This document shows positions 1-41,486 of a stretch of 41,486 nucleotides of DNA, in pieces. Below the pieces are notes generated by a model. It did no database searches and was not told the DNA's origin. It worked only from the letters and a program-made list of their open reading frames with translations. Numbering within the stretch: position 1 is the stretch's first letter; every line of letters starts with the position of its first letter. A program made the translations under genes and the position numbers. The DNA is from a bacterium (GTDB taxonomy: Bacteria > Sysuimicrobiota > Sysuimicrobiia > Sysuimicrobiales > Segetimicrobiaceae), in NCBI GenBank assembly GCA_035295165.1, contig DATGJN010000022.1, positions 1 through 41,486 on the forward strand, written 5' to 3'.

Positions 1-2
1 CG

Positions 3-407
3 TTGACGTCGCCGCAACCGGTGGCGCTGGTGTTTGCGAGCGGAGGGATCGGTCCTCGAGCGAGACAGGAGCGCGTGGGCGCGGGGTGCGTGGCGCCTCC
101 GCCGCGCGCCGCATTGCTCGACGAGGTTGGCGTATCGCTGCACGTCGACGGCGCGTTGCACGTGGAGACGTGGCTGTCCTGGGGGACGGGCGCCCCGGCC
201 CAGAGCCCGGAGGCGTTCGGGCGCGTCGACGGGACGTCCGCCCGTCAGTTTACGGGGACGCTGTCGCGGCTCCACCTGCGACCGGGAACGGTCTGCGTCA
301 ACTATTCGGCATGGAACGACACGGTGTTCCCGGTCGGGTTGAGTTTCCACGTGACCTATACACTCGACTACCGGGTGTTCCCGCCGTCGGCGACCGGGAC
401 CCGTTGA
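3..407 (+). CDS. C-terminal part of an unknown protein (5' end outside window)
   Basis: The frame is open from the window edge to a TGA at 405-407, so the true start probably lies upstream; the TTG at position 3 is only the first possible start inside the window. Third codon positions are strongly G/C, as in the clear genes of the window, which supports real coding. The last 95 or so residues alternate hydrophobic and polar residues with many Thr, Ser, Val and Gly (for example TLSRLHLRPGTVCVNYSAWN), which suggests a beta-sandwich. No family is recognised and no function is proposed. The gene ends about 190 bp before a strong promoter, so it is probably not co-transcribed with what follows. 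Confidence 0.45.
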   Translation: MTSPQPVALVFASGGIGPRARQERVGAGCVAPPPRAALLDEVGVSLHVDGALHVETWLSWGTGAPAQSPEAFGRVDGTSARQFTGTLSRLHLRPGTVCVNYSAWNDTVFPVGLSFHVTYTLDYRVFPPSATGTR

Positions 408-599
408 GGGGACGGCGGGCGGCTCCGGCCGCCCGGCCGCACCGGGGGCGTGCGGGCTGCGGTCGGCGTAGTCCCGTTGCGGGGGGGCGTCCGGGGACGT
501 GCGATAGTCTTGCGCCTCGTGCGCGGGAGCGCCGCTTGTGCCAGCGGCAAGATGCGGTCCGATCCGGGGGTAGATGACCGGGGTCAAGGCTGCCGCGCG

Positions 600-627
600 T
601 TGACACCCGGGCTAGTGAGGGTACAAT
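600..627 (+). promoter_or_regulatory. Sigma-70-type promoter upstream of a small ORF
   Basis: TTGACA at 600-605 is followed after 16 bp by TACAAT at 622-627. This is a perfect -35 and a one-mismatch -10 with near-optimal spacing. Transcription would start near 634, giving a leader of about 50 nt before the Shine-Dalgarno sequence of the small ORF at 685. It is one of only two convincing sigma-70-like promoters seen in the window. Confidence 0.65.
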
Positions 628-684
628 GAAGGTGTGACTCGGGCCGTGCACGCGGCGGCCGTGGACCCTGAAGAAGGGAGGCGG

Positions 685-756
685 ATGATGCGACGAGCGA
701 GCCGCCTGTCGCGCAGCAATACGGCCGACGGCAAGGAGACGCCGCCGAAGGCCTAA
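685..756 (+). CDS. Possible 23-residue basic small protein or leader peptide
   Basis: ATG at 685 (a second ATG follows at 688) runs to TAA at 754-756. An excellent Shine-Dalgarno (AAGGGAGG, 674-681) sits just before it and a strong promoter lies at 600-627. The peptide starts MMRRASRLSRSNTAD and ends KETPPKA: it is basic, polar, and has no membrane segment or signal peptide. It lies upstream of an inverted repeat (884-911) and of the transporter gene at 918, so it could be a free small protein, a leader peptide, or simply the start of an untranslated leader. No homologue is recognised. The support comes only from the initiation signals. Confidence 0.35.
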   Translation: MMRRASRLSRSNTADGKETPPKA

Positions 757-883
757 CGGGACGGCGGCACGGTCGATCCACCGCCGGCCCTGCGTGAACC
801 CCTGGTCGTCTGCCACGCTGAGGATGCGTCCTCAAAAGGCGAGACCTGGGTCCCGCGGAGACTGACTGGGGTAGGGTTGAGAC

Positions 884-911
884 ACGGAGGCGCGCGCCCG
901 CGCGCCTCCGT
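884..911 (+). terminator. Perfect 12-bp hairpin directly before the NRAMP-like gene
   Basis: ACGGAGGCGCGC (884-895), a GCCC loop (896-899) and GCGCGCCTCCGT (900-911) form a perfect 12-bp stem, followed by TATGTTATG. The stem strength suggests an intrinsic terminator or attenuator, although the following tract is only partly T-rich. It ends 6 nt before the ATG at 918, and the only GGAGG nearby is buried in its 5' arm. It could end the small transcript from 600-627, or control read-through or translation of the transporter. Confidence 0.5.
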
Positions 912-917
912 TATGTT

Positions 918-2246
918 ATGTCCGAGACCCCGGACGTGGGCAGGGACGGCGGTCCATCGCCAGGAACTGCTCCCGGTGTGGCGGAGGTCCCCTCGAGCGT
1001 CGCTGTGACCCGCGTGCACCACCACCGCCGGACCTGGAAACAGTTCGTGACGGTCATGGGGCCGGGCGTCGTTTCCGGCGCCGCCGACAACGACCCGTCC
1101 GGCGTGATCACGTACATCCAGGTCGGCGCCACCACGGGCTTCAGCCTGCTGTGGCTGATGCTACTCTCGACGCCCATGCTGTACTACCTTGAGGAAATGT
1201 CGACGCGGGTGGGCGCGGTGACGAAGCGAGGGATGTCGCGCGTTCTCCGCGCCCGCTATGGACCTGCCGCGGCGGCGCTGATCGTGCTGCCGCTCGTTGC
1301 GACGAACGCCCTCACGATCGGCGCCGACCTTGCGGGAACCGCCTCTGGCGCGCAGCTCCTCACCGGCATCTCGTGGGCGTGGTGGATCGTGCCGATCACC
1401 GTGGTGATCGGGTACACCCTGGTGTTCGCGAGCTACCGCACGCTCAGTCGGTTCCTGTTGATTCTCACGCCGTTGTTTCTATTGTATGTGATCACCGGGT
1501 TCATCGTGCATCCGAACTGGCATCAGGTCCTGCGGGCCACCGTGGTCCCGTCGGCACAGTTCATGCCGAAGTTCTTCGAGGCGGCGTTGGGGCTGCTCGG
1601 GGCCACGTTGACCCCGTACATGTTCCTGTGGCAGACGACCGAGACGGTGGAAGCCCGCCTGACCGTCCGTGAACTCCGCACCGAGAACGTCGACGTTGCG
1701 GTCGGCATGACGTACGCGAACCTAGTCTTCTACTTCATCATCCTCGTGGCCGCGGCGACGCTCTACGGGCGCGGCGCGGGCATCGAGACCGTCACGCAGG
1801 CGGCCACGGCGTTGGCCCCGCTCGCGGGCTCCGCCGCGGCGGCCCTGTTCGCGGTCGGGATCGTCGTGAGCGGGTTTCTCTCCGTACCGGTGATGGCGGC
1901 GTGTTCGGCGTACGCGCTCGCTGAGATGCTGGGGTGGCGCGGGGGGCTCGATCGCAAAGTGGGGCAGGCGCGGGGGTTCTATGTGCTGCTCACGGCGTCG
2001 CTGCTCGTCGGGGCGGCGACCCCGTTGCTGCGGATTTCGCCTGTGGCGCTGATGTTCTGGTCGCAGGTCGTGAATGGGTTCCTCCTGGCGCCCCTGTTCA
2101 TCGTGCTGCTGATGGTTGCGAACGACCCGCGCGTCGTCCGGGCCCACCGCAACGGGTTGACGGCAAACCTGGTGGGGTGGGGCACCGTCCTGCTGACGCT
2201 CGGGCTCGCGGTGCTCACGGTCCGCCAACTCGTCTTGGGGGGGTAG
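918..2246 (+). CDS. NRAMP-family divalent metal transporter, non-canonical (NRMT-like)
   Basis: This 442-residue polytopic membrane protein belongs to the NRAMP/SLC11 fold, which imports divalent metals with protons. In canonical NRAMPs, helix 1 carries DPGN and helix 6 carries MPH. Here helix 1 reads D59-P-S-G62, so the metal-binding Asp stays but Asn is replaced by Gly. Helix 6 reads T232-P-Y234, so the Met that favours transition metals is Thr. Loss of that Met is a hallmark of NRAMP-related magnesium transporters, so Mg2+ or another hard ion is a reasonable inference rather than manganese. The first 40 or so residues are polar. The start is uncertain because ATG 918 has no free Shine-Dalgarno; GTG 978 is an alternative. 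A hairpin precedes the gene and an MFS gene follows 11 bp downstream. Confidence 0.85.
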   Translation: MSETPDVGRDGGPSPGTAPGVAEVPSSVAVTRVHHHRRTWKQFVTVMGPGVVSGAADNDPSGVITYIQVGATTGFSLLWLMLLSTPMLYYLEEMSTRVGAVTKRGMSRVLRARYGPAAAALIVLPLVATNALTIGADLAGTASGAQLLTGISWAWWIVPITVVIGYTLVFASYRTLSRFLLILTPLFLLYVITGFIVHPNWHQVLRATVVPSAQFMPKFFEAALGLLGATLTPYMFLWQTTETVEARLTVRELRTENVDVAVGMTYANLVFYFIILVAAATLYGRGAGIETVTQAATALAPLAGSAAAALFAVGIVVSGFLSVPVMAACSAYALAEMLGWRGGLDRKVGQARGFYVLLTASLLVGAATPLLRISPVALMFWSQVVNGFLLAPLFIVLLMVANDPRVVRAHRNGLTANLVGWGTVLLTLGLAVLTVRQLVLGG

Positions 2247-2257
2247 CCGGTCTCCCG

Positions 2258-3469
2258 ATGGAGGGCGTCGAACGCGCCGCGCCTGTCCGCGCCGCCTGGC
2301 GCGTGCTCGCGTTGGCCACGCTGCAGCAGGCCGGGCTGACATCGATCCGGTTTGGGCTGCCCATTCTCGCGCCGTTTTGGCGCGACGCCCTGCGCCTGTC
2401 CCTGGCGCAGGTGGGCGTGCTCCTGGGAGCGTTCGACCTCGGCGCGCTGCTCTTGTTCATCCCGCTCGGCGTGCTCGCCGACCGGTGGGGCGAACCCGCC
2501 GTACTCGCCGGCGGCGCCGTGTTCACAGCCGCCGTGACGGCCGTGGCCGCGAGCGCGCACCAGTTCTGGCCGCTCGCCCTCCTGCTCGCGGTGGCGGGCC
2601 TCGGATACGGGAGCGGCCAGACCGCAGGGAATCAAGTCGTATCTGAGGTGTTCACCGCCGCCGGACGGGGAACCGCGATGGGGGTCCGCCAGTCCGGGCT
2701 GCCGATCGGAGGCCTGTTTGCCGCGATGATCGTGCCGACGATCGCGACCGCGTGGGGATGGCCGACCGCCTTGGTCGCCGTCGCGATCGCGTGCGCGGTC
2801 CCGGGCGTGCTCTGCTGGGTCGGCCTGCAGGGCATGGCCCGGCCGGGCGCCGCGGTCCCGCCCGTCCGCGCGCTCGCGGCTCTCGTGTGGGAGATCCTCC
2901 GCACGCCGGGCGTCTGGCGCATGACCTGGGTGGCGATGCTGCTCGTGATCGGCCAGTTCTGTTATCAGGACTACCTGGCGTTCTACATGGTGGACCGGTT
3001 TGGCTGGAGCAAGCACGTCGCGGCGGGGCTGTTGATCGCGGTGAATCTCGGTGGGGTGTTCGGCCGTCTGGCCTGGGGGGCGTTGTCCGACCGCCGCTAC
3101 GGCGGGCGGCGCGTGCCGGCGCTTGTGTGGTGCGTGGGCGCAGGCGCGGTGTTCCCGGCGGCGCTGCTGGTGCTGCCTGCACCGGCGAGGCTGCCCGAGG
3201 TGGCGGCCGTCGCCTTGGTCGGCGGCGTGCTGCTGCTCGGGTGGAACGGTTTGTACAGCACGTTGATCACGGAGCTGGCCGGTCGTAACCTCGGCGCGAC
3301 CGCGATGGGGGTCAGCATGACCGTGCTCTACGTCGCGACCATGCTCTCGCCGCCGCTGTTCGGCTGGCTCGTGGACGCGACGTCGTACACCGTCGGGTGG
3401 GTCGTGTTGATCGGCGTGATGGGGTTCGCCCTTCTCGGGGCGCGCGGCATCCCCGAACCCGGCGGCTAG
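2258..3469 (+). CDS. MFS transporter
   Basis: A 403-residue major facilitator superfamily permease of about 12 membrane helices. The loop between helices 2 and 3 has the family signature G-x-L-A-D-R-W-G (GVLADRWGEPAV), a variant of GxLaDrxGrr. A second such loop in the other half reads WGALSDRRYGGRR. These loops and the two-fold six-helix layout identify the superfamily but not the substrate. The start at ATG 2258 gives a short cytoplasmic N-terminus before helix 1. The frame is open further upstream, but that stretch overlaps the NRAMP gene and reads as unstructured Arg/Pro/Gly sequence. The gene begins 11 bp after the NRAMP stop, so the two are probably co-transcribed. There is a gap of about 160 bp before the next gene. 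Confidence 0.85.
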   Translation: MEGVERAAPVRAAWRVLALATLQQAGLTSIRFGLPILAPFWRDALRLSLAQVGVLLGAFDLGALLLFIPLGVLADRWGEPAVLAGGAVFTAAVTAVAASAHQFWPLALLLAVAGLGYGSGQTAGNQVVSEVFTAAGRGTAMGVRQSGLPIGGLFAAMIVPTIATAWGWPTALVAVAIACAVPGVLCWVGLQGMARPGAAVPPVRALAALVWEILRTPGVWRMTWVAMLLVIGQFCYQDYLAFYMVDRFGWSKHVAAGLLIAVNLGGVFGRLAWGALSDRRYGGRRVPALVWCVGAGAVFPAALLVLPAPARLPEVAAVALVGGVLLLGWNGLYSTLITELAGRNLGATAMGVSMTVLYVATMLSPPLFGWLVDATSYTVGWVVLIGVMGFALLGARGIPEPGG

Positions 3470-3629
3470 TGTCGCCGTGTGTTCCGCGACGGCGGTCCGT
3501 GGCGGAGCAGACGCGACGGCTCCCGCGGCGCTTGTAACAGGATCGGCCGCCGCTCCCGCGGAACCAACCGGAAACCGTTGCCGTGCCTGCGCAGCCTCCA
3601 CCGCGGCGGGCCGAACGAAGGAGCGTCTC

Positions 3630-4814
3630 ATGCCGGCGGTCGCCGAACGCGTGGACTACTTTGGGGTCGAGCGCCTGTTGAGCGAGGACGAGCGGCTGGC
3701 CCGCGACACGATCGCCCGACTCGTGGATCGGGAGGTGATCCCGCGGATCGGTCGGGCGTGGCTCGCCGGAGAGTTTCCACGGGATCTAATCCCCGCGCTC
3801 GGAGCGCTTCGCGTCTATGGGGCGAACCTCCCTGCGGAGTACGGCTGCGCCGGCATGAACAACGTCGCGTATGGGTTGATCCTCCAAGAGCTCGAGCGCG
3901 GCGACAGCGGCGTCCGTTCGTTCGCGTCCGTGCAGGGGGCGCTCGTGATGTACCCGATCTACGAGTACGGCACCGAGGAGCAGCGCCGGCGGTGGTTGCC
4001 CGCGATGGCGGCGGGCGAGAAGATCGGGTGTTTCGGCCTGACGGAGCCCACGGCCGGGAGCGATCCGGCGGCGATGCAGACACGGGCGCGCCGCCGGGCC
4101 GGCGGGTGGGTCCTGACCGGAACGAAGATGTGGATCACGAACGGGTCGATGGCCGATGTCGCGGTGGTGTGGGCCAAGGACGAACAGGACGAGATCCGCG
4201 GCTTCCTCGTGGATCCCACGCTCCCGGGGTTCAGCGTCCACGACATCCACACGAAGGCCTCGATGCGCGCGTCGGTCACGAGCGAGCTCGTGCTCGACAA
4301 CGTCGAGGTCCCGGCGGACGCGGTCCTGCCGAAAGCCGTGGGCCTGGGCGCGGCCCTGCGCTGCCTGACGCAGGCGCGATACGGGATCGCGTGGGGCGCG
4401 GTGGGTGCGGCGGTGGCGTGCTACGAAGAAGCGCTCGCGTATGCACGGGGACGTGTGGCGTTCGGGCGGCCGATCGCGGCGGCCCAGATCATCCAGGAGC
4501 GCCTGGTGAACATGTTGACGGAGATTACGAAAGCCCAGTTGCTCGTGTACCACCTCGGCCGGCTCAAGGACGCCGGGACGATGCGGTACACGCAGGTGAG
4601 CCTGGCCAAGCGCAACAACGTGCGGATCGCGCTCACGATCGCGCGGGAGGCCCGGTCGATCCTTGGCGGGTACGGGATCACACTCGAGTACCACGCGATG
4701 CGCCACGCGGCCAATCTGGAGACGGTCGACACCTACGAGGGCACCTACGACGTGCACACTCTGATCCTGGGCCGCGACATCACCGGATTCGACGCGTTCG
4801 GCGCATCGACATGA
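3630..4814 (+). CDS. Acyl-CoA dehydrogenase, glutaryl-CoA dehydrogenase type
   Basis: A 394-residue flavoenzyme of the acyl-CoA dehydrogenase superfamily. Glutaryl-CoA dehydrogenase oxidises and decarboxylates glutaryl-CoA to crotonyl-CoA with FAD, late in lysine and tryptophan degradation. The C-terminal third closely resembles glutaryl-CoA dehydrogenases: Y-H-x-M-R-H-A, then N-L-E-T-V-D-T-Y-E-G-T-Y-D-V-H and L-G-R-D-I-T-G. Glu370 in TYEGT is the expected catalytic base. The FAD/substrate segment CFGLTEPTAGSDP is present near residue 132. ATG 3630 follows AAGGAG (3618-3623) at good spacing. The stop overlaps the next start as ATGA (4811-4814), so it is translationally coupled to the flavin oxidase. 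Substrate is inferred from motifs; a different short dicarboxylyl-CoA cannot be excluded. Confidence 0.85.
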   Translation: MPAVAERVDYFGVERLLSEDERLARDTIARLVDREVIPRIGRAWLAGEFPRDLIPALGALRVYGANLPAEYGCAGMNNVAYGLILQELERGDSGVRSFASVQGALVMYPIYEYGTEEQRRRWLPAMAAGEKIGCFGLTEPTAGSDPAAMQTRARRRAGGWVLTGTKMWITNGSMADVAVVWAKDEQDEIRGFLVDPTLPGFSVHDIHTKASMRASVTSELVLDNVEVPADAVLPKAVGLGAALRCLTQARYGIAWGAVGAAVACYEEALAYARGRVAFGRPIAAAQIIQERLVNMLTEITKAQLLVYHLGRLKDAGTMRYTQVSLAKRNNVRIALTIAREARSILGGYGITLEYHAMRHAANLETVDTYEGTYDVHTLILGRDITGFDAFGAST

Positions 4815-5995
4815 CGCCAGGCGATGAGACGGCGCGGCCGTACGACGAGATCGTCCTCGGCCTCGGGGTGATGGGTAGTGCCGCGGCGTGGCACCTCGCC
4901 CGGCGCGGGCGCCGCGTCCTCGCCGTGGACGCGCACGCGTCCGGGCACCGGCTCGGCGCGTCGCACGGGCATACGCGGATCATCCGCAAGGCCTACTTTG
5001 AAGACCCCGCCTACGTACCGCTGCTTGACCGCGCGTACCGGTTGTGGGACGATCTGGCGCGCGAGACCGGCGAGACGCTGCTGCTGCCGACCGGCGGGCT
5101 GATGCTCGGGCCGCCGGAGGCGCCGGTGATCGCCGGGGTGCTGCGGAGCGCGCGCGAGCACGACCTGCCGTACGAGCAGCTCACGGCGCGCGAGGTGCGG
5201 CGTCGGTTCCCGGCGTTCACGCCCGACGACGGGGTGGCCGGGCTCTGGGAGCCGCAGGCGGGCATTCTCTTCCCCGAGCGATGCGTGCGCGCGCTGCAAC
5301 AGGCCGCGGCCCGCGCTGGCGCAGAATTGCGTTTCGAGGAGCCCGTGCGCGCCTGGCAGGCGGACGGGTCGCACGCGACCGTGGAGACGTCACGCGGCCG
5401 CTACGAGGCCGACACGCTCGTGATCGCGGCGGGGCCGTGGGCGCCGTCCGTGCTCGCGCGCCTCGGGCTGCCGCTCGAGGTGTTCCGGCAGGTCGCCTGT
5501 TGGTTCGAGCCCGTGAGCCCGGAGGACGCCGCTTCGCTCGCGCCTGAACGGTGCCCGCTGTTCATCGGGGTGATCGACGGGGTGCATCTCTACGGCCTCC
5601 CGGCCGCGGCCGGACCAGGGTTCAAGGTGGCGATTCACAACACGGGTGACTGGAGCGATCCGTGCACGCCGGAGACGGTACGGCGCGACGTCACGGCCGA
5701 GGAAGTCGAAGCCGTCCGCCGGCTGCTGCGGCGCCTGCTGCCCGGCCTCGACGGGCCGCTCGTTGCGGCCGAGACGTGCCTCTATACCATGACCCCGGAT
5801 GCTCACTTCGTCATCGATCGGAGCGCCGTCCACCCGCGGCTCGTGTACGCGGCGGGGTTCAGCGGCCACGGGTTCAAATTCGGCGGGGTCGTGGGCGAGA
5901 TCTTGGCCGACCTCGCGACGGCCGGCCGCACGGCGCACCCCATCGGGTTTCTGTCGGCGGATCGGTTCCACGAGGCGCGCCGGGCGCCGGCATGA
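4811..5995 (+). CDS. FAD-dependent amine oxidase of the monomeric sarcosine/pipecolate oxidase family
   Basis: A 394-residue flavoprotein of the MSOX/MTOX/PIPOX family, which oxidises secondary amines such as sarcosine, N-methyl-tryptophan or L-pipecolate with O2, giving H2O2. The N-terminal dinucleotide fold reads G-L-G-V-M-G-S-A, followed by G-A-S-H-G-H-T-R-I-I-R-K, the family segment near the flavin. Cys323 in CLYTMTPD matches the cysteine that holds FAD covalently in this family, and A-G-F-S-G-H-G-F-K-F is the typical C-terminal segment. The start overlaps the preceding dehydrogenase stop, and the stop overlaps the next MFS gene, both as ATGA, so the three are one operon. Pairing with a glutaryl-CoA-dehydrogenase-like gene makes pipecolate, a lysine breakdown intermediate, an attractive substrate, but this is inference. 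Confidence 0.85.
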   Translation: MTPGDETARPYDEIVLGLGVMGSAAAWHLARRGRRVLAVDAHASGHRLGASHGHTRIIRKAYFEDPAYVPLLDRAYRLWDDLARETGETLLLPTGGLMLGPPEAPVIAGVLRSAREHDLPYEQLTAREVRRRFPAFTPDDGVAGLWEPQAGILFPERCVRALQQAAARAGAELRFEEPVRAWQADGSHATVETSRGRYEADTLVIAAGPWAPSVLARLGLPLEVFRQVACWFEPVSPEDAASLAPERCPLFIGVIDGVHLYGLPAAAGPGFKVAIHNTGDWSDPCTPETVRRDVTAEEVEAVRRLLRRLLPGLDGPLVAAETCLYTMTPDAHFVIDRSAVHPRLVYAAGFSGHGFKFGGVVGEILADLATAGRTAHPIGFLSADRFHEARRAPA

Positions 5996-7371
5996 CGGCG
6001 ACGTCGCGGTCGGCGTCCGTGGCCGGCCTCGCGGCCACGGCGGTGCGGTCGGGGAGCCTTCACCGGCGCGTCACGCTGCTCGCGGGTCTGGCGTTCGCCA
6101 GCAACGGCCTCAACCTCGGCGTGCTGAGCTTCGCGCTCCCCGGACTGCGTGCGGCCTGGGGACTGACTCCCGGGCAGGCCGGGCTGCTGACCGCGGGCGC
6201 GGGGGCCGGGCAGCTGCTCGGCGGGGTGGTGATGGGGCACGCCGCGGACTGGATGGGGCGGCGGGCCGGGTACGGGTTGACGGTCGGCCTGAGCGCCATC
6301 GCCACCGGCGCCGCTTCGTTCGCTCCCTCGCTCGGATGGCTCGTGGCGCTGTTGTTCCTCGCCGGCGTGGGCTTCGGCGGCGTTGCGCCCGTCGCGACGA
6401 GCATGGTCGGCGAGTTCGCGCCGCGAGAGATCCGCGGGGCGCTCATGGGGTGGACGCAGGTCATCTGGACCATCGGGTGGATCGTTGCGGCAGCCGCCGG
6501 CGCGGTCGCCGCCCACGGCCTGGGCTGGCGGGTCGTGTTCGCGGTCGGTGCCGTGCCGCTCGTGTTCGCAGTCGTCGGCCCCTGGCTGGTGCCGGAGTCG
6601 CCGCGCTTCCTCCTGGCCCACGGTCGCCGGCTCGAGGCCGACGTGCTGGCGCGACTGCTGCGCGAGCGGTTCGGTGCCGAGATCGAGTTGCCGGCGCAGG
6701 AGCATGCGTCGCACGTCTCCCTGGCGGCGCGCCTCCGGGAGCTGTGGAGCCCGCGGTTCCGGCGCGCCACCATCATGGTCTGGACCGTCTGGTGGGTCAT
6801 GATCGGCGCCTACAACGGGCCGGTGTCGTGGCTGCCGACGATGCTGCAGGCGTCCGGGGCGGCGCATGCGGAACGTGTGTCGCTGTTGTTCTCCTGCGCG
6901 ATGATCGTGCCCACGACCATCGCGACGTTGCTCGTGGATCGGGCCGGACGCAAGCCGGTGATCGTCGGGGCGCTCGTCTTGGGCGGCGTGGGCGCCGCGG
7001 TGCTCGCGGCTGCGCGCGGGGAGAGCATGCTGGTGCTCGGCGGGATTCTGATGGGCGGGGGGGTCCTCGCGGCGTGGCCGGTGATCTTGTCGTTTGCGGC
7101 CGAGCTGTACCCGACGCGCATTCGCGCGACCGCCACGGGGTGGGCGTCCGCGGCCGGCCGCACCGCCGGGATTCTGTCGCCGGCGCTCCTCGGCCTCATG
7201 ATCGGGAGCTGGTCGAGCGGGCACGCCGCGATCGGGGTCTACGTGGTGGCGCTGGCCGCGGCGGTTGCGATCGTCCTCGTGTTCGGCGAGGAGACCGCGG
7301 GCCGGTCGCTCGAGGACATTACCGGCGTGGGCGACGCGCGGCCGGCCACGGCGGGGCAGGGCACCCCGTGA
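5992..7371 (+). CDS. MFS transporter, metabolite:H+ symporter type
   Basis: A 459-residue permease with about 12 membrane helices. The loop after helix 2 reads G-H-A-A-D-W-M-G-R-R and the equivalent in the second half V-D-R-A-G-R-K-P, the two classic MFS signatures. E-F-A-P-R-E-I-R-G after helix 4 and E-L-Y-P-T-R-I-R-A-T-A near helix 10 place it with the sugar/organic-acid symporter branch. ATG 5992 overlaps the oxidase stop (ATGA), making it the third gene of the operon. Import of the amine or amino acid that the oxidase and dehydrogenase degrade is the natural reading, but the sequence alone does not give the substrate. The central loop (about residues 200-250) is polar and charged, as expected between the two six-helix halves. 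Confidence 0.85.
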   Translation: MTATSRSASVAGLAATAVRSGSLHRRVTLLAGLAFASNGLNLGVLSFALPGLRAAWGLTPGQAGLLTAGAGAGQLLGGVVMGHAADWMGRRAGYGLTVGLSAIATGAASFAPSLGWLVALLFLAGVGFGGVAPVATSMVGEFAPREIRGALMGWTQVIWTIGWIVAAAAGAVAAHGLGWRVVFAVGAVPLVFAVVGPWLVPESPRFLLAHGRRLEADVLARLLRERFGAEIELPAQEHASHVSLAARLRELWSPRFRRATIMVWTVWWVMIGAYNGPVSWLPTMLQASGAAHAERVSLLFSCAMIVPTTIATLLVDRAGRKPVIVGALVLGGVGAAVLAAARGESMLVLGGILMGGGVLAAWPVILSFAAELYPTRIRATATGWASAAGRTAGILSPALLGLMIGSWSSGHAAIGVYVVALAAAVAIVLVFGEETAGRSLEDITGVGDARPATAGQGTP

Positions 7372-7435
7372 GCCGTCCGGAATGAGTGCCAGGAGAAACC
7401 GGCGCGTCTGGGTGCGCGGGAGGTGGATCGTCGAC

Positions 7436-7909
7436 ATGGCAAACTGGTGGAGGCACCGGGTCGCAGCGTTGGTGGTCGTCGCGTTTCTGGGTGGGGCGGT
7501 CGCATCGCCGGCGCTGGCGCAACTCCCCAACGTCAACATCGGGTCGTTGATCAAGCTGTTCGGCATCGGCTACGTGGTCAAGCAGTTTGGCCCGCAGATC
7601 AACAGCGCGATCAACACATTGATGCTGAACAACAGCGCGGCGAACAAGGAGCTGACGAAGGTGGTCCCGATCTTGAGCGTCGGCATCAACGTCGGTAGCT
7701 CGGGCGGCGCCTACATCGGAGCGGCGCAGGTCCAGGGGCCGAAGGCGGCGCTCGATCAGGTGCAGGCGGTCGCGCAGATCGAGGGCACGTTCACCGGCGT
7801 GGTGCGGCTGCGCGCGCTCATCCCGGTCGACAGCCTCACGCCGATTCCGGGCAAGCTGCACCGCGTCTACGGCGTCGGTGTGACGGCGCTCGTGGACTTC
7901 AACCTCTAG
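7436..7909 (+). CDS. Secreted protein of unknown function
   Basis: A 157-residue protein with a clear signal peptide: a short basic N-terminus (MANWWRHR), a hydrophobic core (VAALVVVAFLGGAVA) and a likely signal peptidase site after SPALA. The mature part has amphipathic stretches with several Asn residues (NSAINTLMLNNSAANK), then Gly/Ser-rich and Val-rich strands, and ends in V-D-F-N-L. The start is set by GGGAGG ending at 7423, about 12 nt before ATG 7436; an in-frame ATG at 7382 is less likely because it would precede the signal peptide by a basic tail. The family is not recognised. The gene stands alone between the transporter operon and miaB. Confidence 0.6.
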   Translation: MANWWRHRVAALVVVAFLGGAVASPALAQLPNVNIGSLIKLFGIGYVVKQFGPQINSAINTLMLNNSAANKELTKVVPILSVGINVGSSGGAYIGAAQVQGPKAALDQVQAVAQIEGTFTGVVRLRALIPVDSLTPIPGKLHRVYGVGVTALVDFNL

Positions 7910-8004
7910 GCGCTCGCGCGCCCCAGGGTGGAACCCCCGCTCGTGCGCCGGGCGCGGGATTATGGTACGCTCCCTCGTGGACGGAGCAACGGCGGAGCGC
8001 ACAG

Positions 8005-9348
8005 GTGAACACGATGGACACGCCGCCCCGGCGGTACCATATCATCACCCAGGGTTGCCAGATGAACGTCCGGGACTCGCAGGCGATGGCCGGCCTGCTC
8101 GCCGGCCTCGGCTACGAGCGGGCCGACGATCCCGCGGACGCCGACGTGATCCTCCTGAACACGTGCACGGTGCGCGAGGGGGCCGACGACAAGGCCTACG
8201 GGCGGCTTGGGGAGTTGCGCGCGCTCAAGCGCCGGCGGCCCGGGCTGATTCTCGGCATGGCCGGGTGCCTCGTGCAGAAGGACCGCGACCGCGTGCGCAA
8301 ACGGGCGCCGTGGCTCGATCTTGTCTTCGGCGTGCACAACATCCACCGATTGCCGGAGTTGCTCCGCGCAGCTCAGGACGGCTGCATGCCCGTGTACGAG
8401 GTGTGGGACCGCTCGGACAAGGAGCGGCCGCTGCCGGTGCTCCCGGCGGTGCGCGCCGGGGGCGTGCGCGGCTTCGTGAACATCATCCACGGCTGCAACA
8501 AGTTCTGCACGTTCTGCATTGTGCCGTATGTGCGCGGGCGCGAACGCAGCGTGGCGCCCGAGGCCGTGGTCGCCGAGGTGCAGGCGCTCGCCGGCGGCGG
8601 GTTCCGCGAGGTGACCCTGCTCGGGCAGAACGTGGACAGCTACGGGCACGACCTTGCGCCGCGCCGGGATCTCGCGGATCTCCTGTGTCTGGTCCACGAG
8701 GTCGCCGGGATCGAGCGCATCCGGTTCACGACCAGCCACCCGCGGGACATGACGCGCCGGTTGATCGAGACGGTGGCGGCGCTGCCGAAGGCGTGCGAAC
8801 ACATCCACCTGCCGGTGCAGGCGGGGCACGACGCCCTCCTCAAGCGAATGCACCGGGCGTACACGACCGCGCAGTACCAGGCCACGATCGAGACGATCCG
8901 GCAGGCGATGCCCGGGGCGAGCATCACGACGGACGTCATCGTGGGGTTTCCCGGCGAGACGGAGGACGAGTTCGACGGGACCCTGCGCCTCGTGGAAACC
9001 GTCCGGTTCGACGCCGTGAACACCGCCATGTACTCGCCGCGCGAGGGAACGCCCGCCGCGGGGTACGCCGACCAAGTCCCCGAGGAGACAAAGCGCCGGC
9101 GCTTGCATGCGCTAAACCAGATGCAGGAACGCATTGCGGCCGAGGTCAACGCCGGATTGGTCGGCACCGTGCAGGACGTGCTCGTCGAGGAGCCGGGCAC
9201 CCGCGGCGGCGTGCTCGGCCGGACGCGTACGAACAAGATCGTCACGCTCGACGGCGGCCCCGAATTGGTGAGGCGCATCGTGCCGGCGAAGATCGTCGAC
9301 GCAGGGTCCTGGGTGCTCCGCGGGCGGGCGGTGGCGGTGCCGGTTTAG
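8005..9348 (+). CDS. miaB: tRNA-2-methylthio-N6-dimethylallyladenosine synthase MiaB
   Basis: A 447-residue radical-SAM methylthiotransferase that adds the 2-methylthio group to i6A37 of tRNAs, using two 4Fe-4S clusters. The N-terminal UPF0004 domain supplies Cys18 (QGCQMN), Cys54 (NTCTVRE) and Cys88 (GCLV) for the auxiliary cluster. Cys164, Cys168 and Cys171 in HGCNKFCTFC form the radical-SAM cluster. GQNVDSYG and a C-terminal TRAM-like domain (about residues 375-445) complete the MiaB layout. The GTG start is preceded by GGAG at a spacing of 7; ATG 8014 is an alternative. MiaA, which makes the i6A substrate, is encoded in the same window (16888-17934). The stop overlaps that of the convergent acetyltransferase gene. 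Confidence 0.95.
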   Translation: MNTMDTPPRRYHIITQGCQMNVRDSQAMAGLLAGLGYERADDPADADVILLNTCTVREGADDKAYGRLGELRALKRRRPGLILGMAGCLVQKDRDRVRKRAPWLDLVFGVHNIHRLPELLRAAQDGCMPVYEVWDRSDKERPLPVLPAVRAGGVRGFVNIIHGCNKFCTFCIVPYVRGRERSVAPEAVVAEVQALAGGGFREVTLLGQNVDSYGHDLAPRRDLADLLCLVHEVAGIERIRFTTSHPRDMTRRLIETVAALPKACEHIHLPVQAGHDALLKRMHRAYTTAQYQATIETIRQAMPGASITTDVIVGFPGETEDEFDGTLRLVETVRFDAVNTAMYSPREGTPAAGYADQVPEETKRRRLHALNQMQERIAAEVNAGLVGTVQDVLVEEPGTRGGVLGRTRTNKIVTLDGGPELVRRIVPAKIVDAGSWVLRGRAVAVPV

Positions 9349-9962
9349 GCGAGGCGATCGGCGCGCGGTGTGGTCCAGCCACGCGTGGCGTAGTCCCCGG
9401 GGACGAGCGCAAAGATCAGGCGGTCCGACGGGTTGCCGGAGGCGTCGAGCGCGGAACAGCGCAGCGTGCCTTCCAGGACGAATCCAAGCCGCTCCGGGAT
9501 CCTGCGGCTGCGCACGTTCCTCGGGTCCAACCGGATCTCCACCCGGTTGGCCGACAGGGTCTCGAACGCGAGCGCGGTCATGAGTTGCACCGCCTCGGTC
9601 ACGTATCCGTGTCCCTGCGCACTCAGCCGGACCCAATAGCCGATCTCGAACGCCCGCACCGCCCAGTTGATGCGGTGCAGCCCGGTCCCGCCGAGCAGGC
9701 GGCCGCTCCCGCGGTCGAAGATGCCAACGGTCAGGTCCTCCCGGAGTACCCAGCGCGCCCGCATGTGGGCGATGACGGCGCGTTCGTCGTCGGCGGACCG
9801 TAGACTCGCGACCCACGGCAGCCACGCCGCGAGGTGCTCGCGGGATTCCTCGATCGCCGCCCACGTGGCCGGCGCGTCGTCCGCGCGCAGCGGACGCACG
9901 AGCACCCGCGGCCCGTGCAGTTCCTCGGGGATTTCGAGCAAGACCGGCACGCGCTGCAGCAC
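9345..9962 (-). CDS. GNAT-family N-acetyltransferase (RimJ/RimL type)
   Basis: A 205-residue acetyl-CoA-dependent acetyltransferase. The opening segment R-V-L-V-R-P-L-R-A-D-D-A and the W-L-P-W motif near residue 50 are typical of the RimJ/RimL/ribosomal-protein-alanine acetyltransferase branch. The acetyl-CoA loop is Q-G-H-G-Y-V-T-E-A, a variant of R/QxxGxG/A, and it is followed by N-x-R-S-R-R-I-P-E-R-L-G-F-V-L-E-G-T-L, the usual end of the fold. GTG 9962 is chosen because AGGGAGG lies exactly 6 nt before it; upstream in-frame ATGs at 9995 and 10022 have no comparable site. The substrate is unknown. Its TAA and the TAG of miaB overlap on opposite strands (TTAG, 9345-9348). Confidence 0.8.
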   Translation of the reverse strand: MLQRVPVLLEIPEELHGPRVLVRPLRADDAPATWAAIEESREHLAAWLPWVASLRSADDERAVIAHMRARWVLREDLTVGIFDRGSGRLLGGTGLHRINWAVRAFEIGYWVRLSAQGHGYVTEAVQLMTALAFETLSANRVEIRLDPRNVRSRRIPERLGFVLEGTLRCSALDASGNPSDRLIFALVPGDYATRGWTTPRADRLA

Positions 9963-10194
9963 GATCGTCCTCCCTGTCACCGCGCCGGGCCACATCGCGC
10001 GGCCAGCCGTATCGTACCACACGACGGCGTTCGTGCGCCGGGCCAGCGCGACCCCGTGGAGGAGGCCGCGACGAGACCGGCATCGAACTCGCCCCGTAGG
10101 GGTGTGCCGAAACGGTTGGCCGGGACGCGGGCGAGCGCGTCATCTTCTCGGCGACCGTTGCGTGGCGCACAAGTGCTGATCATGGGGGTGCACG

Positions 10195-11028
10195 ATGTCG
10201 TACCTGATCAAATCCCGCCGCCGCGGCCCGGGGTACACGCGGCTGGCCGCTCCTGGGACCGCCGGGTTGCGCCACATGGAGTTCGGCGTGGTTGAGTTGA
10301 CCGGCGGCGCCGCGCACGAGATCGTCACCGGTGATCGTGAAGCGGTGGTGTACGTGCTCTCGGGCGCCGGTACCGTCACGGCAGGGGGCCGCGCGGACGC
10401 GATGCGCCTCGGGCCTCGTCGGAGCGTGTTCACCGATCCTCCGTCGGCGGCCTTCCTGCCGCCCGGGACGTCCGCCACGCTCGCCGCCGCGGACGGCGGG
10501 TTCGTCGGGGCGGTCGTGTACGCATCGAGCGCCTCCCGCGCGCCCGCGCTGGTGGTCGGCCCGGGCGACGTCGAGCGCCGCACCGCGGGGGCCGCGAACT
10601 GGGAGCGCGCGGTCTACAACGTGGTCGACGCGGCGCGCGGCGCGCAGCGGTTGATGGTCGGCGAGACGATCAACCCGCCTGGGAACTGGTCGAGCTATCC
10701 GCCGCACAAGCACGACACCCGCTCGGCGTCGGGCGAACTGCCGATGGAGGAGGTCTACTTCTACTTGGCGCGCCCCGACGGCGGATTCGGGCTGCAGATG
10801 CTCTACACGGCACCGGGGACCCCCGATCCGATCGACGAGGTCTACCGCGTGGAGAGCGGCGACCTGCTGGTGATCCCGCGGGGGTACCACCCGGTCGTCG
10901 CCGCAGCCGGGTACGACCTGTTCTACCTCTGGGCGATGGCGGGGGATGAGTCGAAGTACGGTGCCTGGAGCGACGATCCCGCGCACGCGTGGGTGCGCGA
11001 CAAGGAGCGGGACATCGCGCGCCGCTGA
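10195..11028 (+). CDS. iolB: 5-deoxy-glucuronate isomerase (IolB)-like protein
   Basis: A 277-residue bicupin of the KduI/IolB family. IolB isomerises 5-deoxy-glucuronate to 2-deoxy-5-keto-gluconate in myo-inositol catabolism. The diagnostic segment is G-E-T-I-N-P-P-G-N-W-S-S-Y-P-P-H-K-H-D (about residues 159-177), followed by M-E-E-V-Y-F-Y and G-F-G-L-Q-M-L-Y. The paired histidines and the Glu are the expected metal ligands, and P-R-G-Y-H-P-V gives the last His ligand. ATG 10195 is preceded by a G-rich Shine-Dalgarno (GGGGGTG). No other inositol genes (iolG, iolE, iolC, iolD) are seen nearby, so the enzyme may serve a scattered pathway or a related sugar acid. It converges on mutL. Confidence 0.85.
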   Translation: MSYLIKSRRRGPGYTRLAAPGTAGLRHMEFGVVELTGGAAHEIVTGDREAVVYVLSGAGTVTAGGRADAMRLGPRRSVFTDPPSAAFLPPGTSATLAAADGGFVGAVVYASSASRAPALVVGPGDVERRTAGAANWERAVYNVVDAARGAQRLMVGETINPPGNWSSYPPHKHDTRSASGELPMEEVYFYLARPDGGFGLQMLYTAPGTPDPIDEVYRVESGDLLVIPRGYHPVVAAAGYDLFYLWAMAGDESKYGAWSDDPAHAWVRDKERDIARR

Positions 11029-11092
11029 GGGATTCCGCGCGCGGTGGGCGTAATGCCGGGGCGGGACTCGCGGCGGTCTCGGGCTCTGCTCG

Positions 11093-12856
11093 CTACGTAC
11101 GTCGGTAGAACCACCGCTCGAGATCCTGGGCGCGCACCCGCACCATCGTGGGGCGTCCGTGGAAGCACGAGAACGGGTCGCGCGTACGCGCGAGGTCGTG
11201 GAGGAGGGCGGCCATCGCCGCCGGATCCAGCCGGTCTCCGGCACGGATCGCGGTGTGGCACGCCGTGGCGATCGCGAGGCGCTCCTCCAGGTCGCGCCCG
11301 GCGTGGGGCCCCGGTTCGCCGCGCAGGTCGTGGAGGCACGCGCGCAGTAGCACATCGGGTGCGCGCGCGGCGGCGATCGCCGGCACGGCGGTGAGCCGAA
11401 CCGCCGACGGGCCGAACGGCTCGAGCTCGAACCCCAATGCGCGCAGGGCCGCGTCGAGCTCGTGGTGGACGGCCATCTCGGCCCGGCTCAACTCGAGCAC
11501 CACCGGTACGACCAACCCCTGCGCGCGCACGCCCGCGGCGTCGCGCTGATCGAGGAGACGCTCGTACAGCACGCGCTCGTGCGCCGCGTGCTGGTCGATC
11601 AGGACGAGATCGCCGTCCGCCTGCCCGACGAGGTACGTGAGCGCGAGTTGTCCGATCAGGCGGATCTCGGGCCACGCCTCGACGCCCGACGCGGGCGCCC
11701 ACGGAGTCTCTGGTTCGAAGAGGCTGGCACGCTCCCCCGTGACAGGGAGCGCGCCGAGATCCGCGGCGGCCGCACCGGCGGCGAACCGGGGCGTGTCGCC
11801 GCGCACGTCGCTCGGGGCGCCTCCGTGATCTGGCCCGACGACGTGCAGCAGCGACGTCTCGTGCAGCGCGCGGCGGATTTCGCGCACGACGTCGTCGAAG
11901 ATCTCGGCGTCGCGCGTGAATCGCACCTCCGCCTTGCGAGGATGGACGTTGACGTCCACCTCGTCCGGAGCGATGCGCAGGTTGAGCACGGCCATCGGAT
12001 ACCGGTCGTCGGGGATCAGGGTATGGAACGCGGTGGCGAGCGCGCGCGCGAGCAGGGGGCTCCGGATCGGTCGGCCGTTCACGAGAAACCACTGGTGCGT
12101 GCGTCTGCGCTGCGCGACCTGCGGGGTGCCGATCACCCCGCTCAGGCGCACCGCCCGGCCCGAACCGTTCACCTCCAGCGTGTGCGGCGCAAGCTGCGGC
12201 CCCAGCAGCCGGCGTGCGCGTGCGGCGAACGGCTCGGCCGGCGCCCACAACAGCTCGCGTCCGCCGTCCACCAGCCTGAGCGACACGTCCGGGGCGGCGA
12301 GGGCGAGCGCCTCCACGGTCTCCACGATCACCGCGGTCTCGCGCGCGGGGGAGCGCAGAAACTCCTTGCGCGCGGGCGTGTTGAAGTAGAGGTCCTCGAC
12401 GGTGACCGTGGTGCCCTGTCCGCCGGCGGCCGGTATCACGTCGGTGCGAGCGCCACCGGTCACGGCGATCCGGGCGGCCGCGTCGTCCCCGCGGACCCGG
12501 GTGACCACGGCGACCCTGGCGACCGCGGCGATGCTCGGCAGCGCTTCGCCTCGGAATCCGTACGTGCGGATCTGCGTCAGATCTTCGGCGGAACGGATCT
12601 TGCTCGTTGCAAACCGTTCGAAGGCGGTCGCGAGCTCATCTGCGGGAATCCCCTCGCCGTCGTCGCCGACGCGGATCAATCGGCGGCCCGCGTCCTCGAT
12701 CTCGATCGTGATCCGGTGCGCTCCCGCGTCCAGGCTGTTCTCGACGAGCTCCTTGACGACCGACGCCGGCCGTTCGACGACCTCTCCCGCCGCGATGCGT
12801 TCGGCGGCGGTGCGGGGCAGTACCGTGATCGAGGCGCGGGGCGGGCGCGCGCTCAC
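11093..12856 (-). CDS. mutL: DNA mismatch repair protein MutL (endonuclease type)
   Basis: A 587-residue GHKL ATPase that couples mismatch recognition by MutS to strand removal. The N-terminal ATPase motifs are E-L-V-E-N-S-L-D-A-G-A, D-D-G-E-G-I and G-F-R-G-E-A-L-P-S-I. The linker is short and Pro/Ala-rich. The C-terminal domain has D421-Q-H-A-A-H-E-R-V-L-Y-E, the DQHA(X)2E(X)4E metal site of MutL endonucleases, plus A-C-H-T-A-I-R and C-F-H-G-R-P-T. It should therefore nick DNA itself, which fits a lineage without MutH. GTG 12856 overlaps the mutS stop as GTGA, so the two are translationally coupled. A longer open frame upstream overlaps mutS and is a shadow. Confidence 0.95.
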   Translation of the reverse strand: MSARPPRASITVLPRTAAERIAAGEVVERPASVVKELVENSLDAGAHRITIEIEDAGRRLIRVGDDGEGIPADELATAFERFATSKIRSAEDLTQIRTYGFRGEALPSIAAVARVAVVTRVRGDDAAARIAVTGGARTDVIPAAGGQGTTVTVEDLYFNTPARKEFLRSPARETAVIVETVEALALAAPDVSLRLVDGGRELLWAPAEPFAARARRLLGPQLAPHTLEVNGSGRAVRLSGVIGTPQVAQRRRTHQWFLVNGRPIRSPLLARALATAFHTLIPDDRYPMAVLNLRIAPDEVDVNVHPRKAEVRFTRDAEIFDDVVREIRRALHETSLLHVVGPDHGGAPSDVRGDTPRFAAGAAAADLGALPVTGERASLFEPETPWAPASGVEAWPEIRLIGQLALTYLVGQADGDLVLIDQHAAHERVLYERLLDQRDAAGVRAQGLVVPVVLELSRAEMAVHHELDAALRALGFELEPFGPSAVRLTAVPAIAAARAPDVLLRACLHDLRGEPGPHAGRDLEERLAIATACHTAIRAGDRLDPAAMAALLHDLARTRDPFSCFHGRPTMVRVRAQDLERWFYRRT

Positions 12857-15531
12857 GACGCGCCGGTGCGCGGCGCGCCCGGTCCGGGGAACGGTACCAC
12901 CGTGCCTCCGGGGGCGTCGCCGCGGGGCGGGTTCGCATCCGCGGCGGCCCCCGGCACGTCGAGCATCGCGCGCAACTTGGAGAGGAAATTGAGGGCGTCG
13001 AGCGGCGTCATCGTCGCGAGGTCCGCCGCGCGCACCGCCTCCTCGACCGGGGACGGGAGCGCCAGCGCCAGTTGTTGGCCCCGCGATGGGCCGCGGCGTC
13101 CACGCACCGGCCGGGCGCCCGCGGCGGCGCGCTCCAACCCCGCGAGAACCTCGCGGGCCCGCCGGATCACGGGCTCCGGGACCCCGGCGAGGCGTGCGAC
13201 GTGGATCCCGTACGACGACGTGGCGGCGCCCCCCGCGACGCGGTACAGGAAGACGACGTGGTGCCCATCCTCCCGGACGAGGACCTGCAGGTTCGCGACG
13301 CGGTCGAGTTGGGACGCGAGTTCGGTCAGCTCGTGATAGTGCGTGGCGAACAGCGCGCGCGCGCCCACGCGGTCGTGCAGGTCTTCCACCACCGCCCACG
13401 CCAGGCTCATGCCGTCATAGGTGCTGGTGCCGCGGCCGACCTCGTCGAGGATGACGAGGCTGCGCGGTGTCGCCTGGGTGAGGATCCTGGCGACCTCGAT
13501 CATCTCCGAGAGAAACGTGCTCCGGCCCGCGGCGAGGTCGTCGGTGGCGCCGACCCTCGTGAAGATCCGGTCGACGACGCCGATCTCCGCCTCCCGCGCC
13601 GGCACGAAGCTGCCGATCTGGGCCAGGACGACCGCGAGCGCCGCCTGCCGGATGTAGGTGCTCTTCCCGCCGAAGTTGGGACCCGTGACGATCAGGACCT
13701 CTCGGGCCGCCGCGCCGTCGGTGTCGAGCGCGAGGTCGTTGGGCACGAACCGTTCCGGTCCGAGGGCCTGCTCGACCACGGGGTGGCGGCCGGCCGTGAT
13801 GCGGATCGCCCGGCCGTTCGTCACCCGGGGGCGGACGTACGCGTGGCGGATCGCCGCTTCGGCCAGGGCGGCGTAGACGTCCAGTTCCGCAACCGCTCTC
13901 GCGGCGGTCAAGAGCGCGGGCGTGTGCGTGCGGACCTCGTCGCGGACCGCGCGAAACACCTCGTATTCCCGCGCGTTGATGCGCTCCTGCGCCGACAGGA
14001 GGAGAGCTTCGCGCTCCTTCATCTCGGCCGTGAGGTAGCGCTCGGCGTTCACCAGCGTACCCTTCCGCACGTAGTCCCGGGGAATGCTGCGCGTGTGCGC
14101 CTTGCTGACCTCGATGTAGTAGCCCATGACTTGGTTGTAGCCGACCTTCAGGCTCCGGATCCCGGTGCGTGCGCGTTCCGCGGCTTCGAGGTTGGCCATC
14201 CACTCCCGAGCCGACCGGCTGCCGGCCTGCAGGTCGTCGAGCATCGCGTCGAAGCCCGGGCGAATGACGCCCCCGTCTTTCGGCGACATTGGGGCGGCGT
14301 CCACGAGCGCGCGGCGCAGCAGGTCCGCGAGCGCGGGCGGCGCCGTCACCGCGGGGAGCAACCGACGGACCGGCTCCACGGGGATCCCGAGCGCGGCCGG
14401 GGCGATCCCGGGCAGCGCCTCGGCCGTGTCGCGCAGGGCGGTGAGATCGCGGGGGCCCCCCGTTTCGTGGGCCAGGCGTCCGGTCAGGCGCTCGAGGTCA
14501 CCGAGTGTTCGGAGGCGTGTCCGGAGCGCCTCGCGCGCTTCGCCGTCGCCCGCGAACGCTTCTACCGCGTCCTGGCGGGCCCCGATCGCGTCCACGTCGA
14601 CGAGCGGCTGCGACAGCCACCGGCGAAGGAGGCGGCCGCCCATCGGGGTCTCCGTGAGGTCGAGGACGTCGAGCAGCGTCTCGGACGCGCCCCCGTCGCG
14701 CGTCGTCCGCCACAGCCCCAGTGCCCGTCGCGTGACGTCATCGAGCACGAGTCCTTCGGTTGGCGGGATGAGCCGGACGCCCCGCAAGTGCGGCAGCGGC
14801 CCCTTCTGAGTGTCGCGCAGGTATTGTAGCAGCGCGCCCGCCGCCGCGGTGGCGAGCGGCGCTCGGCGAAGGTCGAAGGCGTCGAGGGATGCGACCTCGA
14901 GGTACTCGCGCAGCGTCCGCTCTCCAATCGACGGGTCAAACCGCCACGCGTCATACGGGGTGGCCGTGGCGCCCTCGCTCACCTGGACGTCGTCGCTGGC
15001 GCCCTCGGGAACGAGGATCTCGCGCGGTCGCCAGCGGGCGAGCACGTCCTCGAGCCGAAGCGGCGCCGCACCTTCCGTGGCGAGGAACTCGCCGGTGGAA
15101 AGGTCCGCGAGCGCGAGTCCCCACGCGTCGCCGCTTGTGGTGGCGGCGGCGAGAAAGTTGTTCTCGCGCGCCGTCAGCAGATCGTCCTCGATGACGGTGC
15201 CGGGTGTAACCACGCGCACGACTTCGCGGCGCACGAGATCGCGGGCGTGCGACGGGTCTTCGACCTGATCGCAGATCGCGACGCGGTGCCCGGCGTCGAT
15301 CAATCGGCGAAGGTACGTGTGCAGCGCGTGGTGCGGGATGCCGCACATCGGGATCCGCTGTCCCTTGGCGACCGGCCGGCTCGTCAGCGTCAACCCCAGC
15401 GCGCGCGCGACCACGTGCGCGTCCTCAAAAAAGGCCTCGAAGAAGTCACCGAGCCGGAAGAGGAGAATCGCGTGCGGGTGCTGGTCCTTGAGCGCCTGGT
15501 ACTGGCGCATCATCGGGGTCAATTCGCTCAT
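12853..15531 (-). CDS. mutS: DNA mismatch repair protein MutS
   Basis: An 892-residue mismatch-recognition ATPase. Near the N-terminus G-D-F-F-E carries the Phe-X-Glu motif that stacks on the mismatched base. The clamp and lever domains follow. The ATPase has Walker A G-P-N-F-G-G-K623-S-T (most MutS proteins have Met where this has Phe), D-E-V-G-R-G-T-S-T-Y-D-G (Walker B and signature) and A-T-H-Y-H-E-L. The C-terminal tail, after a Pro/Arg-rich stretch, contains the short helix D-A-L-N-F-L-S-K-L seen in bacterial MutS tails. ATG 15531 gives the usual start (MSELTPMMRQYQALK) and has a GAGGG site 8 nt ahead. mutL follows with overlapping codons. A gene for a HEPN-like protein diverges upstream. 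Confidence 0.95.
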   Translation of the reverse strand: MSELTPMMRQYQALKDQHPHAILLFRLGDFFEAFFEDAHVVARALGLTLTSRPVAKGQRIPMCGIPHHALHTYLRRLIDAGHRVAICDQVEDPSHARDLVRREVVRVVTPGTVIEDDLLTARENNFLAAATTSGDAWGLALADLSTGEFLATEGAAPLRLEDVLARWRPREILVPEGASDDVQVSEGATATPYDAWRFDPSIGERTLREYLEVASLDAFDLRRAPLATAAAGALLQYLRDTQKGPLPHLRGVRLIPPTEGLVLDDVTRRALGLWRTTRDGGASETLLDVLDLTETPMGGRLLRRWLSQPLVDVDAIGARQDAVEAFAGDGEAREALRTRLRTLGDLERLTGRLAHETGGPRDLTALRDTAEALPGIAPAALGIPVEPVRRLLPAVTAPPALADLLRRALVDAAPMSPKDGGVIRPGFDAMLDDLQAGSRSAREWMANLEAAERARTGIRSLKVGYNQVMGYYIEVSKAHTRSIPRDYVRKGTLVNAERYLTAEMKEREALLLSAQERINAREYEVFRAVRDEVRTHTPALLTAARAVAELDVYAALAEAAIRHAYVRPRVTNGRAIRITAGRHPVVEQALGPERFVPNDLALDTDGAAAREVLIVTGPNFGGKSTYIRQAALAVVLAQIGSFVPAREAEIGVVDRIFTRVGATDDLAAGRSTFLSEMIEVARILTQATPRSLVILDEVGRGTSTYDGMSLAWAVVEDLHDRVGARALFATHYHELTELASQLDRVANLQVLVREDGHHVVFLYRVAGGAATSSYGIHVARLAGVPEPVIRRAREVLAGLERAAAGARPVRGRRGPSRGQQLALALPSPVEEAVRAADLATMTPLDALNFLSKLRAMLDVPGAAADANPPRGDAPGGTVVPFPGPGAPRTGAS

Positions 15532-15654
15532 CTTCCGAGCCCTCTTCGGCGCGGTGGCGCCCGGTCCTGTCGGTCGGCGGGCCTGGTGCCGCCGATCGCG
15601 CGCGCCGGGTCCGCCGTGGCGGGAGGCGGACGCCCCACCGGCGAACAAAAGGTC

Positions 15655-16830
15655 ATGGTCACTCCTGACGTCCCGCCGCCTCAGCGACGGCGACGGCGCA
15701 GCGGCCCGCGACGCCGGACAGCACAGCCTGCCGCTCCCGCGGAACCGGTCTCAGCCGCGCCCGAGGCAGTCGCGCATCCGGGCGCGCCGTTCGAGCGCCC
15801 GACCGGCGGCCCTGCGGAGAGCCAGCCGGCGGACGCGGCGCGCGCGCGCGCCGACGCGCCTCCACCAGCCGAGAAAGCCACCCTCCCCGGGCAGGCGGTC
15901 GCACCCGCCGCGCAGCCCGCGTTGGGCAGGCGCCGTCGCCGTACGAGCCGGAGATCGCGCCCGGGACCCGCCGCCGCTCCCTCGCCGCCGGGCGCTGCTG
16001 ATGTGCCGGTGTCCTCTGCGGGGCGTACCGTGGGCCCGGCGCTTCCGGCCGCGGGCGACGGCGAGGAGGCGTGGGAGCGCACGCACCTCGAGCAGACCAT
16101 GTTCGATCTGGCGCGAGCTCACGCCGCCGAGGCGGAGCGCTGCGCCGAGGGCCCCACGCCCGACCGGCCGGGAGAGCGGACGAAGTCGCTCGTGGCCATC
16201 CTAATGTCGTATTTCGCCCTCGAGGCGTTCATCAGCATGGTCGGCGGTGACCGGCTCGGGAGTCGGTACCGGTATTACGACCGCATGACGCCGGAAGGCA
16301 AGTGGGTCGAAGTGACGCGGCTCGCGAGCAAGACCGGCAATACGTTTGCCGAGAACGGGAGCGAGATGCGGGCCCTCTCGACGCTTCGCTCGTGGCGCAA
16401 CATGCTCACGCACTACAAGGGCGAGTACGAGGAGGTCGAGCGATCCGATCGCGGGAGCGAGACCCGCACCGATGCCGTGCTCTCGGCCGAAAACGCCGCG
16501 CGCGCGGTGGAGATCGCCCGGACGATGTATCGACGGTTCTACGAGTTCGACCGCCGCTCAGCGCCCCGGCAGCTCATCTGGCTCGACGACCGTCGCCACC
16601 GTCCCGGGCGCCCGGCATCTGCTGCGCAACCAAGCGAGGACACGCCGGGCGCGATGCAGCGGAGCCGAGCGCGCCCAGCGCAGCCTGAGCCCGCGGCCGG
16701 TGGCAGCGAGCGTAGCGAGCGCGCGAGCACGGGTGGTTCTGGTGCACCGGCAGACGCCAGCGCCCCGCAGACAAGCGGTGTGGCGCGCCGCCGCCGTCGA
16801 GGCCGTCGGGGTGGGCGGGGCGCCCGATAG
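15655..16830 (+). CDS. HEPN-like domain protein with disordered Arg/Pro/Ala-rich tails
   Basis: A 391-residue protein in three parts. Residues 1-140 are low-complexity and rich in Arg, Pro and Ala with runs such as QRRRRRSGPRRR. Residues 140-300 form a helical domain. The rest is low-complexity again and ends in an Arg/Gly tail (RRRRRGRRGGRG). The helical domain has the features of HEPN folds: a first helix with M-S-Y-F-A-L-E-A-F-I-S-M-V, and a later helix with S-W-R248-N-M-L-T-H253-Y, matching the R-x4-6-H RNase motif in its common RNxxxH form. HEPN proteins are often RNA-cutting toxins or RNA-processing factors. RNA binding or cleavage here is inference. ATG 15655 is the likely start; no strong Shine-Dalgarno is seen. 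The gene diverges from mutS and precedes miaA by about 57 bp. No antitoxin partner is evident. Confidence 0.6.
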   Translation: MVTPDVPPPQRRRRRSGPRRRTAQPAAPAEPVSAAPEAVAHPGAPFERPTGGPAESQPADAARARADAPPPAEKATLPGQAVAPAAQPALGRRRRRTSRRSRPGPAAAPSPPGAADVPVSSAGRTVGPALPAAGDGEEAWERTHLEQTMFDLARAHAAEAERCAEGPTPDRPGERTKSLVAILMSYFALEAFISMVGGDRLGSRYRYYDRMTPEGKWVEVTRLASKTGNTFAENGSEMRALSTLRSWRNMLTHYKGEYEEVERSDRGSETRTDAVLSAENAARAVEIARTMYRRFYEFDRRSAPRQLIWLDDRRHRPGRPASAAQPSEDTPGAMQRSRARPAQPEPAAGGSERSERASTGGSGAPADASAPQTSGVARRRRRGRRGGRGAR

Positions 16831-16887
16831 ATCGCTGCCGGCCCGGCTGCGACGGGGCGGTCCGGGGCATCCCGCGCGTCGCGCCCG

Positions 16888-17934
16888 ATGTCCGCGAGGA
16901 TGATGGTTGGCCCCGCGTTCGTCGTGATCGCCGGTCCGACCGCTGTGGGCAAGACCGCGATCGCGCTGGCCCTCGCGCGCCGGATGCCCGCTGAGATCGT
17001 GTCCGCGGACTCGCGGACCGTGTACCGCGGCATGGACATCGGCACCGCGAAGCCGTCCGCCGCCGATCGTGAGAGCGTCCCGCACCACCTGATCGATGTC
17101 GCCGATCCCGGCGAGATCTTCACCCTTGCCGACTACCAGCGACTCGCCACCGCAGCGATCGACGCCATCCGTCGGCGCGGGCGGATCCCGCTGCTGGTCG
17201 GCGGCACCGGGCTGTACGTGCGGGCCGTCGTGGATGGGCTGGCGATCCCCGCCGCCGGGCCGGATTGGGCGCTGCGGGCGCGTCTTGAGGAGGAGGAGCG
17301 ACTCGGTGGCGCCGGCACGCTCCACCGCCGGCTGCTCGAGGTGGATCCGGCCTCGGGCGCGAGGATCCATCCGCGCAACGTGCGGCGGGTCATCCGCGCT
17401 CTCGAAGTCTACTATCACACCGGCGCGCCGCTCTCTGCGTTGCAGCGGGACCCGCGCGGGAGCGGGTCGACGCGGCGCGACGCGGCGTCCGGGCGTCCAC
17501 CCGAACACCGGGGTCGTGAGGCGGAGGACCGGCCGTGTCGTCCGCTGATGGTCGCGTTGACGCTCGACCGGGCGTTGCTCTATGCGCGGATCGATCAGCG
17601 CATCGACCGGCAACTCGCGACGGGGTTGGTCGACGAAGTCCGTCGGTTGCTCGACACCGGGTACTCGCCGGCGTTGCCCTCGCTCCAGGGGCTCGGCTAC
17701 AAGGAGCTCGTCCCCTACGTCGCCGGGCGCGCCACGCTGGCCGACGCGGCGACGCGTCTGCGCCAGAGCACGCGCCGGTACGCGAAGCGGCAGGGGACGT
17801 GGCTCCGCGCCGATCCCCGTTATCGGTGGATCGACGTGGACGACCGGTCGCCGGACGTGGTCGCCGGCGAGATTTCTGCTATGATGACGGAGGGCCGATC
17901 GACGGCGCCCCACGAGCACCCCGGGAGGTCTTGA
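16888..17934 (+). CDS. miaA: tRNA dimethylallyltransferase MiaA
   Basis: A 348-residue enzyme that transfers the dimethylallyl group from DMAPP to A37 of tRNAs, producing the substrate of MiaB. The P-loop G-P-T-A-V-G-K-T lies near residue 16, followed by S-A-D-S-R-T-V-Y-R-G-M-D-I-G-T-A-K-P, V-P-H-H-L-I-D and G-G-T-G-L-Y, all family signatures. H-P-R-N-V-R-R-V-I-R-A-L-E-V is the conserved middle helix and G-Y-K-E-L the C-terminal motif. About 25 extra charged residues (roughly 190-215, rich in Arg, Asp and Gly) are inserted after the S-A-L-Q motif, beyond the usual family length. Its TGA (17932-17934) shares a base with an ATG at 17934, the apparent native start of dapL, suggesting coupled translation. 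Confidence 0.93.
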   Translation: MSARMMVGPAFVVIAGPTAVGKTAIALALARRMPAEIVSADSRTVYRGMDIGTAKPSAADRESVPHHLIDVADPGEIFTLADYQRLATAAIDAIRRRGRIPLLVGGTGLYVRAVVDGLAIPAAGPDWALRARLEEEERLGGAGTLHRRLLEVDPASGARIHPRNVRRVIRALEVYYHTGAPLSALQRDPRGSGSTRRDAASGRPPEHRGREAEDRPCRPLMVALTLDRALLYARIDQRIDRQLATGLVDEVRRLLDTGYSPALPSLQGLGYKELVPYVAGRATLADAATRLRQSTRRYAKRQGTWLRADPRYRWIDVDDRSPDVVAGEISAMMTEGRSTAPHEHPGRS

Positions 17935-17952
17935 TGCAGATCGCGACGAATG
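17922..17952 (+). other. Apparent 2-nt deletion at the dapL start
   Basis: GGGAGGT (17922-17928) stands at ideal distance before ATG 17934, which overlaps the miaA stop. That ATG reads MQIAT, and the frame then shifts: a single base separates it from ATG 17950, which reads MQKIPPYLF. Members of the DapL family usually start MQ-I/L-A-x-R followed at once by the PPYLF segment, so two bases appear to be missing between 17948 and 17950. ATG 17950 itself has no Shine-Dalgarno. Confidence 0.6.
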
Positions 17953-19134
17953 CAGAAGATTCCGCCGTACCTGTTCGCCGACCTCGATCGCAAGCGCGCG
18001 CAGCTCCGGGCGAAGGGCGTGGACGTGATCAGCCTCGCCATCGGTGACCCGGATCTGCCGACGCCGGACCACATCATCGAGGCCCTCACGCGCGCCGCGC
18101 ACGACCCGGCGACGCACCAGTACCCTCCGTACGAGGGAACGCGTCAGTACCGCGGAGCGGTCGCAGACTGGTACGCGCGGCGCTTCGGGGTGACGCTCGA
18201 TCCGGAGTCCGAGGTGCTCGCGTTGATCGGGTCCAAGGAGGGGCTTGCGCACGTGCCGTGGGTGTTCATCAACCCGGGGGACGTGGCGCTCGTGAGCGAT
18301 CCGGGATACCCAGTGTACGCGACGGCGACCGTGATGGCGGAGGGCGAACCCTATCCCGTGCCGATGAGCCCGGAGCGGGGGTGGGTCCCCGACCTGGGCG
18401 CGGTGCCGGCGGAGATCGCGCGGCGTGCCAGGGTGATGTTTCTCAACTACCCGAACAACCCGACGGCGGGAACGGCGGACCTCGCGTTCTTCTCGGAGGC
18501 CGTCGAGTTCGCCAAGCGCTGGGACCTGCTCGTCGTCCACGACAACACCTACTCAGAAATCGGCTACGATGGGTACCGTCCGCCGAGCTTCCTTCAGGCG
18601 CCGGGCGCGAAGGACGTGGGCATCGAACTGCACTCGCTGAGCAAGACGTACTGCATGACCGGGTGGCGCATGGGATTCGCGGTCGGTAACCGCGACGCGA
18701 TCCGGGCGCTCGGGACGCTCAAGACCAACATCGACAGCGGGCAGTTCGTCGCCATCCAAACGGCCGGCGTCGCCGCCCTGACCGGGCCCGACGGACCGAC
18801 CCGAGAGCGCGTCGCGATCTGGCAGAAGCGCCGGGACATGGTCGTGGCCGGGCTTCGTCAGGTGGGGCTCGATGTAACGCGGCCGCGCGCGACGTTTTAC
18901 CTGTGGGTGCCCGTGCCCGCAGGGTACGACTCGGTCGGCTTCGCCGGTCACCTGCTCGAGCACGCCGGTGTCGTGGTCACACCCGGCACCGGCTACGGCG
19001 CGCGCGGCGAGGGGTACGTCCGGATCTCGCTCACGGCGCCCGACGATCGATTCGTGGAGGCGATCCGCCGGATCGGGATGGCGTTGGGCCCTGCGCCCGA
19101 GGGCCGTCCGGTCGAGTCCCGCGGTCGTCGGTAA
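17950..19134 (+). CDS. dapL: LL-diaminopimelate aminotransferase (DapL-type)
   Basis: A 394-residue PLP-dependent class I aminotransferase. DapL converts tetrahydrodipicolinate directly to LL-diaminopimelate with glutamate, a shortcut in lysine and peptidoglycan synthesis. Family features are P-P-Y-L-F-A-D-L-D-R, D-V-I-S-L-A-I-G-D-P-D-L-P-T-P, Y-P-P-Y-E-G-T, the N-Y-P-N-N-P-T-A cofactor loop, H-D-N-T-Y-S-E-I, and the Schiff-base lysine K232 in SLSKTYCMTGWRMGF. The C-terminal Arg binding the substrate carboxylate lies in G-Y-V-R-I-S-L-T. The expected first residues MQIAT are present just upstream but in another frame, so either the assembly lacks two bases or translation now starts at 17950. 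A related class I aminotransferase acting on another amino acid is the alternative. Confidence 0.88.
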   Translation: MQKIPPYLFADLDRKRAQLRAKGVDVISLAIGDPDLPTPDHIIEALTRAAHDPATHQYPPYEGTRQYRGAVADWYARRFGVTLDPESEVLALIGSKEGLAHVPWVFINPGDVALVSDPGYPVYATATVMAEGEPYPVPMSPERGWVPDLGAVPAEIARRARVMFLNYPNNPTAGTADLAFFSEAVEFAKRWDLLVVHDNTYSEIGYDGYRPPSFLQAPGAKDVGIELHSLSKTYCMTGWRMGFAVGNRDAIRALGTLKTNIDSGQFVAIQTAGVAALTGPDGPTRERVAIWQKRRDMVVAGLRQVGLDVTRPRATFYLWVPVPAGYDSVGFAGHLLEHAGVVVTPGTGYGARGEGYVRISLTAPDDRFVEAIRRIGMALGPAPEGRPVESRGRR

Positions 19135-19243
19135 GCCCGCCACGCGAACCACCGGCGCACCGCTCGGGCACAAGCTTCGTCGCGGCCTCGACCGCGCCGA
19201 CCGCGATCTGGACGCGGGCGGGGCGGTTGCGGACGTCGATGGC

Positions 19244-20503
19244 GTGGGTCCGGAGCGCGCGGTGCTCGTCGGGCTCGCCGGGCGAGCCGAGGATGATGCG
19301 GAGACCCTGCAGGAACTCGCGCGGCTGACCGAAACAGCCGGCGCGGTCGTCGCCGATACCGTCGTGCAGCGGCGCACCCGCCCGGACCCCGCCACGTGGG
19401 TGGGCGCCGGCAAGATCGAGGAAGTCCGAGCGCGCGCGCGGACGGCCGGTGCCGGGGTCGTGATCTTCGACCACGAACTATCGCACGCCCAGCAACGCAA
19501 CCTCGAGCGAGCGCTCGAGACGAAGGTGCTCGATCGGACGGCGCTCGTGCTCGACATCTTCGCGCAGCGCGCCCGAACCCGCGAGGGCCGCCTCCAGGTG
19601 GAACTGGCGCAGATGACCTACCTCCTGCCGCGGCTTGCCGGACGGGGCGTGCTGCTGTCGCGCTTGGGCGGAGGGATCGGGACCCGGGGCCCCGGCGAAA
19701 CCAAGCTCGAGGTGGATCGCCGCCGGATCCGGACCCGGATCACCGAACTGCGCGGGGAGATCGCCGCGCTCGGCCGCCACCGCCATCAACAGCGGCAGTC
19801 GCGCCGGGACGCGGCGCTGCCCGTGGTCGCGCTCGTGGGCTACACCAACGCAGGCAAATCGACGTTGCTGAACACGCTCACCCACGCCGGCGTGTATACC
19901 GCGGACAAGCTGTTTGCGACGCTCGACCCGACGACGCGCCGCGTCGTGCTGCCAAACCACCGGCCGATCCTCCTCGTGGACACTGTCGGGTTCATCCAGA
20001 AACTGCCCCACGACCTGGTGGCTGCGTTCCGGGCCACGCTGGAGGAGGTTACGGAGGCCGACATGCTGGTGCACGTGATCGACGCCGGGCATCCGCGGTG
20101 GATGGAGCAGCGGGCGGCGGTTGAGCAGGTGCTCCGGGAGCTCGGGGCGGAGGGGCGCCCGACCGTCATCGCGCTCAACAAAGCGGATCGGTTGTCGTCT
20201 GAGGCGCTGCGGGACATCGTGGCCGAGGTGCCTGATGGCATTCCGATCTCCGGCCTCCGAGGGGTCGGGCTGTTGAATCTCCTGCGCGCGATCTCGCGGC
20301 ACCTGCCGGACCCCGTGCGGCGCGTGAAGCTGCTGGTGCCCCACGCCGATGCTGGCGTGCTGGCGACGATCTATGAAGGCGGGCGTGTGGTCGCGCGAGA
20401 GGATCGGGGCGACGGGGTTGCCGTGGACGTGGACCTGCCGTCGACGACGATTCGCCGGCTCCGGCGGTACCTGGTGGACCCGCTGGTGTCCGACGCGTTG
20501 TGA
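19244..20503 (+). CDS. hflX: Ribosome-associated GTPase HflX
   Basis: A GTPase of about 419 residues that binds the 50S subunit and splits stalled or hibernating ribosomes. The N-terminal HflX domain has V-G-A-G-K-I-E-E and F-D-H-E-L-S-H-A-Q-Q-R-N-L-E, then D-R-T-A-L-V-L-D-I-F-A-Q-R-A-R-T-R-E-G. G-G-G-I-G-T-R-G-P-G-E-T-K-L-E precedes the coiled coil. The G domain has G1 G-Y-T-N-A-G-K205-S-T, D-T-V-G-F-I (G3) and N-K-A-D (G4). The start is uncertain: there is no in-frame ATG after the dapL stop. GTG 19244 gives an N-terminus of normal length; GTG 19262 is another option. The frame is open back to 18968, but that part overlaps dapL. Confidence 0.93.
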   Translation: MGPERAVLVGLAGRAEDDAETLQELARLTETAGAVVADTVVQRRTRPDPATWVGAGKIEEVRARARTAGAGVVIFDHELSHAQQRNLERALETKVLDRTALVLDIFAQRARTREGRLQVELAQMTYLLPRLAGRGVLLSRLGGGIGTRGPGETKLEVDRRRIRTRITELRGEIAALGRHRHQQRQSRRDAALPVVALVGYTNAGKSTLLNTLTHAGVYTADKLFATLDPTTRRVVLPNHRPILLVDTVGFIQKLPHDLVAAFRATLEEVTEADMLVHVIDAGHPRWMEQRAAVEQVLRELGAEGRPTVIALNKADRLSSEALRDIVAEVPDGIPISGLRGVGLLNLLRAISRHLPDPVRRVKLLVPHADAGVLATIYEGGRVVAREDRGDGVAVDVDLPSTTIRRLRRYLVDPLVSDAL

Positions 20504-20557
20504 CCCCCGGCACTCCCTGCGGCGCGTGGCCGGCGTCGGATCTTCCGGGTGCCGAGG

Positions 20558-21172
20558 CTAGGGCAGGCGGCGGATCAGCGCGATCGCTTTCCCGAGCACG
20601 GTCACGTCCCGCGCGATGATCGGTGACATCGCGCTGTTCTCCGGCTGCAGCCGGATGTGGTCGCGTTCCCGGTAGAAGCGCTTGACCGTCGCTTCGTCGC
20701 CGATCATCGCGGCCACGATCTCGCCGTTGTTCGCGGTGGCCTGTTGGCGCACGACCAAATAGTCGCCTTCGTAGATCCCGGCGTCGATCATGCTGTCGCC
20801 GCGGACCCGCAGGATGAACGACGCATCCTCGCGGACGAAGTCCTTGGGGAGCGGGAACACATCTTCGACGTTCTCCTCGGCGAGGATCGGCTGCCCGGCC
20901 GCGATCCGGCCCAGCACCGGCACATTGACCACGCGCTTGGGCGGCTGGCTCGCGCCGTCCTTGAGGATTTCGATCGCCCGCGGCTTACTCGGATCTCGGT
21001 GAATAAAGCCCTTCTTCTCGAGCGCGGCGAGGTGACTGTGGACGGTCGAGCTACTGGTCAGTCCGAGCGCGGTCCCGATCTCACGAACCGACGGCGGGTA
21101 TCCCCGCTGTTGCATGCTGTCCAGGACGTAGGTCAGGATCTCCCGTTGGCGTTTCGTTAGCCCTTTGCCCAC
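20558..21172 (-). CDS. lexA: SOS repressor LexA
   Basis: A 204-residue repressor that cuts itself when stimulated by RecA. The N-terminal winged helix has [24 protein letters not shown], typical of LexA. The cleavage site is Ala92-Gly93 (RIAAGQP), the catalytic Ser127 lies in R-G-D-S-M-I-D and Lys164 in A-T-V-K-R-F. Length matches the family. GTG 21172 is chosen because a GGGGGAG site stands 5-6 nt before it; the open frame further upstream reads through the promoter and operator. A Bacillus-type SOS box overlaps the -35 element at 21234-21239, so the gene should repress itself. It converges on hflX. Confidence 0.95.
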
Positions 21173-21209
21173 GTGCGCTCCCCCCGGTCTCCCGTGTACA
21201 GGCGCACGG

Positions 21210-21239
21210 ATTATAGCACATGGCGGATGACAAATGCAA
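21210..21239 (-). promoter_or_regulatory. lexA promoter
   Basis: On the minus strand TTGCAT (21239-21234) and a perfect TATAAT (21215-21210) are separated by 18 bp. Transcription would start near 21203, leaving a leader of about 30 nt before GTG 21172. The -35 element overlaps the SOS box by three bases. Confidence 0.75.
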
Positions 21240-21250
21240 ACAGATGTTCG
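21237..21250 (-). promoter_or_regulatory. LexA operator (SOS box, Bacillus type)
   Basis: The minus strand reads CGAACATCTGTTTG. The consensus of Firmicutes and Actinobacteria is CGAAC-N4-GTTCG, so only one base departs (T in place of C in the second half). The box overlaps the -35 region of the lexA promoter and lies 65 bp upstream of the GTG start, the position expected for autorepression. No second match of this quality was noticed elsewhere in the window. Confidence 0.85.
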
Positions 21251-21363
21251 CCGGCTGTGGATTGGTGTGGATAACCGCGTCTGAGCCAAGTCGCGCGAGC
21301 GGCCGATGCGTGGACGCACATCTGCCCTCACGACTATGCGATCGTTTGTTGGTGGTGCCGTGC

Positions 21364-22104
21364 TTAGACCGTGGCTCCGCCGTCAACGACGATGACTTGC
21401 CCCGTGATGAAGTTGTCGGCCGTGGCCAGCGCCAGCGCGATGTGGGCGATGTCGTCGGGGCGGCCGATGCGCTTGGAGGGAAACGATGGCACGCGGTAGG
21501 CGTTCGTCGTCTCCCGGCCCGCGTGCCAGCGGGTTTCGATCAGGCCGGGCGCGATCGTGTTGACCGTGATCCGCGGTGCGAGCACGCGCGCGAGCGAGCG
21601 GGTCATCACGTGAATCGCACCCTTGCTGGCCGCGTAGGCGATCGAGCTGCCGGCCCCGTTCACGCCCGCGACGGAGCCGATGTTGATGATGCGGCCCTCG
21701 TTCATGACCTTTGCAGCGGCGCGCGTCACGAAGAACGTGCCTTTGACGTTGACGGCCAGGATCCGATCCCAGACGTCCTCGGTCAGGCCGTCGAGGTTCG
21801 CGTGGTCGACGAACGTCGTCGTGCCCGCGTTGTTGACGAGAATGTCGAGCCTGCCAAGATCGCGGACAACGTGCGCAATCATCGCCTCGACCTCGCCCAA
21901 CCGCGCGATGTCCGCTTGCACGGTGATCGCGCGGCCGCCGCGCGAGCGGATCTCCCGCGCCGTCGCGTCCGCGTCGGCCTCCGAGCGGCTGTAGTTGACC
22001 GCAACGGTGGCGCCGCTGCCGGCGAAGGCGAGGGCGATGGCACGGCCGATGCCGGTGCCGCCTCCGGTGACGAGGGCTACCCGATTGTCCAACGCGTGGC
22101 TCAT
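21364..22104 (-). CDS. SDR-family NAD(P)-dependent oxidoreductase
   Basis: A 246-residue classical short-chain dehydrogenase. The cofactor motif T-G-G-G-T-G-I-G lies near residue 13, N-N-A-G near residue 89, the catalytic Ser in I-G-S-V-A-G, and Tyr157 and Lys161 in Y-A-A-S-K. The C-terminal [11 protein letters not shown] is typical of FabG-like members. N-Y-S-R after the second strand, with Arg following Ser, suggests NADPH preference. ATG 22104 gives the usual short N-terminus; a longer open frame upstream is non-coding shadow. Substrate cannot be read from the sequence: 3-oxoacyl-ACP reductase-like or sugar/alcohol dehydrogenase are both possible. It stands alone between lexA and a divergent unknown gene. 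Confidence 0.88.
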
Positions 22105-22311
22105 GTCCGAGAAGATACGCTGGCGGGGCGCAGGGTCCCTCTCGAGCGGCGGCCCCACCGGACTCGGCCGCGCGGGAGTGAGCCGGCGCCATCCGCGGAA
22201 GGAGTCGCACGCGGAGGTGCGCGAAACTCGACAGCGGAGGGAATCGTAAGAGCAGGGAGGTGCCGGTGGACCGGTACCATGGCGGGCGTCGGAGGACTGA
22301 GGGGCATCGAG

Positions 22312-23121
22312 ATGCGGGAGACCCTTGGACTGACGGACGAGGATCTGCGATTCGTCGGGGAAACTGTTGAGGGGGGGCGATGCGACCCGGCGGACACTCC
22401 GGCCGCGCTGCGTGCGCGACCGGAGCTGCTCGACGTCATGCTGGAGGACGATCGTCTGGTGGAGCGCCTGCTCGGGGACGAGCAGGTGCTCCTGCGGGTC
22501 TCGCCGCGCTTCGTTTTCACGATCCTGCTCCGCCGCGTCGTCCGCGACCTGCATGGGCGACCGTATACGCTTGAGCGGACGCCCGCCGAGACCGTGGCCG
22601 TGTTCGACGCCCCGCGCGTGCGGCGCTTCATCGCGGAGCCGGCGATGTGGAACTATCTCGTCGGGTTGCTCACATCGTTCGTCCGGAACGAGTTCGTCAC
22701 ACTGCTCGTCCGCCGGCATGACCGCTACGTTCGCCGCCGCTTCAGTACCTCAAGTCTTGAGGATATGCTGGTGCTCGCCGAGCGGGTGGACCGCGACGAG
22801 GCGCCGTGGTTGTTCAGGCGCATCGCGGACATTGCGCTGTTTCAGAGCGGCGTGTTCCCCGATTCGCTGCGGCGGGCCCGGGCGCTCTCCGGACCGGCAG
22901 CGAAGCTGCGCGCCGTGCCACCGACACTGGAAACGTACGAGGCGCACGGACGGCGATTCTACCGGCTCGCGGCGTCGCAGCCGGAGGCGGGAGAGGAGGG
23001 GCGCGTGCTGGAGGCGCTGGCGGAGGAGTTCTCTACGGCGCGAAAATCGCTCGAGCTTCTCTCGGACAGATACTTGAGGTGGACGAGGCTGCGGTGGTTC
23101 GAAGCCCCGGGCGGCGGGTAG
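22312..23121 (+). CDS. Unknown, mostly helical cytoplasmic protein
   Basis: A protein of about 269 residues with many charged residues and no signal peptide or convincing membrane segment. Its sequence is rich in Leu, Arg, Glu and Val with regular helix-like spacing (for example ELLDVMLEDDRLVERLLGD). Features that might identify homologues are S-P-R-F-V-F-T-I-L-L-R-R, W-N-Y-L-V-G-L-L-T-S-F and F-Y-R-L-A-A. The last 50 residues look like a pair of amphipathic helices. ATG 22312 is chosen because GAGGGG precedes it by about 8 nt; ATG 22279 is in frame and possible. The family is not recognised. It diverges from the SDR gene and converges on the CDF-like gene. Confidence 0.6.
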   Translation: MRETLGLTDEDLRFVGETVEGGRCDPADTPAALRARPELLDVMLEDDRLVERLLGDEQVLLRVSPRFVFTILLRRVVRDLHGRPYTLERTPAETVAVFDAPRVRRFIAEPAMWNYLVGLLTSFVRNEFVTLLVRRHDRYVRRRFSTSSLEDMLVLAERVDRDEAPWLFRRIADIALFQSGVFPDSLRRARALSGPAAKLRAVPPTLETYEAHGRRFYRLAASQPEAGEEGRVLEALAEEFSTARKSLELLSDRYLRWTRLRWFEAPGGG

Positions 23122-23174
23122 CGCGCTCAGCCGAGCCACGCCCGGGCGGCCCGCTCTTCTTCTGGTGAGGCGGG

Positions 23175-23257
23175 AACCGGCCGGTTTCTGCGCGACACAT
23201 CGCCAGACACACTTGGCGGAGCCACGCGACATTGGCCGGGCACCCGGGGCAGTGCCC
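23175..23257. terminator. Two inverted repeats between convergent genes
   Basis: AACCGG and CCGGTT abut as a 12-bp perfect palindrome at 23175-23186. GGGCAC (23238-23243) and GTGCCC (23252-23257) form a 6-bp stem with an 8-nt loop that ends just before the stop of the CDF-like gene on the minus strand. Both lie in the gap between convergent genes, where terminators are expected. Neither is followed by a T-run, so the call is weak. Confidence 0.3.
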
Positions 23258-23258
23258 G

Positions 23259-23867
23259 CTACGTCGAGTGGCTGTGGACCCAAGCGTCGCGCCCTGCCGT
23301 GAACCCGTAGTAGACAATGACCAACCCGGCAACGGGATCGGCCCACCACCATCCAGCCACCACGTTGAGCAGCAATCCAACGAGGACCGCGAAGGCGAGG
23401 TAGGCGTCGATGAGAGTGACGTGCGCCTCGGTTTTCAGGACCGGATTGTTCAGTTGCGTTCCCGTGATCCGCTTCCCCCAGGCGAGCAGGAGCATCGCGA
23501 CACACGTTGCGGCGAGCCAGGCAACACCGGGAAGCGAGGTGTGGGGGTGCGCGCGCAGGACGAGGACGCGGGTCGCCTGGACCAAGATGTAGAGGGCAAG
23601 CGCGAAGAATGCCCCGCCGATGAGCCGGAGGGCGGGCCGTTCCCGCTCGTGGCCGGCATCCTGGAGTTGCCAGACCACGACTACGGAGGCGAAGATTTCG
23701 ATGAGCGAATCAATGCCAAAGCCAATCAGGGCAACGGAATGCGCGGCGACCGCCGCCGCGACCACGACGACGGTACCCACGACATTCCACCCTAGGGTTG
23801 CGTATTCCAACAGCAACCCTCGCGCTATCGACCGACCGCGGTTGGCAGGGCTTATCGATTCAACCAT
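23259..23867 (-). CDS. CDF-like membrane protein (cation efflux transmembrane domain only)
   Basis: A 202-residue protein with about six membrane helices, matching the transmembrane domain of cation diffusion facilitators but without their C-terminal cytoplasmic domain. Helix 2 reads S-V-A-L-I-G-F-G-I-D-S-L-I-E, where canonical members have A-D-x-x-H-S-x-x-D, so the first Asp is lost and His/Asp are exchanged for Asp/Glu. The later helices have A-H-V-T-L-I-D-A-Y and G-W-W-W-A-D-P-V-A-G-L-V-I, typical of a short CDF-like subgroup. Metal transport is therefore plausible but the usual zinc site is altered. ATG 23867 (MVESISPANR) is preferred over ATG 23891, which would add eight non-conserved residues. 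It stands alone. Confidence 0.75.
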   Translation of the reverse strand: MVESISPANRGRSIARGLLLEYATLGWNVVGTVVVVAAAVAAHSVALIGFGIDSLIEIFASVVVVWQLQDAGHERERPALRLIGGAFFALALYILVQATRVLVLRAHPHTSLPGVAWLAATCVAMLLLAWGKRITGTQLNNPVLKTEAHVTLIDAYLAFAVLVGLLLNVVAGWWWADPVAGLVIVYYGFTAGRDAWVHSHST

Positions 23868-24063
23868 GCGAGCGCACCCCGGACCGTCCATTCAACTCTG
23901 CTCAACTCCGCTCGAGCCGGTGACGTTCGTACCCGCGAGGGCGTCGCTGCCTTCGTGAAAGACCTCCCGCCGCCGCGCGGTCGACAAAACGGCGCGATGG
24001 GAGGATGGAACGGAAGGAGCGGTACCCCTTCGCAATCCCATAAGCCGCGGGCCTCTGAGGGAG

Positions 24064-25068
24064 TTACCCGAGCCGGTGCATCCAGAGCAGCGACACCGCG
24101 ACCGTGCCGACGAACAACGCGGTTACGCCGAGGGCGGCCAGACTGCTGACCTCGACCGGCCGCCGTTCCCAGCCGATGATGCGCCCGAGATCCGTATAGA
24201 CGCGGTCCAGGTCGCCGCCCGTGGTGACCCGCCGGTACGTCCCGCCGGTCGCGCTGGCGAGGGCCTTCAGCGTCTCCTCGTCGAGCCGTACGAACATGCT
24301 CCGCCCGCCGAGCTCCAGGAACGTTCCCTCGGGACGGCCGAGCCCGATGGTGTACACTTTCACCTTGAGCTGCTTCGCCACCACCGCGGCCTCCATCGGC
24401 GGGACCCCGCGATTGCTTTGGCCGTCGCTCAAGAGCACGATGGTGGCCGGCGTCAAGCGCTCCGCGTCCGCCGGCGGTGCAGTGGGAAGCGACGGAGACG
24501 CGTACGGGTTGCTGCGGTCGGTCAAACGCGGGCGCCCCGGCAGCGCATACACCGCTTCCAGCAGGCCGTCCCCGATCGCCGTCGCGAACTCCAACTGCAG
24601 GCTGTTGATCGACTGGACCACCTGATCGTGCTCGGCGGTGGGTGGGGTGATGAGCGTCGCGTAGCTGCTGAACGATACCAGCCCGACCTTGGTGTCCTTG
24701 GGCAACGCGCGGACGAACTTCACGGCCGCGGCTTTGGCGGCATCGAGCCGGCTCGGGGTGACGTCGGTCGCCCTCATGCTCCGGCTGATGTCGATACTCA
24801 TCATGACGACGGTTCGGTTGTCGGGCACCGGCAGCACGGCCATCGGCCTGGCCACCGTGAAGATCACGGCACAGAGGGTGACAAGGTAGAACGCGGCCGG
24901 CAGGTGTCGGCGCCAGCGCCCGCCCGCCGCGGCGGCCTGCGCGATCAAATCGAGGCTTGAGTAGGTCACCCGTTCCCGCGACGGGCGGCGCAGCATCCGC
25001 ACGTACGCAGCGACCAGCACCGGCACCAGTGTATACAGCACCAGGGCGCTCGGCCACAGGAAGCTCAT
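24064..25068 (-). CDS. VWA-domain membrane protein (BatA-like)
   Basis: A 334-residue protein with two N-terminal membrane helices (about residues 5-22 and 55-75), a von Willebrand factor A domain and a C-terminal membrane helix (about 305-325). The metal-ion-dependent adhesion site is complete: D93-I-S-R-S97, a following Thr, and L-L-S-D-G-Q-S-N. This arrangement is that of BatA/BatB-type proteins, which usually neighbour a MoxR ATPase and a DUF58 protein; neither is seen here, so the gene is an orphan. The function is unknown. ATG 25068 gives the helix-first N-terminus and has GGAG about 9 nt upstream. An insertion with N-P-Y-A-S-P-S-L-P lies before the second metal-site strand. Confidence 0.85.
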   Translation of the reverse strand: MSFLWPSALVLYTLVPVLVAAYVRMLRRPSRERVTYSSLDLIAQAAAAGGRWRRHLPAAFYLVTLCAVIFTVARPMAVLPVPDNRTVVMMSIDISRSMRATDVTPSRLDAAKAAAVKFVRALPKDTKVGLVSFSSYATLITPPTAEHDQVVQSINSLQLEFATAIGDGLLEAVYALPGRPRLTDRSNPYASPSLPTAPPADAERLTPATIVLLSDGQSNRGVPPMEAAVVAKQLKVKVYTIGLGRPEGTFLELGGRSMFVRLDEETLKALASATGGTYRRVTTGGDLDRVYTDLGRIIGWERRPVEVSSLAALGVTALFVGTVAVSLLWMHRLG

Positions 25069-25440
25069 GGCGGTGGCTCCGAGCCCCGCGACGGCTGGCA
25101 GCTGTGGCCGTGCGCCCATCGGTTCACGTGCCGAGCACGCGGGTCCCCGGCGAGGGGACGGCGTGCCTCCGTTCCCGATCCGCGACTGGTCTGTTCGAGA
25201 CGCATGCTACGGTTCCACACAACCCACGTCCGAGGTCTTGACTGCTGGTGTTGAGCCGACGTTCGGCGGGCGGGGCGGAATCCCCTGGTGTGCTCCGCGC
25301 CGACGGAGCGCCCGGTGCGGTAGGATTGCGACCAGTTCCAACGAGTGTGGACCCGCACCGGGTGTCCTCGCCGCTGGCCTTGCGTGCATGGTGCGATCAG
25401 GCTCGGGCGCCGCCGGGACGAGGCTGGCGGCGGCTCTGGG
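25069..25440. other. Gap without recognisable gene
   Basis: A stretch of 372 bp lies between the start of the VWA gene and the stop of an XRE-TPR regulator, both on the minus strand. The promoter of the VWA gene should lie here, but no -35/-10 pair with good spacing was found. Open frames in it are short or Arg-rich and lack start signals. No tRNA or repeat was seen. Confidence 0.5.
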
Positions 25441-26517
25441 TTACCCGGAGGCCTCGGGACTCAGCCGCGGCGCCGGCAGCATCAATCCGGCGCCGGTGAT
25501 TCGCCGGATCGCGGCCGCGAGGAGCTTCATCGCCTCCGCCGTGCGGCCGGCGTGGGTGTACAGGGCGATGGCCATGAGGAGCGCGGAGTCCGCCTTGATC
25601 AGGTCTCCGCGCGTGGCGTACAGGCGTCCCAGTGCCTCCTGGGCTTCGGCTCCGAGCACCGGATTCGGAACTTCCGCTGCCGCTTCCGTGGCGGCGAGCA
25701 GCGTGGCCTCCGCCTCGTCGAGCTGTCCGTGCCGCTCGAGCAGCGTGCCGCGCGCCGTCGCCAGATACGCTTTGGGAAACGGCTGCAGATCCGGGAGATC
25801 GATCGAGGTAGCTTCGAGGCCCCGTTCGATGTCTCCGAGGCGAAGCCAGATCTGCCCGATGGCGCCACTCGCGGTTGCCGCGATGTCGTAGTAGCCTTGG
25901 GCCCTTGCCCGTCCCGAGACGCTAGACAGCAATTCGATCGCGTTCGGGACGTCACCGGCCCGGTCGAGGATCATCCCCTCATAGAGCGCCGCCTTCATCG
26001 ACAGGCCGGGGATCCCGGTCTGCTGGGCGTTCGAGGCCAACTGACGAAACGCTTCGGCCGACGTGTCGAGCCCGCTGTTCGCCTCGGCCCACGCTTGCAA
26101 TAGTTCGGCCTCCAGCGCGAGCCCGGCAGACACGCTTGGCGCGATGACCGCATCCCACAACCGTGCCGCCAGGAGCGCGTCCGTGACGCGGCTTTGAATC
26201 ATGAGCGCCCATCCCAGGTTGATGACATGGCGGCCCCAGGTGGGCTCGGTGACCGCGTCGTCGACCTCTACGCCGAGACGGCGCGCGATGACGACGACGC
26301 GCGTGAGCGGCATGCGGTACCGCGCGCTCCGTTCGATCCGGCTGAGCGACGCCGCGCTCAATCCGGGGACAGTGACGTCGACGAGGCGGAGGCCACGTGC
26401 GAGGCGGACACGATGCAGCCGCGTCCCGCGTACCCACACAAGGGCCGCGCTGACAATGAAACACGAGCAAGGCCCCAGGGCGACCGCCGACCCGGTCCCC
26501 CAAACGTGCGTTAACAT
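25441..26517 (-). CDS. XRE-family regulator with C-terminal TPR-like repeats
   Basis: An open frame of 358 codons. Residues 30-90 resemble an XRE/Cro helix-turn-helix: R-L-A-R-G-L-R-L-V-D-V, then G-L-S-A-A-S-L-S-R-I-E-R-S and V-V-V-I-A-R-R-L-G-V-E. The rest is a run of helical pairs with TPR character, such as G-R-L-Y-A-T-R-G-D-L-I-K-A-D-S-A-L and A-L-Y-E-G-M-I-L-D-R-A-G-D-V-P-N-A. The layout recalls peptide-sensing RRNPP-type regulators, though the DNA target and ligand are unknown. The start is uncertain: ATG 26517 has GGAG directly adjoining it, while GTG 26439 would start just ahead of the helix-turn-helix. TTGACC (26560-26555) and TAATAC (26540-26535) might be a promoter with short 14-bp spacing. 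It diverges from a second regulator of the same build. Confidence 0.7.
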   Translation of the reverse strand: MLTHVWGTGSAVALGPCSCFIVSAALVWVRGTRLHRVRLARGLRLVDVTVPGLSAASLSRIERSARYRMPLTRVVVIARRLGVEVDDAVTEPTWGRHVINLGWALMIQSRVTDALLAARLWDAVIAPSVSAGLALEAELLQAWAEANSGLDTSAEAFRQLASNAQQTGIPGLSMKAALYEGMILDRAGDVPNAIELLSSVSGRARAQGYYDIAATASGAIGQIWLRLGDIERGLEATSIDLPDLQPFPKAYLATARGTLLERHGQLDEAEATLLAATEAAAEVPNPVLGAEAQEALGRLYATRGDLIKADSALLMAIALYTHAGRTAEAMKLLAAAIRRITGAGLMLPAPRLSPEASG

Positions 26518-27230
26518 CTCCGTCCAACATCGTAGTATTATTGCGAAGGCCGCAGGTCAAGCGGCGGTGTCGTCTTTCGGACATTTGTTGCATGGATATG
26601 GACAGCCGCCAACGTTACATTATCTTCGCCCTCTCCGCCCCGCCACCACTTCGCTGGTGTGCGGCGGGTTCCAACGGGCTGCGCCGATCCGTAGGGGCAA
26701 GGATGAAGATTCTCCGTAAACTTGTCCCAAGTATTGCCGAGAGTTGACTGTACCTCAGCAGGCGCAAAGGCGACCGAAGCGTTCCAAAGTGTGGCACGGT
26801 TGTCCGAACATGTCCGCAATTCTCCCGGGGGCCGCCGTCTTACGTGGTCCAAGACTGCTGAAAATCGATCCCCTCTTTGCGTTTTCACCCCGGTTGATAT
26901 CTTGGGTGGGGGGATGTTCGGTGTCGTGTTGCATATCACGCTGGGTGTCAGGACATTGTCGTGTCTCAAGGGGTGCTGTGCGCCCATGCAGGTAACTCAG
27001 GCCGTACCTGTTTCGACCGCGTCCGCGCCTTCGTCGGAGTCGACGTCAGCACGCCGGCGGAGAGAGCGCGCATAGGCGGTACGTCGGAAGCTCGGACTGC
27101 AGCTCGTCGTCAGTCGCGCCGCACCGTCGGCGCATCGATATGTTCTCACCGTCATCCCCAGCGACACGAGGCTCACGGCAATCGGCCATCGGTACCGAAC
27201 GCGACCTCCAACCACCTGAGGGGGTGACCT
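26518..27230. other. AT-richer intergenic region between two divergent regulators
   Basis: This 713-bp stretch is the longest without a clear gene and looks less G+C-rich than its surroundings. It must hold the promoters of both flanking XRE-TPR genes. Short open frames occur: one at 26703-26747 encodes the 14-residue MKILRKLVPSIAES with a G-rich stretch before it. None can be called a gene. Scattered half-palindromes around TGTCCGAACATGTCCG (about 26808-26823) could be operator parts, but no clear repeat family was found. Confidence 0.5.
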
Positions 27231-28442
27231 GTGACCGTTTCAGCACCGTTTCCGCTCGCGGACCGCGTCCGGCGGGCGCGTCTGGCGGCTGGGTTGACAC
27301 AGGCGCAATTGGCCGGGAAGGAAGTTGCAGCTCGCACTATCTCCCGCATCGAGCGGGGGCATGTGCGTCCGTCTCGCCGGGTGCTGCTCCACATCGCGCA
27401 ACGCCTTGGGCGTCCGCTTCGGTACTTCGTTGGGGACGCCGTGCCGGACGAACACGAAGTGGACTACGTGCTGGCTCGCGCAGGGCTCCGGCAGCTCGCC
27501 GGAGATCAAGAGGGCGCGGAGCGTCTCTTCGCGAGGGCGGTCGAATTGGCGTCGAGCGCCGACGACCCCGCGCGTCTGGCGCTTGCGCGGCTGGAGCAGC
27601 TGAGCGTTCGCATCGGTCGAACCCGGACGCCCGAGGCCGAGGCCGAGCTCGCACGTGCGCGGGCTGAAGCCGAGCAGTTTGGACACGCCGAGGCCATTGC
27701 AAGGAGCCACTACGCGCTCGCAGCGGCGCTCCAGGACGACGGTCTCATCGAGCGGGCGCGCGCAGCGCTCGAAGCCGGGTGGAAGGCGCTGAACGGGCGC
27801 TGGCCTGAGGTCGGCGTCTTGTTTGTCGCCGCCCTCGCCCGGCTGACCGCCGCGTGGGGCGGGGACGCGCAGGGACTCAGTCGTCTCCTCGGTGGGCTGG
27901 GGCGCGCCTGCGACCCGCGCAGCGTCGTGCACGCGTACGAGACTCAAGCGGAGCGCACCTACGCCTCCGGAGAGGTTCGCATCGCGCTGGAGGCGGCACG
28001 GCACGCCCTCGCCTTCAGACGGTTGATCGCGGCGAAGACCCACGAGGCGACCGCGCGCTATCAGCTCGCCCAACTCGCCCGCCGGTCCGGTCGCACCGAG
28101 GACGCCGTCGCCGAACTCACGAGAGCGTGCGCGCTCGCCCGAGGTGTGGGCGACTACCTCACAGAGGTCCAAAGCCTGGTGAGTCTCGGAGGACTCCATT
28201 CGCGAGCGGGTCGGATCGGAGAGGCCGCCCAGGTCCTTGAGGAGGCGCGTATGGTGTTTCTCCGCGTCGCGGACCCTTGCACGCGGCCCGGTGCGCCGGG
28301 CCACGGCACCTCGGGCCTGGACACCGGCCGGTCGTTTCTCGACTACCACCCAGCATCGAACGTCGAACCGCCGGCCGCTGCGGGAGACCCGAGGGACCGC
28401 TTCGACACACCGTCCGGTGAGACGCTAGACCAGATGGACTAG
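27231..28442 (+). CDS. XRE-family regulator with C-terminal TPR-like repeats
   Basis: A 403-residue protein. Residues 8-65 are a clear XRE helix-turn-helix: R-V-R-R-A-R-L-A-A-G-L-T-Q-A-Q-L-A, then A-A-R-T-I-S-R-I-E-R-G-H-V-R-P-S, then L-G-R-P-L-R-Y-F. Residues 75-345 are helical pairs of TPR type, such as A-G-D-Q-E-G-A-E-R-L-F-A-R-A-V-E-L and S-G-R-T-E-D-A-V-A-E-L-T-R-A. The last 55 or so residues are low-complexity and probably disordered. GTG 27231 is preceded by GAGGGGG at about 7 nt. It shares its build with the divergent regulator at 25441-26517 and may act on the same intergenic region. Targets are unknown; the downstream genes (from 28653) are on the same strand after 210 bp. Confidence 0.8.
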   Translation: MTVSAPFPLADRVRRARLAAGLTQAQLAGKEVAARTISRIERGHVRPSRRVLLHIAQRLGRPLRYFVGDAVPDEHEVDYVLARAGLRQLAGDQEGAERLFARAVELASSADDPARLALARLEQLSVRIGRTRTPEAEAELARARAEAEQFGHAEAIARSHYALAAALQDDGLIERARAALEAGWKALNGRWPEVGVLFVAALARLTAAWGGDAQGLSRLLGGLGRACDPRSVVHAYETQAERTYASGEVRIALEAARHALAFRRLIAAKTHEATARYQLAQLARRSGRTEDAVAELTRACALARGVGDYLTEVQSLVSLGGLHSRAGRIGEAAQVLEEARMVFLRVADPCTRPGAPGHGTSGLDTGRSFLDYHPASNVEPPAAAGDPRDRFDTPSGETLDQMD

Positions 28443-28652
28443 TTCGCTTCCCGTGACCTCGCGGCGCGCGTCCCGCCGGATCTCGACCCGGCGCCCTCGC
28501 GTCTCTTGCGTTCGCGCGCCTCGTAACAGTCGTGTGAGTTTTTCCGTACGTCGTGGATCCCGGGCAGGGTGGGCTCGCGGACAGGCCGAAAACGCACGCA
28601 CACACAGGCCGCACGACGCCTGCGCGAACTCCGCATCAGGAGGCCATGACGA

Positions 28653-29630
28653 ATGGATGGGATCTCGAACCGCCGCGACCGTCCGGCGGCGGCACTCACG
28701 CATCTTGGGCAGTACGTCCTGGAGGAGTGGGCGGAAGAGTACCATCACGGGCACCTCAGTCGGCGGGAGTTCCTCAGACGAATCGGGGTGTTTTCCGGTG
28801 GGGCCGCGCTCGCCGGCACGGTGCTCGCCGCGGTGGGCGTGCAGGCATCCCCGGAAGAGTTGGCGGCTGCCGCCGCTTCCCCCGCGCCCGCCAGGCTCGT
28901 TGCACAGGCGCCCATGGTGCCGCCGGATGATCCCGCGGTGCGCGCGCAGTTGATCAGCTACCCGTCGGGGAGTGCTTCCGTGATCGGGTACCTGGTCCAG
29001 CCGGTCGGCAAGTCCGTGGCGCCGGGCGTGGTCATCACCCACGAGAATCGCGGTCTGCTCGATCACCACATGGACGTTGCGAGGCGGGTGGCCAAGGCCG
29101 GCTACGTCGCCCTGGCGCCCGATCTCGCGTCGCCGATCGGCGGGACCGCGAAGTACCAGGACCTCGCGCAGGTGACCGCGTTTCTCGGACAGACGCCCCC
29201 GGCGCAACTCGTCGCGATGTTGGACGCTGGCGTGCGTCACCTGCAACGCCTCGCGGCGGTGCGGCGAGATCGAGTCGGGGCCATGGGGTTCTGCTTCGGC
29301 GGCGGGCTGACGTGGCAGCTCGCCATGCAGAACGGCGACCTGAAGGCGGTCGTCCCGTTCTACGGACCGAACCCACCGTCGCTCGACGGTGTCGCCCACA
29401 TCCGGGCGGCGGTGCTGGCGTTCTACGGCGCGCTCGACGAGCGAGTAGACGCCGGTATTCCCGCGATGCGCGCGGCGCTCGGGCAGGCCCACGTCACGTA
29501 CGAGATCGTCGTCGAGCCGAACGCAGGCCACGCGTTCTTCAACGACACCGGCCCCGCGTACAACGCCGCGGCGGCCACGGACGCGTGGCCCAAGACCATC
29601 GCGTGGTTTGCGAAGTACCTGGGCAGCTAG
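28653..29630 (+). CDS. Tat-exported dienelactone hydrolase-family protein
   Basis: A 325-residue alpha/beta hydrolase. After about 35 polar residues comes a twin-arginine signal (S-R-R-E-F-L-R-R, then a Gly/Ala-rich core), so the enzyme should be exported folded. The catalytic triad of the dienelactone hydrolase family is present: Cys214 in G-F-C-F-G-G, Asp262 in G-A-L-D-E-R and His293 in G-H-A-F-F. These enzymes open cyclic esters such as dienelactone in aromatic breakdown, but exported members often have other ester or lactone substrates. ATG 28653 is supported by AGGAGG 9 nt upstream. A cupin gene follows after 213 bp; a shared role is possible but not shown. Confidence 0.87.
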   Translation: MDGISNRRDRPAAALTHLGQYVLEEWAEEYHHGHLSRREFLRRIGVFSGGAALAGTVLAAVGVQASPEELAAAAASPAPARLVAQAPMVPPDDPAVRAQLISYPSGSASVIGYLVQPVGKSVAPGVVITHENRGLLDHHMDVARRVAKAGYVALAPDLASPIGGTAKYQDLAQVTAFLGQTPPAQLVAMLDAGVRHLQRLAAVRRDRVGAMGFCFGGGLTWQLAMQNGDLKAVVPFYGPNPPSLDGVAHIRAAVLAFYGALDERVDAGIPAMRAALGQAHVTYEIVVEPNAGHAFFNDTGPAYNAAAATDAWPKTIAWFAKYLGS

Positions 29631-29843
29631 AAACGCTCGTCACCGCCGGGGTTCGACCCGCGCCGTGATCTTCCGATCGCAGCCCCACGACGGTCACACG
29701 CGCCACGCGTGAGGCGCGGCCTTGGTCGGGCCACGTGACGCTCGCGAGCGAGCCGCGCAGGGTCCGGTGGAGGGTCACCAGGCCCCGCGGCGCCGGATGG
29801 GGAAAGAAGGACACGAGGACAAGTCGACAGGAGGACGCTCGCG

Positions 29844-30254
29844 ATGCTCCGGCCCCCGACGTGCGTCGTGATCTCTCCCAACGAGGGGTACCACGGCAAG
29901 CAGGGTTTCGATTACGTCGCCGGAATCTCGGCGCAGACGGCCGACTCGAAAGGGATCTGCATGCACACGGTGGTGATTCCGCCGGGTGTCACGTCGAAGG
30001 CCCATAGCCATACACACGAAACCGCGATCTACGTCCTCGAAGGGGAAGCGGGGATGTGGTACGGGGAAGGCCTCCGCGAGCACGTGACGGTGAAGGCCGG
30101 GCAATTCCTGTACATTCCGGCCGGCGTGCCCCACCTTGCGTACAATCCGAGCGACCATGCCACGGTGCGAGGTATTCTCGCGCGCACGGACCCGAACGAT
30201 CAGGAGACCGTGGTGCCGTACGACACGCCAGGCAAGGGCGCTCCAAGGGAGTAG
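29844..30254 (+). CDS. Single-domain cupin protein
   Basis: A 136-residue cupin. The first cupin motif reads G-V-T-S-K-A-H54-S-H56-T-H-E59-T-A-I-Y-V-L-E-G; the consensus Glu ligand position is Thr60, with Glu59 one place earlier, so metal binding may be modified. The second motif is P-A-G-V-P-H-L-A-Y-N with the last His. Such proteins bind small organic acids or act as dioxygenases or isomerases; nothing here fixes the reaction. ATG 29844 has AGGAGG 9 nt upstream. There is no signal peptide. It lies between the Tat-exported hydrolase and a carboxymuconolactone-decarboxylase-like gene on the other strand, a set typical of aromatic or lactone metabolism. Confidence 0.85.
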   Translation: MLRPPTCVVISPNEGYHGKQGFDYVAGISAQTADSKGICMHTVVIPPGVTSKAHSHTHETAIYVLEGEAGMWYGEGLREHVTVKAGQFLYIPAGVPHLAYNPSDHATVRGILARTDPNDQETVVPYDTPGKGAPRE

Positions 30255-30421
30255 GGCGCCGCCACAGGCCCGGGATCTCCCGACTGGGCCCGCACGGCGG
30301 CGGAATCGATACGCGCCTTGTTGTCGTTGTGACGCGACATCTGCGGACGGCTCGGGGGCGCTCGACGCCGCCGGCTCACGGTGCCAGATTCCGGGTGCCA
30401 GAAACGTTCGAGGTGACCGTC

Positions 30422-30745
30422 TTACCTCGACCCGGCTCCGGCGGCGAGCGACTCCTCCACCCACGTGCGCACGGTCATCATCGCCGGGAAGCCGAGTGTG
30501 GTGACCGCGAGCAGGACCACGTGGCGGATCTCATCCGGCGTGGCGCCGGCCCGGAGCGCCAGCCTCACGTGCGCATGCGTGGCGCCCTCCATCTGCCGGC
30601 CGATCGCCATCGCGAGCTTCACGAACGCCCTGGTCTTCTCGTCGAGCGGCCCGGCGGCGTGCGCCGCCGCTCCCAGCCGGTCGTAGGCCTGCCAGACCGC
30701 GGGATAGGCATGCTTGAACTCCTCGTACGCGTTCGGTAACGCCAT
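30422..30745 (-). CDS. Carboxymuconolactone decarboxylase-family (AhpD-like) protein
   Basis: A 107-residue helical protein of the CMD/AhpD fold. The family core reads L-D-E-K-T-R-A-F-V-K-L-A-M-A-I-G, then E-G-A-T-H-A-H-V and A-G-A-T-P-D-E-I-R-H-V. AhpD-type peroxidase members carry C-x-x-C where this has no cysteine at all, so a thiol peroxidase role is excluded; a decarboxylase-like or unknown role remains. ATG 30745 has GAGGAGGT just upstream on the minus strand. It diverges from the molybdoenzyme operon. Confidence 0.85.
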   Translation of the reverse strand: MALPNAYEEFKHAYPAVWQAYDRLGAAAHAAGPLDEKTRAFVKLAMAIGRQMEGATHAHVRLALRAGATPDEIRHVVLLAVTTLGFPAMMTVRTWVEESLAAGAGSR

Positions 30746-30839
30746 CGCTGACCTCCTCTTCGGGGAGCGCCGACGTATCACGCTCCACGCGGTCATGCGT
30801 TCGTCGCGAACCCGGCGCGAGCCTCTTCTTCGCGCAGTT

Positions 30840-30867
30840 GGGCCGACCCGCCGCCGGCGGGCGGCCC
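30840..30867. repeat. Strong inverted repeat before the molybdoenzyme operon
   Basis: GGGCCG (30840-30845), one bulged A, CCCGCC (30847-30852), a GCC loop, then GGCGGG (30856-30861) and CGGCCC (30862-30867) form a 12-bp G+C stem. It lies between two divergent genes, about 95 bp from each start. No T-run follows, so it is not an ordinary terminator. It could be an operator or an mRNA leader structure. Confidence 0.45.
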
Positions 30868-30982
30868 GGGATTCGACGGGAAATCGGGTCCCGGACGGAT
30901 ACTCGGTCAGGGGGAGGCGTTGATAGCATTCGGCGTAGGAGCGGGTGCGCCCACGAGTGCGCGCCCGAAAGGGGGATGCACC

Positions 30983-33382
30983 GTGCAGACAATCACGAGG
31001 CGCAGGTTCCTCTGGCAGAGCGGGGTGACGGTCGGCGGATTGGTGGCTGCGCCGCTCGTCCGAGCGGTGCCGGGGAACGCGGCGGTCCCGGCGTCTGCCG
31101 GCACGCGCCTGAGCGTCGCGCACTGGGGATCGTTCACGGCTGAGGTGGCAAACGGCCGGTTCGTGCGTGCGCTGCCGTTCGCGAAGGATCCGTATCCGAA
31201 TCGCATGATCACGGCGATGCCGGACGTGCTGTACGCCCCGAACCGCATCAAGTACCCGATGATCCGGCAGGGGTTCTACCGGGACCGGTCGCGGAGCGAC
31301 ACAAACAAGCGGGGCGTCGAACCGTTCGTCCGCGTGTCGTGGGACGAGGCGCTCGACATCACAGCGGCCGAGTTGCGCCGGGTGAAGAGCCAGTACGGGA
31401 ACCGTGCCATCTATTCCGCGCAGGGCTGGCAGAGCCCCGGCAATTTTCACCCCGCGGGCTCCGCGGTCCAGCGTCTCCTCACGCTGTTCGGCGGGTACGT
31501 CTATCGCATCAATTCGTACAGCGCTCCGGTGTTGCCGGTGATCACCCCGCATGTGTTGGGCGACGCGGCGCCAAGGGCGTCGGTGTGGCCGGTGATCATC
31601 AAGAACAGCACGCTGGTGGTGTGCTTCGGGTACGATCCGCTTCGCAATGCTGAGATGCGCTCCGGCGGAAACGTCGGCCACTTCGACATGGAGTGGATAG
31701 CGCGGCTCCGTGACTCGAAGATTCCGGTCGTCTCGGTCAATCCGGTCGAGGGCGACACGGATCAGTACCTCCGGCCCGAGCGGATCGCCATTCGTCCAAA
31801 CACGGACACGGCGCTCATGCTGGGGCTTGCGCACGTCCTGTACACGGAGAATCTTCACGACAAGGACTTCCTCGCGAAGTATACGGTGGGGTTCGACCGG
31901 TTCGCCGAGTACCTGACCGGCAAGGCGGACGGTCAACCCAAGTCGCCGGAGTGGGCGGCGCCGCTCACGGATGTCCCGGCCGCCACGATCCGGACCCTCG
32001 CGCGGCGCATGGCCAAGTCGCGGACGATGTTGATGGGCGGGTATTCCCTGCAGCGAGCCTCGCACGGGGAACAACCGGTGTGGATGCTGATCACGCTGGC
32101 GGCGATGCTCGGGCAGATCGGGTTGCCCGGGGGAGGCCTGCAGTGTGACTTCCCCGGCGCGCTCGGCGTGCCGCTCGGCAGCGCCCCCGCGGTCCCGGGG
32201 CTGCCCACGGGGACGAACCCGGTGAAGGACTATGTGCCGCTGAACCAGTGGATCGACCTGCTGGCCAGCCCGGGCAAGACCGTCGACTACGACGGGCGGA
32301 AGATCACCTATCCCGACATCCGGCTCGTGTACTTGGCGGGGTCGAACCACTTTAACCAGGCGCAGTACACGAACCGCGTGATCCAGGCGTGGCGCCGCCC
32401 CGAAGTCACGATCGTGCACGATTACGTCTGGACATCGACCGCGAAACACGCCGACATCGTGCTGCCGGCGACGACGACGCTCGAGCGCAACGATATCCTC
32501 GGCACGGATCGCTTCATCATGGCGATGCAGCAGGTCGTGCCGCCGCTGTTCGAGGCGCGCGACGATTTCGCGATCTGCGCCGCGTTGGCCGAGCGCCTCG
32601 GGTTTGGGTCGCAGTTCACCGAGGGGAAGGACGAGATGGCGTGGCTCCGGCAGTTCTACGCGGCGGTTCAACAGCAGGGGAACGCCCGAGGACTCGACCT
32701 GCCCGACTTCGACACGTTCTGGCGGGGCGGGTACATCGAGTTCCCGGTGCCGGATCAGGCCAACCAGGTCGTCGCGTACGCGGACTTCCGGGCGGACCCG
32801 GCCAATCACGCGCTCGGCACCCCGTCGGGCAAGATTGAGATCTACTCCGACACGGTCGCGTCGTTCAAGTACGACGACGTGCCCGGACATGCGACCTGGC
32901 TTCCGCCGTCGGAGTGGCTCGGCAGCCCGCAGGCCGCGCAGTATCCGCTGCATCTCCTGTCCAGTCATCCGAAGGACCGGCTGCACTCGCAACTGGACGA
33001 GACTCGGCTGCGGCAGCGGTACGAGGTCGGGGCGCGCGAGCCGGTCTGGATCAGCCCGGCGGACGCCGCGGCGCGTGGGATCGCGAACGGCGACATCGTG
33101 CGGGTGTTCAACGGCCGCGGTCAGACTCTGGCCGGTGCGGTCGTGACGGCCCGGACGCGTCGCGGCGTCGTCGTGCTGAACGAGGGGGGATGGTACGATC
33201 CGCTGACGGCCGGCCTGCCAGGTACGCTGGACGGGCATGGAGACGTGAATGCGGTGAGCACGGACGCCCCAAGCTCGCGGATGTCCGGCGGCAACCCCAG
33301 CAACTCGATCTTGGTGCAGATCGAGAAGTACACGGGCGCGCCGCCGGCGGTGACGGCGTTTGCGCCGCCGCGGGGAGCCTAG
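30983..33382 (+). CDS. Periplasmic DMSO/TMAO reductase-family molybdoenzyme, paralogue 1 (TorA-like active site)
   Basis: A 799-residue bis-MGD molybdoenzyme of the DorA/TorA branch, which reduces S- or N-oxides in the periplasm. It starts with a Tat signal (T-R-R-R-F-L-W-Q). There is no N-terminal cysteine cluster motif, as expected for this branch. Ser180 in N-S-Y-S-A-P is the molybdenum ligand and Trp149 lies 31 residues before it, exactly the Trp116-Ser147 spacing of Rhodobacter DMSO reductase. The active-site Tyr of DMSO reductase is absent: the segment reads S-A-Q-G-W, one residue shorter, as in TorA. The C-terminal pterin-binding domain (G-I-A-N-G-D-I-V-R-V-F-N) is intact. GTG 30983 gives an N-terminus parallel to paralogue 2 and has an AAAGGGGG site. 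It heads the operon. Confidence 0.9.
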   Translation: MQTITRRRFLWQSGVTVGGLVAAPLVRAVPGNAAVPASAGTRLSVAHWGSFTAEVANGRFVRALPFAKDPYPNRMITAMPDVLYAPNRIKYPMIRQGFYRDRSRSDTNKRGVEPFVRVSWDEALDITAAELRRVKSQYGNRAIYSAQGWQSPGNFHPAGSAVQRLLTLFGGYVYRINSYSAPVLPVITPHVLGDAAPRASVWPVIIKNSTLVVCFGYDPLRNAEMRSGGNVGHFDMEWIARLRDSKIPVVSVNPVEGDTDQYLRPERIAIRPNTDTALMLGLAHVLYTENLHDKDFLAKYTVGFDRFAEYLTGKADGQPKSPEWAAPLTDVPAATIRTLARRMAKSRTMLMGGYSLQRASHGEQPVWMLITLAAMLGQIGLPGGGLQCDFPGALGVPLGSAPAVPGLPTGTNPVKDYVPLNQWIDLLASPGKTVDYDGRKITYPDIRLVYLAGSNHFNQAQYTNRVIQAWRRPEVTIVHDYVWTSTAKHADIVLPATTTLERNDILGTDRFIMAMQQVVPPLFEARDDFAICAALAERLGFGSQFTEGKDEMAWLRQFYAAVQQQGNARGLDLPDFDTFWRGGYIEFPVPDQANQVVAYADFRADPANHALGTPSGKIEIYSDTVASFKYDDVPGHATWLPPSEWLGSPQAAQYPLHLLSSHPKDRLHSQLDETRLRQRYEVGAREPVWISPADAAARGIANGDIVRVFNGRGQTLAGAVVTARTRRGVVVLNEGGWYDPLTAGLPGTLDGHGDVNAVSTDAPSSRMSGGNPSNSILVQIEKYTGAPPAVTAFAPPRGA

Positions 33383-33557
33383 CCCGGGCATAATACGCGC
33401 GGAGGGTGTCGATGGGGCGCTGCACCACCGCGGGCCGCCCTGCGCCGGGTGGCCCGCCTCGTGCGCGAACAGGACTACCAGCGGGCCTGGCGCCGGGCCA
33501 GAGCATGCGGCGCACTCGACCTGATCGCAAATCTGATCGCCATAGGGGAGGACGGAC

Positions 33558-35960
33558 ATGCAGACGTTGACAAGACGGGCACTACTGAAGCAGGGCGGCA
33601 TCGCCGTGGGCGGGCTCGTGGCGGCGCCGCTGATTCGGCTCGTGCCCGGGGCCGCGGCCGCTTCGGGGGGCACCACCGTGACGCGCCTGAACGCCGCGCA
33701 CTGGGGGGTGTTCACCGCAGACGTCGTCAACGGACGCGTGGTGCGGACGATGCCGTTTGCGGGGGATTCCAACCCGAACCGCATGGTCGCCGCGATCCCG
33801 GACATCCTCTATGCGCCGAACCGTATCAAATATCCGATGATCCGGCAGGGGTTCTACCGGGACCGGTCGCGGAGCGACACCACCAAGCGGGGGGCTGAGC
33901 CGTTCGTCCGCGTGTCGTGGGACGACGCGCTGGATCTCGTGGCGGGTGAGCTGCGCCGGGTGAAGAGCCAGTACGGCAACCGTGCGATCTATGGCGGCAG
34001 TTACGGGTGGCAGAGCCCCGGCAAGTTCAATGGCGCCACCCAAACGCTGCAGCGCTTGCTCGGCCTGTTCGGCGGGTATGTCTCGTATGTGAACACCTAC
34101 AGCGCACCGGTGCTGCCGGTGATCACCCCGCACGTGCTGGGCGATCCCCGTCCGCTCGCGTCGGCATGGACGACGATCGTGCAGAACAGCACCCTCGTCG
34201 TCCTGTTCGCCACCGATCCGCTAGTCACGGCCGAGATCGTGTCCGGGGACGGTCGGCACCTCGACAAGGGGTGGCTGACACAGTTGCGGGACAAGCGGAC
34301 TCCCGTGGTGTCGGTGAATCCCCTGGAGAGCGACACGGACCAGTACCTGAAGACCGAGCGGATCGCGATTCGTCCGAACACGGACACGGCACTCATGCTG
34401 GGGCTTGCGCACGTCCTGTACACGGAGAATCTCTACGACAAGGACTTCCTCGCGAAGTACACGGTGGGATTCGACCGGTTCGCCGACTACCTGACCGGTA
34501 AGGCCGACAACGAGCCGAAGTCGCCGGAGTGGGCCGCCGCGATTGCGGAGGTGCCGGCCGCAACGATCAGGACGCTCGCGCGCCGGATGGCGAAGTCGCG
34601 CACCGCGCTCGTCGGCGGGTTTTCCCTGCAGCGGGCCGCCTACGGTGAACAGCCGGTGTGGATGATGATCACCCTCTCGGCCATGCTCGGGCAGTTTGGG
34701 CTGCCGGGCGGAGGCGCCCAGGTCAACTTCCCGAGCGGTTTGGGGGCCCCGATCGGCAGCGCCCCCGGCGTGCCCGGGCTCGCCGCGGGCGCGAACCCGG
34801 TCAAGGACATCGTGCCGGTCAGCATGTGGGTGGACCTCCTGCTGAACCCCGGTAAGACGATCGACTACGACGGGCGGCAGATCACGTACCCGGACATCAA
34901 GCTGGTGTACTGGGCCGGCGGCAATCCGTTCCACCACTCGCAGAATACCAACCGCCTGGTCCAGGCGTGGCAGCGCCCGGAGGTTACGATCGTCCACGAC
35001 TTCGTCTGGACGGCGACGGCGAAACACGCGGACATCGTGCTCCCCGCCACGACGACGCTCGAGCGCAACGACCTTGTGGGGACGGACAAGTTCATCATCG
35101 CGATGCAGCAGGTCGTGCCGCCGCTGTTCGAGGCCCGCAACGATTTCGACATCTGTGCGGCGCTGGCGACACGGTTGGGCATCGGACCGCAGTTCACCGA
35201 GGGCAAGGACGAGATCGCCTGGCTGCGGCAGTTCTACGGCGCGGCACAACAGGCGGGGAAAGCCCGGGGGCTCACGCTGCCCGATTTTGACGCGTTCTGG
35301 CAGCGCGGCTATCTCGAGTTCGCGGTGCCGGATAGCTCGAACCAGGCGGTCGCATACGCGGGGTTCCGCGCCGATCCCGTCAACCGACCGCTCTCGACCC
35401 CGTCCGGCAAGATCGAGATCTACTCGGAGACGATCGCGTCGTTCAAGTACGATGATGTCCCGCCGCACCCGGCGTGGATCCCGCGGGCCGAATGGCTGGG
35501 CAGCCCGCTGGCGGCCCGATACCCGCTGCACTTGGTGACGCCGCATCCGAAAGACCGGCTGCATTCGCAACTGAACGAGACCGGGCTGCGTCGCCAATAC
35601 GAGGTGAGCGGCCGTGAGCCGATCTGGATCAACCCGGCGGACGCGGCGTCGCGCGGCATCGCAAACGGCGACATCGTGCGCGTGTTCAACGATCGGGGGC
35701 AGACACTGGCCGGGGCGGTGGTCACGGCGAGAACGCGTCGTGGGGTCGCGGCCATGCGGGAGGGAGGGTGGTACGATCCGCTCACGCCCGGTCAGGTGGG
35801 GACGCTGGACCGCCACGGCAATGTGAACATGGTCACGACCGACGCGCCGAGCTCCCGGTTGGCCGATGGGAACCCGTCGAACTCTTCGCTCGTTCAGGTG
35901 GAGAAGTACGTGGGCGCCCCGCCAGCGGTGACGGCATTCACGCCGCCGCCGGGAGCGTGA
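33558..35960 (+). CDS. Periplasmic DMSO/TMAO reductase-family molybdoenzyme, paralogue 2 (DorA-like active site)
   Basis: An 800-residue second copy with the Tat signal L-T-R-R-A-L-L-K. Its Mo ligand is Ser182 (N-T-Y-S-A-P) and Trp151 precedes it by 31 residues. Unlike paralogue 1 it keeps Tyr149 in G-G-S-Y-G-W, corresponding to Tyr114 of Rhodobacter DMSO reductase, two residues before the Trp as in that enzyme. The C-terminus V-E-K-Y-V-G-A-P-P-A-V-T-A-F resembles that of DorA. S-oxide reduction is therefore the closer guess for this copy and N-oxide reduction for the other. ATG 33558 follows GGGGAGG at good spacing. The chaperone gene starts 17 bp after its stop. Both paralogues have S-A-P after the tyrosine where DorA and TorA have S-T-G/A. 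Confidence 0.9.
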   Translation: MQTLTRRALLKQGGIAVGGLVAAPLIRLVPGAAAASGGTTVTRLNAAHWGVFTADVVNGRVVRTMPFAGDSNPNRMVAAIPDILYAPNRIKYPMIRQGFYRDRSRSDTTKRGAEPFVRVSWDDALDLVAGELRRVKSQYGNRAIYGGSYGWQSPGKFNGATQTLQRLLGLFGGYVSYVNTYSAPVLPVITPHVLGDPRPLASAWTTIVQNSTLVVLFATDPLVTAEIVSGDGRHLDKGWLTQLRDKRTPVVSVNPLESDTDQYLKTERIAIRPNTDTALMLGLAHVLYTENLYDKDFLAKYTVGFDRFADYLTGKADNEPKSPEWAAAIAEVPAATIRTLARRMAKSRTALVGGFSLQRAAYGEQPVWMMITLSAMLGQFGLPGGGAQVNFPSGLGAPIGSAPGVPGLAAGANPVKDIVPVSMWVDLLLNPGKTIDYDGRQITYPDIKLVYWAGGNPFHHSQNTNRLVQAWQRPEVTIVHDFVWTATAKHADIVLPATTTLERNDLVGTDKFIIAMQQVVPPLFEARNDFDICAALATRLGIGPQFTEGKDEIAWLRQFYGAAQQAGKARGLTLPDFDAFWQRGYLEFAVPDSSNQAVAYAGFRADPVNRPLSTPSGKIEIYSETIASFKYDDVPPHPAWIPRAEWLGSPLAARYPLHLVTPHPKDRLHSQLNETGLRRQYEVSGREPIWINPADAASRGIANGDIVRVFNDRGQTLAGAVVTARTRRGVAAMREGGWYDPLTPGQVGTLDRHGNVNMVTTDAPSSRLADGNPSNSSLVQVEKYVGAPPAVTAFTPPPGA

Positions 35961-35977
35961 CAGCGCGGAGGGGCCAG

Positions 35978-36685
35978 ATGAGTCGTGACCTGCAGGACGC
36001 CGGCGCTCCCGGGACGGAGGAGCGGGCGGCGCTCTACGCCACGCTGTCCGGGGTCTTTGCGCGCGAACTCACCCAGGAAGGGTGGGCGCGCCTGTGTAAT
36101 ACGAGTACGCGAGAGTCGTTACGGGAGCTCGCGGTCGACTGCGGCATCGAGGCGGAGGCCACGGCGCTGCTGCAGTGCCTTGCGGCGGCCGACGGTCAGG
36201 ATCCCGCGGCGACGGTGGAGGAGCTCGCGGTGGACTACGCCCGGCTGTTCATCGGACCTGGGCCGGGGCTCGCGCCGCCGTATGAGTCCGTCTACACTAC
36301 CCCGACCCGCCGATTCTACGGGGAAGCACTGTCCCAGATTTCCGAGTTGCTGCGGAGCGAGGGCATCCAGGTCGGGGAAGAGTTCGGCGCGCCGGCGGAC
36401 CACCTCGCGGTCGAGTTGGCGATCATGCGGTATCTGGTCGAACGGGGCGAGGCGCGCGGCGGGGAGCGCGACCCGGTTCAGGCTGCGGAATGGCGGCGCC
36501 AGCTGGAGTTTCTCGAGGGGCACCTGCTGCCGTGGGTGCCCCGGTGGGCGGCGGATGTTGAGCGCGCCGGCGCAACGGACTTCTACCGCGCCGCCGCCGG
36601 GATGCTCGAGGGTTATCTCCGGCGTGATCAGACCTGGCTTCGTCGTGCGCTCGCTGGTCCCGCGGGGCAACACGTCGACGGGTAA
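35978..36685 (+). CDS. TorD-family molybdoenzyme chaperone
   Basis: A 235-residue all-helical cytoplasmic protein of the TorD/DmsD/NarJ family, which holds the apo-molybdoenzyme until cofactor insertion and guards its Tat signal. Features are R-A-A-L-Y-A-T-L-S-G-V-F near the N-terminus, D-Y-A-R-L-F-I-G-P-G and P-P-Y-E-S-V-Y in the middle (the family E-P-x-D-H region follows as A-P-A-D-H-L-A-V-E-L), and F-L-E-G-H-L-L-P-W-V-P near the end. ATG 35978 has GGAGGGG upstream. It lies directly after the two Tat-dependent molybdoenzymes and presumably serves both. A longer open frame upstream overlaps paralogue 2 and is not coding. Confidence 0.9.
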   Translation: MSRDLQDAGAPGTEERAALYATLSGVFARELTQEGWARLCNTSTRESLRELAVDCGIEAEATALLQCLAAADGQDPAATVEELAVDYARLFIGPGPGLAPPYESVYTTPTRRFYGEALSQISELLRSEGIQVGEEFGAPADHLAVELAIMRYLVERGEARGGERDPVQAAEWRRQLEFLEGHLLPWVPRWAADVERAGATDFYRAAAGMLEGYLRRDQTWLRRALAGPAGQHVDG

Positions 36686-36736
36686 GCGCATCACCGGAGC
36701 GCGGAGGGGCGACACTACGTGAAGGGAGCCGTGCGC

Positions 36737-37441
36737 ATGACGGTAGGGAAGCGATGGGCCGTTCTGACGATGGTCGTGGCCGCGGTCGGGCTCGTGGGGT
36801 CAAGCGCGGGGTGGATGGAGTCGGCCGGAAGGGCGGACGCCTCTGCTCGCGCCAATGCGACGGGAGCGACGCCGGTTGCCACGGCCGCGCCGCTCCTGGC
36901 GGCAGCGGCGCCCGCTGCGGCGGGGAAGACGGCCTACACTGCCGGAACGGCCCAACTCCGAAAGGACCCCGGCGGGGCCGTCGTCGGCACGCTGACTCCC
37001 GGCACGCCGGTGTCGGTGACCGAAAGCCGGGGAACCGACGCGCACGTGAGTGTGCAGGGGTGGTCAGCGGCGGGCAGCAACACCGTCGTGGCCGCAGTCG
37101 GCGTGCGCATCGCGCTGGCCAATTTGAGCGCGCCCGATCAGGCGCAGCGGCAGACCGGTTCGCAGACGAAGGACAGTTACGGAACCGTCTGGACGCAGGT
37201 CACAATCAGCGGGTGGGTGGCTGCCAACGCGCTCACCGCGGACGTGCAGACGGTGTGGACACACGGGCGCCAGGTGTACGAGGCGCACTGCAGCACGTGT
37301 CACTCGCTCTACGCCACGGACCAATACACCGCCAACCAATGGCCCGGCAATATTCAGAACATGGCCGATCGCGCGGGGCTGAGCGGGGATGATCTCTCCC
37401 TCGTGTTGAAGTATTTGCAAACACACGCGAAAGCGCAGTAG
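36737..37441 (+). CDS. Mono-haem cytochrome c with SH3-like domain, resembling the C-terminal part of TorC/DorC
   Basis: A 234-residue exported cytochrome with an N-terminal hydrophobic helix (signal or anchor), an Ala-rich linker, an SH3-like beta domain (about residues 70-175) and one haem site C185-S-T-C-H189. Met209 in N-Q-W-P-G-N-I-Q-N-M is the likely second axial ligand. The haem domain and the preceding W-V-A-A-N-A-L segment resemble, from memory of the family, the C-terminal mono-haem region of TorC-type cytochromes, which hands electrons to TorA. The tetrahaem NapC-like half of TorC is missing. ATG 36737 (AAGGGAG 8 nt upstream) is chosen; GTG 36719 is in frame and possible. It lies between the chaperone and the Rieske gene and is the natural shuttle to the molybdoenzymes. 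Confidence 0.8.
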   Translation: MTVGKRWAVLTMVVAAVGLVGSSAGWMESAGRADASARANATGATPVATAAPLLAAAAPAAAGKTAYTAGTAQLRKDPGGAVVGTLTPGTPVSVTESRGTDAHVSVQGWSAAGSNTVVAAVGVRIALANLSAPDQAQRQTGSQTKDSYGTVWTQVTISGWVAANALTADVQTVWTHGRQVYEAHCSTCHSLYATDQYTANQWPGNIQNMADRAGLSGDDLSLVLKYLQTHAKAQ

Positions 37442-37521
37442 CGGGCTACGCGCCTCGGGCAGACCTGGCGGGCGTCGGGCCGGCCGCGCGCGAGATTTGG
37501 GCAACGAGGAGGCGGGATTGC

Positions 37522-38073
37522 ATGGCGCAGGATGAGCCCCAGGAGGGTCGATCGACTCGGCGTCAGGCTGTGATGACGGCGCTCGGTGCGATCGTGGGAT
37601 TTATCTCGGCCGCGCTCGTCGTCCCCCTGGTCGTCTTCCTGTTCGGTCCCGCCGTTCGCGGCAAGTCGTCGTGGGGGCTATTGGGGCGGTCCATTCCGCC
37701 GACCCCGCGGTCGCGCGAGCCGTGGGTGCGCGTCGGCGACCTCGGACCGATGCCGCAGGGCGACGCGGTCCTCACGACCGTGCGCCTGCCGGTGCAGGAA
37801 GGATGGATCCAATCGGACATGCCGGTGACCGTCTACGTCCGGCGGTCCGGACCGGACAGCGCCACGATCTATGACATCCACTGCACGCACATGGGGTGCC
37901 CGGTGCGCTGGAATCAAGCCGCGGGGCGGTTCCTGTGCCCCTGTCACGGCGGCGTGTTTGACGGTGACGGGCACGTTCTCTCGGGGCCTCCGCCACGCCC
38001 CTTGGACCGCTACGCGGTCAAGGTGGACGCAGGCGTGCTGTACATGGGCGCCCTCGAACTGCCGGGGACCTAG
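37522..38073 (+). CDS. Rieske iron-sulfur protein of a cytochrome bc complex
   Basis: A 183-residue membrane-anchored Rieske protein. The N-terminus has a Tat-like S-T-R-R-Q-A-V-M followed by one hydrophobic helix (about residues 20-42). The 2Fe-2S cluster is bound by C121-T-H123-M-G-C126 and C139-P-C141-H142-G-G, with C126 and C141 forming the usual disulfide. It takes electrons from quinol at the Qo site and passes them to a c-type haem. ATG 37522 is preceded by GAGGAGG. The stop is 2 bp before the cytochrome b start, so the two are translationally coupled. It follows the mono-haem cytochrome by 80 bp, probably in the same operon. Confidence 0.93.
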   Translation: MAQDEPQEGRSTRRQAVMTALGAIVGFISAALVVPLVVFLFGPAVRGKSSWGLLGRSIPPTPRSREPWVRVGDLGPMPQGDAVLTTVRLPVQEGWIQSDMPVTVYVRRSGPDSATIYDIHCTHMGCPVRWNQAAGRFLCPCHGGVFDGDGHVLSGPPPRPLDRYAVKVDAGVLYMGALELPGT

Positions 38074-38075
38074 CG

Positions 38076-39452
38076 ATGTGGCGTCGAGCGGTCGCGTGGG
38101 TGGACGAGCGGTTGAACGTGATGCCGCTGTGGCACGGCTTCCTTGACCGGAAGGTGCCGAAAGGCATCGGATGGTTCCATGTCTTCGGCAGTGCGACGTT
38201 GTTCCTTCTCGTGCTCCAGTTCGCGACCGGGATCTTTCTGACGGTCTACTACGCACCGTCCACCGAGCACGCGTACGAGAGCATCAAGTTCATCAACGAG
38301 CAGGTCCCGTTCGGCAAGTACGTGGCCGGCATCCACCTGTGGTCCGCCAGCATACTCGTCGTCGTCATCGGCGTGCACATGCTCCGGACGTTCGCCTACG
38401 GCGCCTACAAGTACCCGCGCGAAACCACGTGGATCACCGGCGTGGTGCTGCTGTTCCTGGTGCTGGCCTTTGCGTTTACTGGGTATCTGCTGCCGTATGA
38501 TCAGAAGGCGTATTGGGCGACCGTCGTCGGCACGAACATCGCCGGTGCCGGGCCGTTCGTCGGCGACTGGGCGCTGCGCGTGCTGCGCGGCGGGACGGCG
38601 GTCGGCGCGCTCACGCTGCAGCGCTTCTACGCATTTCACATCTGGCTGCTGCCGGCGGCACTCGCGCTCTTCGTGGCGGCGCACCTCTTCATGGTGATCC
38701 GTCAGGGCATCGCCGCTCCTCCGCGCCGTCGGCCGCTCGACCTCGGCGCCGACGCGGCCGGGCTGCCTCGGCGAGAGGTGTACGAGCGGCAGTACGCGAT
38801 GGAGAAGCAGGCCGGGCACCCATTCTACGTCTCGATCCTGAAGGACGCGGTGTTTGCCCTCTTGCTGTTTCTTGCGGTCTCGGCCCTGGCGCTGACCCTC
38901 GGCACCCCGCTGGAGCCGCCCGCCAATCCCAATGCGACGACGTACGTGCCGCGCCCGGAGTGGTATTTCCTCGACTTCTTCCAGCTGCTCTGGTATCTGC
39001 AAGGGCAGTGGGAACCGCTCGGGATCTTCCTCATCGTGCTCGGGGTCGTGCTGGTGTTGTTGCTGCTGCCGTTCTACGATCGCTCGCCGGAGCGACATCC
39101 GGTCCGCCGGCCGATCGCAATGGCGTCCGCGGTGATCGCCATCGTCGCGGTGATGGGGCTCACGTACCTCGGCGCGCGCTCGCCCGGGTCGGCCCCGGCG
39201 CCTGCGGCGGCGGGCGGCGCAGCGGTTCCCCCGGGCGCGCGCGAGTTCCAAACCCAGGGGTGCGCCGGCTGCCACACGATCGCGGGGGTGGGGGGCACGG
39301 CCGGACCCAACCTGTCCCACATCGGCGGCCTCCTCACGCGGGCGCAGCTGCAGACGACGATTCTGAACGGCGCAACTGGGATGCCGGCGTTTTCGCACAT
39401 CAGCCCGGAGGCCCTAAACGCCTTACTGAACTATCTCGAGTCCCTGAAATGA
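38076..39452 (+). CDS. Cytochrome b (b6 plus subunit IV) fused to a cytochrome c domain
   Basis: A 458-residue subunit joining three parts. Residues 1-220 are a four-helix cytochrome b6-like part with b-haem ligands in helix 2 (I-H-L-W to V-H-M, 13 residues between the histidines) and helix 4 (F-H-I-W to A-H-L, 14 residues between). Residues 220-345 are subunit-IV-like, with the Qo motif P294-E-W-Y-F-L299. After another membrane helix, residues 380-458 form a mono-haem domain with C396-A-G-C-H400 and G-M-P-A-F for the Met ligand. The 14-residue spacing in helix 4 is the b6f-type value. Such fusions replace a separate cytochrome c1. Together with the Rieske protein it is a complete quinol:cytochrome c module next to the molybdoenzymes. 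Confidence 0.93.
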   Translation: MWRRAVAWVDERLNVMPLWHGFLDRKVPKGIGWFHVFGSATLFLLVLQFATGIFLTVYYAPSTEHAYESIKFINEQVPFGKYVAGIHLWSASILVVVIGVHMLRTFAYGAYKYPRETTWITGVVLLFLVLAFAFTGYLLPYDQKAYWATVVGTNIAGAGPFVGDWALRVLRGGTAVGALTLQRFYAFHIWLLPAALALFVAAHLFMVIRQGIAAPPRRRPLDLGADAAGLPRREVYERQYAMEKQAGHPFYVSILKDAVFALLLFLAVSALALTLGTPLEPPANPNATTYVPRPEWYFLDFFQLLWYLQGQWEPLGIFLIVLGVVLVLLLLPFYDRSPERHPVRRPIAMASAVIAIVAVMGLTYLGARSPGSAPAPAAAGGAAVPPGAREFQTQGCAGCHTIAGVGGTAGPNLSHIGGLLTRAQLQTTILNGATGMPAFSHISPEALNALLNYLESLK

Positions 39453-39471
39453 TCGACGCGGGGGCGGCGGG

Positions 39472-40317
39472 CTAGAACGCGGCCCCCGAGAGCCCGCGCG
39501 GATCGAGGGCATCCCGGGCGGCGTCGCCGAGCAGGTTCGCGGCGAGGACCGTCAGCATGATAGCAAGCCCAGGGAACGTCGCGAGCCACCAGGCGTTCGC
39601 GAGGTAGTCCCGCCCTTCGCTCAGCATGGCGCCCCAGCTCGGGACCGGCGGCTGCACCCCGAGCCCGAGGAAGCTCAGCGCCGCCTCGAAGATGATGACC
39701 AGCCCGACCTCGAGCGTGGCGATCACGATGACCGGCGAGAGCACGTTCGGCAGGATGTGGCGGAACAGAATGCGCCCATCGCCCGCGCCCACCGCGACCT
39801 CCGCCTGAACGAACTCGCGCTCGCGCAGCGCGCGCGCCTGCGCGTACGTGACCCGCGCGTAACGCGGCCATCGGGTCAACCCCAGGACGAAGATCAGGTC
39901 GAGGAAGTTGGGGCCCAGCACCGCAACGGTGGCGATCGCCAACAGCAGAAACGGCACGGAGAGAATCACGTCCGCCAGCCGCATCAACCCGGCGTCGACC
40001 ACGCCCCCGTAGTAGGCGCTGAGCACCCCGGCGGAGACGCCGGTGAGGCCAGCGATCCCGACGGCGACGATCGCCACCGTGAGCGAAACTCTCGCGCCGT
40101 AGATGATTCGCGACAATACGTCGCGGCCGAGCGAGTCGGTCCCAAGCAGGTACGCCGCGCCATCCCGCGCCGTGCCAGGAGGTAGCAGGCGTCGCAGCAG
40201 ATCCTGCTGCACGGGATCGTGCGGCGCGAGGATGGGCGCCGCGACGGCGCTCACCGCGACCGCGAGGAGCACGGCGAGCCCGGCAAGCCCCTGTGGATGG
40301 CGGCGAAGTCGTCGCAC
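39472..40317 (-). CDS. ABC transporter permease, DppC/OppC type
   Basis: A 281-residue inner-membrane permease of the peptide/nickel ABC importer family. The N-terminal OppC-like helix is followed by the periplasmic D-S-L-G-R-D-V-L-S-R-I-I-Y-G-A-R-V-S-L segment, typical of DppC. The cytoplasmic EAA-like loop reads A-E-V-A-V-G-A-G-D-G-R-I-L-F-R-H-I-L-P-N, which docks on the ATPase. About six membrane helices are present. GTG 40317 lies 7 bp after the DppB-type stop and gives the usual N-terminus; the open frame further upstream overlaps the other permease. No ATPase gene is seen: the strand ends against the convergent cytochrome b gene, so the ATPases must be encoded elsewhere. Confidence 0.9.
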   Translation of the reverse strand: MRRLRRHPQGLAGLAVLLAVAVSAVAAPILAPHDPVQQDLLRRLLPPGTARDGAAYLLGTDSLGRDVLSRIIYGARVSLTVAIVAVGIAGLTGVSAGVLSAYYGGVVDAGLMRLADVILSVPFLLLAIATVAVLGPNFLDLIFVLGLTRWPRYARVTYAQARALREREFVQAEVAVGAGDGRILFRHILPNVLSPVIVIATLEVGLVIIFEAALSFLGLGVQPPVPSWGAMLSEGRDYLANAWWLATFPGLAIMLTVLAANLLGDAARDALDPRGLSGAAF

Positions 40318-40324
40318 CGACGGC

Positions 40325-41242
40325 CTACCCGAGCCGGATGCGGGGATCCGCCACGCTGTACAGGACGTCCGCGACGAGGCTCGTGGAGACGAAGACGACC
40401 GCGCCGACGAACACCGCCGCCTGGACGACCGTGTAGTCCCGAGCGGCGATCGCATCGAGCACGAGCCGGCCGAGCCCCGGCCAAGCGAAGATGCTCTCCG
40501 TGATGACCGCGCCGCCGAGGAGATTGGCGATCTCCAGGGCGACGACCGTGATGATCGGGATCGCGGCGTTGCGGGCCAGATGCGCCGCGATGACGCGGCG
40601 GCGCGACGCGCCCTTGGCGCGGGCGGTGCGAACATAGTCCTGTCCCGTTTCCTCGAGCACCGCGGCGCGCGTCATGCGTGCGAACGTCGCCGTCGGCAGG
40701 GAGCCCAACGTCAGCGCGGGGAGCACGAGATGCGGCCAGCCGCCGGCCCCCGACGGCGGCAGCCAGTGGAGCCGGACGGCGAACAGCATGATCAGCAGCA
40801 AGCCGAGCCAGAACGCGGGCATCGCCTGGCCCAGGAGCGCGAGCGTCATCGCGGCCCGGTCCAACCACCCGCCGCGCCAGAGCGCGGCGGGAACACCGAC
40901 GCCGAGGCCGGCCACCAACGCCACGGCGAGCGCCGCGCCGGCGAGTTCCGCTGTGGCCGGAAGCCGCTCTTCAATGATGCTCATCGCCGGCCGCTCCTGC
41001 CACAGCGAGTCGCCGAGATCGCCGCGGACGAGGTTCGATACGAACCGGGCATACTGCGTGGACAGCGGCTGATCGAAGCCCAGCTCGTGGCGGAGCCGAG
41101 TGATCGCTGAGAGCGGCGATCCCTGCGGGACCATGAGCAGCGTCGGGTCGCCGGAGAGGTGCAGGACGACAAACACGAGGGTGGCGACCCCCCAGACCAC
41201 GAGGACGGCGTGGGCCACGCGAACGAGCAGGAACCTCGCCAT
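40325..41242 (-). CDS. ABC transporter permease, DppB/OppB type
   Basis: A 305-residue permease with about six membrane helices. The family opening is R-F-L-L-V-R-V-A-H-A-V-L-V-V-W-G-V-A-T-L-V-F, followed by L-G-F-D-Q-P-L-S-T-Q-Y and G-D-L-G-D-S-L. The EAA loop reads D-Y-V-R-T-A-R-A-K-G-A-S-R-R-R-V-I-A-A-H. I-T-E-S-I-F-A-W-P-G-L-G-R-L and the end D-P-R-I-R-L-G are typical of DppB. It pairs with the DppC-type gene 7 bp downstream and follows the binding-protein gene by 23 bp. Substrate (peptides, nickel or glutathione-like compounds) cannot be set from the permeases. Confidence 0.92.
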   Translation of the reverse strand: MARFLLVRVAHAVLVVWGVATLVFVVLHLSGDPTLLMVPQGSPLSAITRLRHELGFDQPLSTQYARFVSNLVRGDLGDSLWQERPAMSIIEERLPATAELAGAALAVALVAGLGVGVPAALWRGGWLDRAAMTLALLGQAMPAFWLGLLLIMLFAVRLHWLPPSGAGGWPHLVLPALTLGSLPTATFARMTRAAVLEETGQDYVRTARAKGASRRRVIAAHLARNAAIPIITVVALEIANLLGGAVITESIFAWPGLGRLVLDAIAARDYTVVQAAVFVGAVVFVSTSLVADVLYSVADPRIRLG

Positions 41243-41265
41243 CCCCGGCCGCTACGCGCAGGAGT

Positions 41266-41486
41266 TCACTTGGCGAGGTGCATCTGGGAGACGAACATCT
41301 GCTGGTCTGGCGTCGGCTGCCAGTGCAAGTCCTTGCGCGCGCCGTACAACGCGTACACCTGCCACAGCGCCACCGCCGGCACGTCCGTCTGGAGGATCGC
41401 CTGCGCCTGAGCGTACAAGCCGGTGCGCGCGGCCGGGTCGAGGGCGGTCCGCGCGGCGTCGGCCAGCTTGTCGAACGCGGGGTTGG
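41266..41486 (-). CDS. ABC transporter substrate-binding protein, family 5 (C-terminal fragment)
   Basis: The last 73 codons of a gene that runs off the window. The readable end has N-P-A-F-D-K-L-A-D-A-A, then A-R-T-G-L-Y-A-Q-A-Q-A-I-L-Q and V-P-A-V-A-L-W-Q-V-Y-A-L-Y-G-A-R-K, which is the usual C-terminus of extracellular solute-binding proteins family 5 (DppA/OppA). It ends Q-M-H-L-A-K at a TGA (41268-41266). It is the first gene of the importer operon on the minus strand, with the two permeases following closely. The substrate-determining part lies outside the window. Confidence 0.85.
   Translation of the reverse strand, partial: NPAFDKLADAARTALDPAARTGLYAQAQAILQTDVPAVALWQVYALYGARKDLHWQPTPDQQMFVSQMHLAK

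Follow-up and report, generated by a model that had tools for sequence, protein, structure and literature searches.

The window analysed here (the whole stretch of 41,486 nucleotides, from a soil bacterium of an uncultured phylum) carries six genes on the plus strand at positions 30983 to 39452. These genes, together with a divergent neighbor, are as follows:

dorA1, 30983 to 33382, plus strand: GTG start; Tat-exported molybdoenzyme of the DMSO/TMAO reductase family (TIGR00509 and alignment with 1eu1).
dorA2, 33558 to 35960, plus strand: Tat-exported molybdoenzyme of the DMSO reductase family (TIGR00509 and alignment with 1eu1).
torD, 35978 to 36685, plus strand: TorD-type chaperone of 235 amino acids, read from the ATG at 35978.
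torB-like gene, 36719 to 37441, plus strand: mono-haem cytochrome c (TIGR02162 and BLAST to E. coli TorC).
Rieske gene, 37522 to 38073, plus strand: Rieske iron-sulphur protein, putatively of menaquinol type (Pfam Rieske and alignment).
b-c fusion gene, 38076 to 39452, plus strand: cytochrome b6, subunit IV and mono-haem cytochrome c in one polypeptide (Pfam/NCBIfam and PDB b6 1vf5).
Divergent gene, 30422 to 30745, minus strand: carboxymuconolactone decarboxylase/AhpD-like (PF02627, E 1e-15).

The first-pass annotation had described six genes on one strand with short gaps, and this description was borne out, with family matches far beyond chance and gaps of 2 to 175 bases (175, 17, 33, 80 and 2, in order from dorA1 to the b-c fusion). 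The G+C content is even over the six genes (0.67-0.70, against 0.70 for the contig), and the six genes are predicted to be co-transcribed. A longer torD open reading frame starting at 35768 was judged unlikely because it overlaps dorA2, and the ATG at 35978 was preferred.

DorA1 and DorA2 matched the bisC family model TIGR00509 with E-values of 2e-291 and 1e-297, respectively, and their scores of 968.6 and 989.6 bits over 46-797 lie narrowly below the curated cut-off of 1017.55 bits. The R. sphaeroides DMSO reductase (1eu1) could be aligned with both proteins over nearly their complete mature length (E 1e-230 for DorA1 and 9e-242 for DorA2). The Tat motifs are TRRRFL in DorA1 and TRRALL in DorA2, and the serine ligand of the molybdenum is kept in both when they are aligned with E. 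coli TorA and, for DorA2, also with the R. sphaeroides enzyme. For the catalytic residues, the presence of Tyr114 was taken to indicate the DMSO reductase type and its absence the TMAO reductase type. An equivalent of Tyr114 is present in DorA2 (GGSYGW), and is missing from DorA1 (SAQ-GW) as it is from E. coli TorA (TAS-GW). Because the tyrosine is kept in one enzyme and missing from the other, the pair may have divided TMAO-like and DMSO-like substrates between them.

The torD product matched the TorD family (NF003442, E 1e-35) and Pfam Nitrate_red_del (E 5e-31). The mono-haem cytochrome that follows has a single CXXCH motif (CSTCH). Its match to the TorC model TIGR02162 (E 1e-32) is restricted to model positions 198-380 of 387, and by BLAST it corresponds to residues 225-375 of E. 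coli TorC, the region that holds the fifth haem alone. Both results agree with the earlier claim that only the C-terminal-like half of TorC is present. With its one CXXCH, the protein is not a pentahaem TorC/DorC with a NapC-like N-terminal half, and it is referred to below as the TorC-tail cytochrome. Residues C191, C194, H195 and M215 are invariant in the alignment of such cytochromes, and a PDB fold search with the AlphaFold model (mean pLDDT 77.6) gave no meaningful match. One intact gene of this type was found in the genome, along with a decayed fragment of a second on contig C2 (C2:2654-2809) that is interrupted by an internal TAG.

DorA1 and DorA2 might also work in the opposite direction, oxidizing a reduced substrate and passing electrons through the mono-haem cytochrome to a terminal oxidase. 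The expansion of the family to eight paralogues and the three COX1 genes in the genome would suit such a role; full-length homology to reductases, the retained serine ligand and a partner cytochrome of TorC type argue against it. This direction is quite improbable, because electrons that are already at the level of cytochrome c need no bc complex.

The Rieske protein was recognized by Pfam (E 2e-9) and by its motifs CTHMGC...CPCHGG. In ubiquinol enzymes, hydrogen bonds from a serine and a tyrosine raise the potential of the Rieske cluster. The alignment shows that the CPCHGGVF segment of the protein has no such Ser/Tyr pair, a sequence compatible with a low-potential protein of the menaquinol type. 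The b-c fusion combines a cytochrome b region (Pfam Cytochrome_B, E 5e-50; PDB b6 1vf5, E 4e-49) with a CBB3-type cytochrome c domain, and it contains the PEWY motif of the Qo site and four likely ligands of the b haems (H87, H101, H188 and H203). Together, the two proteins hold the features of a Rieske/cytochrome b complex, namely the four b-haem histidines, PEWY, the Rieske motifs and an attached cytochrome c.

The first-pass annotation had proposed a chain without a NapC-type donor, and our data support this absence. No match to PF03264, which covers the NapC/TorC type, was found in the window genome (97.9% complete; the E. coli control was positive) or in any of 12 genomes of the family, and the domain was present in 10 of 43 genomes of the order, all of them from other families. 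MenD is present and the futalosine enzyme MqnA was not found in the window genome, so menaquinone is likely made by the classical route. Another menaquinol dehydrogenase, such as a NapGH-like or other membrane protein, could in principle feed the cytochrome with the bc complex uninvolved, since PF03264 was the only profile used for the NapC/TorC-type search. We give this explanation hardly any credence: no such gene was recognized around the operons seen, and the bc module is the sole membrane quinol oxidase in the operon.

We consider it fairly likely that the six genes form a self-contained proton-motive module for N- or S-oxide respiration. Menaquinol would be oxidized in a Q cycle by the Rieske/cytochrome b part of the bc complex, and electrons would then pass to the fused cytochrome c domain, from there to the TorC-tail cytochrome, and finally, outside the membrane, to the bis-MGD site of DorA1 or DorA2, both of which TorD would mature ahead of Tat export. 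The bc complex and the TorC-tail cytochrome would in this way take over the job of TorC, and respiration through the operon probably conserves energy. The direction in which the electrons flow and the order of the carriers, the translocation of protons and the substrates are all predicted from the genes and their sequences.

This chain is not new in principle. In Campylobacter jejuni, deletion of qcrABC abolished the reduction of TMAO and nitrate, TorB (Cj0265) is homologous to the C-terminus of TorC, and the same chain was proposed, for which the net H+/2e would be 2 (Garg et al. 2018, PMC6195509). The resemblance is close: C. jejuni has a TorA-type enzyme (Cj0264), a standalone mono-haem homologue of the TorC C-terminus (Cj0265, compared here by its description), no NapC/TorC, and a bc complex, QcrABC, that oxidizes menaquinol, as the bc complex of the operon is predicted to do. 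The differences lie in the arrangement and the scope of the bc complex. The C. jejuni qcrABC genes (cj1186c-1184c) lie apart from torAB, whereas a bc copy is part of the operon here; QcrC is a dihaem protein, in contrast to the mono-haem c domain of the b6-IV-c fusion here; and Qcr also serves oxygen and nitrate, whereas the operon bc would be a dedicated copy for two reductases in another phylum. The idea in the first-pass annotation that a bc module replaces the NapC half, making the respiration more energy-conserving, is an independent rediscovery of the mechanism shown for C. jejuni in 2018. Its claim on this genome is partly supported, by the lack of NapC/TorC, the complete bc module of low-potential type in the operon and the linkage in sister species described below; as a new mechanism it does not stand. 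What is new is that another phylum encodes a dedicated bc module within the operon, and that eight reductase paralogues occur in one genome with a single intact TorC-tail cytochrome. No published description of a TorA/TorB/Rieske/cytochrome b operon was found in the literature outside most subscription journals.

The operon shares a reductase, a TorD chaperone and a C-terminal cytochrome domain with E. coli torCAD and Rhodobacter dorCDA, but the tetrahaem NapC-like half is missing here from both the gene and the genome, and the oxidation of quinol would fall to the bc complex. Cytochrome b6, subunit IV, a Rieske protein and an attached c domain are likewise held in common with the b6-type menaquinol:cytochrome c reductases (Rieske, b6, IV-c), in contrast to which b6, IV and c form a single polypeptide here.

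Counting the copy in the operon, cytochrome b of this family is encoded four times in the window genome. A second Rieske/b-c fusion is located on contig C3 close to a COX1 gene and is likely the aerobic bc complex. The operon pair is thus not the genome's sole complex of this kind, left to carry general aerobic respiration, the case that the first-pass annotation had named as counting against its proposal. Contig C118 carries two split cytochromes b, one with a ferredoxin-like end, together with a Rieske protein and a dihaem cytochrome. In the tree, bc genes of the operon type form a group that is separate from the oxidase-linked ones, and the copy linked to the oxidase in the window genome has the b6-IV-c fusion architecture as well.

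Among the genomes searched, the exact six-gene order was present only in the window genome, and so the order by which the first-pass annotation had proposed to look for relatives is not conserved, although the link between bc genes, TorC-tail cytochrome and reductase recurs in two sister species of the same genus (G026 and G027). Both have a dorA-torD-torB cluster with no adjacent bc genes, and a second cluster that consists of dorA3, a DoxX-like membrane protein, a second TorC-tail cytochrome, Rieske and b-c. The DorA3 proteins of G027 and G026 scored 1051 and 1038 bits with TIGR00509, above the bisC_fam cut-off, and the orthologues of the operon proteins are 75% identical for Rieske and, for the b-c fusion, about 84% in G027 and 83% in G026. 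Homologues of the divergent carboxymuconolactone decarboxylase/AhpD-like gene adjoin dorA3 or torB in these species. Each of the three species of the genus thus has its bc pair 3′ of a reductase and a TorC-tail cytochrome, and the recurrence of this neighborhood indicates that the bc genes are linked to such systems despite the unique order of the six genes.

In G027, both clusters are on one contig in the same orientation, about 18 kb apart. The simplest history would be that two such clusters were joined and that dorA3 was lost in the lineage of the window genome. The nearly equal gaps between torB and Rieske (80 bases here and 79 in G026) hinted at a precise recombination, which is no more than a guess because the intergenic sequences align unconvincingly. 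An insertion-sequence-like gene is located inside the second G027 cluster.

G025, which belongs to another genus of the same family, has an orthologous Rieske/b-c pair (63 and 70% identity), and no bisC-type reductase and no TorC-tail cytochrome was found in it. This clade of bc genes is therefore older than the link to reductases or separable from it, and the genes can serve something else. The pair in the operon might accordingly be a further quinol:cytochrome c reductase of general function, placed downstream by chance and feeding oxidases; the mono-haem cytochrome would then be a carrier of general use, and the reductases would draw on any bc complex, as in C. jejuni, where Qcr is common to oxygen, nitrate and TMAO. 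The pair could have its own promoter, and the three COX1 genes would provide oxidases to feed. However, an oxidase-linked bc complex is present elsewhere in the genome, the operon pair has no neighboring oxidase gene, and its place behind a TorC-tail cytochrome and a reductase is kept throughout the genus; we regard a general role as unlikely.

Searches beyond the family were performed for the TorC-tail cytochrome. At the level of the phylum they covered the same 43 genomes as at the level of the order, which speaks against Bacillota and would suit a phylum with a single class and order, such as CSP1-3/Sysuimicrobiota (PMC11604079). Strong matches in 385 genomes from the class of G043, a Proteobacteria MAG, were pentahaem TorC/DorC proteins, DorA-cytochrome fusions or standalone mono-haem cytochromes, the last of these in G043 itself beside DorA. 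None of the loci fetched in that search had a Rieske or cytochrome b match of the window type within 1.5 kb. Matches in the plasmid collection were partial only and, where annotated, belonged to the NapC/NirT family or to other c-type cytochromes.

Seven of the eight bisC-family genes in the window genome have Tat-like starts, and the paralogue on contig C103 groups with signal-less enzymes. No CXXCH gene was seen near any of the six paralogues outside the operon (0 of 6 in the fetched flanks, two of which ended at contig ends). With one intact TorC-tail cytochrome for eight paralogues, the operon might well act as an electron hub that the enzymes share. In a broader and more tentative form of this proposal, the one dedicated proton-motive bc complex and the one intact TorC-tail cytochrome would feed all seven Tat-exported DorA-type reductases, those of the operon as well as the orphans, in a broad energy-conserving N- or S-oxide respiration, and the operon would have come from the fusion of two clusters like those of G027.

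TMAO and DMSO respiration is usually taught as a process in which the quinol step conserves no energy. Campylobacter is an exception, by means of a shared bc complex. The genomic case for a proton-motive N- or S-oxide respiration in the present organism is well supported. If it is true, this kind of respiration arose more widely, with an operon-borne bc complex in an unrelated phylum, and the TorC tail would be a portable adaptor that can dock to different quinol-oxidizing partners. A rule for annotation is also suggested: where a genome with no NapC has a standalone TorC-tail cytochrome, the likely electron donor is a bc complex.

The window's own genome (G000) carries eight genes of the DMSO-reductase family (bisC_fam, NCBIfam TIGR00509), distributed over contigs C2, C22, C96, C103 and C104 (loci L127-L130), and Tat-like starts were found in seven of them. 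Two of the family genes on C2 form a separate long-branched group, and most of the remaining ones represent an expansion at the level of the genus. Contig C2 also holds a decayed fragment of a second TorC-tail cytochrome (2654-2809, L149), which is interrupted by an in-frame TAG and resembles the DorA3-linked TorC-tail cytochrome of the sister species.

Each of the genus's three species has a small carboxymuconolactone decarboxylase/AhpD-like gene next to the reductase clusters, and in both sister species a gene for a DoxX-like membrane protein separates dorA3 from the gene for the second TorC-tail cytochrome.

Window 30422-30745 (-), AhpD-like gene
L053:12168-12494 (+), AhpD-like gene
L055:11720-12046 (+), AhpD-like gene
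L056:3107-3754 (+), DoxX-like gene
L053:8625-9224 (-), DoxX-like gene

In one sister species (G026), the dorA-torD-cytochrome genes are followed on the same strand by cytochrome bd oxidase genes (L055:8955-11323, -), with one small opposite-strand gene separating them.

Outside the phylum, the proteobacterial MAG G043 (L150-L153) encodes three standalone mono-haem TorC-tail cytochromes, each adjoined by DorA-type genes, and additionally a multi-haem TorC-like gene that is cut by the locus end. In the class of G043, a TorC-tail-like mono-haem domain is fused to the C-terminus of DMSO-reductase-family proteins (L159, L160, L172, L173).

A further cluster was located on contig C118 of G000.

L050:4606-9122 (-), Rieske protein, two split cytochromes b and dihaem cytochrome c

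One of these two cytochromes b carries a two-[4Fe-4S] ferredoxin-like domain at its end. Many genomes of the order have tandem cytochrome b matches.
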